A stretch of 64,000 nucleotides of DNA from Malus domestica (lineage: Eukaryota > Streptophyta > Magnoliopsida > Rosales > Rosaceae). The notes beneath the pieces are model-generated. The model made no database searches and was not told where the DNA came from. It was given only the letters and a program-made list of their open reading frames with translations. This document shows, piece after piece, positions 1-64,000 of the stretch. The stretch is taken from assembly GCF_042453785.1 (NCBI RefSeq), contig NC_091673.1, positions 16,277,501 through 16,341,500 on the forward strand. Direction: 5' to 3'. Numbering within the stretch: position 1 is the stretch's first letter; every line of letters begins with the position of its first letter. The position numbers and the translations under genes are program-made.

Positions 1-75
1 CCTCTTCGATTTTTGAATGGCCTCTTCGAATTCTGAGCTCGCCTCTTCGATCTCTGAAATCCCGTCGAGTGCTGA

Positions 76-87
76 TTTTTTATAGAG
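76..87 (+). promoter_or_regulatory. TATA-like box ahead of the antisense ORF
   Basis: TTTTTATAGAGG lies 111 bases before the ATG at 198, a normal plant distance for TATA plus a short leader. Just upstream (1-60) are three copies of a roughly 21-bp unit beginning CCTCTTCGA, at 1, 21 and 42. This suggests a separate promoter for the antisense ORF; there is no expression evidence. Confidence 0.45.
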
Positions 88-197
88 GCATGCAGTTCGT
101 TTCAAAGCACACTTGAATTTTCGCTTGTGAAAACTCCCCTCTTGTACTTCTAAGATCTTGATTTGTCCGATCTTTTCTTCCTTCAACACTTTGAAAA

Positions 198-866
198 ATG
201 TCTGGACCCTCCGACCGTCGTTTTGACTTGAATCTTGGTGAAGAGGCAGTCCCGCCTTCTCCAGACAACATATGGCGCCCATCCTTCATATCCCCCACTG
301 GTCCTCTTACCGTTGGGGATTCGATGATGAAGAATGATATGACCGCTGTGGTGGTGGCCCGGAACCTTGTCACTCCCAAAGATAACAGACTACTTTCCAG
401 GCGGTCTGATGAGTTGGCTGTTAAGGAGTCTCTGGCTCTTAGTGTGCAGTGTGTGGGTTCTGTGTCCAACATGGCCCAACGCCTATTTGCTCGAACCCGT
501 CAAGTTGAATCGTTGGCGGCTGAAGTGATGAGTCTCAAACAGGAGATTAGAGGGCTTAAACATGAGAATAAACAGTTGCACAAGCTCGCACACAACTATG
601 TCACAAACATGAAGAGGAAAATTGACCAGATGCAGGAATCTGATGGTCAGATTTTACTTGATCATCGGAGGTTTGTGGGTTTGTTCCAACAACATTTGCC
701 TTCGTCTTCTGGGGCTGTACCGCGTAATGAAGCTCCAAATGATCAACCTTTGGTGCCTCCTCTTCCTGGAGTTCCGCCGAGTGGTGTGGTTTCAAACAGT
801 CAACCTTCGGCGCTTCTCATTTCTGGAGCTCTGCCGAGTGGTAAGGCGGCACCTGATCGTCCTTGA
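198..866 (+). CDS. Intact antisense ORF of the Tat element, coiled-coil protein of unknown function
   Basis: The product is 222 aa, starting MSGPSDRRFDLNLGEEAV. It runs opposite to gag-pol, in the region where Tat elements are known to carry additional, often antisense, ORFs. Residues about 95-150 (RTRQVESLAAEVMSLKQEIR ... ENKQLHKLAHNYV ... KIDQMQ) form a clear heptad-like coiled coil. The tail from about 165 is proline-rich with repeated GVPPSG/GALPSG motifs. There is no signal peptide or membrane segment. I recall very similar proteins scattered through apple and Prunus genomes. A TATA-like box lies about 110 bases upstream. It is unbroken although gag-pol has six stops. Function unknown; a DNA- or RNA-binding or regulatory role is only a guess. 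Confidence 0.75.
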   Translation: MSGPSDRRFDLNLGEEAVPPSPDNIWRPSFISPTGPLTVGDSMMKNDMTAVVVARNLVTPKDNRLLSRRSDELAVKESLALSVQCVGSVSNMAQRLFARTRQVESLAAEVMSLKQEIRGLKHENKQLHKLAHNYVTNMKRKIDQMQESDGQILLDHRRFVGLFQQHLPSSSGAVPRNEAPNDQPLVPPLPGVPPSGVVSNSQPSALLISGALPSGKAAPDRP

Positions 867-1260
867 AGATACCCTCTTGTAAATTTGATTTGATTTGATT
901 TTTTTTTTTTTTTTTTTTTTAAGGTATGTATAATGCAAATTTATGTAAAAATTTCCTGAAAAATAAATAAAATGGACCTTCTATTTCTCTCTATGCATTT
1001 GTTTTTTTTTCTTGTTTTTCTTTTGGTGCTGGATGCACCAAGTTCCATCATTTTTTTATTATTATTATTTATTTTTTTATTTTTTTATTTTTTTACAATG
1101 TTTTTTTTCTTTCTGCACATGGTGCCCATGCACCACCAGAAACTTTTGATCTGCCATGGGGCTGTACCCCATCTTTGATCCACCATTCCTCTTTTTTTTT
1201 CACGTGGTGCCAGATGCACCACCACCTCTTTTTTTTTTTTTTTTTTTTTAATTGTATTTC
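867..1260. other. T-rich region with three short GGTGC...GCACC palindromes
   Basis: Downstream of the antisense ORF the plus strand is dominated by long T runs. Within it are three inverted repeats built as GGTGC-spacer-GCACC, at about 1026-1040, 1121-1134 and 1205-1219, each within or next to a T run. No coding potential is visible. Confidence 0.5.
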
Positions 1261-1429
1261 TTTCTGTATAAATTAGGATGCTTGGCGGAGGGATTTGTAG
1301 GGAAGGACGAAGACGGACGGAGAGCTGGAGTTTGAGGAAGAGCTTCTTGGCCGGCTAGTCGTTTGACAGCGGTCTTTGAAGTTGGTGGCAGCTGCGAGGC
1401 AAGAGATGGAGGAGGTGGGGATGTACGTG

Positions 1430-2007
1430 CTGCTGAAGTTGATGGGCAGAAGGAGAAGGTGAGCACAACCACCGAGCACAGCCAACAGACTCCACCTCGT
1501 TAATTCCCAAGGCTCCCCCAAAGACAAACCTGCTCCACGCAGCCGTCCTCGTATTTCCTCTCTGCCTAAAGAGAGCGCCATCAACCTCCAATCGTCGCAA
1601 CCACCATTCTCGAGCTCTTTGACTCCAGCTGGCCTCTCCACCTTCACTGCGTCCGGCGAAAACAAGAAGGGCGTGCGGGACGACATGTCGTAGCAGGGGA
1701 TCCCACCGACTTCATCGTGTCCCTGAGAGTCAACTGCTCCCCGAAAGTCTTCCGAAAGAGCTTCTCCCTCTCCTTCTCCGCCGGCCGGAAAACCCGCTGG
1801 AAAATCGCCCCAGGCGACGACTTGAAGATCTTGCGGCGATTCTGGAGGAGGAAGTCGAGGGCTTCTTCGAAGGTGAACATGGGTCGAGTCGACCCGTCTT
1901 TCAATCCCCGGGTGAAGAGGAGGCTGAGGAAGAGCACGATCAGGGCGACCAGGGCGTAGTGGGACCGGGGCGAGCTCATCGGACTGCAGGAGCCCTCCAC
2001 TTTTCAC
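1430..2007 (-). pseudogene. Fragment of a patatin-like phospholipase A gene
   Basis: The minus-strand frame at about 1960-1707 reads LLFTRGLKDGSTRPMFTFEE ... LLQNRRKIFKSSPGAIFQRV ... LTLRDTMKSV, and after a frameshift the frame at about 1705-1640 reads IPCYDMSSRTPFLFS. These match the middle of class-III patatin-related phospholipases A, which hydrolyse membrane lipids. The nucleophile-elbow segment and the C-terminal catalytic part are missing or unrecognisable. Sequence from about 1640 to 1270 is open in several frames but I cannot place it. It lies inside the Tat element's 3' region, so it is best read as a captured host fragment. Confidence 0.6.
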
Positions 2008-2064
2008 TTTCTCTCTTTCTCTGTACAGGCTCGGAACTTGGAAGCAATTTCCTGATGTAAGCTT

Positions 2065-2316
2065 CTACAGTTCAACAATTTCAAGTTCAATTTTTTGCAA
2101 ACCATTTGACCATTTATTTGTGGGTTTTTTACTTGCATTTACTGTTCTTCCTCGGCGGAGTGACGAAAGCGGAGGCCGAATCCACATCGGCGATGAGCAG
2201 GGAAAGCGACGGAGCCGCCGAAGCTCAAAGAATGAGCAGAGATTCGACACCCGAGGCCCGAGGGGAAGGGGTTCTTGGTGGCGAGCAGAAGCTTGTGGAA
2301 GCATGGGGGCAGTAGA
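2065..2316. other. Unidentified GC-rich fragment between the two captured gene pieces
   Basis: Joined directly to the broken end of the MDH fragment. The minus-strand frame ([20 protein letters not shown] ...) is open but I recognise no family. It may be a third captured host fragment. The higher GC content resembles a plant first exon rather than the surrounding T-rich DNA. Confidence 0.35.
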
Positions 2317-2641
2317 TGGAAACGTTCTTTGTCATGACGTCTTTCCTTTCCATGCCTTCTTTCCTTGGGAAACCACCCACCATCACGGCGATGTTGACTC
2401 CAGTGCATGCCTCTACAACATCAGTTGTAGCAACAACACCTTTAAGCAGAGGGAAAGCGGCATCCACCAACTCCATCTTGACACCATTCAAAGCCTCAGC
2501 AGCTGGTGGAAAATCGAGCAAGTGCAGAATCACTGGCTGATCCGCTCCGAGCATGATTCCCCTTGCGATCATTGGCACAAGCGCATATCCAATTTGTCCT
2601 GCGGCTCCAGTGACAAGGATGCGAGCTGGTCATTTCGCCAT
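2317..2641 (-). pseudogene. Captured 5' fragment of cytosolic malate dehydrogenase
   Basis: From the ATG at 2641-2639 the minus strand reads MAK, a TGA, then [20 protein letters not shown] and on through [20 protein letters not shown] to [11 protein letters not shown]. That is the first ~108 residues of plant cytosolic NAD-malate dehydrogenase (GxAGQIG Rossmann motif). The stop at codon 4 replaces an acidic residue. Homology ends abruptly near 2317 and unrelated sequence follows. The segment is uninterrupted by introns, although plant MDH genes normally have several. About 150 bases upstream of the ATG look like leader or promoter DNA. It cannot make an enzyme. Confidence 0.8.
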
Positions 2642-2880
2642 GGATTCCGAATAACTGAGGAGGGAGACGAATCGATCGATCTGGGGTAGCGCAGTGGATT
2701 GTGGCTTTTTGTATTTAGCCCAGTATTGCAGGGTCCTTTGCGACATCCTGGGCAGCGAGGCTAGCGCAGTGTGGGCCCAATTTGATTTGGGTTTCTTCTT
2801 CTTGGAGCTGGATTTAGATAATAGGTTTGGGCTTGGACAACCTCCTTTTGATGGGCTTATTGCTGCTAGATAGAGGACAT
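2642..2880 (-). other. Sequence upstream of the captured MDH ATG
   Basis: No ORF. On the minus strand it ends with a short leader before the MDH ATG and resembles a 5' leader and proximal promoter, so the capture may have included non-coding DNA upstream of the gene. Confidence 0.3.
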
Positions 2881-3110
2881 ACATACACATATATATGTAT
2901 GAATATGTTCCTTTTTCTCTTTCCTTTTTTTTTTTTTTTAATACATAAAACATATGTATTTTTTTTTTGTAAACAAGTAATAACATATGTATTCCTTTTT
3001 TTTTCTTTTTCTTTTTAGATACATAAAACATATGTATTTTTTTTTTCTTCTTCTTTTTTGTAAATACATAAAACATATATCTCCCTTTTTTTTTCTTTTT
3101 TTTTTGGTAC
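2880..3110. repeat. Tandem array of ATACATAAAACATATGTATT plus T-run units
   Basis: Four degenerate copies of a roughly 45-60 bp unit consisting of a palindromic CATATG core (ACATATGTAT) followed by a long T run. The long open frames here are lysine/phenylalanine low-complexity artefacts. Confidence 0.6.
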
Positions 3111-3420
3111 AAAGAAATTGTAATAGCATTAAAACTTTTAATAAAATTTTTATTCCTTATTTTGGTGTGACTGAACTCAAATTTTGAATATTCGAGCTGC
3201 CTACGTACCCCTCCAAAGAAGAGATCAAGTCGTAACGTAGTTCAAATACATACATATATATATATATATATTTTGGTATTTTCTTTTGGTGCCGTTTGCA
3301 GTTTCAACTCGTGCAGACAAGGAGTGTTGGTGTCGTTTGCAGTTTCAACTCGTGCAGACGAGGAGCTTTGGTTCGTGCAGTTTAGGCTCGTGCGAACAAG
3401 GAGCAGGAATTTGTTGCCTT
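3111..3420. repeat. Region after integrase: (TA)n tract and short tandem repeats
   Basis: A (TA)n run at about 3249-3271 is followed (3290-3410) by two close copies and one degenerate copy of a 45-bp unit with core GTTTGCAGTTTCAACTCGTG. The stretch at 3190-3240 looks like the conserved untranslated sequence that follows pol in this element family. No gene. Confidence 0.5.
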
Positions 3421-4644
3421 TCAGGGGTAGTAGTGCTTCAAGAATCTGTCGTTGATAGGGCCGATCTTCAAGCCGTCTTCCGCCATGATTAAGTAGGCGC
3501 CATTGGTGTAGACTTCTTGTACTATGTATGGTCCATCCCATTTTGACGTGAACTTGCTCTTCGTCTTGTGAGTTGTGATGATAGGCCTACGCAATGAAAG
3601 GACGAGATCTCCCATTTGAAAAAACCGAGGGAGAACTTTCTTGTTGAAGGCTTTAGAAAGTCGCGCTTGATAACACTCCAGGTGTTGCTGGGCTTCGAGT
3701 CTCTTCTCATCCAGTGCCTCCAGTTCTTGAAGACGCAACTTTGCATTCTCTTCGTCAGTCAAGCCTTCTTATATAGTCATCCTTAGCGAGGGGATTTGAC
3801 TTTCGAGTGGTAGAACAACTTCTACGCCATATACAAGAGAATAAGGTGTGGCTCGGGTAGGCGTTCTATATGTTGTCCTATATGCCCATAGGGCTTCGCC
3901 TATTCTTTCATGCCAGTCTTTCTTTGTTCTACCGATTACCTTCTTCAGGAGGTTGCACAATGTCTTGTTGAATGCTTCTGCAAGACCATTGGCCGGAGCA
4001 TGATACATGGAGGATTTGTGCTGTTTGAACTTGTATTTCTCGCAGAGCTCGTCCATGAGTCGGTTTGAAAACTGCTTTCCGTTGTCGGTGACAATGTAGC
4101 GAGGCACCCCATATCGATGGATGATATGCCCCTTGATGAAACAGACGACAGTTTCCTTCTTGACTTCCTTTAGGGGTATGGCCTCAGCCCACTTAGAGAA
4201 GTAATCTGTTGCAGCCAGGATGTAAGCCTCTCCTGTAGATGACTTTGGCGCAATTGGTCCCACGACATCCAATCCCTATGCATCGAATGGCCATGAAGTA
4301 GTTGTGGGGTGTAATGGTTCAGGCGGTTGATGTATGAAGTTGGCGTGAAATTGGCAGGCTTGGCACCTCTTGGCGTATTCCAGGCAGTCCTTTACCATGC
4401 TTGGCCAGTAATAACCCATTCTTTTGAGCTGGAAATGAAGCTTTGGTCCGGACTGGTGCGCTCCACATATTCCTGAATGTGCTTCTTCCATGGCTTGATT
4501 GGCTTCTTCCTCGCCTAGGCATCTCAGAAGTACTCCTTCAAAAGATCGCCGGTAGAGTGTCCCTTTGTAATAGAGGAATCGATGTGCTCGTCGACGTACT
4601 TCAGAGCGGCATTTCGGATCGTCTGGAAGCATTCCATGCTCCAA
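3421..4644 (-). pseudogene. Integrase of the Tat element, with two internal stops
   Basis: Three consecutive frames in register. 4644-4276 encodes the H2C2 zinc-binding domain (HSGICGAHQSGPKLH ... CQACQF). 4272-3769 encodes the DDE core, with the two aspartates in LAATDYFSKWAEA and IVTDNGKQFSN and the glutamate in ANGLAEAFNK. 3762-3421 encodes the C-terminal part (MGDLVLSLRRP ... WDGPYIVQEV). TAG at 4278-4276 replaces the tryptophan of FDAWGLDVVGP and TAA at 3771-3769 replaces a glutamine, so no full integrase can be made. Confidence 0.85.
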
Positions 4645-4665
4645 GTAGTTGATCAGAGGCTGTCT

Positions 4666-6327
4666 TCATTCTTCAACGTTGACCGGAAGTATTGAAATAA
4701 CGTTTGTATCACTTAGTACTATTTCAGTGACAAGCGGGATTACCCATCTTTGGCAGACTGGCACGTTTGTAGCTTCGTCTTCTCCTAATGTCATGCTCGA
4801 GGCTAGGTTGGCGAGAGCGTCTGCCATTTGATTATCTTTTCTTGGCACGTGTTCTAGTGTCACGGCCTCAAACCTTTGTAGCAACTGCGTTGCCAGCCGG
4901 AAGTATGGGACGAGGTCATCTTTCCTCACCTCATATTCAGTCAGGAGTTGATTGATTATGAGCTTGAAGTCGCCGTATATCTCAAGGGCTGCGATTTCCA
5001 TGTTGATTGCCATTTGGAGCCCGAGGATCAGTGCTTGGTACTCAGCGACGTTGTTGGAGCATAATTCGCTTAGCTGGAATGAATAAGGTAGTACTTGCCT
5101 TTGTGGCGACATGAATACTACTCCTGCCCCCGCTCCGTCTGCTCGTGCAGATCCGTCGAAGAACATCGTCCATGTCGGGAATATGTCGATGCAGAACACC
5201 TCTTCGTCGGGCAAGTCGTCTGAGATTTTCCAATCGGCTGGGATTGGATGGTCGGCAAGGAAGTCTGCTAGCGCTTGTCCTTTGACGGCTTTAGCTGGGA
5301 CGTAGATGATCTCGTATTGATTGAGAAGTAATGCCCATTTAGCTAGTCGCCCTGTCAAAACTGGCTTAGACATGACGTATTTGACCGGGTCAGCTTTAGC
5401 AACCAAGTGGATGGTGTAAGCATGCATGTAATGTCTGAGCTTCTGGATGGCAAACATCAAGGCCAGGCACATTTTTTCTATTGGGGAGTAGTTCAATTCA
5501 GCGCCGGTAAGCGTTCGACTGAGGTAGTAGAGCGCTCCTTCTTTCTGGGCCTCGTTTTCCTGTGCCAAGAGTGCTCCAACTGAACTTTCCTGAGCAGCAA
5601 TGTACAATATGAGCGGTTTCCCTGGTACAGGTGCCCCCAGGACAGGTGGACTTGATAAATACTTCTTTATGCTTTCGAAAGCATTGTTGCATGCTTCGTC
5701 CCATACGAACGGGACATCTTTCTTCATGAGTCGACTGAACGGTTGACAACGCCCTGCAAGGTTGGAGATGAAGCGTCTGATGAAGGCTAGCCGACCTTGT
5801 AGACTTTTCAACTCGTGCAGGTTTCTTGGTTCGGGCATGCTTTGAATGGCCTTGATCTTTGATTGGTCCACTTCAATGCCACGATGCTTGACAATGAAGC
5901 CAAGGAACTTTCCAGATGTGACGCCAAATGCACACTTTAACGGGTTCATCTTGAGGTTGTATTTTCGCAACCTTTCGAACACTACTCGCAAATCCTTCAA
6001 GTGATTTGATCTTTTCTTTGTCTTGACCACCACATCGTCTACATAACATTCTACATTCTTATGTAGCATGTTACTGAAGATCTTCTGCATTGCGCGTTGA
6101 TATGTAGCTCCAGCATTCTTCAGACCAAAGGGCATCACCTTGTAGCAGTAAATACCTTTTGGAGTGCGGAAGGCTGTTAGTTCCTCATCTTCAAGAGCCA
6201 TACGAATTTGATTGTATCCAGAAGAGCCGTCCATGAATGATAGTGCCTCATGGCCAGTGGTTACGTCCACCATGATTTCAATGATTGGCAAGGGGAAGTC
6301 GTCCTTTGGGCAAGCATTATTGAGGTC
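4666..6327 (-). pseudogene. Reverse transcriptase, RNase H and second (plant-type) RNase H
   Basis: This continues the pol frame after the stop at 6328. RT motifs are FRTPKGIYCYKVMPFGLKNA and the catalytic YVDD (near 6047-6033). The RT-linked RNase H follows (ILYIAAQESSVGALLAQE ... LNYSPIEKMCLALMFA). The chromodomain-free linker then leads into an additional RNase H with FFDGSARADGAGAG, NVAEYQALILGL, IYGDFKLIINQL and DNQMADALANLA. This second RNase H is diagnostic for the Tat lineage. The GD in IYGDF stands where SDS is usual. The frame ends in TGA at 4668-4666, where tryptophan is expected (VEEWRQPL). Confidence 0.85.
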
Positions 6328-9300
6328 TCAAAAGTCCACGCAAACACGTATTTGTCCAGATTTCTTAAAGACTATGACGATGTTGGAGATCCACTTGGGG
6401 TATTGCACCTCTCGAATGAAGCCTGCTTCGATCAACTTGTCAATCTCGGCCTCGATTTGTGGGATGAGCTCGGATCGATAGCGTCTTTGAGTTTGCTTTA
6501 TTGGTCGCGTTCCAGGCTTGACTGCAAGATGATGCACAACAATGATAGGGTCGAGGCCGGGCATTTCCTTGTAGGTCCAAGCAAAGACGTCCTTGAACTC
6601 TAATAGCAGCTGGTAATACTTCTCTATCTCGCCTGCACTTAGTAATGCGCTCACGAAGATAGGCTTCGGTTCCTTACTTGTGCCTAAGTTGAGTTCTTTG
6701 AGATCGTCAACTGTGGCTTGCCCCCCATCTTCGAGTTGTGACGGTGCTGCAATGACATCTTCTTCGAGGCTTTCATCTTCTTCACCTTCTTGGATTGTGA
6801 TGTGGAAGACGTCTTGGGCTTCTTCTTCGGTGTTAACCTCTCGAGCTAGTTGGCATGAAGATTGTCCAGTGTGAATGATGGTGCGCCTTTTCACTTTCAG
6901 TGATCCAACTGTGTTAACCTCCAATATTGCTTGGCGCTTCATTCTTGAAGGAATGGAACTTCGAACGTCATCCTTTTCTGCCAGGCGATCGATCTCTTCT
7001 ACTTCTGGTGTCGTCTTTCTCCTTTTGGAAGGCTCTTTGGCTTCTCCAAGTCTTTCCATAACTGACTGTCGTGGAGGAAAGCTAGTCGTATTGCTTTGCT
7101 TTTTAGGTTTTGATAACCTTTTGAAAACAGAGCCTCGAGATACTGACGTGTTAAGCCTTTTGAAGACGGAAGTTTTGTTTTGACCGCTAATGAGTTTAGG
7201 TGCCGAAACTCTGGGCTTTGAACAATTCATTCTATCGAATACTGATGTCCGGGGGGCAGGTTGAGGCTCCTCTTTATCTTGTATAATGCGTACGCTGATG
7301 TGTTGAGCGCTAGCATTTTTTACCTTGCTGGAGATCTTCACCGGTGCATTTGGTGTAAAACCAAGCCCAGCTTTGTTGTTGCTAACCCCGTAACCATGCT
7401 TCTCTAACCTCTTCTGAGTTTTAGTGAGATCACGTTCGTTGTCTTTGACGGTGTTCAAATCATTCTTTCCCAAATTTGCAGAGGAGGTGAAGTTATACCC
7501 AGCTTTCGACATAAGTTTGTAGGCATTTGGATCAAAACCTTCTTCGGTCCTTTTGGTTGGGAGAAAGCTTGGTTCTACCCCCTTTGGCAGGCCTTTTATG
7601 AAGCCTTGTGATGGTTTTACAACCTTAGTGTCACCTAGCTGGGTCAGAGGCAAAACTGCATTCGTTTTGAGCAACTTTACATTATCTATGTGCCGCTGTG
7701 CATCGGCTTTGCTCGCTGCAGTTTCAAACGGGGATTGACCATTCTTTCTTCTCGACGTCGGGATGTACCGGAAGACGGGTACGCTTGGTCCGTTTGGGGT
7801 CGTCCTACTTCCTCTGGTTGTTGCAGGTTTAGAAAGCTCATCGTCGTTTTTGCTTGAAGATGGCATAGCTTCTTCTTCTTGCTTCTTGGGTATAGCTTGC
7901 CACTCCTGTTTTTTAGACGCTGCTTTGCTCATGGATTTAATCTCTTTTGGAAGAGTTTCGGGCACCGTGTCTTCATTCATGTAGAACTTGGCGTCTGCGA
8001 AATATGATTCGGCTTCGGTGAATGGCTTGGTGTCGCCATAGATCACCTTCACTCGTTCTTGGTAAAATTTTAAACATTGGTGAAGGGTGGACGGTACCAC
8101 TCCGTTCGCATGGATCCAAGGCCTTCCTAAGAGCAGACCGTAGGAAGTTCTTGCATCAATCACGTGGAACATCACGCTTGACTTGAGTTCACCAATGGTC
8201 ATCTCCACTCGGATCATGCCCATCGCTCTTTGTCCTCCTTGGTTAAAACCTTGGATTAGTAGACGGCTTAGGGATAGTTCCTCCACCTTGATGCCGATTG
8301 CGGTCATTGTTGACTTTGGCATGATATTTATGGCTGACCCGCCGTCCACAAGCATGCGGCTGACTTTATGCTCCCTTACGTACCCAGAGACGAAGAGAGG
8401 TTGGTTGTGAGGCTTGGATCCTAGCAACAAGTCTTCGTTGGTGAAATGGATTGTGTCCTCGGTGGCACAGCATGTGGCACACTCGTGTGGCCGAGGCCTC
8501 AAGCCTTCGTTCTTGCTTTCTTGCACTTCGTGGTCGTTTGGACTCGCTAAAACCGTTGCCAATGCCCTTCGTATCTTCTTTGGCAATTGTAGCGCTTCCT
8601 CGATGCTAAAGTGTATTGGCAGACCTTCTTCAGGTGTCGGAGTATTTTCTCCCTCAGCGGCGACAATTTTGCCCTTTGAGGGTTCTTCCGTTTCTACTTC
8701 GACCACGTGACATGCGGTGATAGTGCAATGTTGGAAAAAGTCCTCCAGGAAGTACTCGTGCAATGAGACGGGAATGCGTGGCTTTTGCTCCGCAGGTTCC
8801 CCAGCATATATTGGCTTGGCAGCTCCTATGTTTCTCTTAGGCTTCCTATTGCTGCGACGGCGGTGCTTTCTCCCTTGTTCCCCCTTTTGCTTTATAGCTT
8901 GCGGTTTTGGTTTCCTCGTCCTCTTATAGGTCACCAATGTCCATCCTCTGTCATCGTCAGTAGGTGCGTCCTGGTTGCTTGCCCCCAGTGACGGTGGTGC
9001 AGAATGTGCAGTGTGGTTTGAGTATTGCCGAGCATGGTCAGGCATTTCTTGAAGAAGCACGGGATCAAAGGATCCGAACACGACTGTAGTGGTGTGCGTC
9101 GCAGCTGTGTCTTCTAGGTCGAGCTCAATCCGTCCTTGTTGTGCCAACTTCATGATGAGTTCTTTTAGGATGAAACATTTGCCCACATGATGACCCACGA
9201 TACGATGGTTCTTGCAGTACTTGGGATCATTGATGCGATTCATTTCTTCAGGGCGTTTGCATTCGGGCAACTCAATCACCTTCTTCTCCAGTAGGTCGTC

Positions 9301-9684
9301 CAGCATTGCGTCCATGTCGAAGTCCGGAAAAGGGTATACCTTCTGCTCCAATTCCCTCAAGGTGTTTTTGTACCTATCTTGGGTGTGGGAAGGCTCACCT
9401 TTTTTTATCTCCCTTGCTTTATTGAAAGAGATTTTGACGGGCGCGGACGAGGTCTTGATAGGGGTGGTATTGGTGGTAAAAGCTTCCTTAGCGGGCTTTT
9501 TCCCATGATTGTCTGCTCTTGAAGTGAACACCTTATCCCTTTTGAAATCGGTGATTGGCTCCTTCTTTCCATGGTGAGCGATGCTCAACTCCATGTCGTG
9601 GGCACGGGTGGCTAATTCTTCAAAAGTTCGTGGTTTGATACCTTGAAGGATGTATTGTAAACCCATTGCATGCCCTGGATGCAC
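6328..9684 (-). pseudogene. gag tail, aspartic protease and start of reverse transcriptase
   Basis: An open frame of 1118 codons. The first part finishes gag and is lysine-rich. The retropepsin-like site LVDGGSAINIMP is encoded near 8358-8325, with LLLGRPWIHA downstream, which together are typical of a gypsy protease. The end holds the RT entry segment (EIDKLIEAGFIREVQYPKWI ... VCVDF). It closes with TGA at 6330-6328, where the family has arginine (VDFRDLNNACPKDDFPLP), so RT is cut in its first third. Confidence 0.8.
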
Positions 9685-10727
9685 ATCTCGATTGAAGAAA
9701 TCTCGGAGAGTCTGTCCTTACAGTCGAGGTTTAGATTACGCCATCGGTTGATGTAGTCCATGACTGGCTCGTCCTTCCACTGCTTTGTGCTTGTTAGCTC
9801 TAGCATGCTCACAGTGCGGCGGGTGCTGTAGAAGTGATTGAGGAATTCCCGCTCCAATTGCTCCCAACTGTTGATGGACTCAGGCTCCAGATCCGTGTAC
9901 CACTCAAAGGCGTTTCCTTTCAGCGAGCGCACAAACTGCTTGGCGAGGTAGTCCCCTTCGGTTCCTGCGTTGTTGCAAGTTTCAACGAAGTGGGCAACGT
10001 GCTGTTTCGGGTTTCCCTTTCCATCAAATTGCATGAACTTTGGTGGTTAATAACCCCTCGGCATCTTTAAGGCGTCGATCTTCTTTGAATACGGCTTTGA
10101 GTACAACCCGGAGGTATATGAGCTCCCTTCGTACTGTGCCTTGATGGTGTTGGTGATCATCTCTTGCAGCTGCTGGATAGAAAGAGATCCCATGAGTGCC
10201 GCTGCTTGGTCTGGTTTCGGCTTCCCATCGATTTTCTTCACCGGGGGTTCTTCGTCTCCGCCAGCTCCTCCCTTTAGTGGATCATCCTCTGGGTCGGGTT
10301 TCTCGCTGTCCTGCGCCTCCAGTCGGTTGACTAATGCCGCGATTTACAAGTCTTTTTCTTCCACAGTTCGAGTTAGTCTTGCGATTGCTTCATTCATTTG
10401 AGCAAGCTGTTCCTCGACTGAAGTTGCTCCAGCGGTCATGACTTGCATGGCTGAACTGCCGCTTGAATCGTCATCGGAGAGCATGGATTCGGAGTATTCC
10501 CTTGGTCTTTCCCCCCTTGGTGCCCTTAGTGAGGCTAAGGTGATCACAGGCTCGCACCTGGGGTACTCTCGTTCCCCTGGCAGAGTTGATGCAAAGGTGA
10601 AAGAGGTGGCAGAAGTAGCTTTTGCTTTGCTTCGAGTCGTGATACCCAACGTGACACCACTTGCGACGAGGGCGCCTTTGTTCTTTGCGCCGGTTATGGG
10701 AACAGCTTGAGCCTTCCTTGAAGTCAT
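9612..10727 (-). pseudogene. gag (capsid) region of the Tat element, broken
   Basis: The reading frame starts at a methionine at 10727 (MTSRKAQAVP...). It contains a retrotransposon gag domain (FDGKGNPKQHVAHFVETCNN ... SLKGNAFEWYTDL ... LEREFLNHFYS) encoded near 10034-9690. TAA stops at 10346-10344 and 10049-10047 interrupt it; in both places the family normally has glutamine. A frameshift near 9670 separates it from the next frame, where the gag tail resumes (LQYILQGIKPRTFEELATRA). Gag would form the virus-like particle. Confidence 0.8.
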
Positions 10728-10784
10728 TGATTTTGGAAGTGTGCTTATATTCCTTGAACGGAGGAAGAGATGAGAAGTAGAGAT

Positions 10785-10802
10785 ATCCCACGGGGCGTGC
10801 CA
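10785..10802 (-). other. Primer-binding site of the Tat-lineage element
   Basis: Three bases inside the LTR end, the minus strand reads TGGCACGCCCCGTGGGAT. A TGG start next to an LTR marks tRNA-primed minus-strand synthesis. I cannot name the tRNA with certainty. The first ten bases are the same as in the 4.1-kb element at 39985-44094. Confidence 0.65.
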
Positions 10803-10805
10803 ATT

Positions 10806-11795
10806 TGTGAACACGGAAAATTCCTGAAACGAAAGAGACAAGAACAAACGTGCACAAACAAATATTCGTATTTGATGATTTTGGGTTACAATCTCTCTCT
10901 ATTTTGATCCTCTGATTCGATCTCCGTAAGGTGTGTATTTGTGGATGTACGATTGATCCAAAGGGTCGTTGGGCTTGATCTAAGGATGAACGTTCTTCAA
11001 GGGCCGTAGACTTGATCTTGAAGGTGGATTTGAGCGGATCTTCAAAGGGGGTTTTTGGGCTTGATCTTTGAAGAACAGTGACGAACGGATCTTCAAGGGC
11101 TTTTGGGCTTGATCTTGAAGAACAGTGATGAACGAATCTTCAAGGGCTTTTGGGCTTGATCTTGAAGAACGGTTGGATGTGTGGATTTGTCGACGTTGTT
11201 GATCCAAAGGGCCGTTGGGGCTTGATCTTGGATGAACGGATGATGAACGATGGTGCTTTCTTCAAGGGCCGTCGAGGCTTGATCTTGAATTGGTGGATGG
11301 TTGATCCAAGGGTCGTCGGGGCTTGATCTTGGAAGAACGATGAACGAAGAACGAAGAACACTTTCTTCAAGGGCCGTCGGGGCTTGATCTTGAATTGGTG
11401 GATGATTGTTGATCCAAAGGGCCGTTGGGGCTTGATCTTGGAAGAACGATGAACGAAGAACGAAGAAGGCTTTCTTGATTCTTCGGGAACCTAGATGCTT
11501 GAGAGCTTCGGGGTTTCAGAGCTTCAGAGCTTCAAGGTGTAATATCAATTCCTCCCCAAATGAATGAATTAGCCTTCTATTTATAGAAATTTCCAAGGCC
11601 TAATTTTGAATATAATATTCCAGATGAAATAAGTCGTTTTTGCCAGGTGTTGACACGTGTCCTGTTTGATGACTTTTCCAACTTATTTTGATTTTTTGTT
11701 TAGACACACGCTACGTGTAAAATTTATGTAATACATGAGCGTTGAAACTTTGATTTATCGGTCAACATTTATTTACAGAAATTTCGATGTCTACA
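10806..11795 (-). repeat. 5' LTR of the Tat-lineage element
   Basis: On the minus strand this begins TGTAGACATCGAAATTTC and ends CGTGTTCACA, so it has the TG...CA termini of an LTR and is followed at once by a primer-binding site. The part at 10940-11480 is a degenerate tandem array of units with the core CTTCAAGGGCCGT and GGCTTGATCTTG. A TATA box lies at 11577-11586. The flank at 11796-11800 (AGTGT) would be one copy of the target duplication; its partner is outside the window. Confidence 0.75.
11577..11586 (-). promoter_or_regulatory. TATA box of the Tat-element LTR
   Basis: The minus strand reads CTATAAATAG, a near-consensus plant TATA box, about 210 bases inside the LTR. It is the probable core promoter for the genomic RNA of this element. 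Confidence 0.6.
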
Positions 11796-11919
11796 AGTGT
11801 ATTCTACGTGTTATTAGTAAGTGGAATGACCCGAAAAAATATATTATTTCATCTACTTGTAGTATGTCATGCGGAATACTACTTAAATACCTCATACTTA
11901 GGAAAATCGCTTTGATTTA

Positions 11920-12104
11920 GCACTGTTTGATAACTATTTTTTATTTTTTTTTTAACAGAAAATCAAAAGTCAAAATTTGAAACAAAGCAAAATAGCTTTT
12001 AATTTTTAGTTTTTCATTTTCATTTTTCTAAAAATTGAAAGTAATTAATAAATGAGTTTTCAGCTAAAAAAAATAAACTGAAAATGAACTGATTATCAAA
12101 CGGT
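11920..12104. mobile_element. MITE, probably hAT-type
   Basis: The left end CACTGTTTGATAACTATTTT and the reverse complement of the right end (AACCGTTTGATAATCAGTTC) form terminal inverted repeats around an A/T-rich core. The CACCGTTTGATAAC-type terminus is common among non-autonomous hAT elements in dicots. I could not define a clean target duplication. Confidence 0.5.
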
Positions 12105-12179
12105 TTCTAATTTATATGAGAGATGACTTCCACTCTTTTTTTTTTTAATTTTTTTTTTATATCTTAGGTATTTGTTTGT

Positions 12180-12660
12180 TTAACTTTGCCCTCTGATTAT
12201 CTGATTTTTTTTTATGACATTAATGTTAATTATGCGGGTTGTTCGGATACTCAGGTACTTTACTACTATTATATGGGTTCTAATCTCATCTCCTGCTGCT
12301 CTAAAAAGCAGCCCACAATTTCCCGCTCCTATGCAAAGTTTGGGCATCACTCCCATGCTCATGCATGCACTGAGACCACTTGGATTTTCTTTCTTCTTGG
12401 TGAGCGTGGCGTTCACTTGTCTACTCCTATTTACTGCATTAAACTGAGTGCTAACTATCTTGCTGCTAACCAAGTTCATAATGCTCGCACACCTCACATT
12501 GAACTGGATTATTATTTTTTGTTCATGAAAAAGTTGTCTTGGTAGTCATCGTGTTTGCTAAATTACCTTTATTGTTCAACTGGTTTATCTTCTCATCAAG
12601 GCTCTTCATCAGTCTCGTCATGAGCTCCTTTGTTTCAAGGTTGTCCAATTAGGTTCGGAC
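12180..12660 (+). pseudogene. Ty1/copia RNase H / pol C-terminal remnant
   Basis: The plus-strand frame reads GCSDTQVLYYYYMGSNLISC, SKKQPTISRS, LSANYLAANQVHNARTPHIE and LDYYF. This is the end of copia pol (canonical forms GSNLISWSSKKQPTVSRSSAEAEY and ARTKHIELDYHFVREKV). The RNase H catalytic AEAEY motif is damaged. The downstream part (12545-12660) retains traces of the FTKGL tail in other frames. It is a truncated, non-functional fossil. Confidence 0.75.
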
Positions 12661-12671
12661 ATTTTGCGGGG

Positions 12672-12840
12672 TGTTAAAATAGGCAATTAATCCGGAGTTG
12701 TCTCCACAAGTATTATGTATTATATGAAGGTAATTTTCTATTTAATTATAATAAAATTCTACCAAAACAAGGCTTTATATAACCCTGTATACATTGTAAT
12801 ACTTTGCACAAATAAATATACGGAGTCATATTTATTCGCA
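12672..12840 (+). repeat. Probable 3' LTR of the copia remnant
   Basis: It starts TGTTAAAATAGGCAATTAAT straight after a purine-rich stretch (TTGCGGGG), as expected for a polypurine tract followed by an LTR. The right end is not clear; one possible CA terminus lies near 12840. Confidence 0.4.
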
Positions 12841-12900
12841 TGCCATGTTTACCGTAAAAGTAGGAAGACATAAAAGTAAGCTACATTTGATACAAAACCC

Positions 12901-13098
12901 GGAAAATGATTCTTGCCGGATTCTATTCTTAAGGATCCCGTGATCGTAATTGTTTATCGTACATCTTGCGATCAATTTTCGTTAGATACTATTTATATTT
13001 AATTTTAAATTTTAGAATGATTTCTGATCGTACAATATACGATGAACAGTCATGGTTACGGGATTCTTAGGAAAATGATCCGGCGAGGATTCTTTTCC
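12901..13098. mobile_element. Mutator-type MITE with 9-bp target duplication
   Basis: 198 bp. The left arm starts GGAAAATGATTCTTGCCGGA and the right arm, reverse-complemented, starts GGAAAAGAATCCTCGCCGGA. The long inverted repeats continue to GTTTATCGTACATCTTGCGA. Flanks are ACAAAACCC (12892-12900) and ATAAAACCC (13099-13107), a 9-bp duplication with one mismatch, which points to the Mutator superfamily. It lies just upstream of the cysteine synthase gene. Confidence 0.75.
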
Positions 13099-13146
13099 AT
13101 AAAACCCAATGAAACATAATCGTATTTATGACGTCATATTTATGAA

Positions 13147-13634
13147 CTAAATATATATGATTCTTGGTAGCTTCATTGATTTTTGATCTTTTTCTTCACA
13201 AGGCGTGCTCATCAGCTGTGTGGTGGTGATCATCTTTCAGTCTCAAAAGGTGAAATTCTCAGTCTTTAATTAAGTGTTAATCACATTCACAGATTAAGAA
13301 CTGTTTTTGTTTCAGTGATCACATCCACAGATGAGTTACCCTATCGTTCTGCAAATTAAACTCATTAAAAATTCTGGGGTTTTGAAAAATAGCGATAAAC
13401 CCACTAATCTTTACAATAACCAGATTATGAAATCATTAATGAAAGTTAATTGAAACATATTCAAGAAAATACTCTTTAATTTTTGCTAAATGATCGTGTT
13501 AGACTTTTCTGTCTTATTAATTTTTTTATTTAATTTTTTTATTCCATGAAAATGAAAATGAAAATTTATTGTAATTATGGTTAAGGAATAAATTTGGTGT
13601 GTTTTTGGTTGCAGTAATCTGCAAAAGAAGCAAA
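13147..13634 (+). promoter_or_regulatory. Core promoter, 5'UTR exon and leader intron of cysteine synthase
   Basis: A TATA-like AATATATATG lies near 13147-13156. A leader exon ends ...TCAAAAG with a GT donor at 13250, and the leader intron ends at a pyrimidine-rich TTGCAG near 13614, shortly before the ATG at 13635. A leader intron is common in plant OAS-TL genes. Exact transcription start unknown. Confidence 0.5.
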
Positions 13635-16576
<2,942 letters not shown>

Positions 16577-17640
16577 GCTGATTCCTCGGTTTCTGGCTGC
16601 TTCAAGTTTTAACCAGTGGAACCGAATTGTCTCGCTTCTTAAGTTAAAACTAACATAATCTGGTAGTGTTTTTCTTACGTGAAAACATGACCATTTAACC
16701 TTTGAGCCCCGTTATGTTGTCTGGGTTTTGGCTGGTTCTCTATACAATTCTGAAGTTCAACTTCACCCGTTTAAGAGTTTTCCAGACTATTACTATTCAC
16801 ATTAATTTTTTTAATGCATAATTAAATAATTTATGCTAAAGAAAATGTTGATTTTTTTTTTCTAAATATATTTTTAAACGTTTATTTTGTATTTTATTTT
16901 AATTTTAAAAGTTGAAAACCTATGCACCGTTCGACCTCCATATTGGAGACTAATCGGCCCAGATTTTGCCGCGTAAAACACCATCAGTTGCCTAGTATGA
17001 TTTGGACAAGGGCAAAATTTCTCATATGAAATTGACAGGGCACCATTTGAGAAAGGCAATTTCTCATATGAAATTGACAGGGCACTGCCAACGCTTCCTT
17101 TGCAACCTTGACCATTAATGTCATCTTCAATGGAGATGGTTAAAGGTTCAAAAGTAAAAAAATAAGTAGATTTATTCAAAAACTCGCATTCAAATGATGG
17201 TTAGGCTATAATTTTATGGAGTCCATCAGGCTATTAAAGGGGCATCAGGCTAGCCAAAAATAGCTCTCCCCTTAGTCTTTTTTTTTTTTAATTTTATAAA
17301 AAAAATTAAAATTTTTTTTATAGGGCCCAATTCCTCAATTGCAATAATTAATTCAAATTCAACGGTTAGATTTGAAAACATGCAACGGTAGTTTAATTAA
17401 ATGAACTAATTATGCCCTGTAGTCCCCTAGCGCATTCTCTCTCTTCGGAATTATATGTATCTGCAGGATTAATTTGGAAAAACAGCAGGGAAGAGATTCG
17501 GCAGCAAAGACCCTCGTGATATCTTTATGTATGGATTCCTTGCCTTTGAATCAAAGTCTATTATTGAGGAGCTATGATTAGCCCCTTCGGTTGTGATGAC
17601 GTATGACTATGGCCTAACATTGTTCATTTAAAAATAATTT
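16577..17640. other. Intergenic, no gene; short direct repeat
   Basis: 3' flank of cysteine synthase. It includes two copies of a roughly 27-bp unit ATTTCTCATATGAAATTGAC... (17017-17044 and 17059-17086), a local tandem duplication. Nothing else recognisable. Confidence 0.5.
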
Positions 17641-17810
17641 TTTATGCCACTTAGTACTATGGTCTAGTAGTATTCTCCTTCACTTGTAGGTGAGAGGTAT
17701 TAAATTTGATTCTTGCCACATTATTACTAGCCCATTGTGAGGCTAAGCTCACCCCCTCCCCTTTGTGTAAATAATATCGTTTGTTCATAAAATTAAAAAA
17801 AATAAAATAA
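17640..17810 (+). mobile_element. SINE-like retroposon
   Basis: TGGTCTAGTAGTATTC (from 17660) resembles a tRNA-derived box A, and AAATTTGATTCTT (from about 17703) a decayed box B. They are followed by a body ending TGTAAATAATATCGTTTGTTC and an A-rich tail. This is the layout of a tRNA-derived SINE transcribed by RNA polymerase III. A related 3' end recurs at 46540-46612. Confidence 0.55.
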
Positions 17811-17897
17811 TTATAAGGCTACAATTTTGGATGAGGCTATGTTTAGGTTTAGCTCTTTCGGTTGGAGAATGGTCTTCGAAATTTTTGTATACCTTTT

Positions 17898-18197
17898 GAG
17901 TAATGTTATTCATACTATGTTTTTGTACCACATTTTCATATCACCTTAGGTGACATTTGATGTGGACAACAACATCATTTGAATTAATCAGATTTTGAAA
18001 TTTAGTTCATTATTTAATAAACTAATAATTAAGAAAAACTAGTTAATTAAATGATGATTGTGGTATACGAGGAGGAGTCTTTCTCCTTCGTGTCCTTAGG
18101 TTTTGCAAATTTTTCACATGATGTGGTTGTCCACATCAGATGCCACCTAAGATGATATATAAATGTGGTATAAAACATGGTATGAATAACATTACTC
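17898..18197. mobile_element. Mutator-type MITE, 300 bp
   Basis: Terminal inverted repeats of about 80 bp begin GAGTAATGTTATTCATAC at both ends. The flanks ATACCTTTT (17889-17897) and ATACATTTT (18198-18206) are a 9-bp duplication with one mismatch. There is no coding capacity. The length and 9-bp duplication indicate a non-autonomous Mutator-like element. Confidence 0.8.
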
Positions 18198-18289
18198 ATA
18201 CATTTTTGAGTTTTGGTTCTTAATGTTTTCTTTGACTGGTTCAATCTTACAACTATAGAAAAGATGGGTATGTAATGATGAGACATCAT

Positions 18290-19300
18290 TCGGGGGCCGT
18301 GGAAAAAGCAAATCGCGTGCCAGTTTCGTCTCTGATGTTGCCATCATGTGGTCCACTCCTTGGCGCATTCTGCATTGCCTTGTGCTTGGTACATGACCTC
18401 CTTCTATGAATGTATATTAGCCACTCAACAATATTTTCTCATGATCCAAACTGTTTAATTTTCAGATCTTCGTGTTCGCTCCCTAAATTCGCCATGGCGC
18501 CTTGCGGGCAAGCTGGGGATTTACTTCACATACGAGATTGGTAGGTGCGGGCGTGCCACTACTAGATGCCGCTAGTAGACAGGATTTTGAATGATTGAGG
18601 TTGCGCCTTTTGACTTCAAATCAAGAGATTGTACCATTTGAGTGGGAGTTGCTCAAATTAAGGTTCTTTGTTTGCCTTAAAAATAAGGACTTTACTTATA
18701 TGGAGAGATAGAACAATATGTAAATGACAAGGTTGCTTGGAAATATAAATGACAGAGGAAAGTGACTAAAATTGCAGATTGCTTGTAATTTATATGACTG
18801 GAAATGAGTACATAAAAGCTACAAATGAGATCGATACCGCAAGTGAGCAGCAGAGCTAATAAACTAGATAAAAGAAGGCTTTTGGCAAATTTGGTTTGAG
18901 CAGAGTTTGTGCTTGCATTTGTTTGTTTGTTTGAGTGTCTATAATCATTGTGCATCTGCTCCTTTTTATAGAGGTCTGAAGGAAACCCTCCTGCTGAGGT
19001 TTTGTACTTGCCCGAAAGAAACTTGGGCAGCTTGCATTTCCTTACTTGGGTAGCTTGCATTGCTTTTGCCAACTTGCATGTAGAAACAATATTAAAAGGG
19101 GAAATTGCATCTCCACCACATGTTTTTAGCACATGTTTTCCCACTTGTAATAAACTAACAATTAAAAGAAGCAAACTAGCTTCTTTCATTACACATTCTT
19201 GCCCGAAAGCTCTCCCATCCACTTGCAACCAAATATCTTTCCAAGTTAGCTTTCTTGCATATTAATCCTTCAAATACCATATTTTACCCAAATTGTCCAA
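18290..19300. other. Intergenic; possible decayed solo LTR on the minus strand
   Basis: A minus-strand TATA-like CTATAAAAAG lies at about 18965-18974 (GAGCCTTTTTATAG region on the plus strand), inside a 600-bp stretch (18640-19270) without gene signatures. It resembles an LTR promoter, but I could not find matching TG/CA ends or a target duplication. A 178-codon frame here has no recognisable domain. Confidence 0.25.
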
Positions 19301-19382
19301 ATAAGTAAAAATGGGTATATTTTGAGTGCAAACACTTCGTCTGAATCGAAAAGCGTTGGACAATTCCACATTTCTGTGCAAA

Positions 19383-22300
19383 ATGGAGAGAACTCATCGT
19401 CTCCTCTTGTTCTTCACTATAGCCGCAGCAGCAGCAGCAGCGGAAGCACAAACCAGTAATATCACCACAGACCAATTTGCTCTCCTTTCTCTCAAATCCC
19501 ACATCACCAGTGACCCTCAGAACGTCTTGACCACCAACTGGTCCACAACTGCCTCCAATATTTGCCACTGGGTTGGCGTTACTTGCGGCGCACGCCACCT
19601 CAGAGTCGCAGCCCTGAACCTCTCTTACATGGGTCTCACCGGCACCATTCCTCCCCACCTAGGCAACCTCTCGTTTCTTGTTAAGGTGGACTTTGTGAAT
19701 AACAGTTTCCATGGTACCTTCCCCCAGGAATTGGCTCGTTTGCGCCGGTTGAAGTTGGTTAACTTTGGATTCAACAACTTTATGGGAACCATTCCTTCGT
19801 GGTTCGGGTCCTTACCCAAACTTCAAATCTTCAATTTGTATGGCAATCAGTTTTCCGGTTCCATTCCTGCTGATATCTTCAACTTGTCTGCACTACAAGC
19901 AATTAATCTGAGATATAACCAGCTAACAGGTACCTATTGTTGATCGATCATTAAATTTAAGGGAGCTGTTATTGACACTCCAACTTTTACACTAGGTAGA
20001 AGTGTGTGATGAAAATTTTACAAACGAGATAACAATTCCAAATTTTAGTATCTTGTTAGATGTTTAACGTTTATCTGTAAGATTTGGTTGTTTATTTTTG
20101 TTGCTTCTTTTGGTGGCACACATAACAGGCAGCATACCAAGAGAAATAGGAAATTTAACAATGCTTAAGGATATACGCCTTGACTTCAACAACTTCAAAG
20201 GTATGTACAGTGCACTCGACTTTTTGTTGCACTATTGGATCAGGGAACTGATTTCTGCACACTTTTTTTGTAATTAGAAATTCCAAACGAGATTGGATCC
20301 ATAGAGAAGCTGGAGAGGCTGTACGTGCAAGCCAATGCCCTGACGGGGCCTGTTCCAGCGGCCATCTTCAACATGTCTTTCTTGACTCTCTTGGCTCTAG
20401 CAGGAAACAGCTTGAATGCTAGTATTCCGGACAATGTATGTCTGCATCTTTCTAGCATTCAGCGGTTGCTTTTGGGTCACAACCAGTTTGATGGACCACT
20501 TCCATCCAAGTTATGGCAATGCAAAGAGTTATCCATCTTAGGACTCGATTTCAACAATTTCAATGGCGGCATACCCAAAAGTATTGGGAACTTGACTCAA
20601 ATAACCAAGATTTATTTTGGCTTCAACAATTTGACAGGTACTATACCAGATGAGATTGGTAATCTTCAAAACCTACAGGCTTTGACTCTCGGAGTTAATA
20701 ATCTAAGCGGTCCCATCCCATCCGCAATCTTCAATATGTCCATGATGACAGCAATTGACCTTACTGAGAATCAGCTCTCCGGTAGTCTCCCAGCAGACAT
20801 TGGTCTCGGTGTTCCAAACCTACAAGAACTTTATGTTGGAGGTAATAAAATCCGTGGGATAATCCCCAACTCTATCTCCAATCTTTCGAAGCTTGCGAGG
20901 CTAGACATGGGCGGGAACTCATTTTCCGGGCTCATTCCTACCAAGCTCTGCACCTTACCAAACCTTGAGTACCTCAGCTTATTCAGAAACAATTTGACGG
21001 TTGACACTTCAACTCCAGAACTAAACATTCTTTCTTGTTTGGTTAATCTTAGAAAACTGAAGACGTTATTCTTGGGCGGTAATCAATTGAATGCCACACT
21101 TCCTTTTTCCTTTCGGAATTTCTCTGCATCGATTCATTATGTTGCTATAAGCAACTGCAACATGAGGGGTAACATTCCCAATGATATCGGCTACTTGAGC
21201 AGCTTGTTAGTCTTAGATTTGAGAAACAATAAATTGGGTGGGTTGATTCCAACTTCTGTGGGAAAACTAGGGAGTCTCCAAGGTTTGTTTTTGAGTGGCA
21301 ACAAGTTTGAAGGAGGTATCCCATTTGAAATTTGTCAACTAGAAAACCTAGCTGAATTAGTCTTGGATGGTAATCAACTCTCTGGTTCGATACCTTCTTG
21401 CTTAAGTAGCCTCGCCCGAGCTCTAAGACGTCTATCGTTAGGGTCCAATTTGCTGACTTCCACAATACCGTCTACCTTGTGGGGACTTGAGTATATCTTG
21501 TACCTAAACTTGTCATTCAATTTTCTGAACGGATCTCTCTCGGAAGATATCGGAAAACTGAAAGTTGTGATCTCTCTCCATGTATCAAATAACCATTTAT
21601 CAGGTGGTTTACCAGGCAGCATTGGGGGCCTTAAAGATTTGGTTGATCTTTCATTGGAATCTAATAATTTAGAAGGCGCTATTCCGAGCTCATTTGGCGA
21701 CTTGGTAAGCCTGGAATCCGTCGATCTATCCAAAAATAATCTGTCCGGAGTGATTCCAAAGTCTCTGGAAGTACTCTCGCATCTCAAGTATCTAAATTTG
21801 TCCTTCAACAGACTTGAAGGAGAAATTCCGAATGGCGGACCATTCCAAAACTTCTCTGTGCTGTCATATGTCTCAAATGGTGCGCTCTGTGGTGAAGCCC
21901 GACTCCATGTTCCACGATGCAAAAAGAGCACGCTTAACCGGAACTCAAAGAAAGCTAGCACATCCAACTTGAAATATATTATTCCAGGGATCGTATCAGC
22001 AATGCTCCTAGTGGCCTCTGCATCAATGTTGATACAACGGAGGAAAAGGAAAGCGGAAGTTGTAACAGAGACTACCTTGCTACCTCAACTTCTTTGGCAA
22101 AGATTTTCACGTGCAGAACTTGTAAGGGCGACAAATGGATTCAACGAAAGCAACTTACTTGGCACGGGGTGTTTTGGCTCAATATATAAAGGTACAATTT
22201 CTGATGGGAGAAATGTTGCTGTAAAGGTTTTCAATTTACAGCTTGAAGGGGCTTTTAGGAGTTTCGACAGTGAATGTGAAGTGCTGAGCCAAATTCTTCA

Positions 22301-23358
22301 CCGAAATCTCATCAAAATCATCAGTTGCTGCAGTCAAGTTGATTTCAAAGCCCTCATACTGCAATACATGCCTAATGGGAGCCTTGAGAATTGGTTGTAT
22401 TCTCAAAGCTCTCCGTTGAGTATTCTGCACAGGTTGAACATAATGACGGACGCAGCATCCGCGTTGGAATACATTCATCACGGTTATTCGATACCAATCG
22501 TACATTGTGATGTGAAACCAAGCAATATACTACTGGACGATGATATGGTTGCTCATGTTGCTGATTTTGGAATTGCGAAACTCATAGGTGAAGGAGACTC
22601 CATGACACAAACCATGACCCTAGCCACAGTTGGGTATATGGCTCCAGGTGATGTGCTACATGCTAAGTTTACGCTCTCACAAAAACTGGACATATTTGTT
22701 GAACTCTCTGATAGAATTGAGCCCTACCGTTATATGTGGAACCCACTTGTATTAGAGAGTGTCAACTATTTACAAATAGTATTATTGATCACTAAATTCA
22801 CGTAAATTAAATTATGCAGAGTTGGGGATGGAAGGAATTGTTTCAACAAGAGGGGATGTGTACAGTTTTGGCATTGTACTGATGGAGACGTTCACAAAAC
22901 GGAAGCCAACGGATGAGATGTTTGTTGGGGAAACGAGTTTAAAGCAATGGATTGCAAGTTCATTACTTTCGGATGATGCATTCGTTGAAATCGTGGATGC
23001 CGGTTTACTAGGGACGGAGGAAGATGGTGGTTTCGGGAGCAGGAGAGATTGCGTATCATCGGTCATGAGATTAGCTCTAGCGTGTTGTGCAGAATTGCCG
23101 GAAGAGAGGATTAGCATGCAAGACGCTCTCGTCGCACTAAAAAAAAATCAGGATCAAGTATTTGAAGGATTGTGGAGGACTCGAGTCTTAATTTTTCTCC
23201 TGTCAAATACGATAATTTTTCGTCGTCTAAGACAAGCAAATGTAGCAGTCCAATTGAACAATTCATCGCATGCATTGATGCATAGTAGAAAAACCTCCAA
23301 CCCACGATTATATTCTCGTCTAAACTCCCAAGGTGCAGTCACACCTCAGATCAAATGA
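19383..23358 (+). CDS. LRR receptor-like serine/threonine kinase, subfamily XII, with a probable C-terminal frameshift
   Basis: Exons are 19383-19929, 20129-20200, 20278-22647 and 22820-23358. Residues 1-22 are a signal peptide. A cap domain (DQFALLSLKSHI ... CHWVGVTC) precedes some twenty LRRs of the NLSGxIPxxIGNL type, a transmembrane helix (~772-793, YIIPGIVSAMLLVASASML) and a kinase. The kinase has GTGCFGS (~836), AVKVF, HCDVKPSN (~949), DFG (~968) and, across the last splice, MAPE. HCD instead of HRD makes it a non-RD kinase, as in FLS2, EFR and Xa21, so a role in microbe-pattern recognition at the plasma membrane is likely; the ligand is unknown. A run of nine A at 23139-23147 moves the frame. 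With eight, the protein would end KKIRIKYLKD... at 23191 (1119 aa) like its family; as written it has about 56 extra unrelated residues. Confidence 0.88.
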
Positions 23359-23593
23359 AATCTTTGGACGGCAAATACAACACCCTGTTCAAGGAAAAAA
23401 TAGTTTTACGTATGTTCTCACAACATAAGATAACATCTCTTTTAATACTGTCGAAACCATCAGAGCCTACCTCGAAAATTCTCTCCACGGCTCTGTCAAA
23501 AATAAGTTTTATGTACGGTCAGTAGCAGCGAACAAATAGCGGAAGAAATTGAAAATGTTGAAGGTCAACTCCAGAATTCAACCAAAGTGAACT

Positions 23594-26500
23594 TCAAGTT
23601 TTAGGCCTCTTTGGTGTGTCTGAACTTTCAGGCTCTGCTTTGCGCTTTATCCCTAGGAAATGTTCAACCTGAAAAAAACATAAAATAGAGAATTATTCTT
23701 TCTATGGAAATAAGTGGAAAAAAAGGGGAGAGAAAAGAACGTCACAAATGAATGAATCGATATTTACTACAAACTATCAGCACCTGCTGCACGCAAGACA
23801 ACAGTACGTAACATATCACCTAGAAGCATTTTATATAGATCAAGATCAAGAAACGAGGGCAAAGAACTGTACGAGTTCACTCACCTTTCTGTCACCAAGC
23901 ATGGGTGTCAAGCCCCCTGGGAGATCCCTCTCAACCGTTGCAAAACCACTTCTGGGATCGCTAGTTTGCCTGGAAGCATGAGAACAAAGGGGGAAAAGGG
24001 TAAATCAATTGGGAATTCTAATGTTGAATAAAGACAGAAAGGATAAAGCAGGGAAGCATATACCACAGCTCATGTTTCTTATTCAATTCTTTAAATTAAG
24101 ACATTCAGAAAAGTGTTTAAAAATTTAGAGAATTAATTGAATCATTTCTTAAAGTTGTAAAGCACCGTTTTAACATTTGAATATCTCACATATACCAACT
24201 CCAAGCCTACTCACTATACTGATTTTCTTGTTTGGAGCTGTCTTGGTCAAATCCTATTGAAACTAGCAATAACTAATTCAAAACCAAAAACAAAAATCTG
24301 AGTTGAATGAAATGATTGAAAAGCATACCCTGGTTTAACATGGCCACTGAGGACAAGATATGGTGTCTGCAAGCGAGCTTGAGTGTCCCTCATCCTCTCC
24401 GCAGACAGTGATGGTGTATCTGAACTCTTCATCTGCTTCAACTTTAGTTCTTCCTGGTATTGCTTCATACGCTTTTCTTGCTTCATCTTTCCAGGCCCCT
24501 TCCCATGGAACTTATGAGAAAGTATCCTAAAGGCTTCCTTGGGTGTCAACTGGTGAAAACAAGGAAATACGTTAGCAGCGCATAATAATAAAACTACTTG
24601 ATCACTGATGAAGCAAAGATAAAAACATACAAAATAATGCATGCACCACAGCTTTCCAAACACAAAACTTCTTTGTAGAATAAGCACAGGAATATTTAAA
24701 TTGAATGTCGCTAACCCTACTACACATTTTTAAAAACTACACATCCAAACCTAAAATTGAGCCCATGTAAAAGGCATAAGAAAATTATCAATTGACCAAG
24801 GCTAATATAACTCTATGACCAGATTCACCACAGTGTAACCATGCCAAACCATAAAAACAATTAACTGTAAAGGAACTGAACAGAAGTACTTACAGTTCTG
24901 CCAAATTCATCGGTTCTCTCAATGCGAATATCCTTTTCCTGATAGACTTTAGGTGCACGAGTATCCTTTTGATGGCTGGAAGAGGATGAACGAGTATCCC
25001 TTGGTTCATCCTTTTTTTGACGTGATGTATGGGTCTCCTTTGGCTGCTCCTCCTCATCATCATCTACAATACCAAAAAGTTTGCTCTTTTTCTTGTCCAT
25101 GTTTCTGCCACCCCAGTCAATACCTTCTTTAAGGGTTCCTCGATCTTTAAGCAGCTTCAGTACACCTGATAAGCCCTTCCCAACTGCAACTTCATGAATT
25201 GTTTCATCAGGAACTACCTCGTCCTTATCCTCATTCTCAGGCTGTTTGTCTTCATCCATATCATTAACTTCAGTCCATCCACCAGGTTCATCCATTTTTT
25301 CTTCATGGGGAACTTCGGGTTCATCTTCTTGCATAAAAACATCTTCACTTTCAGGCTTGTGGGATTCTGAAAAAGTACAACAAAGGATAAAAGTCATTTT
25401 CTAATTATAGATGAAACTGTGATGTAGTGGCAGGACATTAAAAAATTTCCACAAGTTTAGAAGGTTATAATCAAAACCTCCTAGAGAATAACATTGTAAA
25501 GCTTGCAGAAGGCTCATAATTTAACACACCATTAAACAAATTTACAGCAGAAAAACAAAGATCTAATTGGCATGTAAAAAGCAGCAGGAGCAACATTATA
25601 CCGCTCCATGGGACATTGATAATTAACGAACCAGAATTTGGTGGAATAGGAAGATGGTCACCAGCTAACTATAAGATGATGACCATTATAATATGATGTC
25701 TAAGCTGGGAAAGGGAAGCACTCCCACCCTCAGCCAATAGAAAATCAATTAAACAATACCCTAAGGTTGATTAATAAAAGCAAAAACACAAAGATAGAAG
25801 ATACCTTCATCAAGCTGGAGGCCCCAGACAAACTCTTCCATCTCAGTGAAGACAACCTTGTTATCCTGTGACTCTCCAGTTGAGGGGATTTGATCATCTG
25901 CAGTCTGACTGCTGGCAGTGGTGGTGGCAAGGAGAGCAATCGCTTGTGGACCAGATACAGTTTTTTCTTCCTCTTTCTTTTTAAGAGCCAATTTCCTTGC
26001 TTTCTCTAAGGATTTATACAGATCATCGTCATCATCTGCGAAAACAGGATTTTCATCTTCCTCTCGTTTAACAGAAAGAGTTTGTTCCAGTCGCAATGAT
26101 TTAGATGCCTCGTCTGCTCTAGCATAAGCCAGCTGGTATGCACTATTTCTCCTTTCAGCTTCCAATCTTTCTTGCTCCTCTTTACTGGCCCGCCTCTTTG
26201 CATCATTCCTAGAACCAAGGTCTTCAACACCCAACCCTGCAGATACTGCTTCTGCTTCAAGGGCATCTAAGTCTAGCTTCTCCCTCTTCCGCAAGGATTT
26301 CTTTTTCTTAGGTTTTTTAAACTGAAGCATTTCATCTTGAGTATAGAAATCAGATGAGATCTTTCCAGACATGTTGAGATCTTCAAAGCGGTCCTTCGTG
26401 GGAACACCCTGTATCCTCTTACGTAGCTAGCAGAAAGAAGTAAAGCCACTGTTAGTCTTTTCAATTTCTTTTGTATTTCTTTGCCTTTATCTAAAAGCAG

Positions 26501-29500
26501 TAAGATTGCACTACAAACTTCAATTGATCACAACTCAAAAGATAGGGAACCAAAAAAAAAAAAAAAGAAAGACAGAAAACAATGAAAGCAACACCTATTA
26601 GAACACCATTTCAATTCACCGCAGCAAATGCCCTGAAGTCCTATCCTCCTTTTTATTACCGCTCACAAATTATGATGAGAAAGAAAATAATACCTCTTCA
26701 AGTTTCTTTTCTGCTTCGCCAGTAAAGCGTCCTCTTTCATCTAAAGTTAAGCCCTGAAAATAAACATAAATTAACATATTAAAACCATGTTCCCTGACCA
26801 ATGTTTCAAACAAATGTACATGAACAAGGGAAAACACTGGGTTGTGAGGTAAAATGTAGGGGAGATAATAATATATTCACCTCATCCGGGGTTGGATCAT
26901 CATACTGTGGAAGCATTTTCTTCTCGGTGCCAGGGTCGTCATTAAACCTGATGCACCATAACACATACATGTCGTTAATACCAACCAATGTCGGCAATGA
27001 GATGTGAAAAAAATCCAGATTATAGGAGATGGTTAGAATAGACAATGTCACCCAATAATTAAGTTGCTTTTGGCAAATCAAATTTTTATTACACTTTATA
27101 ATTATGGTTAACATACTTATCGACATAAGCCCCCCTTTTCTTCTTTGCTGCCTTGTAAGCATCGTCTCGCTGCTTCTGCTCTCCAATTTCCACATTCTCA
27201 AGCATATCAATGTCTGTTACATTGAAACAAAAACCTCTATTAAACAGTATAAAATTAAAACATCCATGGCATGCCTACAAGAGGCTGTGGGCCGTGAAAA
27301 AAAACAAAGTAACTCAAAACTTCTTTACCTTCATTAATGTCACCATCAGCTAGAATATTCTGATCTTTGAGTGTTAAAACAACTGCCCCGCCTTCCATTA
27401 CTTTGTCAAGGCCATGAAGAACTTTAACACCAGCTAGATCATCTGTAAACAGGTATTCAGAGTAAGGTGATATCAAAAAACCAATAAACACAGAAAAAAA
27501 ACGTCATAGATTGTAACTAAGTCATTCAGACAGTATTGACACCTCAACTGAAAATGTGAACCAAACTCTAAAAGTACTATCAACAATATTAGACCCCACA
27601 ACTTGCAACTGTTGGGTCACAGTTAAAGATATAGAAACCATATATCAAGAGCAGGTGCATATTGTCAGAATACTGAATCAAACCTCTAGAGGCAATGAGG
27701 CATACAGACACAAGACCTCAAGGTTGATGTACTTTTTATTTCGTGCTCAGGCGTAAAACAAATTCCATAACTCTACAAGTTCTAACATAATATATGCATT
27801 CTAACTTAGCCATAGCGCCACATACCGTATGTTCTCAAATATAAAATGAAACGATAACTAAATTCAAATTCCTGTTGATGTCCCAAAGACCCTTAGCTTC
27901 TATTACGAAATATTAAAAAAAAAATCTCAAGTGAGAAGGAATCTCACGAGTGGGATCCTGGGCTGTCTCCTCATCTTCACTTTCTCCTTGACCAATATTG
28001 TCCTGAGAAATTAAAATTATATGAATGGTAGTTATAAAATCAAGAAGCTGTAAACAAAATACAAAAGGAACACTATCAAACTGACCTGTTCCTCGAAAAT
28101 CTTAGAAAGCTGTAAAGCTTTCTGCTTTTCTGCATTCCTTTTCTCCTCGATCTTACGACTCTTACTAACCCATGCTAAAACCTCAGGAACATCTTCTGTT
28201 TTCTTCTTTAATCTCTCTTCCTTTGTCCTGAGAAAAAAGCAAACCCAATATAACTAATTGTAGCACCATGCAAAGAAATATAGACATGTTACACATGGCA
28301 ATGTCCTTAAAATAAGTGTTTACGTACATCTATGTATGCAACTCAATATAATTGTATTGCCACCATCTGCTAGAGTGTTATGATATTTGTGTGTTCAAAT
28401 TAGATTTAAGTAGACCCCATGTAATTGAACGTTGAAAAATTCAGAAAGAACAATACCCACTCTGGGGGGCTGGCCATCGCCCCGATTAACCACTAGGCGT
28501 TTGAAAATTAAAAATGGACGCCTAGCCCGCCTAAGTCACGGCTCTCACTTAGACAAAAAATAGATAACTTTCATTTTGCATTTTATTTTTTTCAATAAAT
28601 TGTAAGAAACTTGTTGAATACTTGGATAAACACTCATTATATGCTTCTTCCCATGTTTTCAATATGTTCTAATACTTTATAATCTATATGTCATTCTATT
28701 TTACAACTTATGTATCCCAATACAGTTATGTATTTATTTAATTATAAGTACATATTTAATTATAATTTATATAATAAATTTAATAAAAATTAAAAAAAAA
28801 GGCCTAGGCCCCATGTAGACGCCTAGCTGTCAACCGACTAGCGCCTACTAGAACCTTGGCTACATTCAAAATAAAAGGCAGCAAATCCAGAAAAAAGAAT
28901 GCAAAAAATAAAATAAAATAAAATATCCGAACCGCCATAGTGTAACCACAATTGTGTCGAGCACAAATAACTCCTCAGCAAACTGTACAACCATAGTTAT
29001 AACTGAGGTTGTGTGAAGAATAAAGTCACTCCTCAGTAAATTGCAAGCAATATTAGGATAACGAATACCTACCGGCATAAAATCACAAGATATAGTATAC
29101 CAAGCTAATTTGTCAATAATTAATTGATAGTTGGTTCAAAGAGAACACTGCTAACATACTACAATCATCTTTCTCTTCAAATGATGCCATTTACTTTGAC
29201 ACAATAAACCAAATGGATAACAATGAATTGTTTTCATCCTTCGGGAGATGTTGATTCAACTTTTTTTTTTAAACACCCAGTATGCTTTTGCATATTTCAT
29301 TCTGCTTACTATTAACTTCGAAGCACATAGCCCAAGAATATTATGCATATTGTATATCACAGACAAGTTCAGGTTGCCCATAGGATAACTTTTATATGAT
29401 TCCTTTGAATGCACCAAAATCCAACTTCTTCAGTTCCCAATAAAGAACAATGAGATGCAATAATGCTTAATGCAAAATGGGATATGAAGCGGAATTCAAA

Positions 29501-30397
29501 AGATAAAATAGGTTGATAACATAAATCAAATATGGCATAAAGAAAACATAAATGAAGCTGTACTTACTTCAAGATGCGTTCCTCAAGCTCCGATGCTGAT
29601 AGATGTGTTCCACTTGATAAGCCATCAGCATGCCGTTCATCCTCAGCATTATGGGAAACCTTCCCTTGCTTAAGAATGTCTTTATCCCTGTTATCATCAC
29701 CATTTAGCTTCAATTTATCATCTCTTTCAACGCTTCTCCTGCTTCCTCTGTCTCTTGATTTATCCTTATCTTGATCCACCTCCCTCTCTTTTTCCCTGTA
29801 CTTGTCTTTCACCCTCTCCCTATCGGTATCTTTATAGCTTTCCCTCCCTTTCTCTCGATCTTTATGTTTTTCTCTCTCTTTTTCTCTTTCCTTTTCTTTT
29901 GCTCGGTCCCTTTCCTTTTCCCTTTCCCTGTCCTTATCCCTATTCCCCCTCTCTTTCTCTCGTCCTCGATCACTATCCTTCTCTGCCTCTCTCTCCTTCT
30001 CCCGCTCTTTTTCCTTCCCTCTGTCCTTTTTATCTTTCCCCCTATCATGCTCCTTTTCTCTATGACTCTCTCGATCATAATCTTTCTCCTTCACCTTATT
30101 ATCTCTACTCTTATCCTTATACCGGTCATCTCTATCATCCTTCCTCCTTTCCCTGCCATATACTCGATCCTTTTCCAAATCTTTATATTCTTTTTCTCTT
30201 TCCTTCACAACATCACTCCTCGACTGCTCTCGGTCTTTACTTCTGGCATCCTTCTCTTCCCCTCGGCTACTCTTCTTCCTATCCTTGCTCCGGTGCCTGC
30301 TTGATTTGTCAGCCCCATTCTCGTCTAAATCATCATTTGTTCCCTCATCCTGGTGCTCCCTCATTGGAGAGTCAGCCCGATCGTACTCCACTTCCAT
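23594..30397 (-). CDS. DOT2: DOT2 / SART-1 family tri-snRNP splicing factor
   Basis: This is the plant homologue of SART1/Snu66, which helps recruit the U4/U6.U5 tri-snRNP to the spliceosome. In Arabidopsis, DOT2 is needed for vein patterning and meristem function. The twelve exons are 30397-29568, 28227-28086, 28002-27948, 27442-27329, 27213-27117, 26947-26881, 26753-26694, 26426-25805, 25366-24894, 24549-24329, 23969-23885 and 23668-23594. All junctions are GT-AG and in frame: 946 aa. Residues ~35-255 are an almost pure K/R/D/E region with RD, RE and KD repeats, a nuclear low-complexity domain. Family blocks follow: VKVLHGLDKVMEGGAVVLTL, FNDDPGTEKKMLPQYDDPTP, VVFTEMEEFVWGLQLDE, HEVAVGKGLSGVLKLLKDRG, LTPKEAFRILSHKFHGKGPG, and the C-terminus GDRKVEHFLGIKRKAEPESS. 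Everything expected is present. Confidence 0.94.
28465..28862. mobile_element. Degenerate hAT-like element in DOT2 intron 1
   Basis: Both ends carry imperfect inverted versions of CTAGGCG...-type sequence (CCACTAGGCGTTTG and GACGCCTAGCTG; CTAGCGCCTA near the right end) around a very A/T-rich core. Elements with such ends are frequent in dicot introns. I found no clear 8-bp duplication, so boundaries are approximate. Confidence 0.4.
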
Positions 30398-30800
30398 TTG
30401 CAACACACTAAACTGCGAAACTCCACCACTGGAATATCGAAAATCAAAGAAATCAAACCACATAAACAACCGATATAACTTTCCAAAAACCCAAGAACAT
30501 TGTAAAGTATTAAGTTCAAAATATCCGGTGTGCTTGGCAAAGTGATAACATAACGAAGGAAAAAGCATCAAATTCTGACAATTTCACTTAATTTCGAAAA
30601 ATAAACAGAACACGATTTTTACATGAACATATGAAAACTGAAAAACCCTAATCAGCAATAACAAAATTAAACAATCGACATTAACTGAAAAAAAAAATCA
30701 ATATTTAGAAAGAAACCGATACCTTATGAATTGTATCGGGTTTATTTGGCGGCAAGCGTCGGCGGAGCTTCCTTCGCAATCTCAAATATCTATAAGCTCT
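30398..30800 (-). promoter_or_regulatory. 5'UTR intron and leader exon of DOT2
   Basis: On the minus strand a GC-richer leader exon (about 30800-30721) ends ...ATTCATAAG, followed by GTATCGGTTTC. The intron runs to a site shortly before the ATG at 30397. Region 30800-31060 is the promoter flank, with no clear TATA box. Confidence 0.5.
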
Positions 30801-31099
30801 GTTTTGCAAACTTGGACTGGAATTTGTTTGATTTGGTAAATCGTAACAAGTGAGTAGCGGAATCCGGATTAGGATGGCGGCGATGGCGATTGGGCGCTTG
30901 AACTTGTTGCGTTTCGAAGCTATATGGGAGCACGATAGTTGAGTGAGAAGAAGGGGGGAGAGGAGGTGTGGCGGATTTGCGTGGGTTCGAAAGCGAGGAA
31001 GTGCAACGACTTGAACAAAGGAAGGAGTCTATTGGGGTAGTTTCGAGTTTTCACCTTTTAACCGAGCCTTTTCTTTCTCTCTCATTTTTAAAATTTAGT

Positions 31100-31650
31100 T
31101 TTTCTATTAAAAAATCACTAATACTTTTTATTTGTTTTTACTAGCATATGTTTATTTAAATCTCAGCTACATTATGTTTATTTTTGTTTTTCATTTTAGT
31201 TTTTTATTTAAATCTCAGCTACATATGTTTATTTGTTTTTACCTCGGGTGTGAACATTATGTTTATTTTTGTTTCTAAAATGATAAGTTGGGAGTGGAGT
31301 GAGGAGAGATGTCTTTGTTTTTCATTTTTTTTTAATATTAGATATACGCTAAACTCATGTAGCTGAGATTTAAATAAATAAATAAATAATTGCTTTTATA
31401 AAATTACATTATTGTTCTTAATTTTTTTTTTATGATAGGAGATTAAATAGTTTTTATAACATATTTCGGTTGACAAAAAAAAAATTGTTAATACTTTGTT
31501 AACAGAGAGATAATTTTCATATACATATTTTAAAAGAAGAATTAATGTGATTAGTTTAGTGTGATTTGTTTTTTAAAAGAAGAATTAATGTGATTAGTTT
31601 AGTGTGATTTGTATTTTAAAAGAACAATTAATGTGATTTACTGGGTAAAA
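31100..31650. repeat. A/T-rich spacer with inverted and tandem repeats
   Basis: ATTTAAATCTCAGCTACAT occurs twice in direct orientation (31154 and 31207) and once inverted (ATGTAGCTGAGATTTAAAT, 31357-31375), which may be a small foldback element. At 31528-31645 a 44-bp unit (AAAAGAAGAATTAATGTGAT...) is repeated about 2.6 times. No gene. Confidence 0.55.
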
Positions 31651-31740
31651 AGAGATTGAAAATGTTTAACAAATTGCGATGGTGGGCTAGCTTTGGGCTT
31701 GCCTTCCAAGTTCCAACCCGCACGAGTTTAGGGTTTAGTC

Positions 31741-31900
31741 CACCCATATTCGCCTCACCACGTCTTTCACTTCCAGCGTCGCTGCGACCCTACAGTATTA
31801 GTACAGTCGACGGAGCCACCGTCTCCCTCCCCCGCTCTTGTCAGAAGTTTTTTTTTTTGCGGCAGCAGTCAATCAGGTACGCTTTCTTTCACCTTCTTGG
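31741..31900 (+). pseudogene. Diverged copy of the prefoldin-2 first (5'UTR) exon
   Basis: Shares ordered blocks with 36690-36815: CGTCGCTGC, GAGCCACCGTCTC, CCCTCC, and the exon end plus donor GTCA...GGTACGCTT, with an insertion of a T run. It lies about 5 kb upstream of the real exon in the same orientation, and about 260 bases ahead of the hAT-derived ORF. It is probably a duplicate left by a local rearrangement. Confidence 0.45.
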
Positions 31901-32143
31901 ATGTTTCCTTCACCTCCTCAGTGTCAAATTTCAATTTCGGACTGAATGTATCTTCTCTGTATATGGAGTGGTATTGCTTGTTAGCTTAATTAATTAATTA
32001 CGAGTTTCATTTTGGTTAATTGTTATGGGTTTTGTGTTTTGATTAATTGGCTTGTGCTGTTATTTTGGTCAAGTGCTAAAGAGTTGGTGTCTTTCATTAA
32101 TTGATATGAGTTTTTGTTTCGATCAATTGACATGTGTAGAATT

Positions 32144-34081
32144 ATGGAACGATATTATAAGCGAAAACCATCGACGGTTAGTTCAGATAATGTGGGTAGT
32201 TCAAGTTCGGATTATGAAGCGGATGTGAATCTAGTGAATCAAAAGAATGTCGTTATCAATCAGTCAGACCAAGATCGTGTGGCTTATGACACTTGTTTGA
32301 ATGTCTCAATCAATTGCATTAAGTTTTTGTTGCGACAAGATCTTTATTTCTTTGATTATTGTGATAGTGTCACTTCAAGCAATAGGGGAAATTATTTGGA
32401 GCTCTTCCAATTTATTGCCGATCACAATGAGAAAGTTAAGCAGGTTGTGTTGGAAAATGCTCCGAAGGATCTCAACTTATTAGCTCCCTCAGGTCAAAAG
32501 AATCTTGTCAATTCATGTGCCATTGAAACCATCGATGCTATCATGAGTGACGTAAAAGATAGATTCTTTTCTATATTGGTGGGTGAATCTCGTGATTTTT
32601 CGACATTGGATCAAATTGCAATTGTGTTGCGCTATGTCGACAAGAAAGGGGAAGTAATTGAAAGGTTTGTGGGAGTCCAACTTGTTGGCGACATCACTTC
32701 AAGTAATCTGAAGGAGACCATTGACTCATTCTTTTCTTTCAACAAATTAAGTTTTTCCAAGCTACGTGGACAAAGTTATGATGGAACTAGTAACATGAAA
32801 GAAGAGTTCAGTGACCTTAAAACAAAGATTATGAGTAAACAACCTTGTGCATTTTATGTTCATTGTTTTGCTCAAAATCTTGAAATATGTCTTGTTGCGG
32901 CAGCAAAGAAGAATGTTGAAATAGCCAGTTTTTTCACATATATAATTAGTGTAATTAATCTTGTTGGAGCATTTTGTCACCGTCCTGATGCACTTGGAGA
33001 GCAACTCCATAAAGAGCTTAAGGAAGCTTTTGGAAATGATTTTCTAACGGAGAGAGGCATGAATCAAGAAACTAGTCTCAAACATACCGGCGATGCAAAT
33101 TGGAACTCATATTATGGTGTATTGCTCAATTTGATTTCCATGTTCTCGTCTGTGGTAAAAGTTCTTGAATTGATTGTTGATGATTGCGACATTGATATTG
33201 TTGGTGAAGCATGTAGGACATTGAAAGGAATACTCTCTTTTGAGTTTGTTTTTCACCTCTTTTTTATGAGATCAATTTTGGAAGTCACAAATGTTTTGTC
33301 ACTTGCATTACAAAACAAAGATAAAGAGATTGTGGTTGCAATGGATTTAGTCAAATCATGTAAGCAACAACTGCGCCACATGAGGAATAGCGAGTTTGAT
33401 CTTTTGGTTGATAAAGTATCTTCTTTTTGTATCAAGCATGATATTGAAAATCCTAGCTTGGATGAGACATGTGTAGTTCAAGGGAGGTCACGGCGTAATG
33501 CTCCATTAAAGACAAACCGGCAATTTTATGCAGAGGTCTTTTTTTGTGTCATTGACGAGCAACTTACGGAGTTGGATGATCACTTCAATGAGGTGAATAC
33601 TGAGTTACTTGTTTGTTTGGCATGTTTGAATCCGGATAATTTTTTCATAGCTTTTGACAAACAAAAGCTACTTCGTCTTGCTCAATTTTATCCTCAAGAT
33701 TTTTCCGATGAAGACCTATTTGCACTTGAAGGTCAGCTTGGGCTTTATATTCAATATATGCGTTCGAGTAGTGATTTTTCTCAATTGCAAGGGATTAGTA
33801 ATCTTGCAAAAAAAATGTTGGAGAAAGGGATGCATCGAAAATTTAATTATGTGTATTTGCTCATTACACTTGCTTTGGTTTTGCCGGTTGCAACTGCGTC
33901 AGTGGAGAGAGCATTTTCTGCCATGAAAGTTGGTGATGGTTCAGTCTGCAACAGAATGGGAAATCAATGGTTGAGGGATAGTTTGGTTATTTATATTGAA
34001 AAAGATGTTTTTGGTTGTATTGATAATGAAGCTATTATGCTACGTTTTCATAATATGAAAACTCGTGTTGAACAGATGTAG
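32144..34081 (+). CDS. hAT-family transposase-derived ORF (DUF4371 plus hAT dimerisation), lacking the TTF zinc finger
   Basis: One open frame of 645 codons. I chose the ATG at 32144 because MERYYKRKPS is the usual start of this family. An upstream extension to 32114 uses a non-ATG codon. The DUF4371-like RNase-H-fold core spans about 60-400 (NRGNYLELFQFIADHN, FVGVQLVGD, LRGQSYDGTSNM, CAFYVHCFAQNLE, GDANWNSYYGVLL). The hAT dimerisation segment is near the end (LITLALVLPVATASVERAFS). Against ZMYM1-like plant relatives the TTF-type zinc finger of about 150-170 residues is missing cleanly between residues ~37 and 40. The conserved LVDESRD reads LVGESRD, and the KTRLRNRMG motif after AFSAM reads GDGSVCNRMG. 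It is long and open yet probably catalytically dead: a recent deletion derivative or a domesticated protein. Confidence 0.8.
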   Translation: MERYYKRKPSTVSSDNVGSSSSDYEADVNLVNQKNVVINQSDQDRVAYDTCLNVSINCIKFLLRQDLYFFDYCDSVTSSNRGNYLELFQFIADHNEKVKQVVLENAPKDLNLLAPSGQKNLVNSCAIETIDAIMSDVKDRFFSILVGESRDFSTLDQIAIVLRYVDKKGEVIERFVGVQLVGDITSSNLKETIDSFFSFNKLSFSKLRGQSYDGTSNMKEEFSDLKTKIMSKQPCAFYVHCFAQNLEICLVAAAKKNVEIASFFTYIISVINLVGAFCHRPDALGEQLHKELKEAFGNDFLTERGMNQETSLKHTGDANWNSYYGVLLNLISMFSSVVKVLELIVDDCDIDIVGEACRTLKGILSFEFVFHLFFMRSILEVTNVLSLALQNKDKEIVVAMDLVKSCKQQLRHMRNSEFDLLVDKVSSFCIKHDIENPSLDETCVVQGRSRRNAPLKTNRQFYAEVFFCVIDEQLTELDDHFNEVNTELLVCLACLNPDNFFIAFDKQKLLRLAQFYPQDFSDEDLFALEGQLGLYIQYMRSSSDFSQLQGISNLAKKMLEKGMHRKFNYVYLLITLALVLPVATASVERAFSAMKVGDGSVCNRMGNQWLRDSLVIYIEKDVFGCIDNEAIMLRFHNMKTRVEQM

Positions 34082-34099
34082 TTTGTGCCGGTCTTTTTT

Positions 34100-34494
34100 T
34101 ACCGTGAATTATGAATGAAAGAACTATTGTTTGATGTTTGATGAATTATAAATGAAAGCACTATCGTTTAATGTTTCATTAAGTATGGATGAAATCTCCA
34201 TCGTTTACTTTTTCTCTCGGGAGGTTCCCTCCTTAGCCCAATCACTCTTCTCTTCAAGTCTCCATCGGTTGACGGTACGAGCCTTGAAGGCGATTAAGAG
34301 ACTAAGACATAAGCTACACAGCTGATGAATCGGCAACAAAATCAAACCCCAATTTAGACGATGAACATGTTGCACAACCGAAAAGAGATGCCAAGATTCA
34401 CGAACACTGTTTTCTCAAAAGAAATATTTCTCCACCGTGTAAGATTTTGTTGAACTTGATCTCTGCTTTTAAGTTTTTGAACTTTATAACGTCG
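34100..34494. other. Spacer between hAT ORF and F-box fragment
   Basis: No recognisable gene. It contains two close copies of ATGAATTATGAATGAAAG.../ATGAATTATAAATGAAAG... at 34107-34160, a short duplication in the hAT 3' flank. Confidence 0.4.
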
Positions 34495-34850
34495 GGAAGT
34501 TAGAGTTCACAATGCCTAAAAGCGTTTTCACGAGCAAAACACTCTTGGTTATGAAGGTGGACTCAATTGAATTACCTATGATTCCCCTGCATCAGTTTGT
34601 TTCCCAAGTCTCAAGTGCCTCTGTGTGAATCCTACAGGTATTGCATCAACCAGAAAGCTCGTCTCTAACTGCCCCGTCGTCGAAGATTTGGAAGTAAGGG
34701 GATATTTCCCAAAAGATGGTCAGGACTTTATCATCTCTGCTCCTGAATTGAAGACGTTAACAAGAAGTTTGTATAATCGAGACTGTTACGAAGAAAATGA
34801 CTATTTGTGTTGTTACAAGGTCTTACCTTCTTCGCCAACCTAAGCAGGAG
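34495..34850 (+). pseudogene. F-box/FBD/LRR-type gene fragment
   Basis: The frame up to 34625 reads LPKSVFTSKTLLVMKVDSIE..., and after a stop and frame change it reads KLVSNCPVVEDLEVRGYFPK ... DFIISAPELKTLTRSLY. This is the LRR part of plant F-box/FBD proteins (SKTLVVLKL, LLSNCPVLEDL, ISAPKLKTL). The F-box itself is absent and frames are broken, so it is a relic. Its 3' end forms the start of the 560-bp tandem array. Confidence 0.65.
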
Positions 34851-36433
34851 ATACACAAGCAACTTTCCATGTCCAAAATTGGTTCGAAGGGACTTGTTGT
34901 GTGGAATTTGTTAGGTTTCAGGAATGACGAGTTCAAAAACGATTCCTCTTAATAGAGACTAATTGCAGTTTGAAAAATGCGTATAAACTTATATTTCGTG
35001 TTTTTATTAAGTTACTAGAGTTTGAATATCACTTTCATTTCTTTTTGTGAGCCTTTAAGATGGATACAAAGTGATAAATAATCTGTTTCATGTCCATGAT
35101 CTTTCTTGTTCATTAATTTGGTTTTCTAATTAGATATAACCTAGGATTTATCCTCCGTGACGCTCAAATCTTGATGAGTGTTATAGAGACATGAAAATAT
35201 ATACTCGGTGACATCCAAGCCTTTTCTTATTTGATGAATTAGACTGAGTGAATGATTTTTCTGCAAAATCCAAAACACGGTCACGTGACGTTATTATTTT
35301 ACTCAAATTCTAATTATCCGAAACAAGTTTGTATAATCGAGACTGTTATGAAGAGAATGACTTTGTATTGTTGCGAGGTCTCTTACCTTCTTCACCAACA
35401 TAAGCAGGAGGTACACAAGCAACTTTCCATGTTCAAAATTGGTTTGAAAAGGACTTGTCATGTGGAATTTTGTTATGTTTCAGTAACGATGAATTCAAAA
35501 ACCATTTCTCTTAATAAAGATTAATTGCAGTTTGACAAATGCGTATAAACTTATATTTTGTGCTTTTATTAAGTTACTAGGGTTTGAATATCACTTTCAT
35601 TTATTTTTGTGGGCCTTTTAGATGGATATAATGTAATAAATAATCTATTTCATGTCCATGATCTTTCTTGTTCATTGATTTGGTTTTCTAACTAGATATA
35701 ACGTAGGATATCTTCCGTGACGCTCAAATCCTGGTAAGTGCTATAGAGACATGAAACTATATCCTCGGTGACATCAAGTCTTTTCTTATTTGATGAATTA
35801 GACTGAGTAAATGATTTTTCTACAAAATCCAAAACACGGTCACGTGACGTTATTATTTTACTCAAATTCTAATTATCCGAAACAAGTTTGTATAATCGAG
35901 ACTGTTATCAAGAAAATGACTTTGTATTGTTGCGAGGTCTCTTACCTTTTTCACCAACATAAGCAGGAGATACACAAGCAACTTTCCATGTTCAAAATTG
36001 GTTTGAAAAGGACTTGTCATGTGGAATTTTGTTAGGTTTCAATAACGATAAATTCAAAAATCTTTTCTCTTAATAGATACTAATTGTAATTTGACAAATG
36101 CGTATAAATTTATATTTTGTGCTTTTATTAAGTTACTAGGTTTGAATATCATTTTCATTTATTTTTGTGGGCCTTTTAGATGGATATAATGTAATAAATA
36201 ATCTATTTCATGTCCATGATCTTTCTTGTTCATTGATTTGGTTTTCTAACTAGATATAACCTAGGATATCCTCCGTGACGCTCAAATCCTGGTAAGTGCT
36301 ATAGAGACATGAAACTATATCCTCGATGACATCAAGTCTTTTCTTATTTGATGAATTGGACTGAGTGAGTGATTTTTCTACATACTCGAAACACGATCAC
36401 GTGACGTTATTATTCTACTCAAATTTTAATCGT
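34767..36433. repeat. Tandem triplication, unit about 560 bp
   Basis: The motif GTTTGTATAATCGAGACTGT starts units at 34767, 35327 and 35886 (periods 560 and 559 bp). The third unit ends near 36433 after a shared GTGACGTTATTATT... block. Units 2 and 3 are more alike than unit 1. Each contains the tail of the F-box fragment and its 3' flank. The 90- and 74-codon open frames inside are products of the repeat, not genes. Confidence 0.9.
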
Positions 36434-36689
36434 TAGTTTATTTTTCAGTTAATACTTATAAATATGATATATCAACTTTGTCGTCTTCCCTTATTATAAC
36501 ACGTGACTTAGTGCCCACGGTTGCCCATAAAAAATTTCACGGACTAACAGTGCTAACTGGAATGGACAAGAGGGAATGAAAATGCAACAAACATAAGGAT
36601 GAAAGTGAAAAATTAGTAAACTACACAGGGTATTTGTGTAATTCCGCCAAAAAACCAAAGTAAAATACTCGCTGTGTCAAACAGCGGTT

Positions 36690-38686
36690 GAGCAGCTTCG
36701 TCATTCGCTTCCTCCGTCGCTGCCACTCTCTCTATAGTCCACAGAGCCACCGTCTCTCCCTCCGTCTTCTCAACAGTTCCTCCGCGCCACCAGTCAGGTA
36801 CGCTTCCTTCGCCATGGGTGTTAACTTCGTGTTCTTTAATTTGAAGTACGATCATAGGGTTTCGAAACCTCTGATTTCTGTAAATTTAATCAAAATTAAT
36901 AACAGCTTGGGTTTAACTGGGCCAAGAGCACGGAGAAAAGGGAGTGTTTGGGTACTTGGGTAGCTGCGATTTTCTGTTTAAGTTGGAATATTAAGATGTT
37001 CATCACTCGTCAGTATCTGCAGAAATAGCTTAGGTTTTTCTTGTTGTATTCGATTCGAACTCCGATTCTGGATTCGTCTTCCTGTAACTGCATAAAGTAG
37101 ACAAAGAAACAACATTTTTCGCATTAAACATGTAAATATTGGGAAGTTGGTACTAAGCCAAGCTATTATATGTGAATTTATAACAAACTATCCAATCGAA
37201 ATCATAAAATTTCTTCAAGTTCTTGAAAAATTTAAAGATATTCAACAACCAATGCCTGTTAATATCTCACGCTGCGTCAATTTCAGTATGAATAGGGGGT
37301 CTTAGTGTGTTGAAGAAAAATCATAGGACAGGGAAGGGAAACTTATTCTTCAAGACGAAACTAAAGTTTTAACCTATTCCAGCTTCATTTTGATCTAGGT
37401 AGAGATATAGGAATAGATTAGTAATCTCGATGCTTTTAGATGTAGTAAAGAACTGTTTGTTAATAAATTATCTTGAATCAATTATTTTTGAAACATTTTT
37501 TATTCTGGTTATTACGTACATCTTCGAATTCCAGTTCAAGATACTTTAGCGTTAAGATAGACTCATTTGAAGACTCAAATTTCTAGTTGAGTTGTTACCG
37601 GAGGACATATTCAAAGGTCCAAAGGGTGCAACTCAATGTATCAAACATAGTAGAGATACTCGTCCAGGCCAGTGTTTGCCTTGATATTTAACATTTGGAA
37701 AAAACTCATATGGTCAGAGGAGTTGCTAACAGCAGATTCTGTGCATGTGCATATTTAATGCAACCATACTATAGAAGATTCACAGAATCAATTGATTACT
37801 TAAATGTTTTCTCTTCAATTAACTGCTACCTACCACATATTGTGTCCGTCAGATAACAACATTTGGTCAAGGAGTTTACGATAAGTTGACAACAGATTTT
37901 ACTTATGTGTTTATGCAGTGCAAGTGTGCTAGACAAAGATGAGTTAACAACCAGAAATAGCCCCGGAGGGATGCAGTCATTTTGCATCCTTAGTTGGGGA
38001 GGGGATAGTATCATAGTCACACCAATTTTTTTGAGAAGAAACGATAACACTTTATTAAAATAATTGGTGTGTATCATAGTCAAACCAATTATAGTTACAA
38101 CTAGAATAAGGCTCTTCTTCCTTTTTCATTTTTTGTTGGGGAATGAATAAACTCATACTAGATGAACTTGTTTGTTGTCTATCATGTTGAAAAATTGTTA
38201 CCTGGTTGCAACAAGCTTTAAGGTTGAATTTTTTCCCTAAATGAAATAATGCGAGTTTTTTTTTTTTTTTGGTCAATAGAAATAATGCGAGTTTGCTCCA
38301 AGGAGCATATGAACTTTGTCTATGACTAATGGTAGATGCAGCTGCAAAATTGTGTTTGTTTTTTTTTAGGGTAGTGCTATTCCATTTTTACTTCTCACAC
38401 ACCCTTCTTTGAATTTCGGGTCATCAGATTGAATCAATTGAAGAAGATCAATGGCCAAAAGTTAATAAGGGTGTGTGAGAATTAAAGTGGGTATGTGAAT
38501 AGCACTCTCCTTTTTTAAAATAAATTGCTTACATTGCGAGAACCAGGAAGCAGAAGCTATACGGTTTGTACTAAATGCAATATACTGTATGCCTTTTTGT
38601 TGTGATCTATCTTAGCTAGCGAATTTATGTTTATGTGGATTCTTCCTACTCTTGAATACTGTTTGCTCCATCATTTGTAGGGAACC
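36690..38686 (+). promoter_or_regulatory. 5'UTR exon and 1.9-kb leader intron of prefoldin subunit 2
   Basis: The leader exon (about 36690-36796, C/T-rich, ends CCACCAGTCAG) has its donor at 36797 (GTACGCTT). The acceptor is ATCATTTGTAG, ending at 38680, six bases before the ATG. A long first intron in the leader often enhances expression of housekeeping genes in plants. A MITE sits in this intron at 38369-38510. Confidence 0.65.
38369..38510. mobile_element. Small MITE in the prefoldin leader intron
   Basis: 142 bp. The left arm GGGTAGTGCTATTCCATTTT and the reverse-complemented right arm GGAGAGTGCTATTCACATAC both run into TTCTCACACACCCTT. Flanks are T-rich (TTTTTTTA and TTTTTTAA), so the target duplication is uncertain. 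Confidence 0.65.
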
Positions 38687-39133
38687 ATGGCCACTAGTAA
38701 AGCTGAAGATCAGAAGGAATATGTAAATGAACAAGCAGTTGCAAATAAGTTTGCTGCTATGAGGTCTGAACTCAACCAAATTTACTCGAAAATCACAGAG
38801 CTAGAGATGGAAGCAAGCGAGCACTCGTTGGTGATCAATGCCATCCAGCCACTTGATCCATCCAGGCGATGCTACCGGATGATCGGAGGTGTTCTAGTGG
38901 AGAGAACCATCAAGGAGGTTCTGCCTGCTGTGCAGCGCAACAAAGAGGGGATTGAGGAGGTTATAGCTAGGCTGAACGAGGCATTGGAAAAGAAGAAAAA
39001 GGAAATCTCTGATTTTGAGGCTAAGTACAAGATCAGGATACGGAAGGAGCAGGGCGAGGAGAAAGATGATAGTGCTCGGAAAGAAGGGACTGCTCAAGGA
39101 GTCCTGGTCGGCCCCGCTGGCGGGAGTGAATGA
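38687..39133 (+). CDS. PFD2: Prefoldin subunit 2 (beta-type)
   Basis: 148 aa from a single coding exon. Prefoldin is a hexameric cytosolic chaperone that passes unfolded actin and tubulin to the chaperonin CCT. The beta-type layout is visible. The N-terminal coiled coil is at about 14-57 (VANKFAAMRSELNQIYSKIT), a beta-hairpin block follows (AIQPLDPSRRCYRMIGGVLV), then a C-terminal coiled coil at about 88-125 (RNKEGIEEVIARLNEALEKK). The tail is charged and glycine-rich. Length matches plant PFD2. It has the 5'UTR intron described separately and ends 550 bp before the convergent SECE1 gene. Confidence 0.93.
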   Translation: MATSKAEDQKEYVNEQAVANKFAAMRSELNQIYSKITELEMEASEHSLVINAIQPLDPSRRCYRMIGGVLVERTIKEVLPAVQRNKEGIEEVIARLNEALEKKKKEISDFEAKYKIRIRKEQGEEKDDSARKEGTAQGVLVGPAGGSE

Positions 39134-39685
39134 ATGATAAGTCTCCATTTCTATGCTCTTCCACCACCTTTGTTTCGTCGTCTCGAACTTGTTAAATGTG
39201 TTTTTAAGTGTAGCAGGTGCTAGAGATGTGGTTGATCAGGGTAGTAGAATAGTTAACAAGTTACAACTATTGTACTGAAATATGATTGTATTTGTACCCT
39301 ATTTAATTATGTTTTTCTTACATTGGTTAAAATTTCGGGGGAAAACACAAATTCATAAAGTTTGACAAATTTTGAAGGATAAAGTATGATTTTTATCTCC
39401 GTAATCTTGGCAAATTTTGATGCAATGCTACTTGGTTTAACACATTCGGTCGGAAATCAAATTCTCCTTCTTTTTCGTATAGTTTGGAGTAGGAATGTCG
39501 CTTGTAATTTAAAAAAAAATTAAATTCAATCCCGTCATTTTATGAAACACAAAGAAATGGGTTTCCATTACATGATGTACAGTTTGTCTCTCTTCCATGA
39601 AGACAACACAACACAACACATATGAGCCGGCCCGGGTATGATAGTGGGCCCAGAAGCCCAACATTATCACTTCTCTCTCTCTCTC
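39134..39685. other. Convergent spacer between PFD2 and SECE1
   Basis: 3' flanks of two convergent genes. It contains an (ACACA)n-like stretch near 39603 and a CT repeat near 39672. No gene. Confidence 0.5.
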
Positions 39686-39984
39686 TCAGCTGAAAAAATC
39701 CTGAACCCCTCTCCCGGCAAAAACCTGATCGGAAAACTCGGCCAAAACAGCATTGACAGTGAGCAAAACGACGCTGGAGCCGGAAATGACGCCGAGCACC
39801 ACCCCGGTGGTTCCCAACACCTTAGCGAACGCCGGCCACTCGATCTCCCTAACTTCCTCCGCCACTCCGCTAAAAAAATCCCCCTCTTTCTCCTCCTTCC
39901 TCTTCTGCATCGCTGCCTTGATCTCCTTCCCCAACTCGCTCAACTTGACGGGTTGACTCGCGGCCGATTCTTTGTCTTGGGTTC

Positions 39985-41083
39985 TGTTGACCCTAGAAAC
40001 TACAAAGCCTACGTGGCGCGCAGGCCGAGTAATCTATAAGCTAACTACGTCCTTCGGTGATTGCGGGGCGTGCCAACTCGTCGGCCGAGCTCGGCCGAGG
40101 AGTAAATTTGTTGATGTTGCGTTGGGTCGCGCTACTGACTTCTGCGTCTTGCGATTGCGGCCGAGAAAGGAACACGTCTCGGCCTCTTGGGCTCTCGAAC
40201 CTGAAGACAAGGTTACTATTCTTACGAAGTTCAATATCAAATTCGGCTTTCCATGTGCCGAATGTAATAACTGTAACACCTCACTTCGCCGAGAAGGCTG
40301 ATGAGATGACCTCGACCAACAAGGATTTAGAAACCCTTCTCGACCGAGACTTGGATAGGTAATCAATCGTTCTCGCCGCAGTGCTGTTGATGCCAACGGA
40401 AGATACTGCGAGACCGACTGACTCTACGGTGACAGAGCTATCTATGCCGACTTAAGATATCACCGGTTGCTTTCACAGTGCTGTTGATGCCAACGGAAGA
40501 TGTGTCAGCGAAAAAGGAAAAAAGAAAAATCACAAGTTGTGAGAATTTGCGCAGGGCAATTTTGTATTGATTTGCAGGGGTCCCTGATGTTGCTTGCGCT
40601 CTCGTATTTATAGCATCAAAACTCTTAGTCGTGCTGGAGAATTAAAGTCGTGGACATCCCACCATCTCTGATGATAAGCCACAGCCATCTTTATCCCAAT
40701 CAACAATTACCGAGTCATCAGGTAAGATCACATGGGATAAAATGGCATATGCCATCTTTTATCCCATATTTTCCCGTGCCTGAGTTCAAAATAAACAGCA
40801 CCTTTATCCAAGCACCTTTATTGGCTAATGATAATCTAATCCCATCTTTATCTCCATTATATTTGCATAAATGCATGGGAGATAGTCTTCCAATCCTTCA
40901 CGTACATGCATGATACCAATCTCAATCTCAAGCTGGGCTCTTCCGTTTTAAACTCTTGATTTCTTGGAGATCGCCCAAATTCAGTATTAATACCTAGAAA
41001 AATATTAAAATTCAATAGTCTAGAATCCGCTCATCCAACGGCCTCAATTACTTGGGCCGGTAATGTAAAATCGGGTCCAAACA
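39985..41083 (-). repeat. 3' LTR of the SECE1-inserted element
   Basis: Same length as the 5' LTR, with about six substitutions and no indels that I could see. The matching TATA box lies at 40613-40604. It abuts the polypurine tract. Confidence 0.93.
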
Positions 41084-41100
41084 TTGCCCCCCAGTTTCCT
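41084..41100 (-). other. Polypurine tract of the SECE1-inserted element
   Basis: The minus strand reads AGGAAACTGGGGGGCAA immediately before the 3' LTR, the expected primer site for plus-strand synthesis. Confidence 0.75.
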
Positions 41101-41551
41101 TGATCTTCGGCCCGTAAGCTGAAGGTTTAAGGAAATTAATTGTTCACAGCCAATAAAAACCTGTCGTAGTTCTCGACTGCCGAGGTCGAAAAACTTTTGG
41201 AGAGTCGAGAAAAATAGGGGCCGAGGCAAACCATTCCTGGCAGCTCGGCCTGTCACCTATCAAAGTTGTTACCTTTCCTGTCTTTCTAGCCGAATACACC
41301 AGCCGAAAGACTATACACCAACTTATCAATGAAGAACAATTGTCGAAAAGCCATTCTTTTTTTTATACACTACTCGGCAGCCTAACAGCCGAGCAAGTGT
41401 GAACATAAAATGCTCGACTTCATCTCTGCTAAATCAGTCATCTCGGCTGAATAAATAATTTGCTGAAGAATAGCACCCCATGGCCACAACCATATTCTTT
41501 GACCGAATCCGTGAATCACCTTCACTCTTCATTCCTGCTTCTCTCCTCAAC

Positions 41552-41584
<33 letters not shown>

Positions 41585-42076
41585 CCCATGAAATGATGAT
41601 GTCGGCCCCACATGGCCGTTGAAAGTCAAACTTATTCCTTCAAATTGAGGTCCACCGAGTTTCTAATGCCTTCATTAAAAACAACCCCCCATTTCCTTTA
41701 TATATATAGTTTTGGCCGAGAGCATCTCCCATTTCCTTTATATATATATATATATGCCAAGGCTTATATATGAGGTGGTCGAGGCCGAGGCCTTTGTAGA
41801 GTGGCCGAGGTCGAGACCGATACCAAAAAATAAAAAAATAAGACATCGGTCTGCCTATATATAAAAACCTATTTTACTCGGCCATCTACAAATTATTCCT
41901 GGGGCTTGGCTGTACAGTGCAACAACACCACGAAACCATGTGGTCTTGATCAATCATTCAACTACCACAGACCCTCTATGCATCGATACATTTTTTTTTT
42001 ATTCCGTTGGCCCCCTTATTTTCTTATGCATCGGCTTAATTAGCCAGATGATTAAGAAAATAATTTATTCCTTTTC

Positions 42077-42949
42077 TTAATAAAAGAAAACAAAAGTGGC
42101 CGAGCTATCAAGAGGAGGAGGCCAACAATGTTTTATTCCAAGCCGAGATCTTTTTACATCAAAATTTTCATTTTGACATTTTCCAAAGCCGAATAAAAGA
42201 TCATCTCCAAATACGTTCGGCTTGAAGGAATATTTTTTATCGGTCGCCGAATGTGTTAAAAAATTATTATGCCCCCTAGGCATAATTTCGGCTTTTAATT
42301 CAAATAACTTGGCCGAATGAGATTTCTTCATATCGACTTTATCGCCAATAATCATATCAATTGGCGTAGTTTCTTGGGCTAGGCCAATATCTCGGCCTCG
42401 TTCGTCATTGGAGCATTCTTTTGACAAATTATTTTCTGAGTCGATTTGTGGCTCAAAAACTTGAATTTTTCCATCTAGGCCTACCACACTTTCAGTCTCG
42501 ACCGAAAAAATAGGTGGCCTAGGTTTGTCTTCTTGGCCGACCATATTTTCAGCCTAGACCGAAAAAATAGGTGGCCTTTGTTCTTTGGCCAAATTAACAA
42601 TTTTCTTAGGCCGATGTCTGATTACGGCCGGAGCGGAAAATTGCCCCCCGGCCTTTGGACCTAACCATTTTTCAAATGGAATTGATCTGTAATCAGAAAC
42701 GTAAGGAAAATTTTCTTTATCTAGCCAGGCATTAAATCGAGCTCTGTCTTCATTTACCCATTGCTCTTGCAGGGTAACAGGAGCTTTTATTCTCAACATG
42801 CAAGCGAATGACTTTTGCATCTCTCCATGGCCACGAAGAACTTTTTCCACTTCCAAAGATCTTTTACATTCCTCATTGTGTTTTTTCAATTCCTCTAGGA
42901 GCTCGTACAATCGGCTACGTTGAGCCAGATTGGAATCTTGATATATCAT
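42077..42949 (-). pseudogene. Element-internal ORF (gag position) interrupted by one TAG
   Basis: Two frames, 42949-42554 (131 codons) and 42544-42077 (155 codons), lie in the same register with a single TAG between them. They would give about 290 aa. The N-terminal part looks helical (SRLYELLEELKKHNEECKRS). The motif RPPIFSV is repeated on both sides of the stop, so a small internal duplication surrounds it. I recognise no capsid or enzyme domain. It occupies the gag position and may be a gag relic or a protein special to this family. Confidence 0.55.
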
Positions 42950-42975
42950 ATGAACTTCGTAGTATTAGCACTGGG

Positions 42976-42993
42976 TCCCACTGGGCGTGCCAA
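42976..42993 (-). other. Primer-binding site of the SECE1-inserted element
   Basis: The minus strand reads TGGCACGCCCAGTGGGAC, two bases from the 5' LTR. It shares its first ten bases, and the later GTGGGA, with the Tat element at 10802-10785. Confidence 0.75.
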
Positions 42994-42995
42994 AA

Positions 42996-44094
42996 TGTTG
43001 ACCCTAGCAACTACAAAGCCTACGTGGCGCGCAGGCCGAGTAATCTATAAGCTAACTACGTCCTTCGGTGATTGCGGGGCGTGCCAACTCGTCGGCCGAG
43101 CTCGGCCGAGGAGTAAATTTGTTGATGTTGCGTTGGGTCGCGCTACTGACTTCTGCGTCTTGCGATTGCGGCCGAGAAAGGAACACGTCTCGGCCTCTTG
43201 GGCTCTCGAACCTGAAGACAAGGTTACTATTCTTACGAAGTTCAATATCAAATTCGGCTTTCCATGTGCCGAATGTAATAACTGTAACACCTCACTTCGC
43301 CGAGAAGGCTGATGAGATGACCTCGACCAACAAGGATTTAGAAACCCTTCTCGACCGAGACTTGGATAGGTAATCAATCGTTCTCGCCGCAGTGCTGTTG
43401 ATGCCAACGGAAGATACTGCGAGACCGACTGACTCTACGGTGACAGAGCTATCTATGCCGACTTAAGATATCACCGGTTGCTTTCACAGTGCTGTTGATG
43501 CCAACGGAAGATGTGTCAACGAAAAAGGAAAAAAGAAAAATCACAAGTTGTGAGAATTTGCGCAGGGCAATTTTGTATTGATTTGCAGGGGTCCCTGATG
43601 TTGCTTGCGCTCTCGTATTTATAGCATCAAAACTCTTAGCCGTGCTGGAGAATTAAAGTCGTGGACATCCCACCATCTCTGATGATAAGCCACAGCCATC
43701 TTTATCCCAATCAACAATTACCGAGTCATCAGGTAAGATCACATGGGATAAAATGGCATATGCCATCTTTTATCCCATATTTTCCCGTGCCTGAGTTCAA
43801 AATAAACAGCACCTTTATCCAAGCACCTTTATTGGCTAATGATAATCTAATCTCATCTTTATCTCCATTATATTTGCATAAATGCATGGGAGATAGTCTT
43901 CCAATCCTTCACGTACATGCATGATACCAATCTCAATCTCAAGCTGGACTCTTCCGTTTTAAACTCTTGATTTCTTGGAGATCGCCCAAATTCAGTATTA
44001 ATACCTAGAAAAATATTAAAATTCAATAGTCTAGAATCCGCTCATCCAACAGCCTCAATTACTTGGGCCGGTAATGTAAAATCGGGTCCAAACA
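42996..44094 (-). repeat. 5' LTR of the SECE1-inserted element
   Basis: On the minus strand it starts TGTTTGGACCCGATTTTACA and ends CTAGGGTCAACA. A TATA box CTATAAATAC lies at 43624-43615. A roughly 26-bp direct repeat (CAGTGCTGTTGATGCCAACG...) occurs twice within it. Confidence 0.93.
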
Positions 44095-44328
44095 GGTTCT
44101 CACCGATTCCGCGCCCGACTCTGAATTCGTCTGGCTTTCGTCGACAGCTCTGAGAAATGATTGTCTTCTGTTCTTCTGTGTTAGGGGCCGTCTGGGTTGG
44201 GATAGGGGGATTGAGTGGCCACCGGCACATGGCGGTTTCAACCGTACAGGTGAGTTTAGGCTACCGGATATTGTGGGTGGCGGGAAGGGTGAGCTAACCG
44301 GGAACTGTACGAACATGCGTAGAGCCAT

Positions 44329-45429
44329 GTTTTGGTGTTTCTGGGTGGTGGTAACTGGTCAGACTGAATTTCGATGGTGGGGGATTTTTGGTTTTTTTTT
44401 TTTTTTTTTGTACTAGCAAATTTTTGTTCGTGGGGTCTATCATGGGTGCTTGTTTACTGGGTTGGGTCGAACTTGGGCTCTGTTTTGGAGCCCAGAATTC
44501 AGTTTTTCTGTTGTAACCGGTTAAGTTTAGCTTTTAGGCCCAAACTTTGGGTTTATTCACACACTTTTTGAGTGCATACATGGAAGTCGATGTGAAATGA
44601 CTCGTGTTTGTTGTATTCGTCTTCACTCCTTATCTTAACAAGTCGCATTGCATCAATCGGTTGTTCAAACCCGAATTCGACTAGTTAAAATAACGGGTTA
44701 CGCTACTCGACGTGTTTTACCCATTAAGAAATACTTTTGATGAGAATGGATTTTGAAATTTTATTTTAAAGGTGAAACACCGAACAACAATCAATAAGAC
44801 CAAATAAATCCAACTATAATCTTATAATCATGCACTATCGAAAATTATTTGTATTTTCAAGATTCAAAAGTTAGTAATAGTAGTTGTCGGAACTGTGAGA
44901 TGTGAAGGGTAAAGTCTCACATAAGAGAATAACCAAACTTTGCAAGGACTTGTTAGAAATTGTACACCTATTCAAATTGCGTATTAATTTTATAATAAGT
45001 CTGAGACAAGTATGTAAAATTATTAAAATATTCATATGCTTCCAACGAGTGGAAACAGGTACAGGGCGCGCTCGTCAAGTTGTATCGCTCTACACCTTTT
45101 TTTTTAACATTTATAAACGCTTGTGCCGACTACGATTTGATACAGTAACATATATGCAATGTGAGAAGTGTCTGGACGCGTGCAAACAAGAGCACAAGAA
45201 TATGTGCATGGCCTACAGGAGAAATGACAAAATATTTCTGTTCCATTCCCGAGGAAAACCAAGTACGATTAAACTCATGAAACTGCAGGAGCTGTAAATA
45301 TATTGTTTCCATCAGACCCAAAAAAGGAAAAGTACATATGCATATGATTAGACAGAAGAATTGTCTCCATCTGATATGAAGCAAAGTTTGTCAGATTTGT
45401 TGCTGTATTTGCCACGAGGACGATACTCT
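44329..45429. other. SECE1 upstream flank and intergenic DNA
   Basis: Promoter side of SECE1, with a long T run at 44391-44410 and no obvious TATA box. At 44895-44925, TGTGAGATGTGAAGGGTAAAGTCTCACAT resembles the start of the TRIM LTRs at 47049 and 50443. A 131-codon frame at 44902-45297 has no recognisable domain and I do not call it a gene. Confidence 0.4.
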
Positions 45430-45632
45430 TCAAATTCTTTTTGTGAGAATCTCATCTAATCACGTTCGTTTATCGTACATTGTACAGTCATAAATTTAAA
45501 AAAAAAATTGTATTTAAAATTGAATATAAACATTATCTGATGAAAATTAACCGCACAATATACGATAAATAGACGTAATTGAAGAATTCCCGAAATCCTT
45601 ACAAAGAGGATCAGGAAAGAATCCTCATTCCT
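45430..45632. mobile_element. MITE related to the one at 12901
   Basis: Inverted arms contain TTTATCGTACATTGTACAGT on the left and, reversed, TTTATCGTATATTGTGCGGT on the right, around an A/T core. The outer right end (AGGATTCTTTCCTGATC, reversed) matches the outer sequence of the 12901-13098 element. The left end is eroded. Confidence 0.55.
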
Positions 45633-46025
45633 GTATTTGAATGGAAGAGCATCCTCCATTGGCATGGCCTCCAACAGTCCCTCCCTCTCTCTCTCTCTCC
45701 TCTTTCCGTGGCAGTGCTATTGAGTGTAATTTTCAAACTACTGCACTATACCTCCACCCGCACTGGAGTGTTTCTGTACAACTACAAATATATATAGTTA
45801 CTCCTTTTGAAGGGGATCTGCTCTACTGTTCATGTTCATGGAACGGGATAAATTATTGCCCATATATAACACGTATATTCATCTTATATCACCTATATGA
45901 TTTCACATTTTGAGTTACACACATGGATAAAAATATGTAATGTATATGTGTGGTATATATGTGAGTAATAACATGTCTCGCTTTACGAACAGAATACTTG
46001 CTATAAAGTTAATATATATACACAC
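45633..46025. other. Intergenic, (CT)n tract
   Basis: Contains a short CT microsatellite at 45685-45700 and A/T-rich DNA. No gene seen. Confidence 0.4.
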
Positions 46026-46237
46026 CAGGGAGCTTAAGGGGAGGGATCCCCATTTTTTCAAAAAAAATGGGGACACGCTCCCCACCGTTAAATTGACTTT
46101 AATGAAATTGTGTGATTGAGATTAAAACACAGGCCATAGAATCTCAACCACAGGATTTCATTTAATTCAAATCCAACGGTGGAGAGCGTGTCCCCATTTT
46201 TTTGAAAAAATGGGGATCCCTCCCCTTAAGCAATTCC
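46026..46237. mobile_element. Mutator-type MITE, copy 1 of a pair
   Basis: 212 bp. Long inverted arms (CTTAAGGGGAGGGATCCCCA... with GTGTCCCCATTTTTTTGAAA) flank a core with GACTTTAATGAAATTGTGTG. The flanks TATACACAC at 46017-46025 and 46238-46246 are a perfect 9-bp repeat, though in a TA/CA-rich setting. Confidence 0.75.
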
Positions 46238-46539
46238 TATACACACACGCACAAAGACATATATACATATATATACTGTTATACATATACAGGTATATTG
46301 CATGTGTGGAGTTTAGACACTTAATCCAAATCATGGGTTCCCTGGCAAAGATCTCTAGGTCCAAGAAAATCAATGTTAAGTTGATTCATATATGATCATC
46401 CATAACCCGACAATCCTCCCAACAGTACTCCTGTTCTCCTGCTATTGCATTATTTTGCATTATTTGATTGTCAAGATGATATATATATCCTGTACCTCTA
46501 CATATATTATTTGGTTGTTTCTCCAAGTTTGTAGTCTGC

Positions 46540-46612
46540 CATTTTGTTAATAACTACTACATTTTTTCTCTTAATGTAGATAATATCGTTTATTCAGAAG
46601 AAAAAAAAAACT
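46540..46612 (+). mobile_element. 3' fragment of a SINE
   Basis: CTTAATGTAGATAATATCGTTTATTC followed by an A-rich tail matches the 3' end of the SINE at 17640-17810. Confidence 0.45.
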
Positions 46613-47048
46613 ACTATATCCTCAAAAAAAGTTAATGACTACTACTAATTATAAGAGATAATCCAACTTCTCGACCGACCTCTATTTCTATCTTATCACT
46701 TGATTCGTCGATCCATGTACTCATAAATAATAAGTTGGATTCCCTTGATAATATGTTTGATAACTAGAAATATATTAACACTTACCACAAAATAAATATT
46801 GTACACACAAATATATCAACTAAAATATGAAAGAAATATTTGTTTCTATGACTCTTACCACTAAATCATTTCTATTCCATTTAATCTATGACACAAAAAA
46901 TGTATCCATTAAAAAGATATGAAAAGTAAATATAACAAAAAGGATAAATAAATATGCACTTCAAGATAAGTTTCTCATACTCGATACCATACATGTGAGC
47001 ACCCGCGCCTAAGAATGTGAAGAAAATTGAAGTTATTCCCTTCAACCT
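46613..47048. other. A/T-rich intergenic DNA
   Basis: I see no gene and no repeat. Confidence 0.4.
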
Positions 47049-47162
47049 GTAAGAATGCGAGGAGAAAGTTTCACATCAGTGAGGGACCAAATCATGCAAG
47101 AGTTTATAAAGAGTTGGGCTATACTCTTATATTATCAATTGGTTTTATAATGGAACCTCATG
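47049..47162 (+). repeat. Solo LTR of a TRIM-like element
   Basis: Begins TGTAAGAATGCGAGGAGAAA and ends ATTGGTTTTATAATGGAACC TCA, parallel to the LTR at 50443. No second LTR is adjacent. Confidence 0.45.
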
Positions 47163-47503
47163 TCACTGATTTTGTTCATGAACATATTCTTTATGTTATC
47201 TAAGAGCTAAAATCTTATGACATCATTTGATTGTCCCCTTTTTTCTTTCTTTTTCCAAATGGCTTGGAAGGACTTTATCCATCATGCCAATTGATTTTGA
47301 AGTAATACCTCTACTTCCTTCAATTTTTTCCATCATGAAAGTATAAAGTTTTTTTTTTTTTTTATCTTTTATTGGGGACGTGATTTGAAGCTGTTTTGAA
47401 TGCTAAAACATTGACATTTTGATTTTAATAATTTTTTATGTGTGTACGCATATGGTTCTCAACTTTTTATCATATCTAAGAACAACACAGATACTAATGT
47501 CTA

Positions 47504-47718
47504 GGAAGCCTTTAAAGGAAGGGATCCCCAATTTTTTTTTTTTTTAAATGGGGACACTGTCTTGACCGTTAGATCTGACTTTAATGAAATTATGTGGTTG
47601 AGATTCTGTGGCCTGTGATTTAATTTCAACCATAGAATTTCATTAAAGCAAGATCAAACGGTCCAGAAGGTGTCCCCATTTTTTTTGAAAAATGGGAATT
47701 CCTTTCCTTAAAGGCCTG
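47504..47718. mobile_element. Mutator-type MITE, copy 2 of a pair
   Basis: 215 bp, clearly homologous to 46026-46237 (same GACTTTAATGAAATTATGTG core and GGGACAC arms). Flanked by CTAATGTCTA at 47494-47503 and 47719-47728, a perfect 10-bp repeat in non-repetitive DNA. Confidence 0.85.
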
Positions 47719-48160
47719 CTAATGTCTAATTCCCCAATTGTTAATCCCCTACATATTTTCTATAGTTGTTAGATTAAACATTCATCCCTTTTAAAGATTT
47801 GATTAAGGTGTTTCAATCAATTGCCACCTCAATAATTTTCTATTTATTTAATTTTCATGTCATTAATTTAAATGCATTTATATAGAGGCATAAGGTAGCT
47901 TAGCAACTAATTGCCTATAATATAGGAATTTAATTTCCTCAATCTCCTTCTGCGCATTAAATGACATTTTTTAATAAAATAAAATAAAAAATTAATTAAC
48001 TAATTCCTCATTTCCTTATTATCAGTATTTAAAAAAAAAAAACTCTTTCTAATAAAATTGTATCAATAAAAAGTCTTCAATACATATTTTTTTCATGTAT
48101 AGATATATAAAAAATATACTTAAAACTTAGGGTACATTTGAGAACAAAAGTATCAACTGT

Positions 48161-48540
48161 TGGTACGTTTAGATTTCAAATGTACCGAGAAACCTAATGT
48201 ACCAAAAATTCAAACGTACCATAAAACCAAATGTACCCATTGTTATGTAACCTTTTTGGTACGTTTAGATTTCAAATATACAGAGAAACCAAATGTACCA
48301 AAATTTCAAATGTACCATAAAACCAAATGTGCCCATTGTCAGGTAATCCTATTGGTACGTTTAGATTCCTATTGTACCAAAAGACCAAATGAACAAAAAA
48401 TCTCAAATGTACCACAAAACCAAATGTCTCTATCAGATAACCCTTTTGGTACATTTACATTCCAAATGTACCAAGAAATACAAAAAATCAAATCCACTAT
48501 AAAACTAAATGTGTCCATATTATAGGTAACTAGACGTAGC
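48161..48540 (+). repeat. 96-bp minisatellite, four copies
   Basis: Units start at TGGTACGTTTAGATT or its variants at 48161, 48257, 48353 and 48447 (periods 96, 96 and 94). Each contains several GTACC/GGTAC motifs, many in the form AAATGTACC. The 121-codon frame across it is open only because the period is a multiple of three; it is not a credible gene. Confidence 0.9.
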
Positions 48541-50442
48541 TATATAATCAAACAAATCTTTACTATGTGTTGGGTCTTCTAAATAATAAAATTTGACAAT
48601 TTTTTTTATAAATATTCTACTATATTCACAAAAAAAATTAAATATTATAACAAACAATAAAAAAAATGCATAGAGATGGATAATAAATGCATAAATATAG
48701 GGATAATAGGAAAAGAAAAAAAAAGAAAACGAAATGCCCAGGAGATGAATAATAAATGCATAAATATAGGGATAATAGGAATTGAAATTAATAACCAAAA
48801 TTTTAGGAAAATGTTTGATCAAATTTTCAAAAGAAGTGTATGTTTAGTCTAAAAAATTAAAAAACGAGGCGTCTATATCAAAATGCCCCATTATTGCTTT
48901 TTTCAAGATTCTCCTACATGATTGTATATAATTTGGCGTACTCGCTTATGCCTATCTCTCCAACTTGTGCATTTGCCATTTGGAATCATTTTTCATCCAG
49001 CATTATTCAGTTTACTTTTCAAAATTTTCAGTTCTGTTCATCTCCACCCACAAGGGCCACAACCTAATGGCCATGCTAGAAATATGAAATTAAGAGATCC
49101 TCTAATATCCCACATAAATTTTATTTGTATTATATAGTCTATTCATTCTCTTTAACATCATTTAGTAATCATACTTATAAAAGATTATTCAATTTGAAGG
49201 TTGTTTACTTAATCGTTGTGTCGGACAAATTACGTTTTCATGATAAGCCATAAATTTTTTTATTCGTATGAATGATTAAATGGTCTTTAAATTTAATGAA
49301 TTTTTCTAGAGATAATTTATAAATGATAATAAAGAAAATAAACGGTTATAATTACGATATTTGTAGAGAAAATAATATCATATTGTTATTGAATGATCTT
49401 ACATGTAAGGAGCCAGACAATTTCAGTCTTAAAATAATGCAGATCACACTTAAAGACAAATGGTCTGGTGTAAACTTTACCTAAACCAACCAACTCTATG
49501 AATTAGTGTATAGTATAAAATAAGAAAGCAATAATTCCTTCTTTTCTTGTAGCTGTTGGGGTATACTTTCTTTGGATCCTTTTTACTTTGTCCCCCCCAT
49601 TTCTCTCGATTATGCATAAAAAACAGTATAACCACACTGATCAAATTAACCTTGTTTTACCGCCCACTTGTAACTTTGGGTTGCCCAATACCTCTTCTCA
49701 GTGATTTGTACACGGATTACAGAGCCGAGCTTATTTTTTAAGATTAATTTCTTTTGGATTTAGCCACAATATAATACACACACACACACACACACATGCA
49801 TATATATCATTTCATGCATGATCGATCCGTCCAAGTTTCTAATCAAAGCATGCATCTTTCTTGGCTGAATGCATATCTTTGCCTTCATTTTTAAAGAGCT
49901 TTGAGTATGCCCCATATATAACTGATGTTCCAAGCCTATGCAAGTTTTGTTATCTCTTTACCAAAATATAGTCTTGTTATCTTAATCACCTTAATTTGGA
50001 GTAAAAGTTTGCTAAAAGTTACTATGGATAAATCTTTATTCTTTTGTCCAATGGTTGACTAGAAGGGTGAGAAACGAGTGGTCATCGTTCTTGTAAAATA
50101 CTAGTCAATCCTAACTCAACTTATGTATTGCGTTAAAATCATTGGTGTTTAGTAAATTAATAATTTTATTTGGATATATAAAATTGATATAAATGTAATG
50201 TGGAGTGTTTAATTATATTGAGGGATCCCTCAATAAAAGAGGAGAGAATTAAATTTTATGTGTCAAAATAACATTATTCTTACTAGATTTAATTGTTTAT
50301 CAATTATCATAAGCCTTTGTTAGCAAACCACGTTAGTTTCATGTCAAGACGTGATCAATTCCAACACGCAAATGTTTAATTTATTTAATTTTCGGGTTCA
50401 GTTCTATCTCGTTAATAATTTAGGTTGAATTCAAGTCATTCA
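48541..50442. other. Gene-poor A/T-rich DNA with (CA)n
   Basis: A 33-bp block (GATGGATAATAAATGCATAA ATATAGGGATAAT...) is duplicated at about 48675 and 48745. A CA microsatellite lies at 49776-49796. No gene. Confidence 0.5.
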
Positions 50443-50775
50443 TGTGAGAATGTGAATGTTAAAGAATCTCACGTCTGTAAAAGTAGAAATTTTACAAGTA
50501 TTTAAAAGTAAGTTGGGCTACTATTCATATTGTTAATTAGTTTTAGGATGTAACCTCAACTTTTTTCTGTGATTGATATCAGAGCAGATTAGCTCACATA
50601 TGAAGCCCAACGGCCACATGTGGTTCACGTCACTCAATTTGTGTTGTCTACATATTTGGCTTGAAAATTCGTCACATGCGAGGGGCGTGTGAGGATGTGT
50701 AAGGTAAAAAGTCTGCAATCTGCATCGATAAAAAAAAGACTTACAAAAGTAAAGTGGGTTACTCTCCATATATGG
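50443..50775 (+). mobile_element. TRIM-like miniature LTR retrotransposon
   Basis: The left LTR runs from TGTGAGAATGTGAATG (50443) to about 50572. TGATATCAGAGC at 50574-50585 matches the initiator-Met tRNA primer site TGGTATCAGAGC at 11 of 12 positions. About 100 bp of internal DNA ends in GCGAGGGGCG, a purine-rich tract, before a second LTR starting TGTGAGGATGTGTAAG (50688). The second LTR is truncated near 50775. There is no coding capacity, as expected for a TRIM. Confidence 0.65.
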
Positions 50776-51428
50776 GTGGTGTGTTGAATAGAAAGATATA
50801 TAGTCACCCTAATTGGCTACGCATGTATCACTTTTCCTTTGGCAGCATTGTTCCATATTTCATCTCATTCATGCATGTTTTAGGGGTGGTAGAAGGTACC
50901 AACTTCTTTATTTAGATTAAACTTTATTTATTTTGGATTATTTATTTATTTATTTATTTTAGATAATGTGACTATTCAATTCCTTTCTACCTTGAATTAA
51001 GAAATAGTTAGGCTAGCTCTCCTTCTTGTTAATTGCATTCAGGGACTTAATAATGTTAGCAGGACCACCAGAGGTCCACAAAGAGCCAAGAATAGTAAAC
51101 CATACTTTCTTGCCACCAATTACCATTGCCAATGACGAACATTCAACCACAAAAAGGGTACATTGTTAAACCTAAAAACAATTTTTTACGCAACACAATC
51201 AACAAATACTACAAGAAATATGTATAAACATACATCTCGAGACCTCAACATATCCCACGCCTTCCTTGGTTTTGTGATCATCAAAATACGTATTTTCCTT
51301 GTCCTCATACATAAACATGAACATCCATTGAAAGAGAAGAGCCAAGACAAACGACTTATCTTTCTTTGTCTTTTTTCTCTTTTTCGAACCGTTACGCTAA
51401 CCGCCACCAAATGTTAGTCGCGTCGCCA
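50776..51428. other. 3' flank of the ovate gene
   Basis: A/T-rich with a short ATTT repeat near 50938-50960. Open frames here lack any domain. Confidence 0.4.
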
Positions 51429-52178
51429 CTAACTAATGAGTTTCCGGCTTTTTTTCACGTTCATATCAGCCGCTGAGGCTGGTGCAGGTGCTGGTGAATC
51501 TTCAGCACACAGTAGGCCGATGACAAGGTCGGTGAAGGCACTGATAATGTCCTTGTGCGCGTGTTTCGGATTGAGCGAAAGGTAGCACAAGAGAAGCTCA
51601 TGTAAATACTCCATGTCATCGCTTGTAGCATGAACATGATCACCTGCCGATATATCATCTCGATTCGCTTCGAGCATTTCCTCCATCGAACGCCGAAAAT
51701 CCATGTAAGGGTTTGAGGAATACTTGGGAACGCGCACGCCTTTGGTGACCAACATTCTTTTCTGAGAAGACTTGGGTTTTGTGGTGGTGTCTGGAGACTC
51801 GACGATGGAGTTGGATTGTCCCGGGGAGGAGAAGAAGAAGCGTTGAGAGGCGAAGATGGTGGCGAAATCTGGAGGGGAGTACTGGTCGGCGTCTGAATCG
51901 TCGGAGGAGTGGTAGAAGTGATCGTCGGTGGAGGAGGAGGAGGCTGTGAGGGATTTGAAGGTTGAGTGATCTGATGATGAGTTCATCAAGTTGAAGTCAT
52001 GGTAGACGGAGTTGAAGTTCTTGATGATGAGAGATGTACATGTGGTGGTAGAGGGACGTGGTGGCTGGTTTTGGTGGTCTAATTCGTTTGAGGCTTGATC
52101 CGGTGGAGCTTGGATTGTGGGTAGGCATTTGATGAAATTAGGGAAGCAGTGGAAGTTCTTGCATAGGATTTTAGACAT
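51429..52178 (-). CDS. Ovate family protein, transcriptional repressor (OFP12-like)
   Basis: 249 aa, single exon, as usual for OFPs. The N-terminus (MSKILCKNFHCFPNFIKCLP) and the middle block SPPDFATIFASQRFFFSSPG, S-rich linkers and SNSIVESPD match the OFP11/12/16 subgroup. The C-terminal OVATE domain (residues about 152-222) has VPKYSSNPYMDFRRSMEEML, EYLHELLLCYLSLNPKHAHK and IISAFTDLVIGLL. OFPs repress transcription with KNOX and BELL homeodomain partners and affect secondary wall formation, ovule development and fruit shape. They act in the nucleus or are held on the cytoskeleton with TRM proteins. A short acidic-to-basic tail ends KKSRKLIS. No breaks; which OFP number it is would need a tree. 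Confidence 0.9.
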   Translation of the reverse strand: MSKILCKNFHCFPNFIKCLPTIQAPPDQASNELDHQNQPPRPSTTTCTSLIIKNFNSVYHDFNLMNSSSDHSTFKSLTASSSSTDDHFYHSSDDSDADQYSPPDFATIFASQRFFFSSPGQSNSIVESPDTTTKPKSSQKRMLVTKGVRVPKYSSNPYMDFRRSMEEMLEANRDDISAGDHVHATSDDMEYLHELLLCYLSLNPKHAHKDIISAFTDLVIGLLCAEDSPAPAPASAADMNVKKSRKLIS

Positions 52179-54364
52179 GGTTTTTGAGAGAGAGGGAGGA
52201 GGGTGTGCTGGTTATTGTTGTGAGTTATGGAATATGGGTTAGCTGAATGAGAGTTGGAGATAAAATAAACGGTGGAATTATAAGTTGGCTTTTATTTGGG
52301 GAGAGAGAGAGAAAGAGCACTGCAAAAGTCCGAAGGGACAGGGAGAGAAGGGAGGTGAGAATCGTGAGATTTAGTTGTGTTTTGTTCTCTCTTTAATTGT
52401 TGGTCCGACCAAACAAGAAAGGTTCTCTCTTTGTTTTGTTCTATTTCTTCATACAATATTATATTTATACGAACATTGTTACGAGTCATATAAAACTAAT
52501 CACATTTTAACTCATATATATCTATCTCTCGAATAAAAAATAAGCTATATATTGTTGTTATGAAATTTATCTGTATTAAAAATATAGTTAGCAATGTGAT
52601 TAGTTTGTGTGCAATTATCATTACTCTAGTTTTAATATTTCTACTTTTAGGATGGCAAGGAAAATTTCGCTTTTTTTTGTTGGATGAAAGCCTCGTATAT
52701 AAGAAGCGCTAGAGTGTACACGAGCGCATAGCTTAATGTCCAATGTATCAATGGTGAGGACCAGCCACTCATATAAACGACTAACCAAGCTTTCATGTAT
52801 AATTGTATATTAACTCAGATTATATATGTTAATTAATTTATTAGTACATGATTTATACGATAAAAAAAATCTTGCAACCACTTGGGAAAGTCTACAATCT
52901 ACGTACATCCACAATCTGAAATGTCCGTGATCACATTCAATTTGGAAGCATAAAGATTGACCTTCAACAAGATTCATCTTTTTGTTAATTGTTTTACATA
53001 CAAAGTGGATGACCCCTACTTTACTTAACAATTCCTTTATTTTTGTCAATACATATATATGGATGCTAGCTACAAATTTACATTAAAACTCATGTTCAAG
53101 CAAAGTCTACTGCTAAAGTGGGATACACTTAGATTTCATATGTTCTTTTTTTGGCTTATTAGGTATTGGTTGAAATAGCACTAGTTTTAAGAAATACTAT
53201 TAGGAGACTACTTCGCTACTTGTGCTTTGTTTCACCGAATGTTTGGTGTGGGATGGGGATGCCAAGCAAATTAGAACAAGGAAAAGAAAAGCTTACTAAT
53301 TAATAGTTATGAGAGTTAATTAATCAATTTCAAATCTATCTTAATTTCAAGCTCTCACAACCACCCTTAATTAGAAATTAGTATACATTACTTCTAGAAA
53401 TATTAAACTTTTATCAATAACAATAAGATAACTTGTATACAATTTTATCTACTATAATGATCATATGATATGGGTGGGATGTAAAGTCCAATATATACTT
53501 ATGCAAAAAAAATCTAGAAGTAGTACTTTAGTCTGTTTCATCGAGCAATTTTTTAGTATAACCGCACCTACGTGATGTTACTATTAAACTCAAATTATAA
53601 CACTATAATTTATTTTGTTAATATATCCTCAAGGTGGGACATCTCAGTCATATTGTCTACTCCTATTATAACACGTGACATAAAATACCACATGATGAGT
53701 TGTATTCTCAAATCATTTGAAAAAAAAATCCTTTCCATTGTTCAATTTACAATTTTACTTGCAAGAAAAGTAAATATTAATTCTTGGTAGGAAGATTGAG
53801 AGAGAGGAACTAATCATTTTCATGACTTTTAGTCCAACATTGAACGTTCTTTTATCCTTGCAAAGTTGCAGACCTAACATGGTTTTAACCCCCTGCTTGA
53901 AAATGGAAAACTTTTTCTTGGCTTTTCGTGAACTTTCTATGCCCACTTTGAAAAAGTCACTTCCGGTCTACCATATCTGATTAACCGTAAACAAAAAGTT
54001 ACAGTGGCGCTCTTCACTTCCATTCAAAGCATCTTGCTGCTGATGATGCGGCTTCAAATGGAGGGCCTGGAGCTCCATGTAGTTTCATCATCACATCAGC
54101 TTTTAGTAACAACATCGGATCGTTGGCATCCAATCATTTCACTTCATGCATGCACATCCCAATTGCAACATTTAACATAGAAAATGGAATGGAACAGCCA
54201 AACTATGTAAAAACCAAGCGGCCATATGGCATATCCCACATAGACCAAGAATGTACATCCTAATTGTGGAAAATTTGTATCTAGCAAGGTTTGAGTTAAG
54301 CATTTAGGCATATCACACTCAAATCTATCCCAAAAAACAAGCCAGTGATTCTTAAAATGGAGTC
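52179..54364. other. Upstream region of the ovate gene and gene-free DNA
   Basis: On the minus strand TTTATTTTATCTCC near 52255-52270 may serve as a weak TATA-like element. Beyond it I see no gene, no clear repeat and only short meaningless frames. Confidence 0.4.
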
Positions 54365-54500
54365 CAGTTCTCCTTAAACTTACCCCATGGTCTAAGAATT
54401 GTGATCACAAATTGTTTAATCTTTTAATCCAACGATGGAGAATTGAAATCAAGCAGTGAGTGATCACAATTTTCTTTAAATCACGAGGTCTAAGGGAACC
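54365..54500. mobile_element. Degenerate MITE
   Basis: Left AGAATTGTGATCACAA and right GTGATCACAATTTTCT form inner arms. Outer arms CCTTAAACTTACCCCATGGTC and, reversed, CCCTTAGACCTCGTGATTTA are weaker. About 135 bp; no clear duplication. Confidence 0.4.
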
Positions 54501-55180
54501 AACACGAATAATGCAAACCAAATTACACAGAGCAAAAATGTGTTACTGTGTATGACACCAACCATTACATCTCCACCTTGCAATTATAAAATCAAATTCT
54601 CTGCCAATGATTTGATTGTTCTACTGCAAGAAAACAAAGCCATCCGTCATATCATATCATTGCCAATGAAGTAACGCAAACAACGCTGTAGGAAAGCATA
54701 TGTATATATGCGCGCAACCAGGAACACAAGTTGTACTGCACTCCACAAATCTCTGTCACCTTCATATTATTATTTGTTGCATGATGCATGGCACTACGCA
54801 GTTAGGCATGAGAGTAGGTACTTGTGGGTCTCAGTCCTGTAAGTACGTGCATGATTTTTCTATTTCCAGGAAACCACCAACTCCCACACTTACTTTTACC
54901 GTTTTGGATTCTTCTTTACTCGTGGAAATATAACCGCGCCATTGCCCCGACCCTACATCCATGTGAATTATTGTCCTTGCTTGGGAGAGGATCATTGTGC
55001 ATGCAGTCCATTATTAGAGGCTGATTACTAAGCATAGAGATGTCGGGACTACTTAAGTGATGTATAGGTGCAAACTATACATGGGTCGTAGAATAAAAAG
55101 CACTTAATTGGTGTAAACTAGCTAGTTTATATTCACGTCAATGTGAAGTTTGAAAGAGTCTAATGGTGATAATGTTTTTT
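54501..55180. other. Gene-free DNA
   Basis: No gene or repeat that I can support. Confidence 0.4.
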
Positions 55181-55316
55181 TTAGTGGTGCTATTCCCACG
55201 TCCCATTCAATAAATAATTGTTACATCAAACTAATTAAAGAAGATCAAATGATAAAGATTAACAAGAGATGTGCGGAAAGTAAAAAAAATGTGTGGAGAG
55301 CACCACCTTTATTAGT
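55181..55316. mobile_element. Small MITE
   Basis: The left end AGTGGTGCTATTCCCACGTC and the right end, reversed, GGTGGTGCTCTCCACACATT resemble the termini of the 38369-38510 element (GTGCTATTC followed by CAC). Confidence 0.4.
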
Positions 55317-55924
55317 ACCAACGATATTCTACACTAACACACATTGAGGAAAATAGTTTAAACTTGAGACGCGGTTGGCAAAAGATACACCTCATTACAT
55401 GTTGGGATACTTTGCAGTGGGCAAAAGATACTACATCTCGAAGAGCTTTTAAGTTTTTGTTAAACTAGGAAGTAAATATTGTTAAAAAAACAGTTAATCT
55501 TTTATTTCCAACACCACTTCCTATTTTAACAAATTTTGAATATTTTATTATTAACAATTCAAACACAACCTACTTAAGAGTCTACCTCAAATTTTATTAC
55601 TTTTCATTATTTAAAAAGTGAATAGTTGAAATTTAAAGAGCGAGTCTTGGGTCTAGTTTAGAATTGTTGTGCTTATTTTAAAAACTGTTTTTGCTATAAT
55701 TTAATAATAATCAGCTGAAAAATAAAGTAGTTAAACGTTCGATAAATGTAAATTTAAAAGTATTGTGAATATGGAAACTAGTGTAAAGTGATTGGTAAAC
55801 TTTAATGTAAAAGTGATATAATTGCATATAAGGGCAAAAATGGAAAGGACAAATGTGGAGGACAACAAAACCAACGGTAGCTAGGTAATGGTTTGATGGT
55901 AGTGTTGGTGGTGTCAATAAAAGG

Positions 55925-56130
55925 GTGTGGTGGTTAGGCCGATAGAGGTAACAATAGTTGTAGGAGCACCGACAATGGCGAGGATCACGATTGTAGTTGT
56001 GGTTATGACAACAATGGTAGTTGTTGTGTTTATAATGATAGTGGTGGTAACAGCGGCAACGATGGTTGTGGCAATTGTAGTTGTGGTGGTGGTTGTGTGG
56101 GGGGTGATAGCAATGGTGGTGATAGTAACC
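55925..56130. repeat. Degenerate GTN-trinucleotide tract
   Basis: Long stretch of GTT/GTG/GTA-like triplets (plus strand), for example GTTGTGGTTATGACAACAAT and GTGGTGGTGGTTGTGTGG. It yields valine-rich or threonine-rich open frames that are artefacts. Confidence 0.65.
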
Positions 56131-56639
56131 TTCCTTAAGAATTGTAATGGTGATTGTTGTCGCTTTTTACGTTTGTAATGGTGATTGTGGTTGCTTTTTG
56201 CTTCAAAAATATAATGTATTTGGAATGACATTCTGTAAAATCAATGAGCCTATTATAAAAACTAAAAATATTCATGAAAACTCGATTGCGCTTTTTATTA
56301 GAGCAGTTTTTAAAAGCAACCCTTACTTTTAAAAGCTGATATTTGACAGTTATTTCTTATATATAAGTGGAATATTTATTTTATAGAAAATTTCATTTTA
56401 ATCTTTAAAAAAGACGAGTTTTAGATTATAACCATATGTAAGATTAAAATCCAATTTTAGTCCCTAGCACATTTAATCATATCATTTATTAGTTGTATTT
56501 TGATGTTTTATTTTATCCTTTTATTTTTATTTTAATGTATTAATTACATTTAAATTTAATTTTTATTTCATTCATCATAATATATTTTAATGTCTACATT
56601 TAGGCAACTAATTTTTTTATAATATATATTCCGATAATA

Positions 56640-57075
56640 ATTTTGTATGTTCTTTATTTAGGTACATTAATACATTTGAATATTTTGGTATATCCATCGG
56701 TACAAATATGTAGTTGCATTGATTCAATATAATGCATTTTGGTCAATATAATGTATTTCGTTACGTACACTTTGATACACACATTTGAGTATCGACTTTT
56801 AGGTACATTAATTCAATTATTATATTTCGGTAAATACATTTAGGTACATACATTTTGGTATTGATATTTAGGTACATATATTTTCGGTATTGACATTTAG
56901 GTACATACATTTCGGTATTGACATTTAGGTACATACATTTCGGTATTGACATTTAGATACATTAATTCAATATAATACATTTCGGTATATACATTTAGGT
57001 TCATTATAATATATTTCGGTACAATCATGTAGGTACAAATATTTCGGTACAAAAAAGTCAATTTTATATATTTTG
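56640..57075. repeat. GGTACAT-based minisatellite
   Basis: The core at 56839-56955 has four close copies of a 28-bp unit with TTTAGGTACATACATTTCGG followed by TATTGACA. More degenerate copies extend on both sides, with periodic GGTACA and TTCGGTA motifs. The tyrosine/methionine-rich frames on the minus strand come from the repeat. Confidence 0.8.
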
Positions 57076-57892
57076 GCACAATCATTTCTGAACACTTATG
57101 TATTTATATTTTTTTGTATCACAAATTTTTTTTAATATTTTCTCATTTACATTCATTTCTAATTAAAAAAACTAAATATGTGCATATTAATAAAATTAAA
57201 ATTTAATATGGAGAAATTAAATAAAAATACACATTAAATAACAAAAATTGAATGTAAATTTTGATAAAAGTACACTCAAGGGATTAAATTGAATATTTAA
57301 TCTAGCACCAGATTTTTTTTAAATTTTAATTTTTTGCAAGGATTAATGTTCAAAAACCCCTTTATTTTATCAAAACACCTTTTTACTGTTTCACTTTGAT
57401 TTTGGTGAAAAAAAACAATACAAAACTTAAGTTGTTTACAGCATGAGATGCGATGCTCCCCCTAAAATAAGAACAAACAGAAGCATTGGCTGTGTGGGCT
57501 AGCCCAGTCCAAACGTTTTATTTTTCACAAACAGCCCCATAATAAGAACCAGCAGTCCAGTCCAAAAATCTAACATAATCCTACCCGTCTACCCAAAACG
57601 GACGAGAGAGAAGTGGAGAACAGAAGAACATAAAGAATTAAAGATGCAACCTTCATATAGTTCTGTAGAACAGAACTCAAACTGGTTAAAAGATATATTT
57701 ACATATCATATAAGAAGAACGCACTGACATTCAAAGTACAACACAGCTTGGTATTTTACCGCGAATACAAAACCATGGCCACACGTTTACATATTATTTC
57801 ATATAGATACGTGGCTTAAAACTGCTAACTAATTTAGAGATTGTTGATCACAACACCTATTCAGTTTACCAGAAAGCATGAACGGCCGCATG
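57076..57892. other. 3' flank of the LEA gene
   Basis: A/T-rich, then more mixed sequence toward 57640-57890 that is probably the 3'UTR of the LEA gene. No other gene. Confidence 0.4.
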
Positions 57893-59216
57893 TCACATTT
57901 TTATACTCTCATTCAGCCTAGCAGCCGCTATGACCGACGCTGCCACTCCACCGGGACGGGTTCCCAAGTCCGGATTGTTTCGCAGCTCAGCGCTCACAAC
58001 TCCTTCAGCATCCTGCCTCGTCGCGGCTTTGTCCACGGGCAGCTTCGCAGTTGCACCCTTCAGCCACGCAACAAAAACTACTTCACATCAAACACCTTAC
58101 TGACCATATTGAATAAATACATAAAACCACACAGTATCCATATGCCTAATGGTCGAGTTAATTACCGACAACACATCAGTGAGCTTGATCTTGTCCTGCT
58201 CCCTCTCAGTCCCAGCATTGTACGCTGCAGCGGATTGAGCCATGGCGGCCAGCCCACCCTGGCTTATCACACTGCTGCCTGTCGCTCTCACCTCAGCTGC
58301 CTGAATGGCCGCAGCATCGCTTTGATCAATTGGCCTGTCACCCGCTGTTTGGGCCGAGGCTTCCAGTGCTTCACCTATGGTGATTGAGTTCTGCTGCATG
58401 AACCCCGCCGCAGTTGCCTGCGCCACCGGGGTAGGCTGCACATACTGCCCAACCACCTAACCACATCCGAACACACAAGAAAAAGGGTCACCCACCCCCT
58501 TTACATCCATAACAGCATAGCATACATTATGTGTTGGACGTATAACACAATGCCAGGCCTCATATTTATGTTTTTTACGATGTCAAACTATACTACTAAT
58601 ACAAATAGCAGAATGATCAATTCAACCCTACAACATACATGTTAAATTAGTACTGAATAGTACTAATTAATAATTTAGATTCACAGCCTGATAACATAAT
58701 ATATATACACGATAATATTAGACTGATAACATAATATATATACACGATAATATTAGACGTAACAATCCGTATGAAGAAATATAGCGTATATATTAGACAG
58801 AATTAACATATTAAAAGTGAGTTGTATCGTTAATTGAATCGATCTTTGGTATCTAAATGATCAGGAATATGAGATAGCAGGTTGGGAACCTGTCCACCAA
58901 CTGATTCAGTGATGATGCGGCTGCCGGGGACATCAGTCTCGGTAACAGTGACACCTTCACTTCCAGCAACATCAGTAGCCTGGTCATGGCGGACGAGACC
59001 GGCTCTTTCGTTCCGGCTGGCGGCCGACTGCATGACAGAGGCCGGACCGCCCTTCTGGGTCTGCCCGAAAATCATGGTCTCAGCGGTCTGCATCATGTTA
59101 GCATCTTGCGGTGCAATGGGTTTGTCAGCGAGTTGCCCTGAGACGGAGAAAACGTCTCCGTACTTGATCGGCCGCGCCTCGTCCTCCCGAGGCCTCCGTG
59201 GCTGTCCCTGGTTCAT
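57893..59216 (-). CDS. Seed maturation / LEA protein of the SMP (D-34) family
   Basis: Exons are 59216-58890, 58456-58166 and 58057-57893, in frame with GT-AG borders: 260 aa, normal for LEA D-34. Three SMP repeats (PF04927 type) are visible. The first is IKYGDVFSVSGQLADKPIAP ... MMQTAE..., the second ITIGEALEASAQTAGDRPID ... AIQAAEVRATG, and the third IKLTDVLSGATAKLPVDKAA ... The protein is alanine/glutamine-rich, lacks a signal peptide and should be a disordered desiccation protectant of late seed development or dehydrating tissue. The promoter has a TATA box and two G-box/ABRE sites, which fits ABA control. Intron 1 contains a 35-bp tandem duplication. No defects seen. Confidence 0.93.
58688..58757. 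repeat. 35-bp perfect tandem duplication in LEA intron 1
   Basis: CTGATAACATAATATATATA CACGATAATATTAGA occurs twice head-to-tail, at 58688 and 58723, apparently without mismatch. This suggests recent slippage. Confidence 0.85.
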
Positions 59217-59316
59217 TCTTATCAGTATTTGTGATGAATTACAACGTTATTTCAACGGTTTTGGTGGTTCTGACTAGTTCTATACGTACGTGTAGATGTT
59301 AGGGAAGAATGGCAGA

Positions 59317-59378
59317 CTTTATATAAGGTTATATATAATTTATGGAACGTGATTGACACGTGGATTTTGAGACACGTG
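59317..59378 (-). promoter_or_regulatory. TATA box and two G-box/ABRE elements of the LEA gene
   Basis: The TATA box CCTTATATAAAG (minus strand) is at 59328-59317, about 100 bases before the ATG. CACGTG cores lie at 59357-59362 (in GACACGTGG) and 59373-59378 (in GACACGTGTC), 16 bases apart. Paired ACGTG elements close to TATA are the classic ABA-response arrangement bound by ABI5/ABF bZIP factors, as expected for an LEA gene. Confidence 0.8.
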
Positions 59379-59399
59379 TCGATATAAAGGCCAGGACAC

Positions 59400-60086
59400 T
59401 TCGAATTCTAGCAGTACACATGTAAGCAGGTGGCTGTGCTTGCAGTTAATCTGCCGACACTTGTCGCTACAGAGGTTGCCAACACTTGTCGGCTTAGGAC
59501 CCTCGTCACTCCATCGAATGTTCGAACTGATATTGGACGCTAATGCTAGTATCCTTTCAAAGGTTGTAGTTCAAGTTTTTACTATTTACTCATAGAGCCA
59601 AGAACTGGTGTTCGATTACGTATCCTAGTACCCTTCTGCAGTTGGAGTTGTTATGAGCACTAACTCAATTAATTAAAAATCGATTTTTAAATGGTTAAGA
59701 ACATTTACTCTTGCACCAAAACCCACGTTTAGGGTTTAGTTACTCCCACCCTAGTAGTGTTGGTATGACAAAGAAAAAAAAGTGTCTTTGAGCTAAGCAA
59801 AACAGAGATTTTTCCCGAATACTTCACGTTTCAATTAGAAAGTAGAGTGTTCTTTTGAAAATCCTTGTCTATACACACAAGCACTGCGAAAACACTCTTC
59901 CAACCACGTCCTGGCGGTGTAGCATAAGGCAATGCAGACATTGCTTGTGATGCAAGAATACCAGATCGAGCCAAATAAGCGAAAAAGAGCATAAGCCACA
60001 AACAAGTTGAAAAGGGAATGTAATTGACAAGGGGGGCTTCAGTATAGGAGGGGACTGTTTTGTTAAAAATGTCAAATATCTTTTTA
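59400..60086. other. Distal upstream DNA of the LEA gene
   Basis: Contains two similar blocks with GACACTTGTCG / AACACTTGTCGG near 59455 and 59480. No gene. Confidence 0.4.
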
Positions 60087-61215
60087 GAGCAACTCCAGCG
60101 TGGAAGCTCTCCCCCAGGCTATTCACTATTTAATCCACCCTGTGAACAGTAACCGGCCTTAATGAACAATAACTGCATTTTGTATCTCCACCGTTGCACT
60201 TGAATAGCCTTGGCAATAGGCAATAAAATATATATTTTTTAAAATAATATAGAATAATTTTTTATTTGTAATTTCGGATAAGATTTTTAATCGTTCTCTT
60301 TGCACCACATGTCATTATCCGAAAAGACAATTATTGATGATGGATTTCGATAAGATTTTTATCCAATGCCGTCGTGCCACATGTCCTTACTTTTTCAGAA
60401 TCTTTGAGGATAGATTTCGATCAGATTTTTAATCGTACCTGCATCAGTAGTCATTTTGTTGAAAAAAATTGGATTGAAACTTTGAGAGAAAGATAGAAAT
60501 TCGATTGAAAGCAGTTGAAAAAATATGAAATTGTGGTGTAAGGTAAATGATAATGAGAAGATATTTATAGAAAAGTAAAAACAATTTTTTTAAAAAAAAT
60601 TCAGATTTTTTCCGGATTTTTTACAATTTTTTTAAAATTTTTTATTGAACTAATTAATCTCTGCCGTTGGATTTAAAAAAAAATTGAATTCTAACACTCC
60701 AGATTGTGCCACGTGTCACAACGGTAACTTTTCTTAATTTTAAAACTATTTTTTCTTTTATTTATTTATAAAGCAGAATAATATCAACCGTTGATATCAA
60801 ATCCAATGGTTGTTATTAAATAAGATTTTTTTATTTTTATTATCGTTGCAAATCGGACGGTCCAATTTAAAGAGCCGTTGAGATCGAACAGACCGTGGGA
60901 AGCCACGTGGCTTCCCAACGGTAACCTCGGCAGACTGCGACATGGCCCCATACTCTAAAAAGCTGTCAGCTGACGCGCCCCCACGCGAGAGTGAGTCGCA
61001 CGCGCCTGACAGAAAAAAAATATAAAATTGGGCTGAAGTCAGCCCTAGCGTCACATCCACTCGGGCTCTCAGGCTGGCAATTCCTCACAGCCCCGGAGCT
61101 CGGGCCTCCACTCTCCCTTGGGCTAGCCATGCTGGAGCTTCAAGGCTGGGTTATCTGGCCCTATTTCGTCCCTTGTGCCCTGTCCCTTGAGCACCAGCCC
61201 ACGCTGGAGTTGCTC
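60087..61215. mobile_element. Non-autonomous PIF/Harbinger-type element, 1129 bp
   Basis: Perfect terminal inverted repeats GAGCAACTCCAGCGTGG at the left and CCACGCTGGAGTTGCTC at the right, flanked by TTA at 60084-60086 and 61216-61218. The TTA duplication and short perfect ends indicate PIF/Harbinger. No transposase is encoded. The right part (61030-61210) is GC-rich and the left part A/T-rich. It includes a perfect 20-bp palindrome centred on CACGTG at 60897-60916 and another CACGTG at 60710-60715. Confidence 0.85.
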
Positions 61216-61277
61216 TTATGACTTGAAAATTTTCTACTTCAAGTGTCACATGGTAACAAACTTGCATTCAACTTCTA

Positions 61278-62112
61278 CTAGGGATGAGCAACGGTTATGG
61301 CGGGCGGGTAACCGCAATTATTTATCCATAACCGTTTATTCTCATACCCGCATAATTTACTCGTTGGGTAATTGTCTAAACGGTTATACCCATACCCATA
61401 ACAGTTTATAAACGGTTAACCAAACCCATAACTGTGTATCCATTTAACCTTAACCGTTTAGTACCCGTTTACCTATTTATCATTTTTAAACCCCGTTTAT
61501 CCTTTCTTTTTTACCATTTACTCCTTTTTTACCCATTTAAGTGTTTTTTGAACAACTTGAAAATTAAAAAAGAAAAATTTGTCATACATTTCCGCATTTT
61601 AATTTTTTAAGTCATTATACCATTCCAATAATTGAAATAATAGTTTACAGACGATATTTTTAACTGTTAGCAATGAAGGTAGTATAAAATTTGCTAAGTA
61701 TTCTTGGGTTACGAAAACTGTTAAAAGATAGTATTCTTGGATTATTTGACTCGAAATGTAAAATATTAACATAATATATATAATGGACCATGAAATTTAA
61801 AGTGGTTAAGGAAAACTATATTATATTAGTTATAGTATAGAAATCATACACCATAGTCAAAAGCATTGATCTAAGTTTTGTCCTACAGGGAACATGGTTT
61901 GTGTTAATTTTACATATATAAAATAAATGGGTAAATGGTTACCCGTTTATAACCGCGGTTAATACCCATAACCGTCCATTTAAATTTCGCAGGTAAACGG
62001 TTATACCCATAACCGTTTATTTATTTAAACAGTTACCCATAACCGTAACCGTGACATGTAAATGGACGGGTAACCGTGGTTACCCACAACTGATGGGTAT
62101 TTGCCCATCCCT
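61278..62112. mobile_element. Non-autonomous hAT-type element, 835 bp
   Basis: Flanked by the perfect 8-bp duplication AACTTCTA (61270-61277 and 62113-62120). Ends CTAGGGATGAGCAA and, reversed, AGGGATGGGCAAATAC are of the hAT type. Subterminal regions on both sides are crowded with ACGGTTA/TAACCGT motifs in both orientations, a typical array of transposase-binding sites. The middle is A/T-rich with no ORF. Confidence 0.88.
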
Positions 62113-62370
62113 AACTTCTACCAAGCCTAAATACTCGACCATCATATATTATGCAATCCGTACTGGCTCATGATACGTTACGATGGCAATTGATGTCAAG
62201 CATAAAAGCATACAACATATTTAAGATCATAAATACAGTAACACTTGAGGTACAGCTGCATAAATGAAAGTGATCATTGCTACTTATTGTATGTACGATA
62301 TTTTAATTATCATTTGCTTCGGATCATTCTACTTGACCTTTCGGAGCAGGCTTCGGTGTTGCCGTGCAGT
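62113..62370. other. 3' flank of the glyoxalase-like gene
   Basis: Probably contains the 3'UTR. No other feature seen. Confidence 0.4.
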
Positions 62371-63991
62371 TCATTGACCTGCAACCTCCAATCCATTGCC
62401 TGCACAACAAAGCATGATTGAGAAACTGAAAGGAAAGGAATGACAAATGTTCTTCTCTAGTAATAGCATAGCAATGGGAAAGCTGATTGAAATCCATAGT
62501 GCATAATCAGTATACAACTGAGAGAAGATTCTCTGTGTTTGTCGGTAAATGATCTTCCATCTTCAAAATCGGGCATGCCATTCAATACTGTGTTCAATCT
62601 TTCAATTAGTTTCTCAACATATCATATTGATCCTGTCATTTTGTTCATAAAGCGATGAGTAATCCCAGCAATCCCCGCATGCTTATCCAAAATTCTAACA
62701 CCTTTAACCCAAGATAAATGGCTCTTGCTTAAGTTGCAATCTTGAACACAACATATATCAACAATATATGATTAGAAAGGCTTACCATCTGGATCAAAGA
62801 AGAAGACTTGCTTGACCTTACCATCAGGTAAGGACCTCTCAAACGTCTGGATTCCCTTTTCCTGCACAACCAAATTTGTTCATAGAACTCGCATCAAAGA
62901 ATGGTTGATAAAATAAATAAATTAAATGAGAACAAACCAACATACAAAGCCTTTAAACCTTTGTCTTTGCCCCTTCTAAAAAAAGGCCCCAACCTATTTA
63001 AGCCTGTTTTAGAAACCAACTTTGTTTTTAAGGGGAAGAAAACGGCTCCAATCAAATTCTTCTTAAAGCTTCCCAACTTCTTACCCCAACAAAACAAGCT
63101 AAACAGAACCAATAAAAAAAACGACTTTGTACGTCATGAGGATAACTTAACTAGTCGTCTCCCACTCTCTCATTTGGTCTAGAAAGGTCAAAGGTTGCGT
63201 TTTTGGTTCTTCTTTCTCCCAAAATTTATGCACGTGAGCTTGTTTTGAAGCTTTTCCATTGCATTGAATCTTCAGCTATGTCATTCATGTTCTGTTCCGC
63301 GTCTTAGTATATAGCTAAGTTCGTATTACTATCAGTTCATAGTTATACGAACATGTATATATAGGGTGAAAAAATAGTTAGCAAATAAAAGCGAGAGCTC
63401 ATATTGTACATAACAAATGCCTCATCTAGCCTAAGATTTGATTTCACATTTCAAGACTCAATTCCATAAAGGTTCACACAAGTAGATCCGGCCAGTTGAC
63501 AGCGGTAGCGGCGGCACCCTCGAACGCAACTTCGACCGCCCACCACCACTAGTCATAAAATTGAGTAGTTTAGAATATCGTCTTTGTAAAAAGAAAATGG
63601 TCCATAAAAACTTTCACTTTTCACTGTAACAATCAAACTCCACAAAGCACAAATCTTTTTCACCTCCAAATGAAAACCAACAGGGCAGCAATCACAAATT
63701 CAATTCAAATCATAAAAATCCCAAAAGGGTAAATTTAAAAACGGATTCATAGTTTTATACCTTGAGGGTTTTCACAAAAGACTGGAAATTGGAGACGTTG
63801 AAGCAGATGTGGTGGCCTCTGGGGAGGTGGCTCGGGTCAGCAACCGGTGACGTAGCGCTCCATGGTCCTTCCGGAAGGTTAAAACTAGGGTTTCTTTCGA
63901 TCAGGTGGAGAGCGAAATTCCCAGGCGCCTTGAGCCATATCACCTTGAACTCCCCGAAGTTTGGGCTCTCAATCTCCTCGAGCCCAAATAT
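62371..63991 (-). CDS. Glyoxalase I-like VOC superfamily protein, 3' exons only
   Basis: Three exons are in the window: 63991-63761, 62861-62786 and 62399-62371 (stop TGA at 62373-62371). The acceptor before 63991 shows that the 5' exon or exons lie beyond the right edge. The visible part reads IFGLEEIESPNFGEFKVIWL, FALHLIERNPS, ATSPVADPSHLPRGHHICFN and FERSLPDGKVKQVFFFDPDG NGLEV. This fits the short plant glyoxalase/bleomycin-resistance family (I recall Arabidopsis At2g32090, about 135 aa). VOC enzymes bind a metal through H/E residues; the H of GHHICF and the E of NGLEV are candidates. Whether it has lactoylglutathione lyase activity is unproven. Confidence 0.88.
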
Positions 63992-64000
63992 CTACAACGA

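Follow-up and report, generated by a model that had tools for sequence, protein, structure and literature searches.

Because a second copy on C16 reads intact, the interruption of a plastid SECE1 gene by a retrotransposon on C13 of the apple genome (Malus domestica) is most likely, with a probability of about 0.92, the ordinary loss of a spare gene, in which a young element broke one homeolog and the intact C16 copy would supply the function. The interrupted gene lies in the window, by which is meant the whole 64-kb stretch of DNA that was analyzed (C13:16277501-16341500).

The 5′ half of the SECE1 coding sequence (44095..44328, minus strand) runs from the start codon to the insertion site and includes one copy of the target site, and the 3′ half (39686..39984, minus strand) contains the second target-site copy, the SecE domain, the tail and the stop codon. 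When the flanks were joined by script, they gave a single uninterrupted SECE1-like open reading frame of 175 amino acids on the minus strand, in agreement with the sequence-only reading that the two halves are in register; its description of them as otherwise undamaged needs qualification, since the C13 gene has six codons fewer than its C16 counterpart (an in-frame difference of 18 nt), immediately downstream of the insertion. The C-terminal half scores above the cut-off of the Pfam SecE family (PF00584; E 3.9e-05, 23.9 bits against a cut-off of 22.7) and slightly under that of NCBIfam TIGR00964 (26.1 against 27.55 bits), and it has a weak similarity to bacterial SecE structures, the best being 3din_D (E 0.00086). 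It also contains the residues REIEWP, placing before the membrane segment the E-W-P motif that is described as invariant in plastid SECE proteins (PMC6857650). By appearance, the N-terminal half looks like a transit peptide, and the insertion point falls within this N-terminal region, upstream of the SecE domain; the N-terminal region is characterized in the same source as the least conserved part of plastid SECE (PMC6857650). Likened by its features to Arabidopsis plastid SECE1 (At4g14870; PMC6857650), the window protein has an N-terminal extension, a SecE domain with EWP, a hydrophobic stretch proximal to the C terminus and a short tail, here ending GRGVQDFFS, but the window gene differs in being split by 4,115 bp (the element plus one target-site copy), across which the frame does not read through. 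A tblastn search for a second SECE1 within the 64-kb window returned only the two halves and weak matches (E at least 0.19), and an Rfam scan of the window gave no matches at gathering scores.

The sequence-only reading held that such an allele must be compensated by a second copy, be heterozygous or be rescued by splicing, and it proposed that the genome be searched for a duplicate. That search, made with the joined SECE1 protein across 651,096,769 bases in a single set of 19 contigs (five of five candidates scored, four matches), located a copy at C16:16241462-16242004 with 91% identity over query positions 1-175 and no stop, which at the level of sequence would provide the compensating gene. 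The C16 gene has a frame of 181 amino acids (MALRMF...GVQDFFS) in which the insertion site is empty and the alignment unbroken. The other matches were the two window halves, the 5′ half matching at 99% over query positions 1-79 and being homologous to the C16 locus (L001), and a stop-bearing fragment at C14:25108443-25108739 (77%, query positions 43-142, one TAG). SECE1 and SECE2 have both been called essential (PMC6857650); as the C16 copy is intact, this word, which had been applied to the interrupted gene, describes SECE1 function and not the C13 copy. A profile search of the genome with PF00584 gave no matches, as compared with matches in 12 of 14 control genomes, and, since not even the SecE half in the window was recovered, this search is uninformative, so diverged copies, such as SECE2, could have been overlooked by it.

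A gene for a prefoldin subunit, which we take to be subunit-2-like, is found in the window at 38687..39133 (plus strand; PF01920, E 3.7e-27) and also beside the C16 SECE1 gene. Matches between C13 and C16 (longer than 150 bp, E 1e-20 or better) are collinear, with gaps, over 13.1-49.9 kb of the window, an interval that includes the prefoldin and SART-1 genes; a segment at 60.1-61.2 kb breaks this order. In this comparison C16 had no match to the element sequence. The collinear flanking genes are as expected if the two SECE1 copies are homeologs, and apple chromosomes 13 and 16 are referred to as homologous pairs (PMC5859117) and as carrying syntenic regions (PMC9720448).

The element that splits the C13 gene spans 39985-44094 (4,110 bp) and has the same sense as SECE1, both being on the minus strand. 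In the sense of the element, its 5′ LTR (42996..44094, minus strand) and 3′ LTR (39985..41083, minus strand) are 1,099 bp each, read TGTTTGG...GTCAACA on the minus strand, carry TATA-like boxes at 43623 and 40612, respectively, and align without gaps and with exactly six mismatches, where about six had been noted from the letters. The GGTTC duplications at 39980..39984 and 44095..44099 are perfect copies, as had also been noted. Adjoining the LTRs are a primer-binding-site region (TTTTGGCACGCCCAGTGGGAC, 42975..42995, minus strand), in which the PBS-like stretch starts at 42995, and a polypurine tract (AAACTGGGGGGCAA, 41084..41097, minus strand) adjacent to the 3′ LTR. The pair of direct LTRs with TG...CA ends, the target-site duplication and these two adjoining stretches mark the insertion as an LTR retrotransposon and, together with an LTR difference of 0.55% and the empty C16 site, they uphold the proposal of a recent retrotransposon insertion in SECE1. 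The internal region (41084..42995, minus strand; 1,912 bp) is taken as non-autonomous: neither of its two longest minus-strand open reading frames has a Pfam match above cut-off (131 amino acids at 42554..42949, where DUF5959 appears only at E 0.19, and 155 amino acids at 42077..42544, with no Pfam match), and in these two frames there is no gag-pol such as an autonomous Ty3/gypsy element would encode. Neither the PBS motif nor the LTR end had a match in viral contigs, and a literature search for the PBS string gave no papers.

Relatives of the element are numerous in the genome, and they point to the source of its mobility. An LTR search in which the best 40 of 3,205 candidate places were scored gave 42 matches, and nine of the 42 listed are full-length LTRs, namely the two in the window, pairs on C10 (11 mismatches in 1,100 aligned columns, 98.1% identity) and C3 (2 mismatches in 1,114 columns, 99.7% identity), and single LTRs on C11, C15 and C5. 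All five of the non-window places with full-length LTRs have 5-bp duplications (CGTTC, GAAAC, GATAT, GTTTC and GTACT). Two of the matches listed, on C8, are pieces of one damaged copy, and the remaining 31 start at LTR position 1 and break off at 589-650, close to the TATA-like box at position 628; four pairs among these 31 are spaced 12.4-12.6 kb apart. LTR positions 1 to about 600-638 are present at 95-98% in most of the gypsy-family copies listed, and when the U3 of 20 partial-match loci was read (L028 and L030-L048), its terminal 30-74 nt were found to be common with the window element in ten, the other ten having no U3 match at E 0.001. One of the 12.5-kb LTR pairs, C13:40473534-40486683, encodes Retrotrans_gag, reverse transcriptase, RNase H and, further on, integrase, which is the Ty3/gypsy order (the protease is below its cut-off), and the first 46 nt of its internal region are 98% identical to those of the window element, the two internal frames of which have no match in this copy. 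The internal region is itself repetitive: among the best 40 of 1,297 candidate places that were scored, it is whole in three (the window, C1 at 97% and C10 at 94%); the 37 remaining places all extend to position 1912, and 35 of them start at 901-935. By this comparison of sequences, the window element is a non-autonomous LTR retrotransposon with a mosaic LTR, and the leader and R-U5 that it has in common with the Ty3/gypsy family suggest that it was probably mobilized by enzymes of that family, from which it differs in its U3, except for the terminal 30-74 nt in some copies, and in the gag, reverse transcriptase, RNase H and integrase that the family encodes. The two LTRs, TG...CA ends, PBS-like and polypurine stretches, 5-bp duplications and lack of a detected pol also resemble those of non-autonomous LARD and TRIM elements, but an LTR of 1,099 bp and an internal region of 1,912 bp with two short frames lacking Pfam matches give the window element an intermediate size, between the usual ranges for TRIMs and LARDs.

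Divergence of the two genes and of the two LTRs places the insertion late in the history of the pair. Nei-Gojobori counts over the 175 codons shared by C13 and C16 SECE1 gave 27 synonymous changes at 123.3 sites (Ks 0.259, from one gene pair) and 16 non-synonymous changes at 401.7 sites (Ka 0.041; Ka/Ks 0.16), and the distance between the LTRs, 0.0055, is about 2% of this Ks. Judged by these counts, the history is one of long constraint on the SECE1 copies and then a recent break of the C13 copy. If substitutions accumulate at between 7e-9 and 1.3e-8 per site per year, the age of the insertion would be 0.2-0.4 million years, and more if mutation in trees is slower. When the LTR differences were polarized against 28 other family loci (L021-L048), the derived bases were in the left LTR at 40629 and 40937 and in the right LTR at 43008, 43519, 43853 and 44051. 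Aligned bases of the other loci have a single form at five of the six sites; the exception is 40629, where L036, in the ragged terminal part of its match, has a T like the left LTR, and L029 has an A. Because the other loci are near-uniform at these sites, the changes look post-insertion (two left, four right), and the alignment is most simply explained if all six, with this one partial exception, are private to the window insertion and arose after it.

What the C13 gene can still produce bears on the alternatives. Translation from the SECE1 start is predicted to give 89 residues, the last 11 of them LTR-encoded, before translation ends at the stop at 44061. Transcription into the SecE half might begin from the TATA-like box at 40612, and such transcripts would contain one upstream frame of five codons and then an in-frame ATG at 39910, from which a 74-amino-acid SecE core without the N-terminal region is predicted. 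It has to be considered very improbable that the locus makes this core from the 3′ LTR promoter for some use outside the plastid, since the core would have no N-terminal plastid address and its leader would be nearly 700 nt long. Given the early stop and a core without an address, we infer that the C13 gene is null. An assembly artefact at the filled site is less probable still, as the 5-bp duplications are perfect, the LTR mutations are private to the window copy and the flanks are collinear with C16. A heterozygous insertion, with an empty, working C13 allele on the other haplotype, has a real chance of being correct, if somewhat short of even: the insertion is young by its LTR difference, apples are outcrossing, and the search covered one set of 19 contigs, which leaves room for a second, empty allele. 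This possibility is no competitor of the explanation by C16, as both can hold, and with C16 intact neither heterozygosity nor rescue of C13 SECE1 by splicing is needed.

Rescue by splicing would remove the element as a new intron, from a hypothetical donor (CAA/GTAATTGA; 44062..44063, minus strand) 32 nt inside the 5′ LTR to a hypothetical acceptor (TTTCTAG/GGTC; 39992..39993, minus strand) 8 nt short of where the 3′ LTR ends; 40 nt of LTR and the 5-bp duplication would remain, as 15 extra in-frame codons in a predicted SECE1 of 190 amino acids. In a heuristic scan with hand-entered splice-site weights, this pair was the top of nine in-frame pairs. A score as high was reached by 3 of 400 segments drawn at random from the window, by 6 of 300 rotated elements and by 2 of 300 shuffles (0.7-2%), and the reversed element gave no in-frame pair; a junction from 44103 to 39983, right where the element inserted, did not figure among the nine in-frame products. 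The 40 retained nucleotides are stop-free in all three frames. In protoplasts, Arabidopsis SECE1 with GFP placed behind its transit peptide mostly co-localized with chlorophyll, some of it remaining in a stromal pool (PMC6857650); targeting, as far as localization goes, may thus tolerate an insertion at this point. ONSEN insertions in Arabidopsis, likewise LTR elements in plants, are spliced out as introns, including one exonic insertion removed whole (PMC12112155), but there splicing was seen in RNA, whereas for the window element it is a possibility on paper from site scores; the same source reports that exonic insertions mostly lead to transcripts in which gene and element are fused, owing to new start or end points, and it ascribes exonic splicing to a special context (PMC12112155). 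The donor is also of moderate score, being fourth of seven listed donors that score above 5 (the acceptor is third of seven listed), and it is kept in seven of the nine full LTRs but absent from both C3 LTRs; in four more distant relatives with a readable LTR start, L055 and L058 keep GTAAT with changed neighbors, and L056 and L057 lack it. Overall, removal of the element as an intron seems unlikely. Partial conservation of the donor weakens the case for splice rescue as an evolved trait of the family, and it is even more doubtful that donors and acceptors near the LTR ends of this subfamily turn sense exonic insertions into frame-keeping introns and that SECE1 may thus still encode a working protein of 190 amino acids. 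A strengthening of the acceptor subsequent to insertion (39997 compared with 43008) was considered and rejected, because the left-LTR form is present in all 28 of the other loci (L021-L048), making the right LTR the mutated one.

Loss of the C13 homeolog, the preferred explanation, can be put as a series of events. Whole-genome duplication would have produced a pair of SECE1 genes, one on C13 and one on C16, after which a non-autonomous LTR retrotransposon, presumably copied by Ty3/gypsy-family enzymes, would have inserted in sense orientation into the C13 gene, at a point that separates the transit-peptide-like part from the SecE domain, duplicating 5 bp. The product of C13 would then be at most the 89-residue read-through, or the core without a plastid address started from the 3′ LTR, leaving a presumptive null allele and C16 as the probable supplier of SECE1.

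This locus offers a clean, datable case in which, after genome duplication, one of two copies of an essential organelle gene would have been lost, two SECE1 copies having been under constraint (Ka/Ks 0.16) before a young insertion disrupted one of them. A comparison of plants that carry the insertion with plants that lack it would bear on whether the dosage provided by two SECE1 copies matters.

Comparison of C13 with the collinear C16 segment, based on matches >150 bp with E of 1e-20 or better, located the C16 counterpart of a ~1.1-kb segment (window 60084-61221) inside C16:16206500-16246400 (loci L015-L017 and L005), where it is flanked by homologs of window positions 30726 and 30723 and placed upstream of the minus-strand SART-1 gene. 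On C13, this segment is ~29 kb distant from the corresponding place, and it may either have moved or have been copied and deleted. A tandem triplication at 34762-36430 has a unit of ~557 bp (similarities of 92% and 88%), which is apparently single copy in C16.

Leucine-rich-repeat receptor kinase reading frames occupy 19326-23358, with the corresponding domains detected in 20325-22802, and the C16 segment examined is nearly without matches to this block. No counterpart was found in the C16 segment compared for a 655-amino-acid ORF that carries DUF4371 (32114-34081), which we take to be hAT-transposase-like. Open frames resembling a retrotransposon are present on the minus strand at 3769-9684; Pfam detected RVT_1 and RNase H within 4669-6291 and no family in 6331-9684.

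A decayed SECE1 fragment containing one TAG lies at C14:25108443-25108739 (loci L004 and L006), and it has in common with C16 SECE1 extra acidic residues that are absent from the C13 copy.

The LTRs of the element that splits C13 SECE1 (39985-44094) are mosaic: among the matches listed (40 of 3,205 candidate places scored for the LTR), the element and loci L028-L048 are nearly identical in R-U5 and divergent in U3. For an element on C1, among the 40 of 1,297 candidate places scored for the internal region, this region is 97% identical to that of the window element, whereas the LTR match close by is confined to positions 1-589. Because R-U5 is alike and U3 unlike, with the switch close to the TATA-like box, these mosaic LTRs suggest U3 exchange within the gypsy family.
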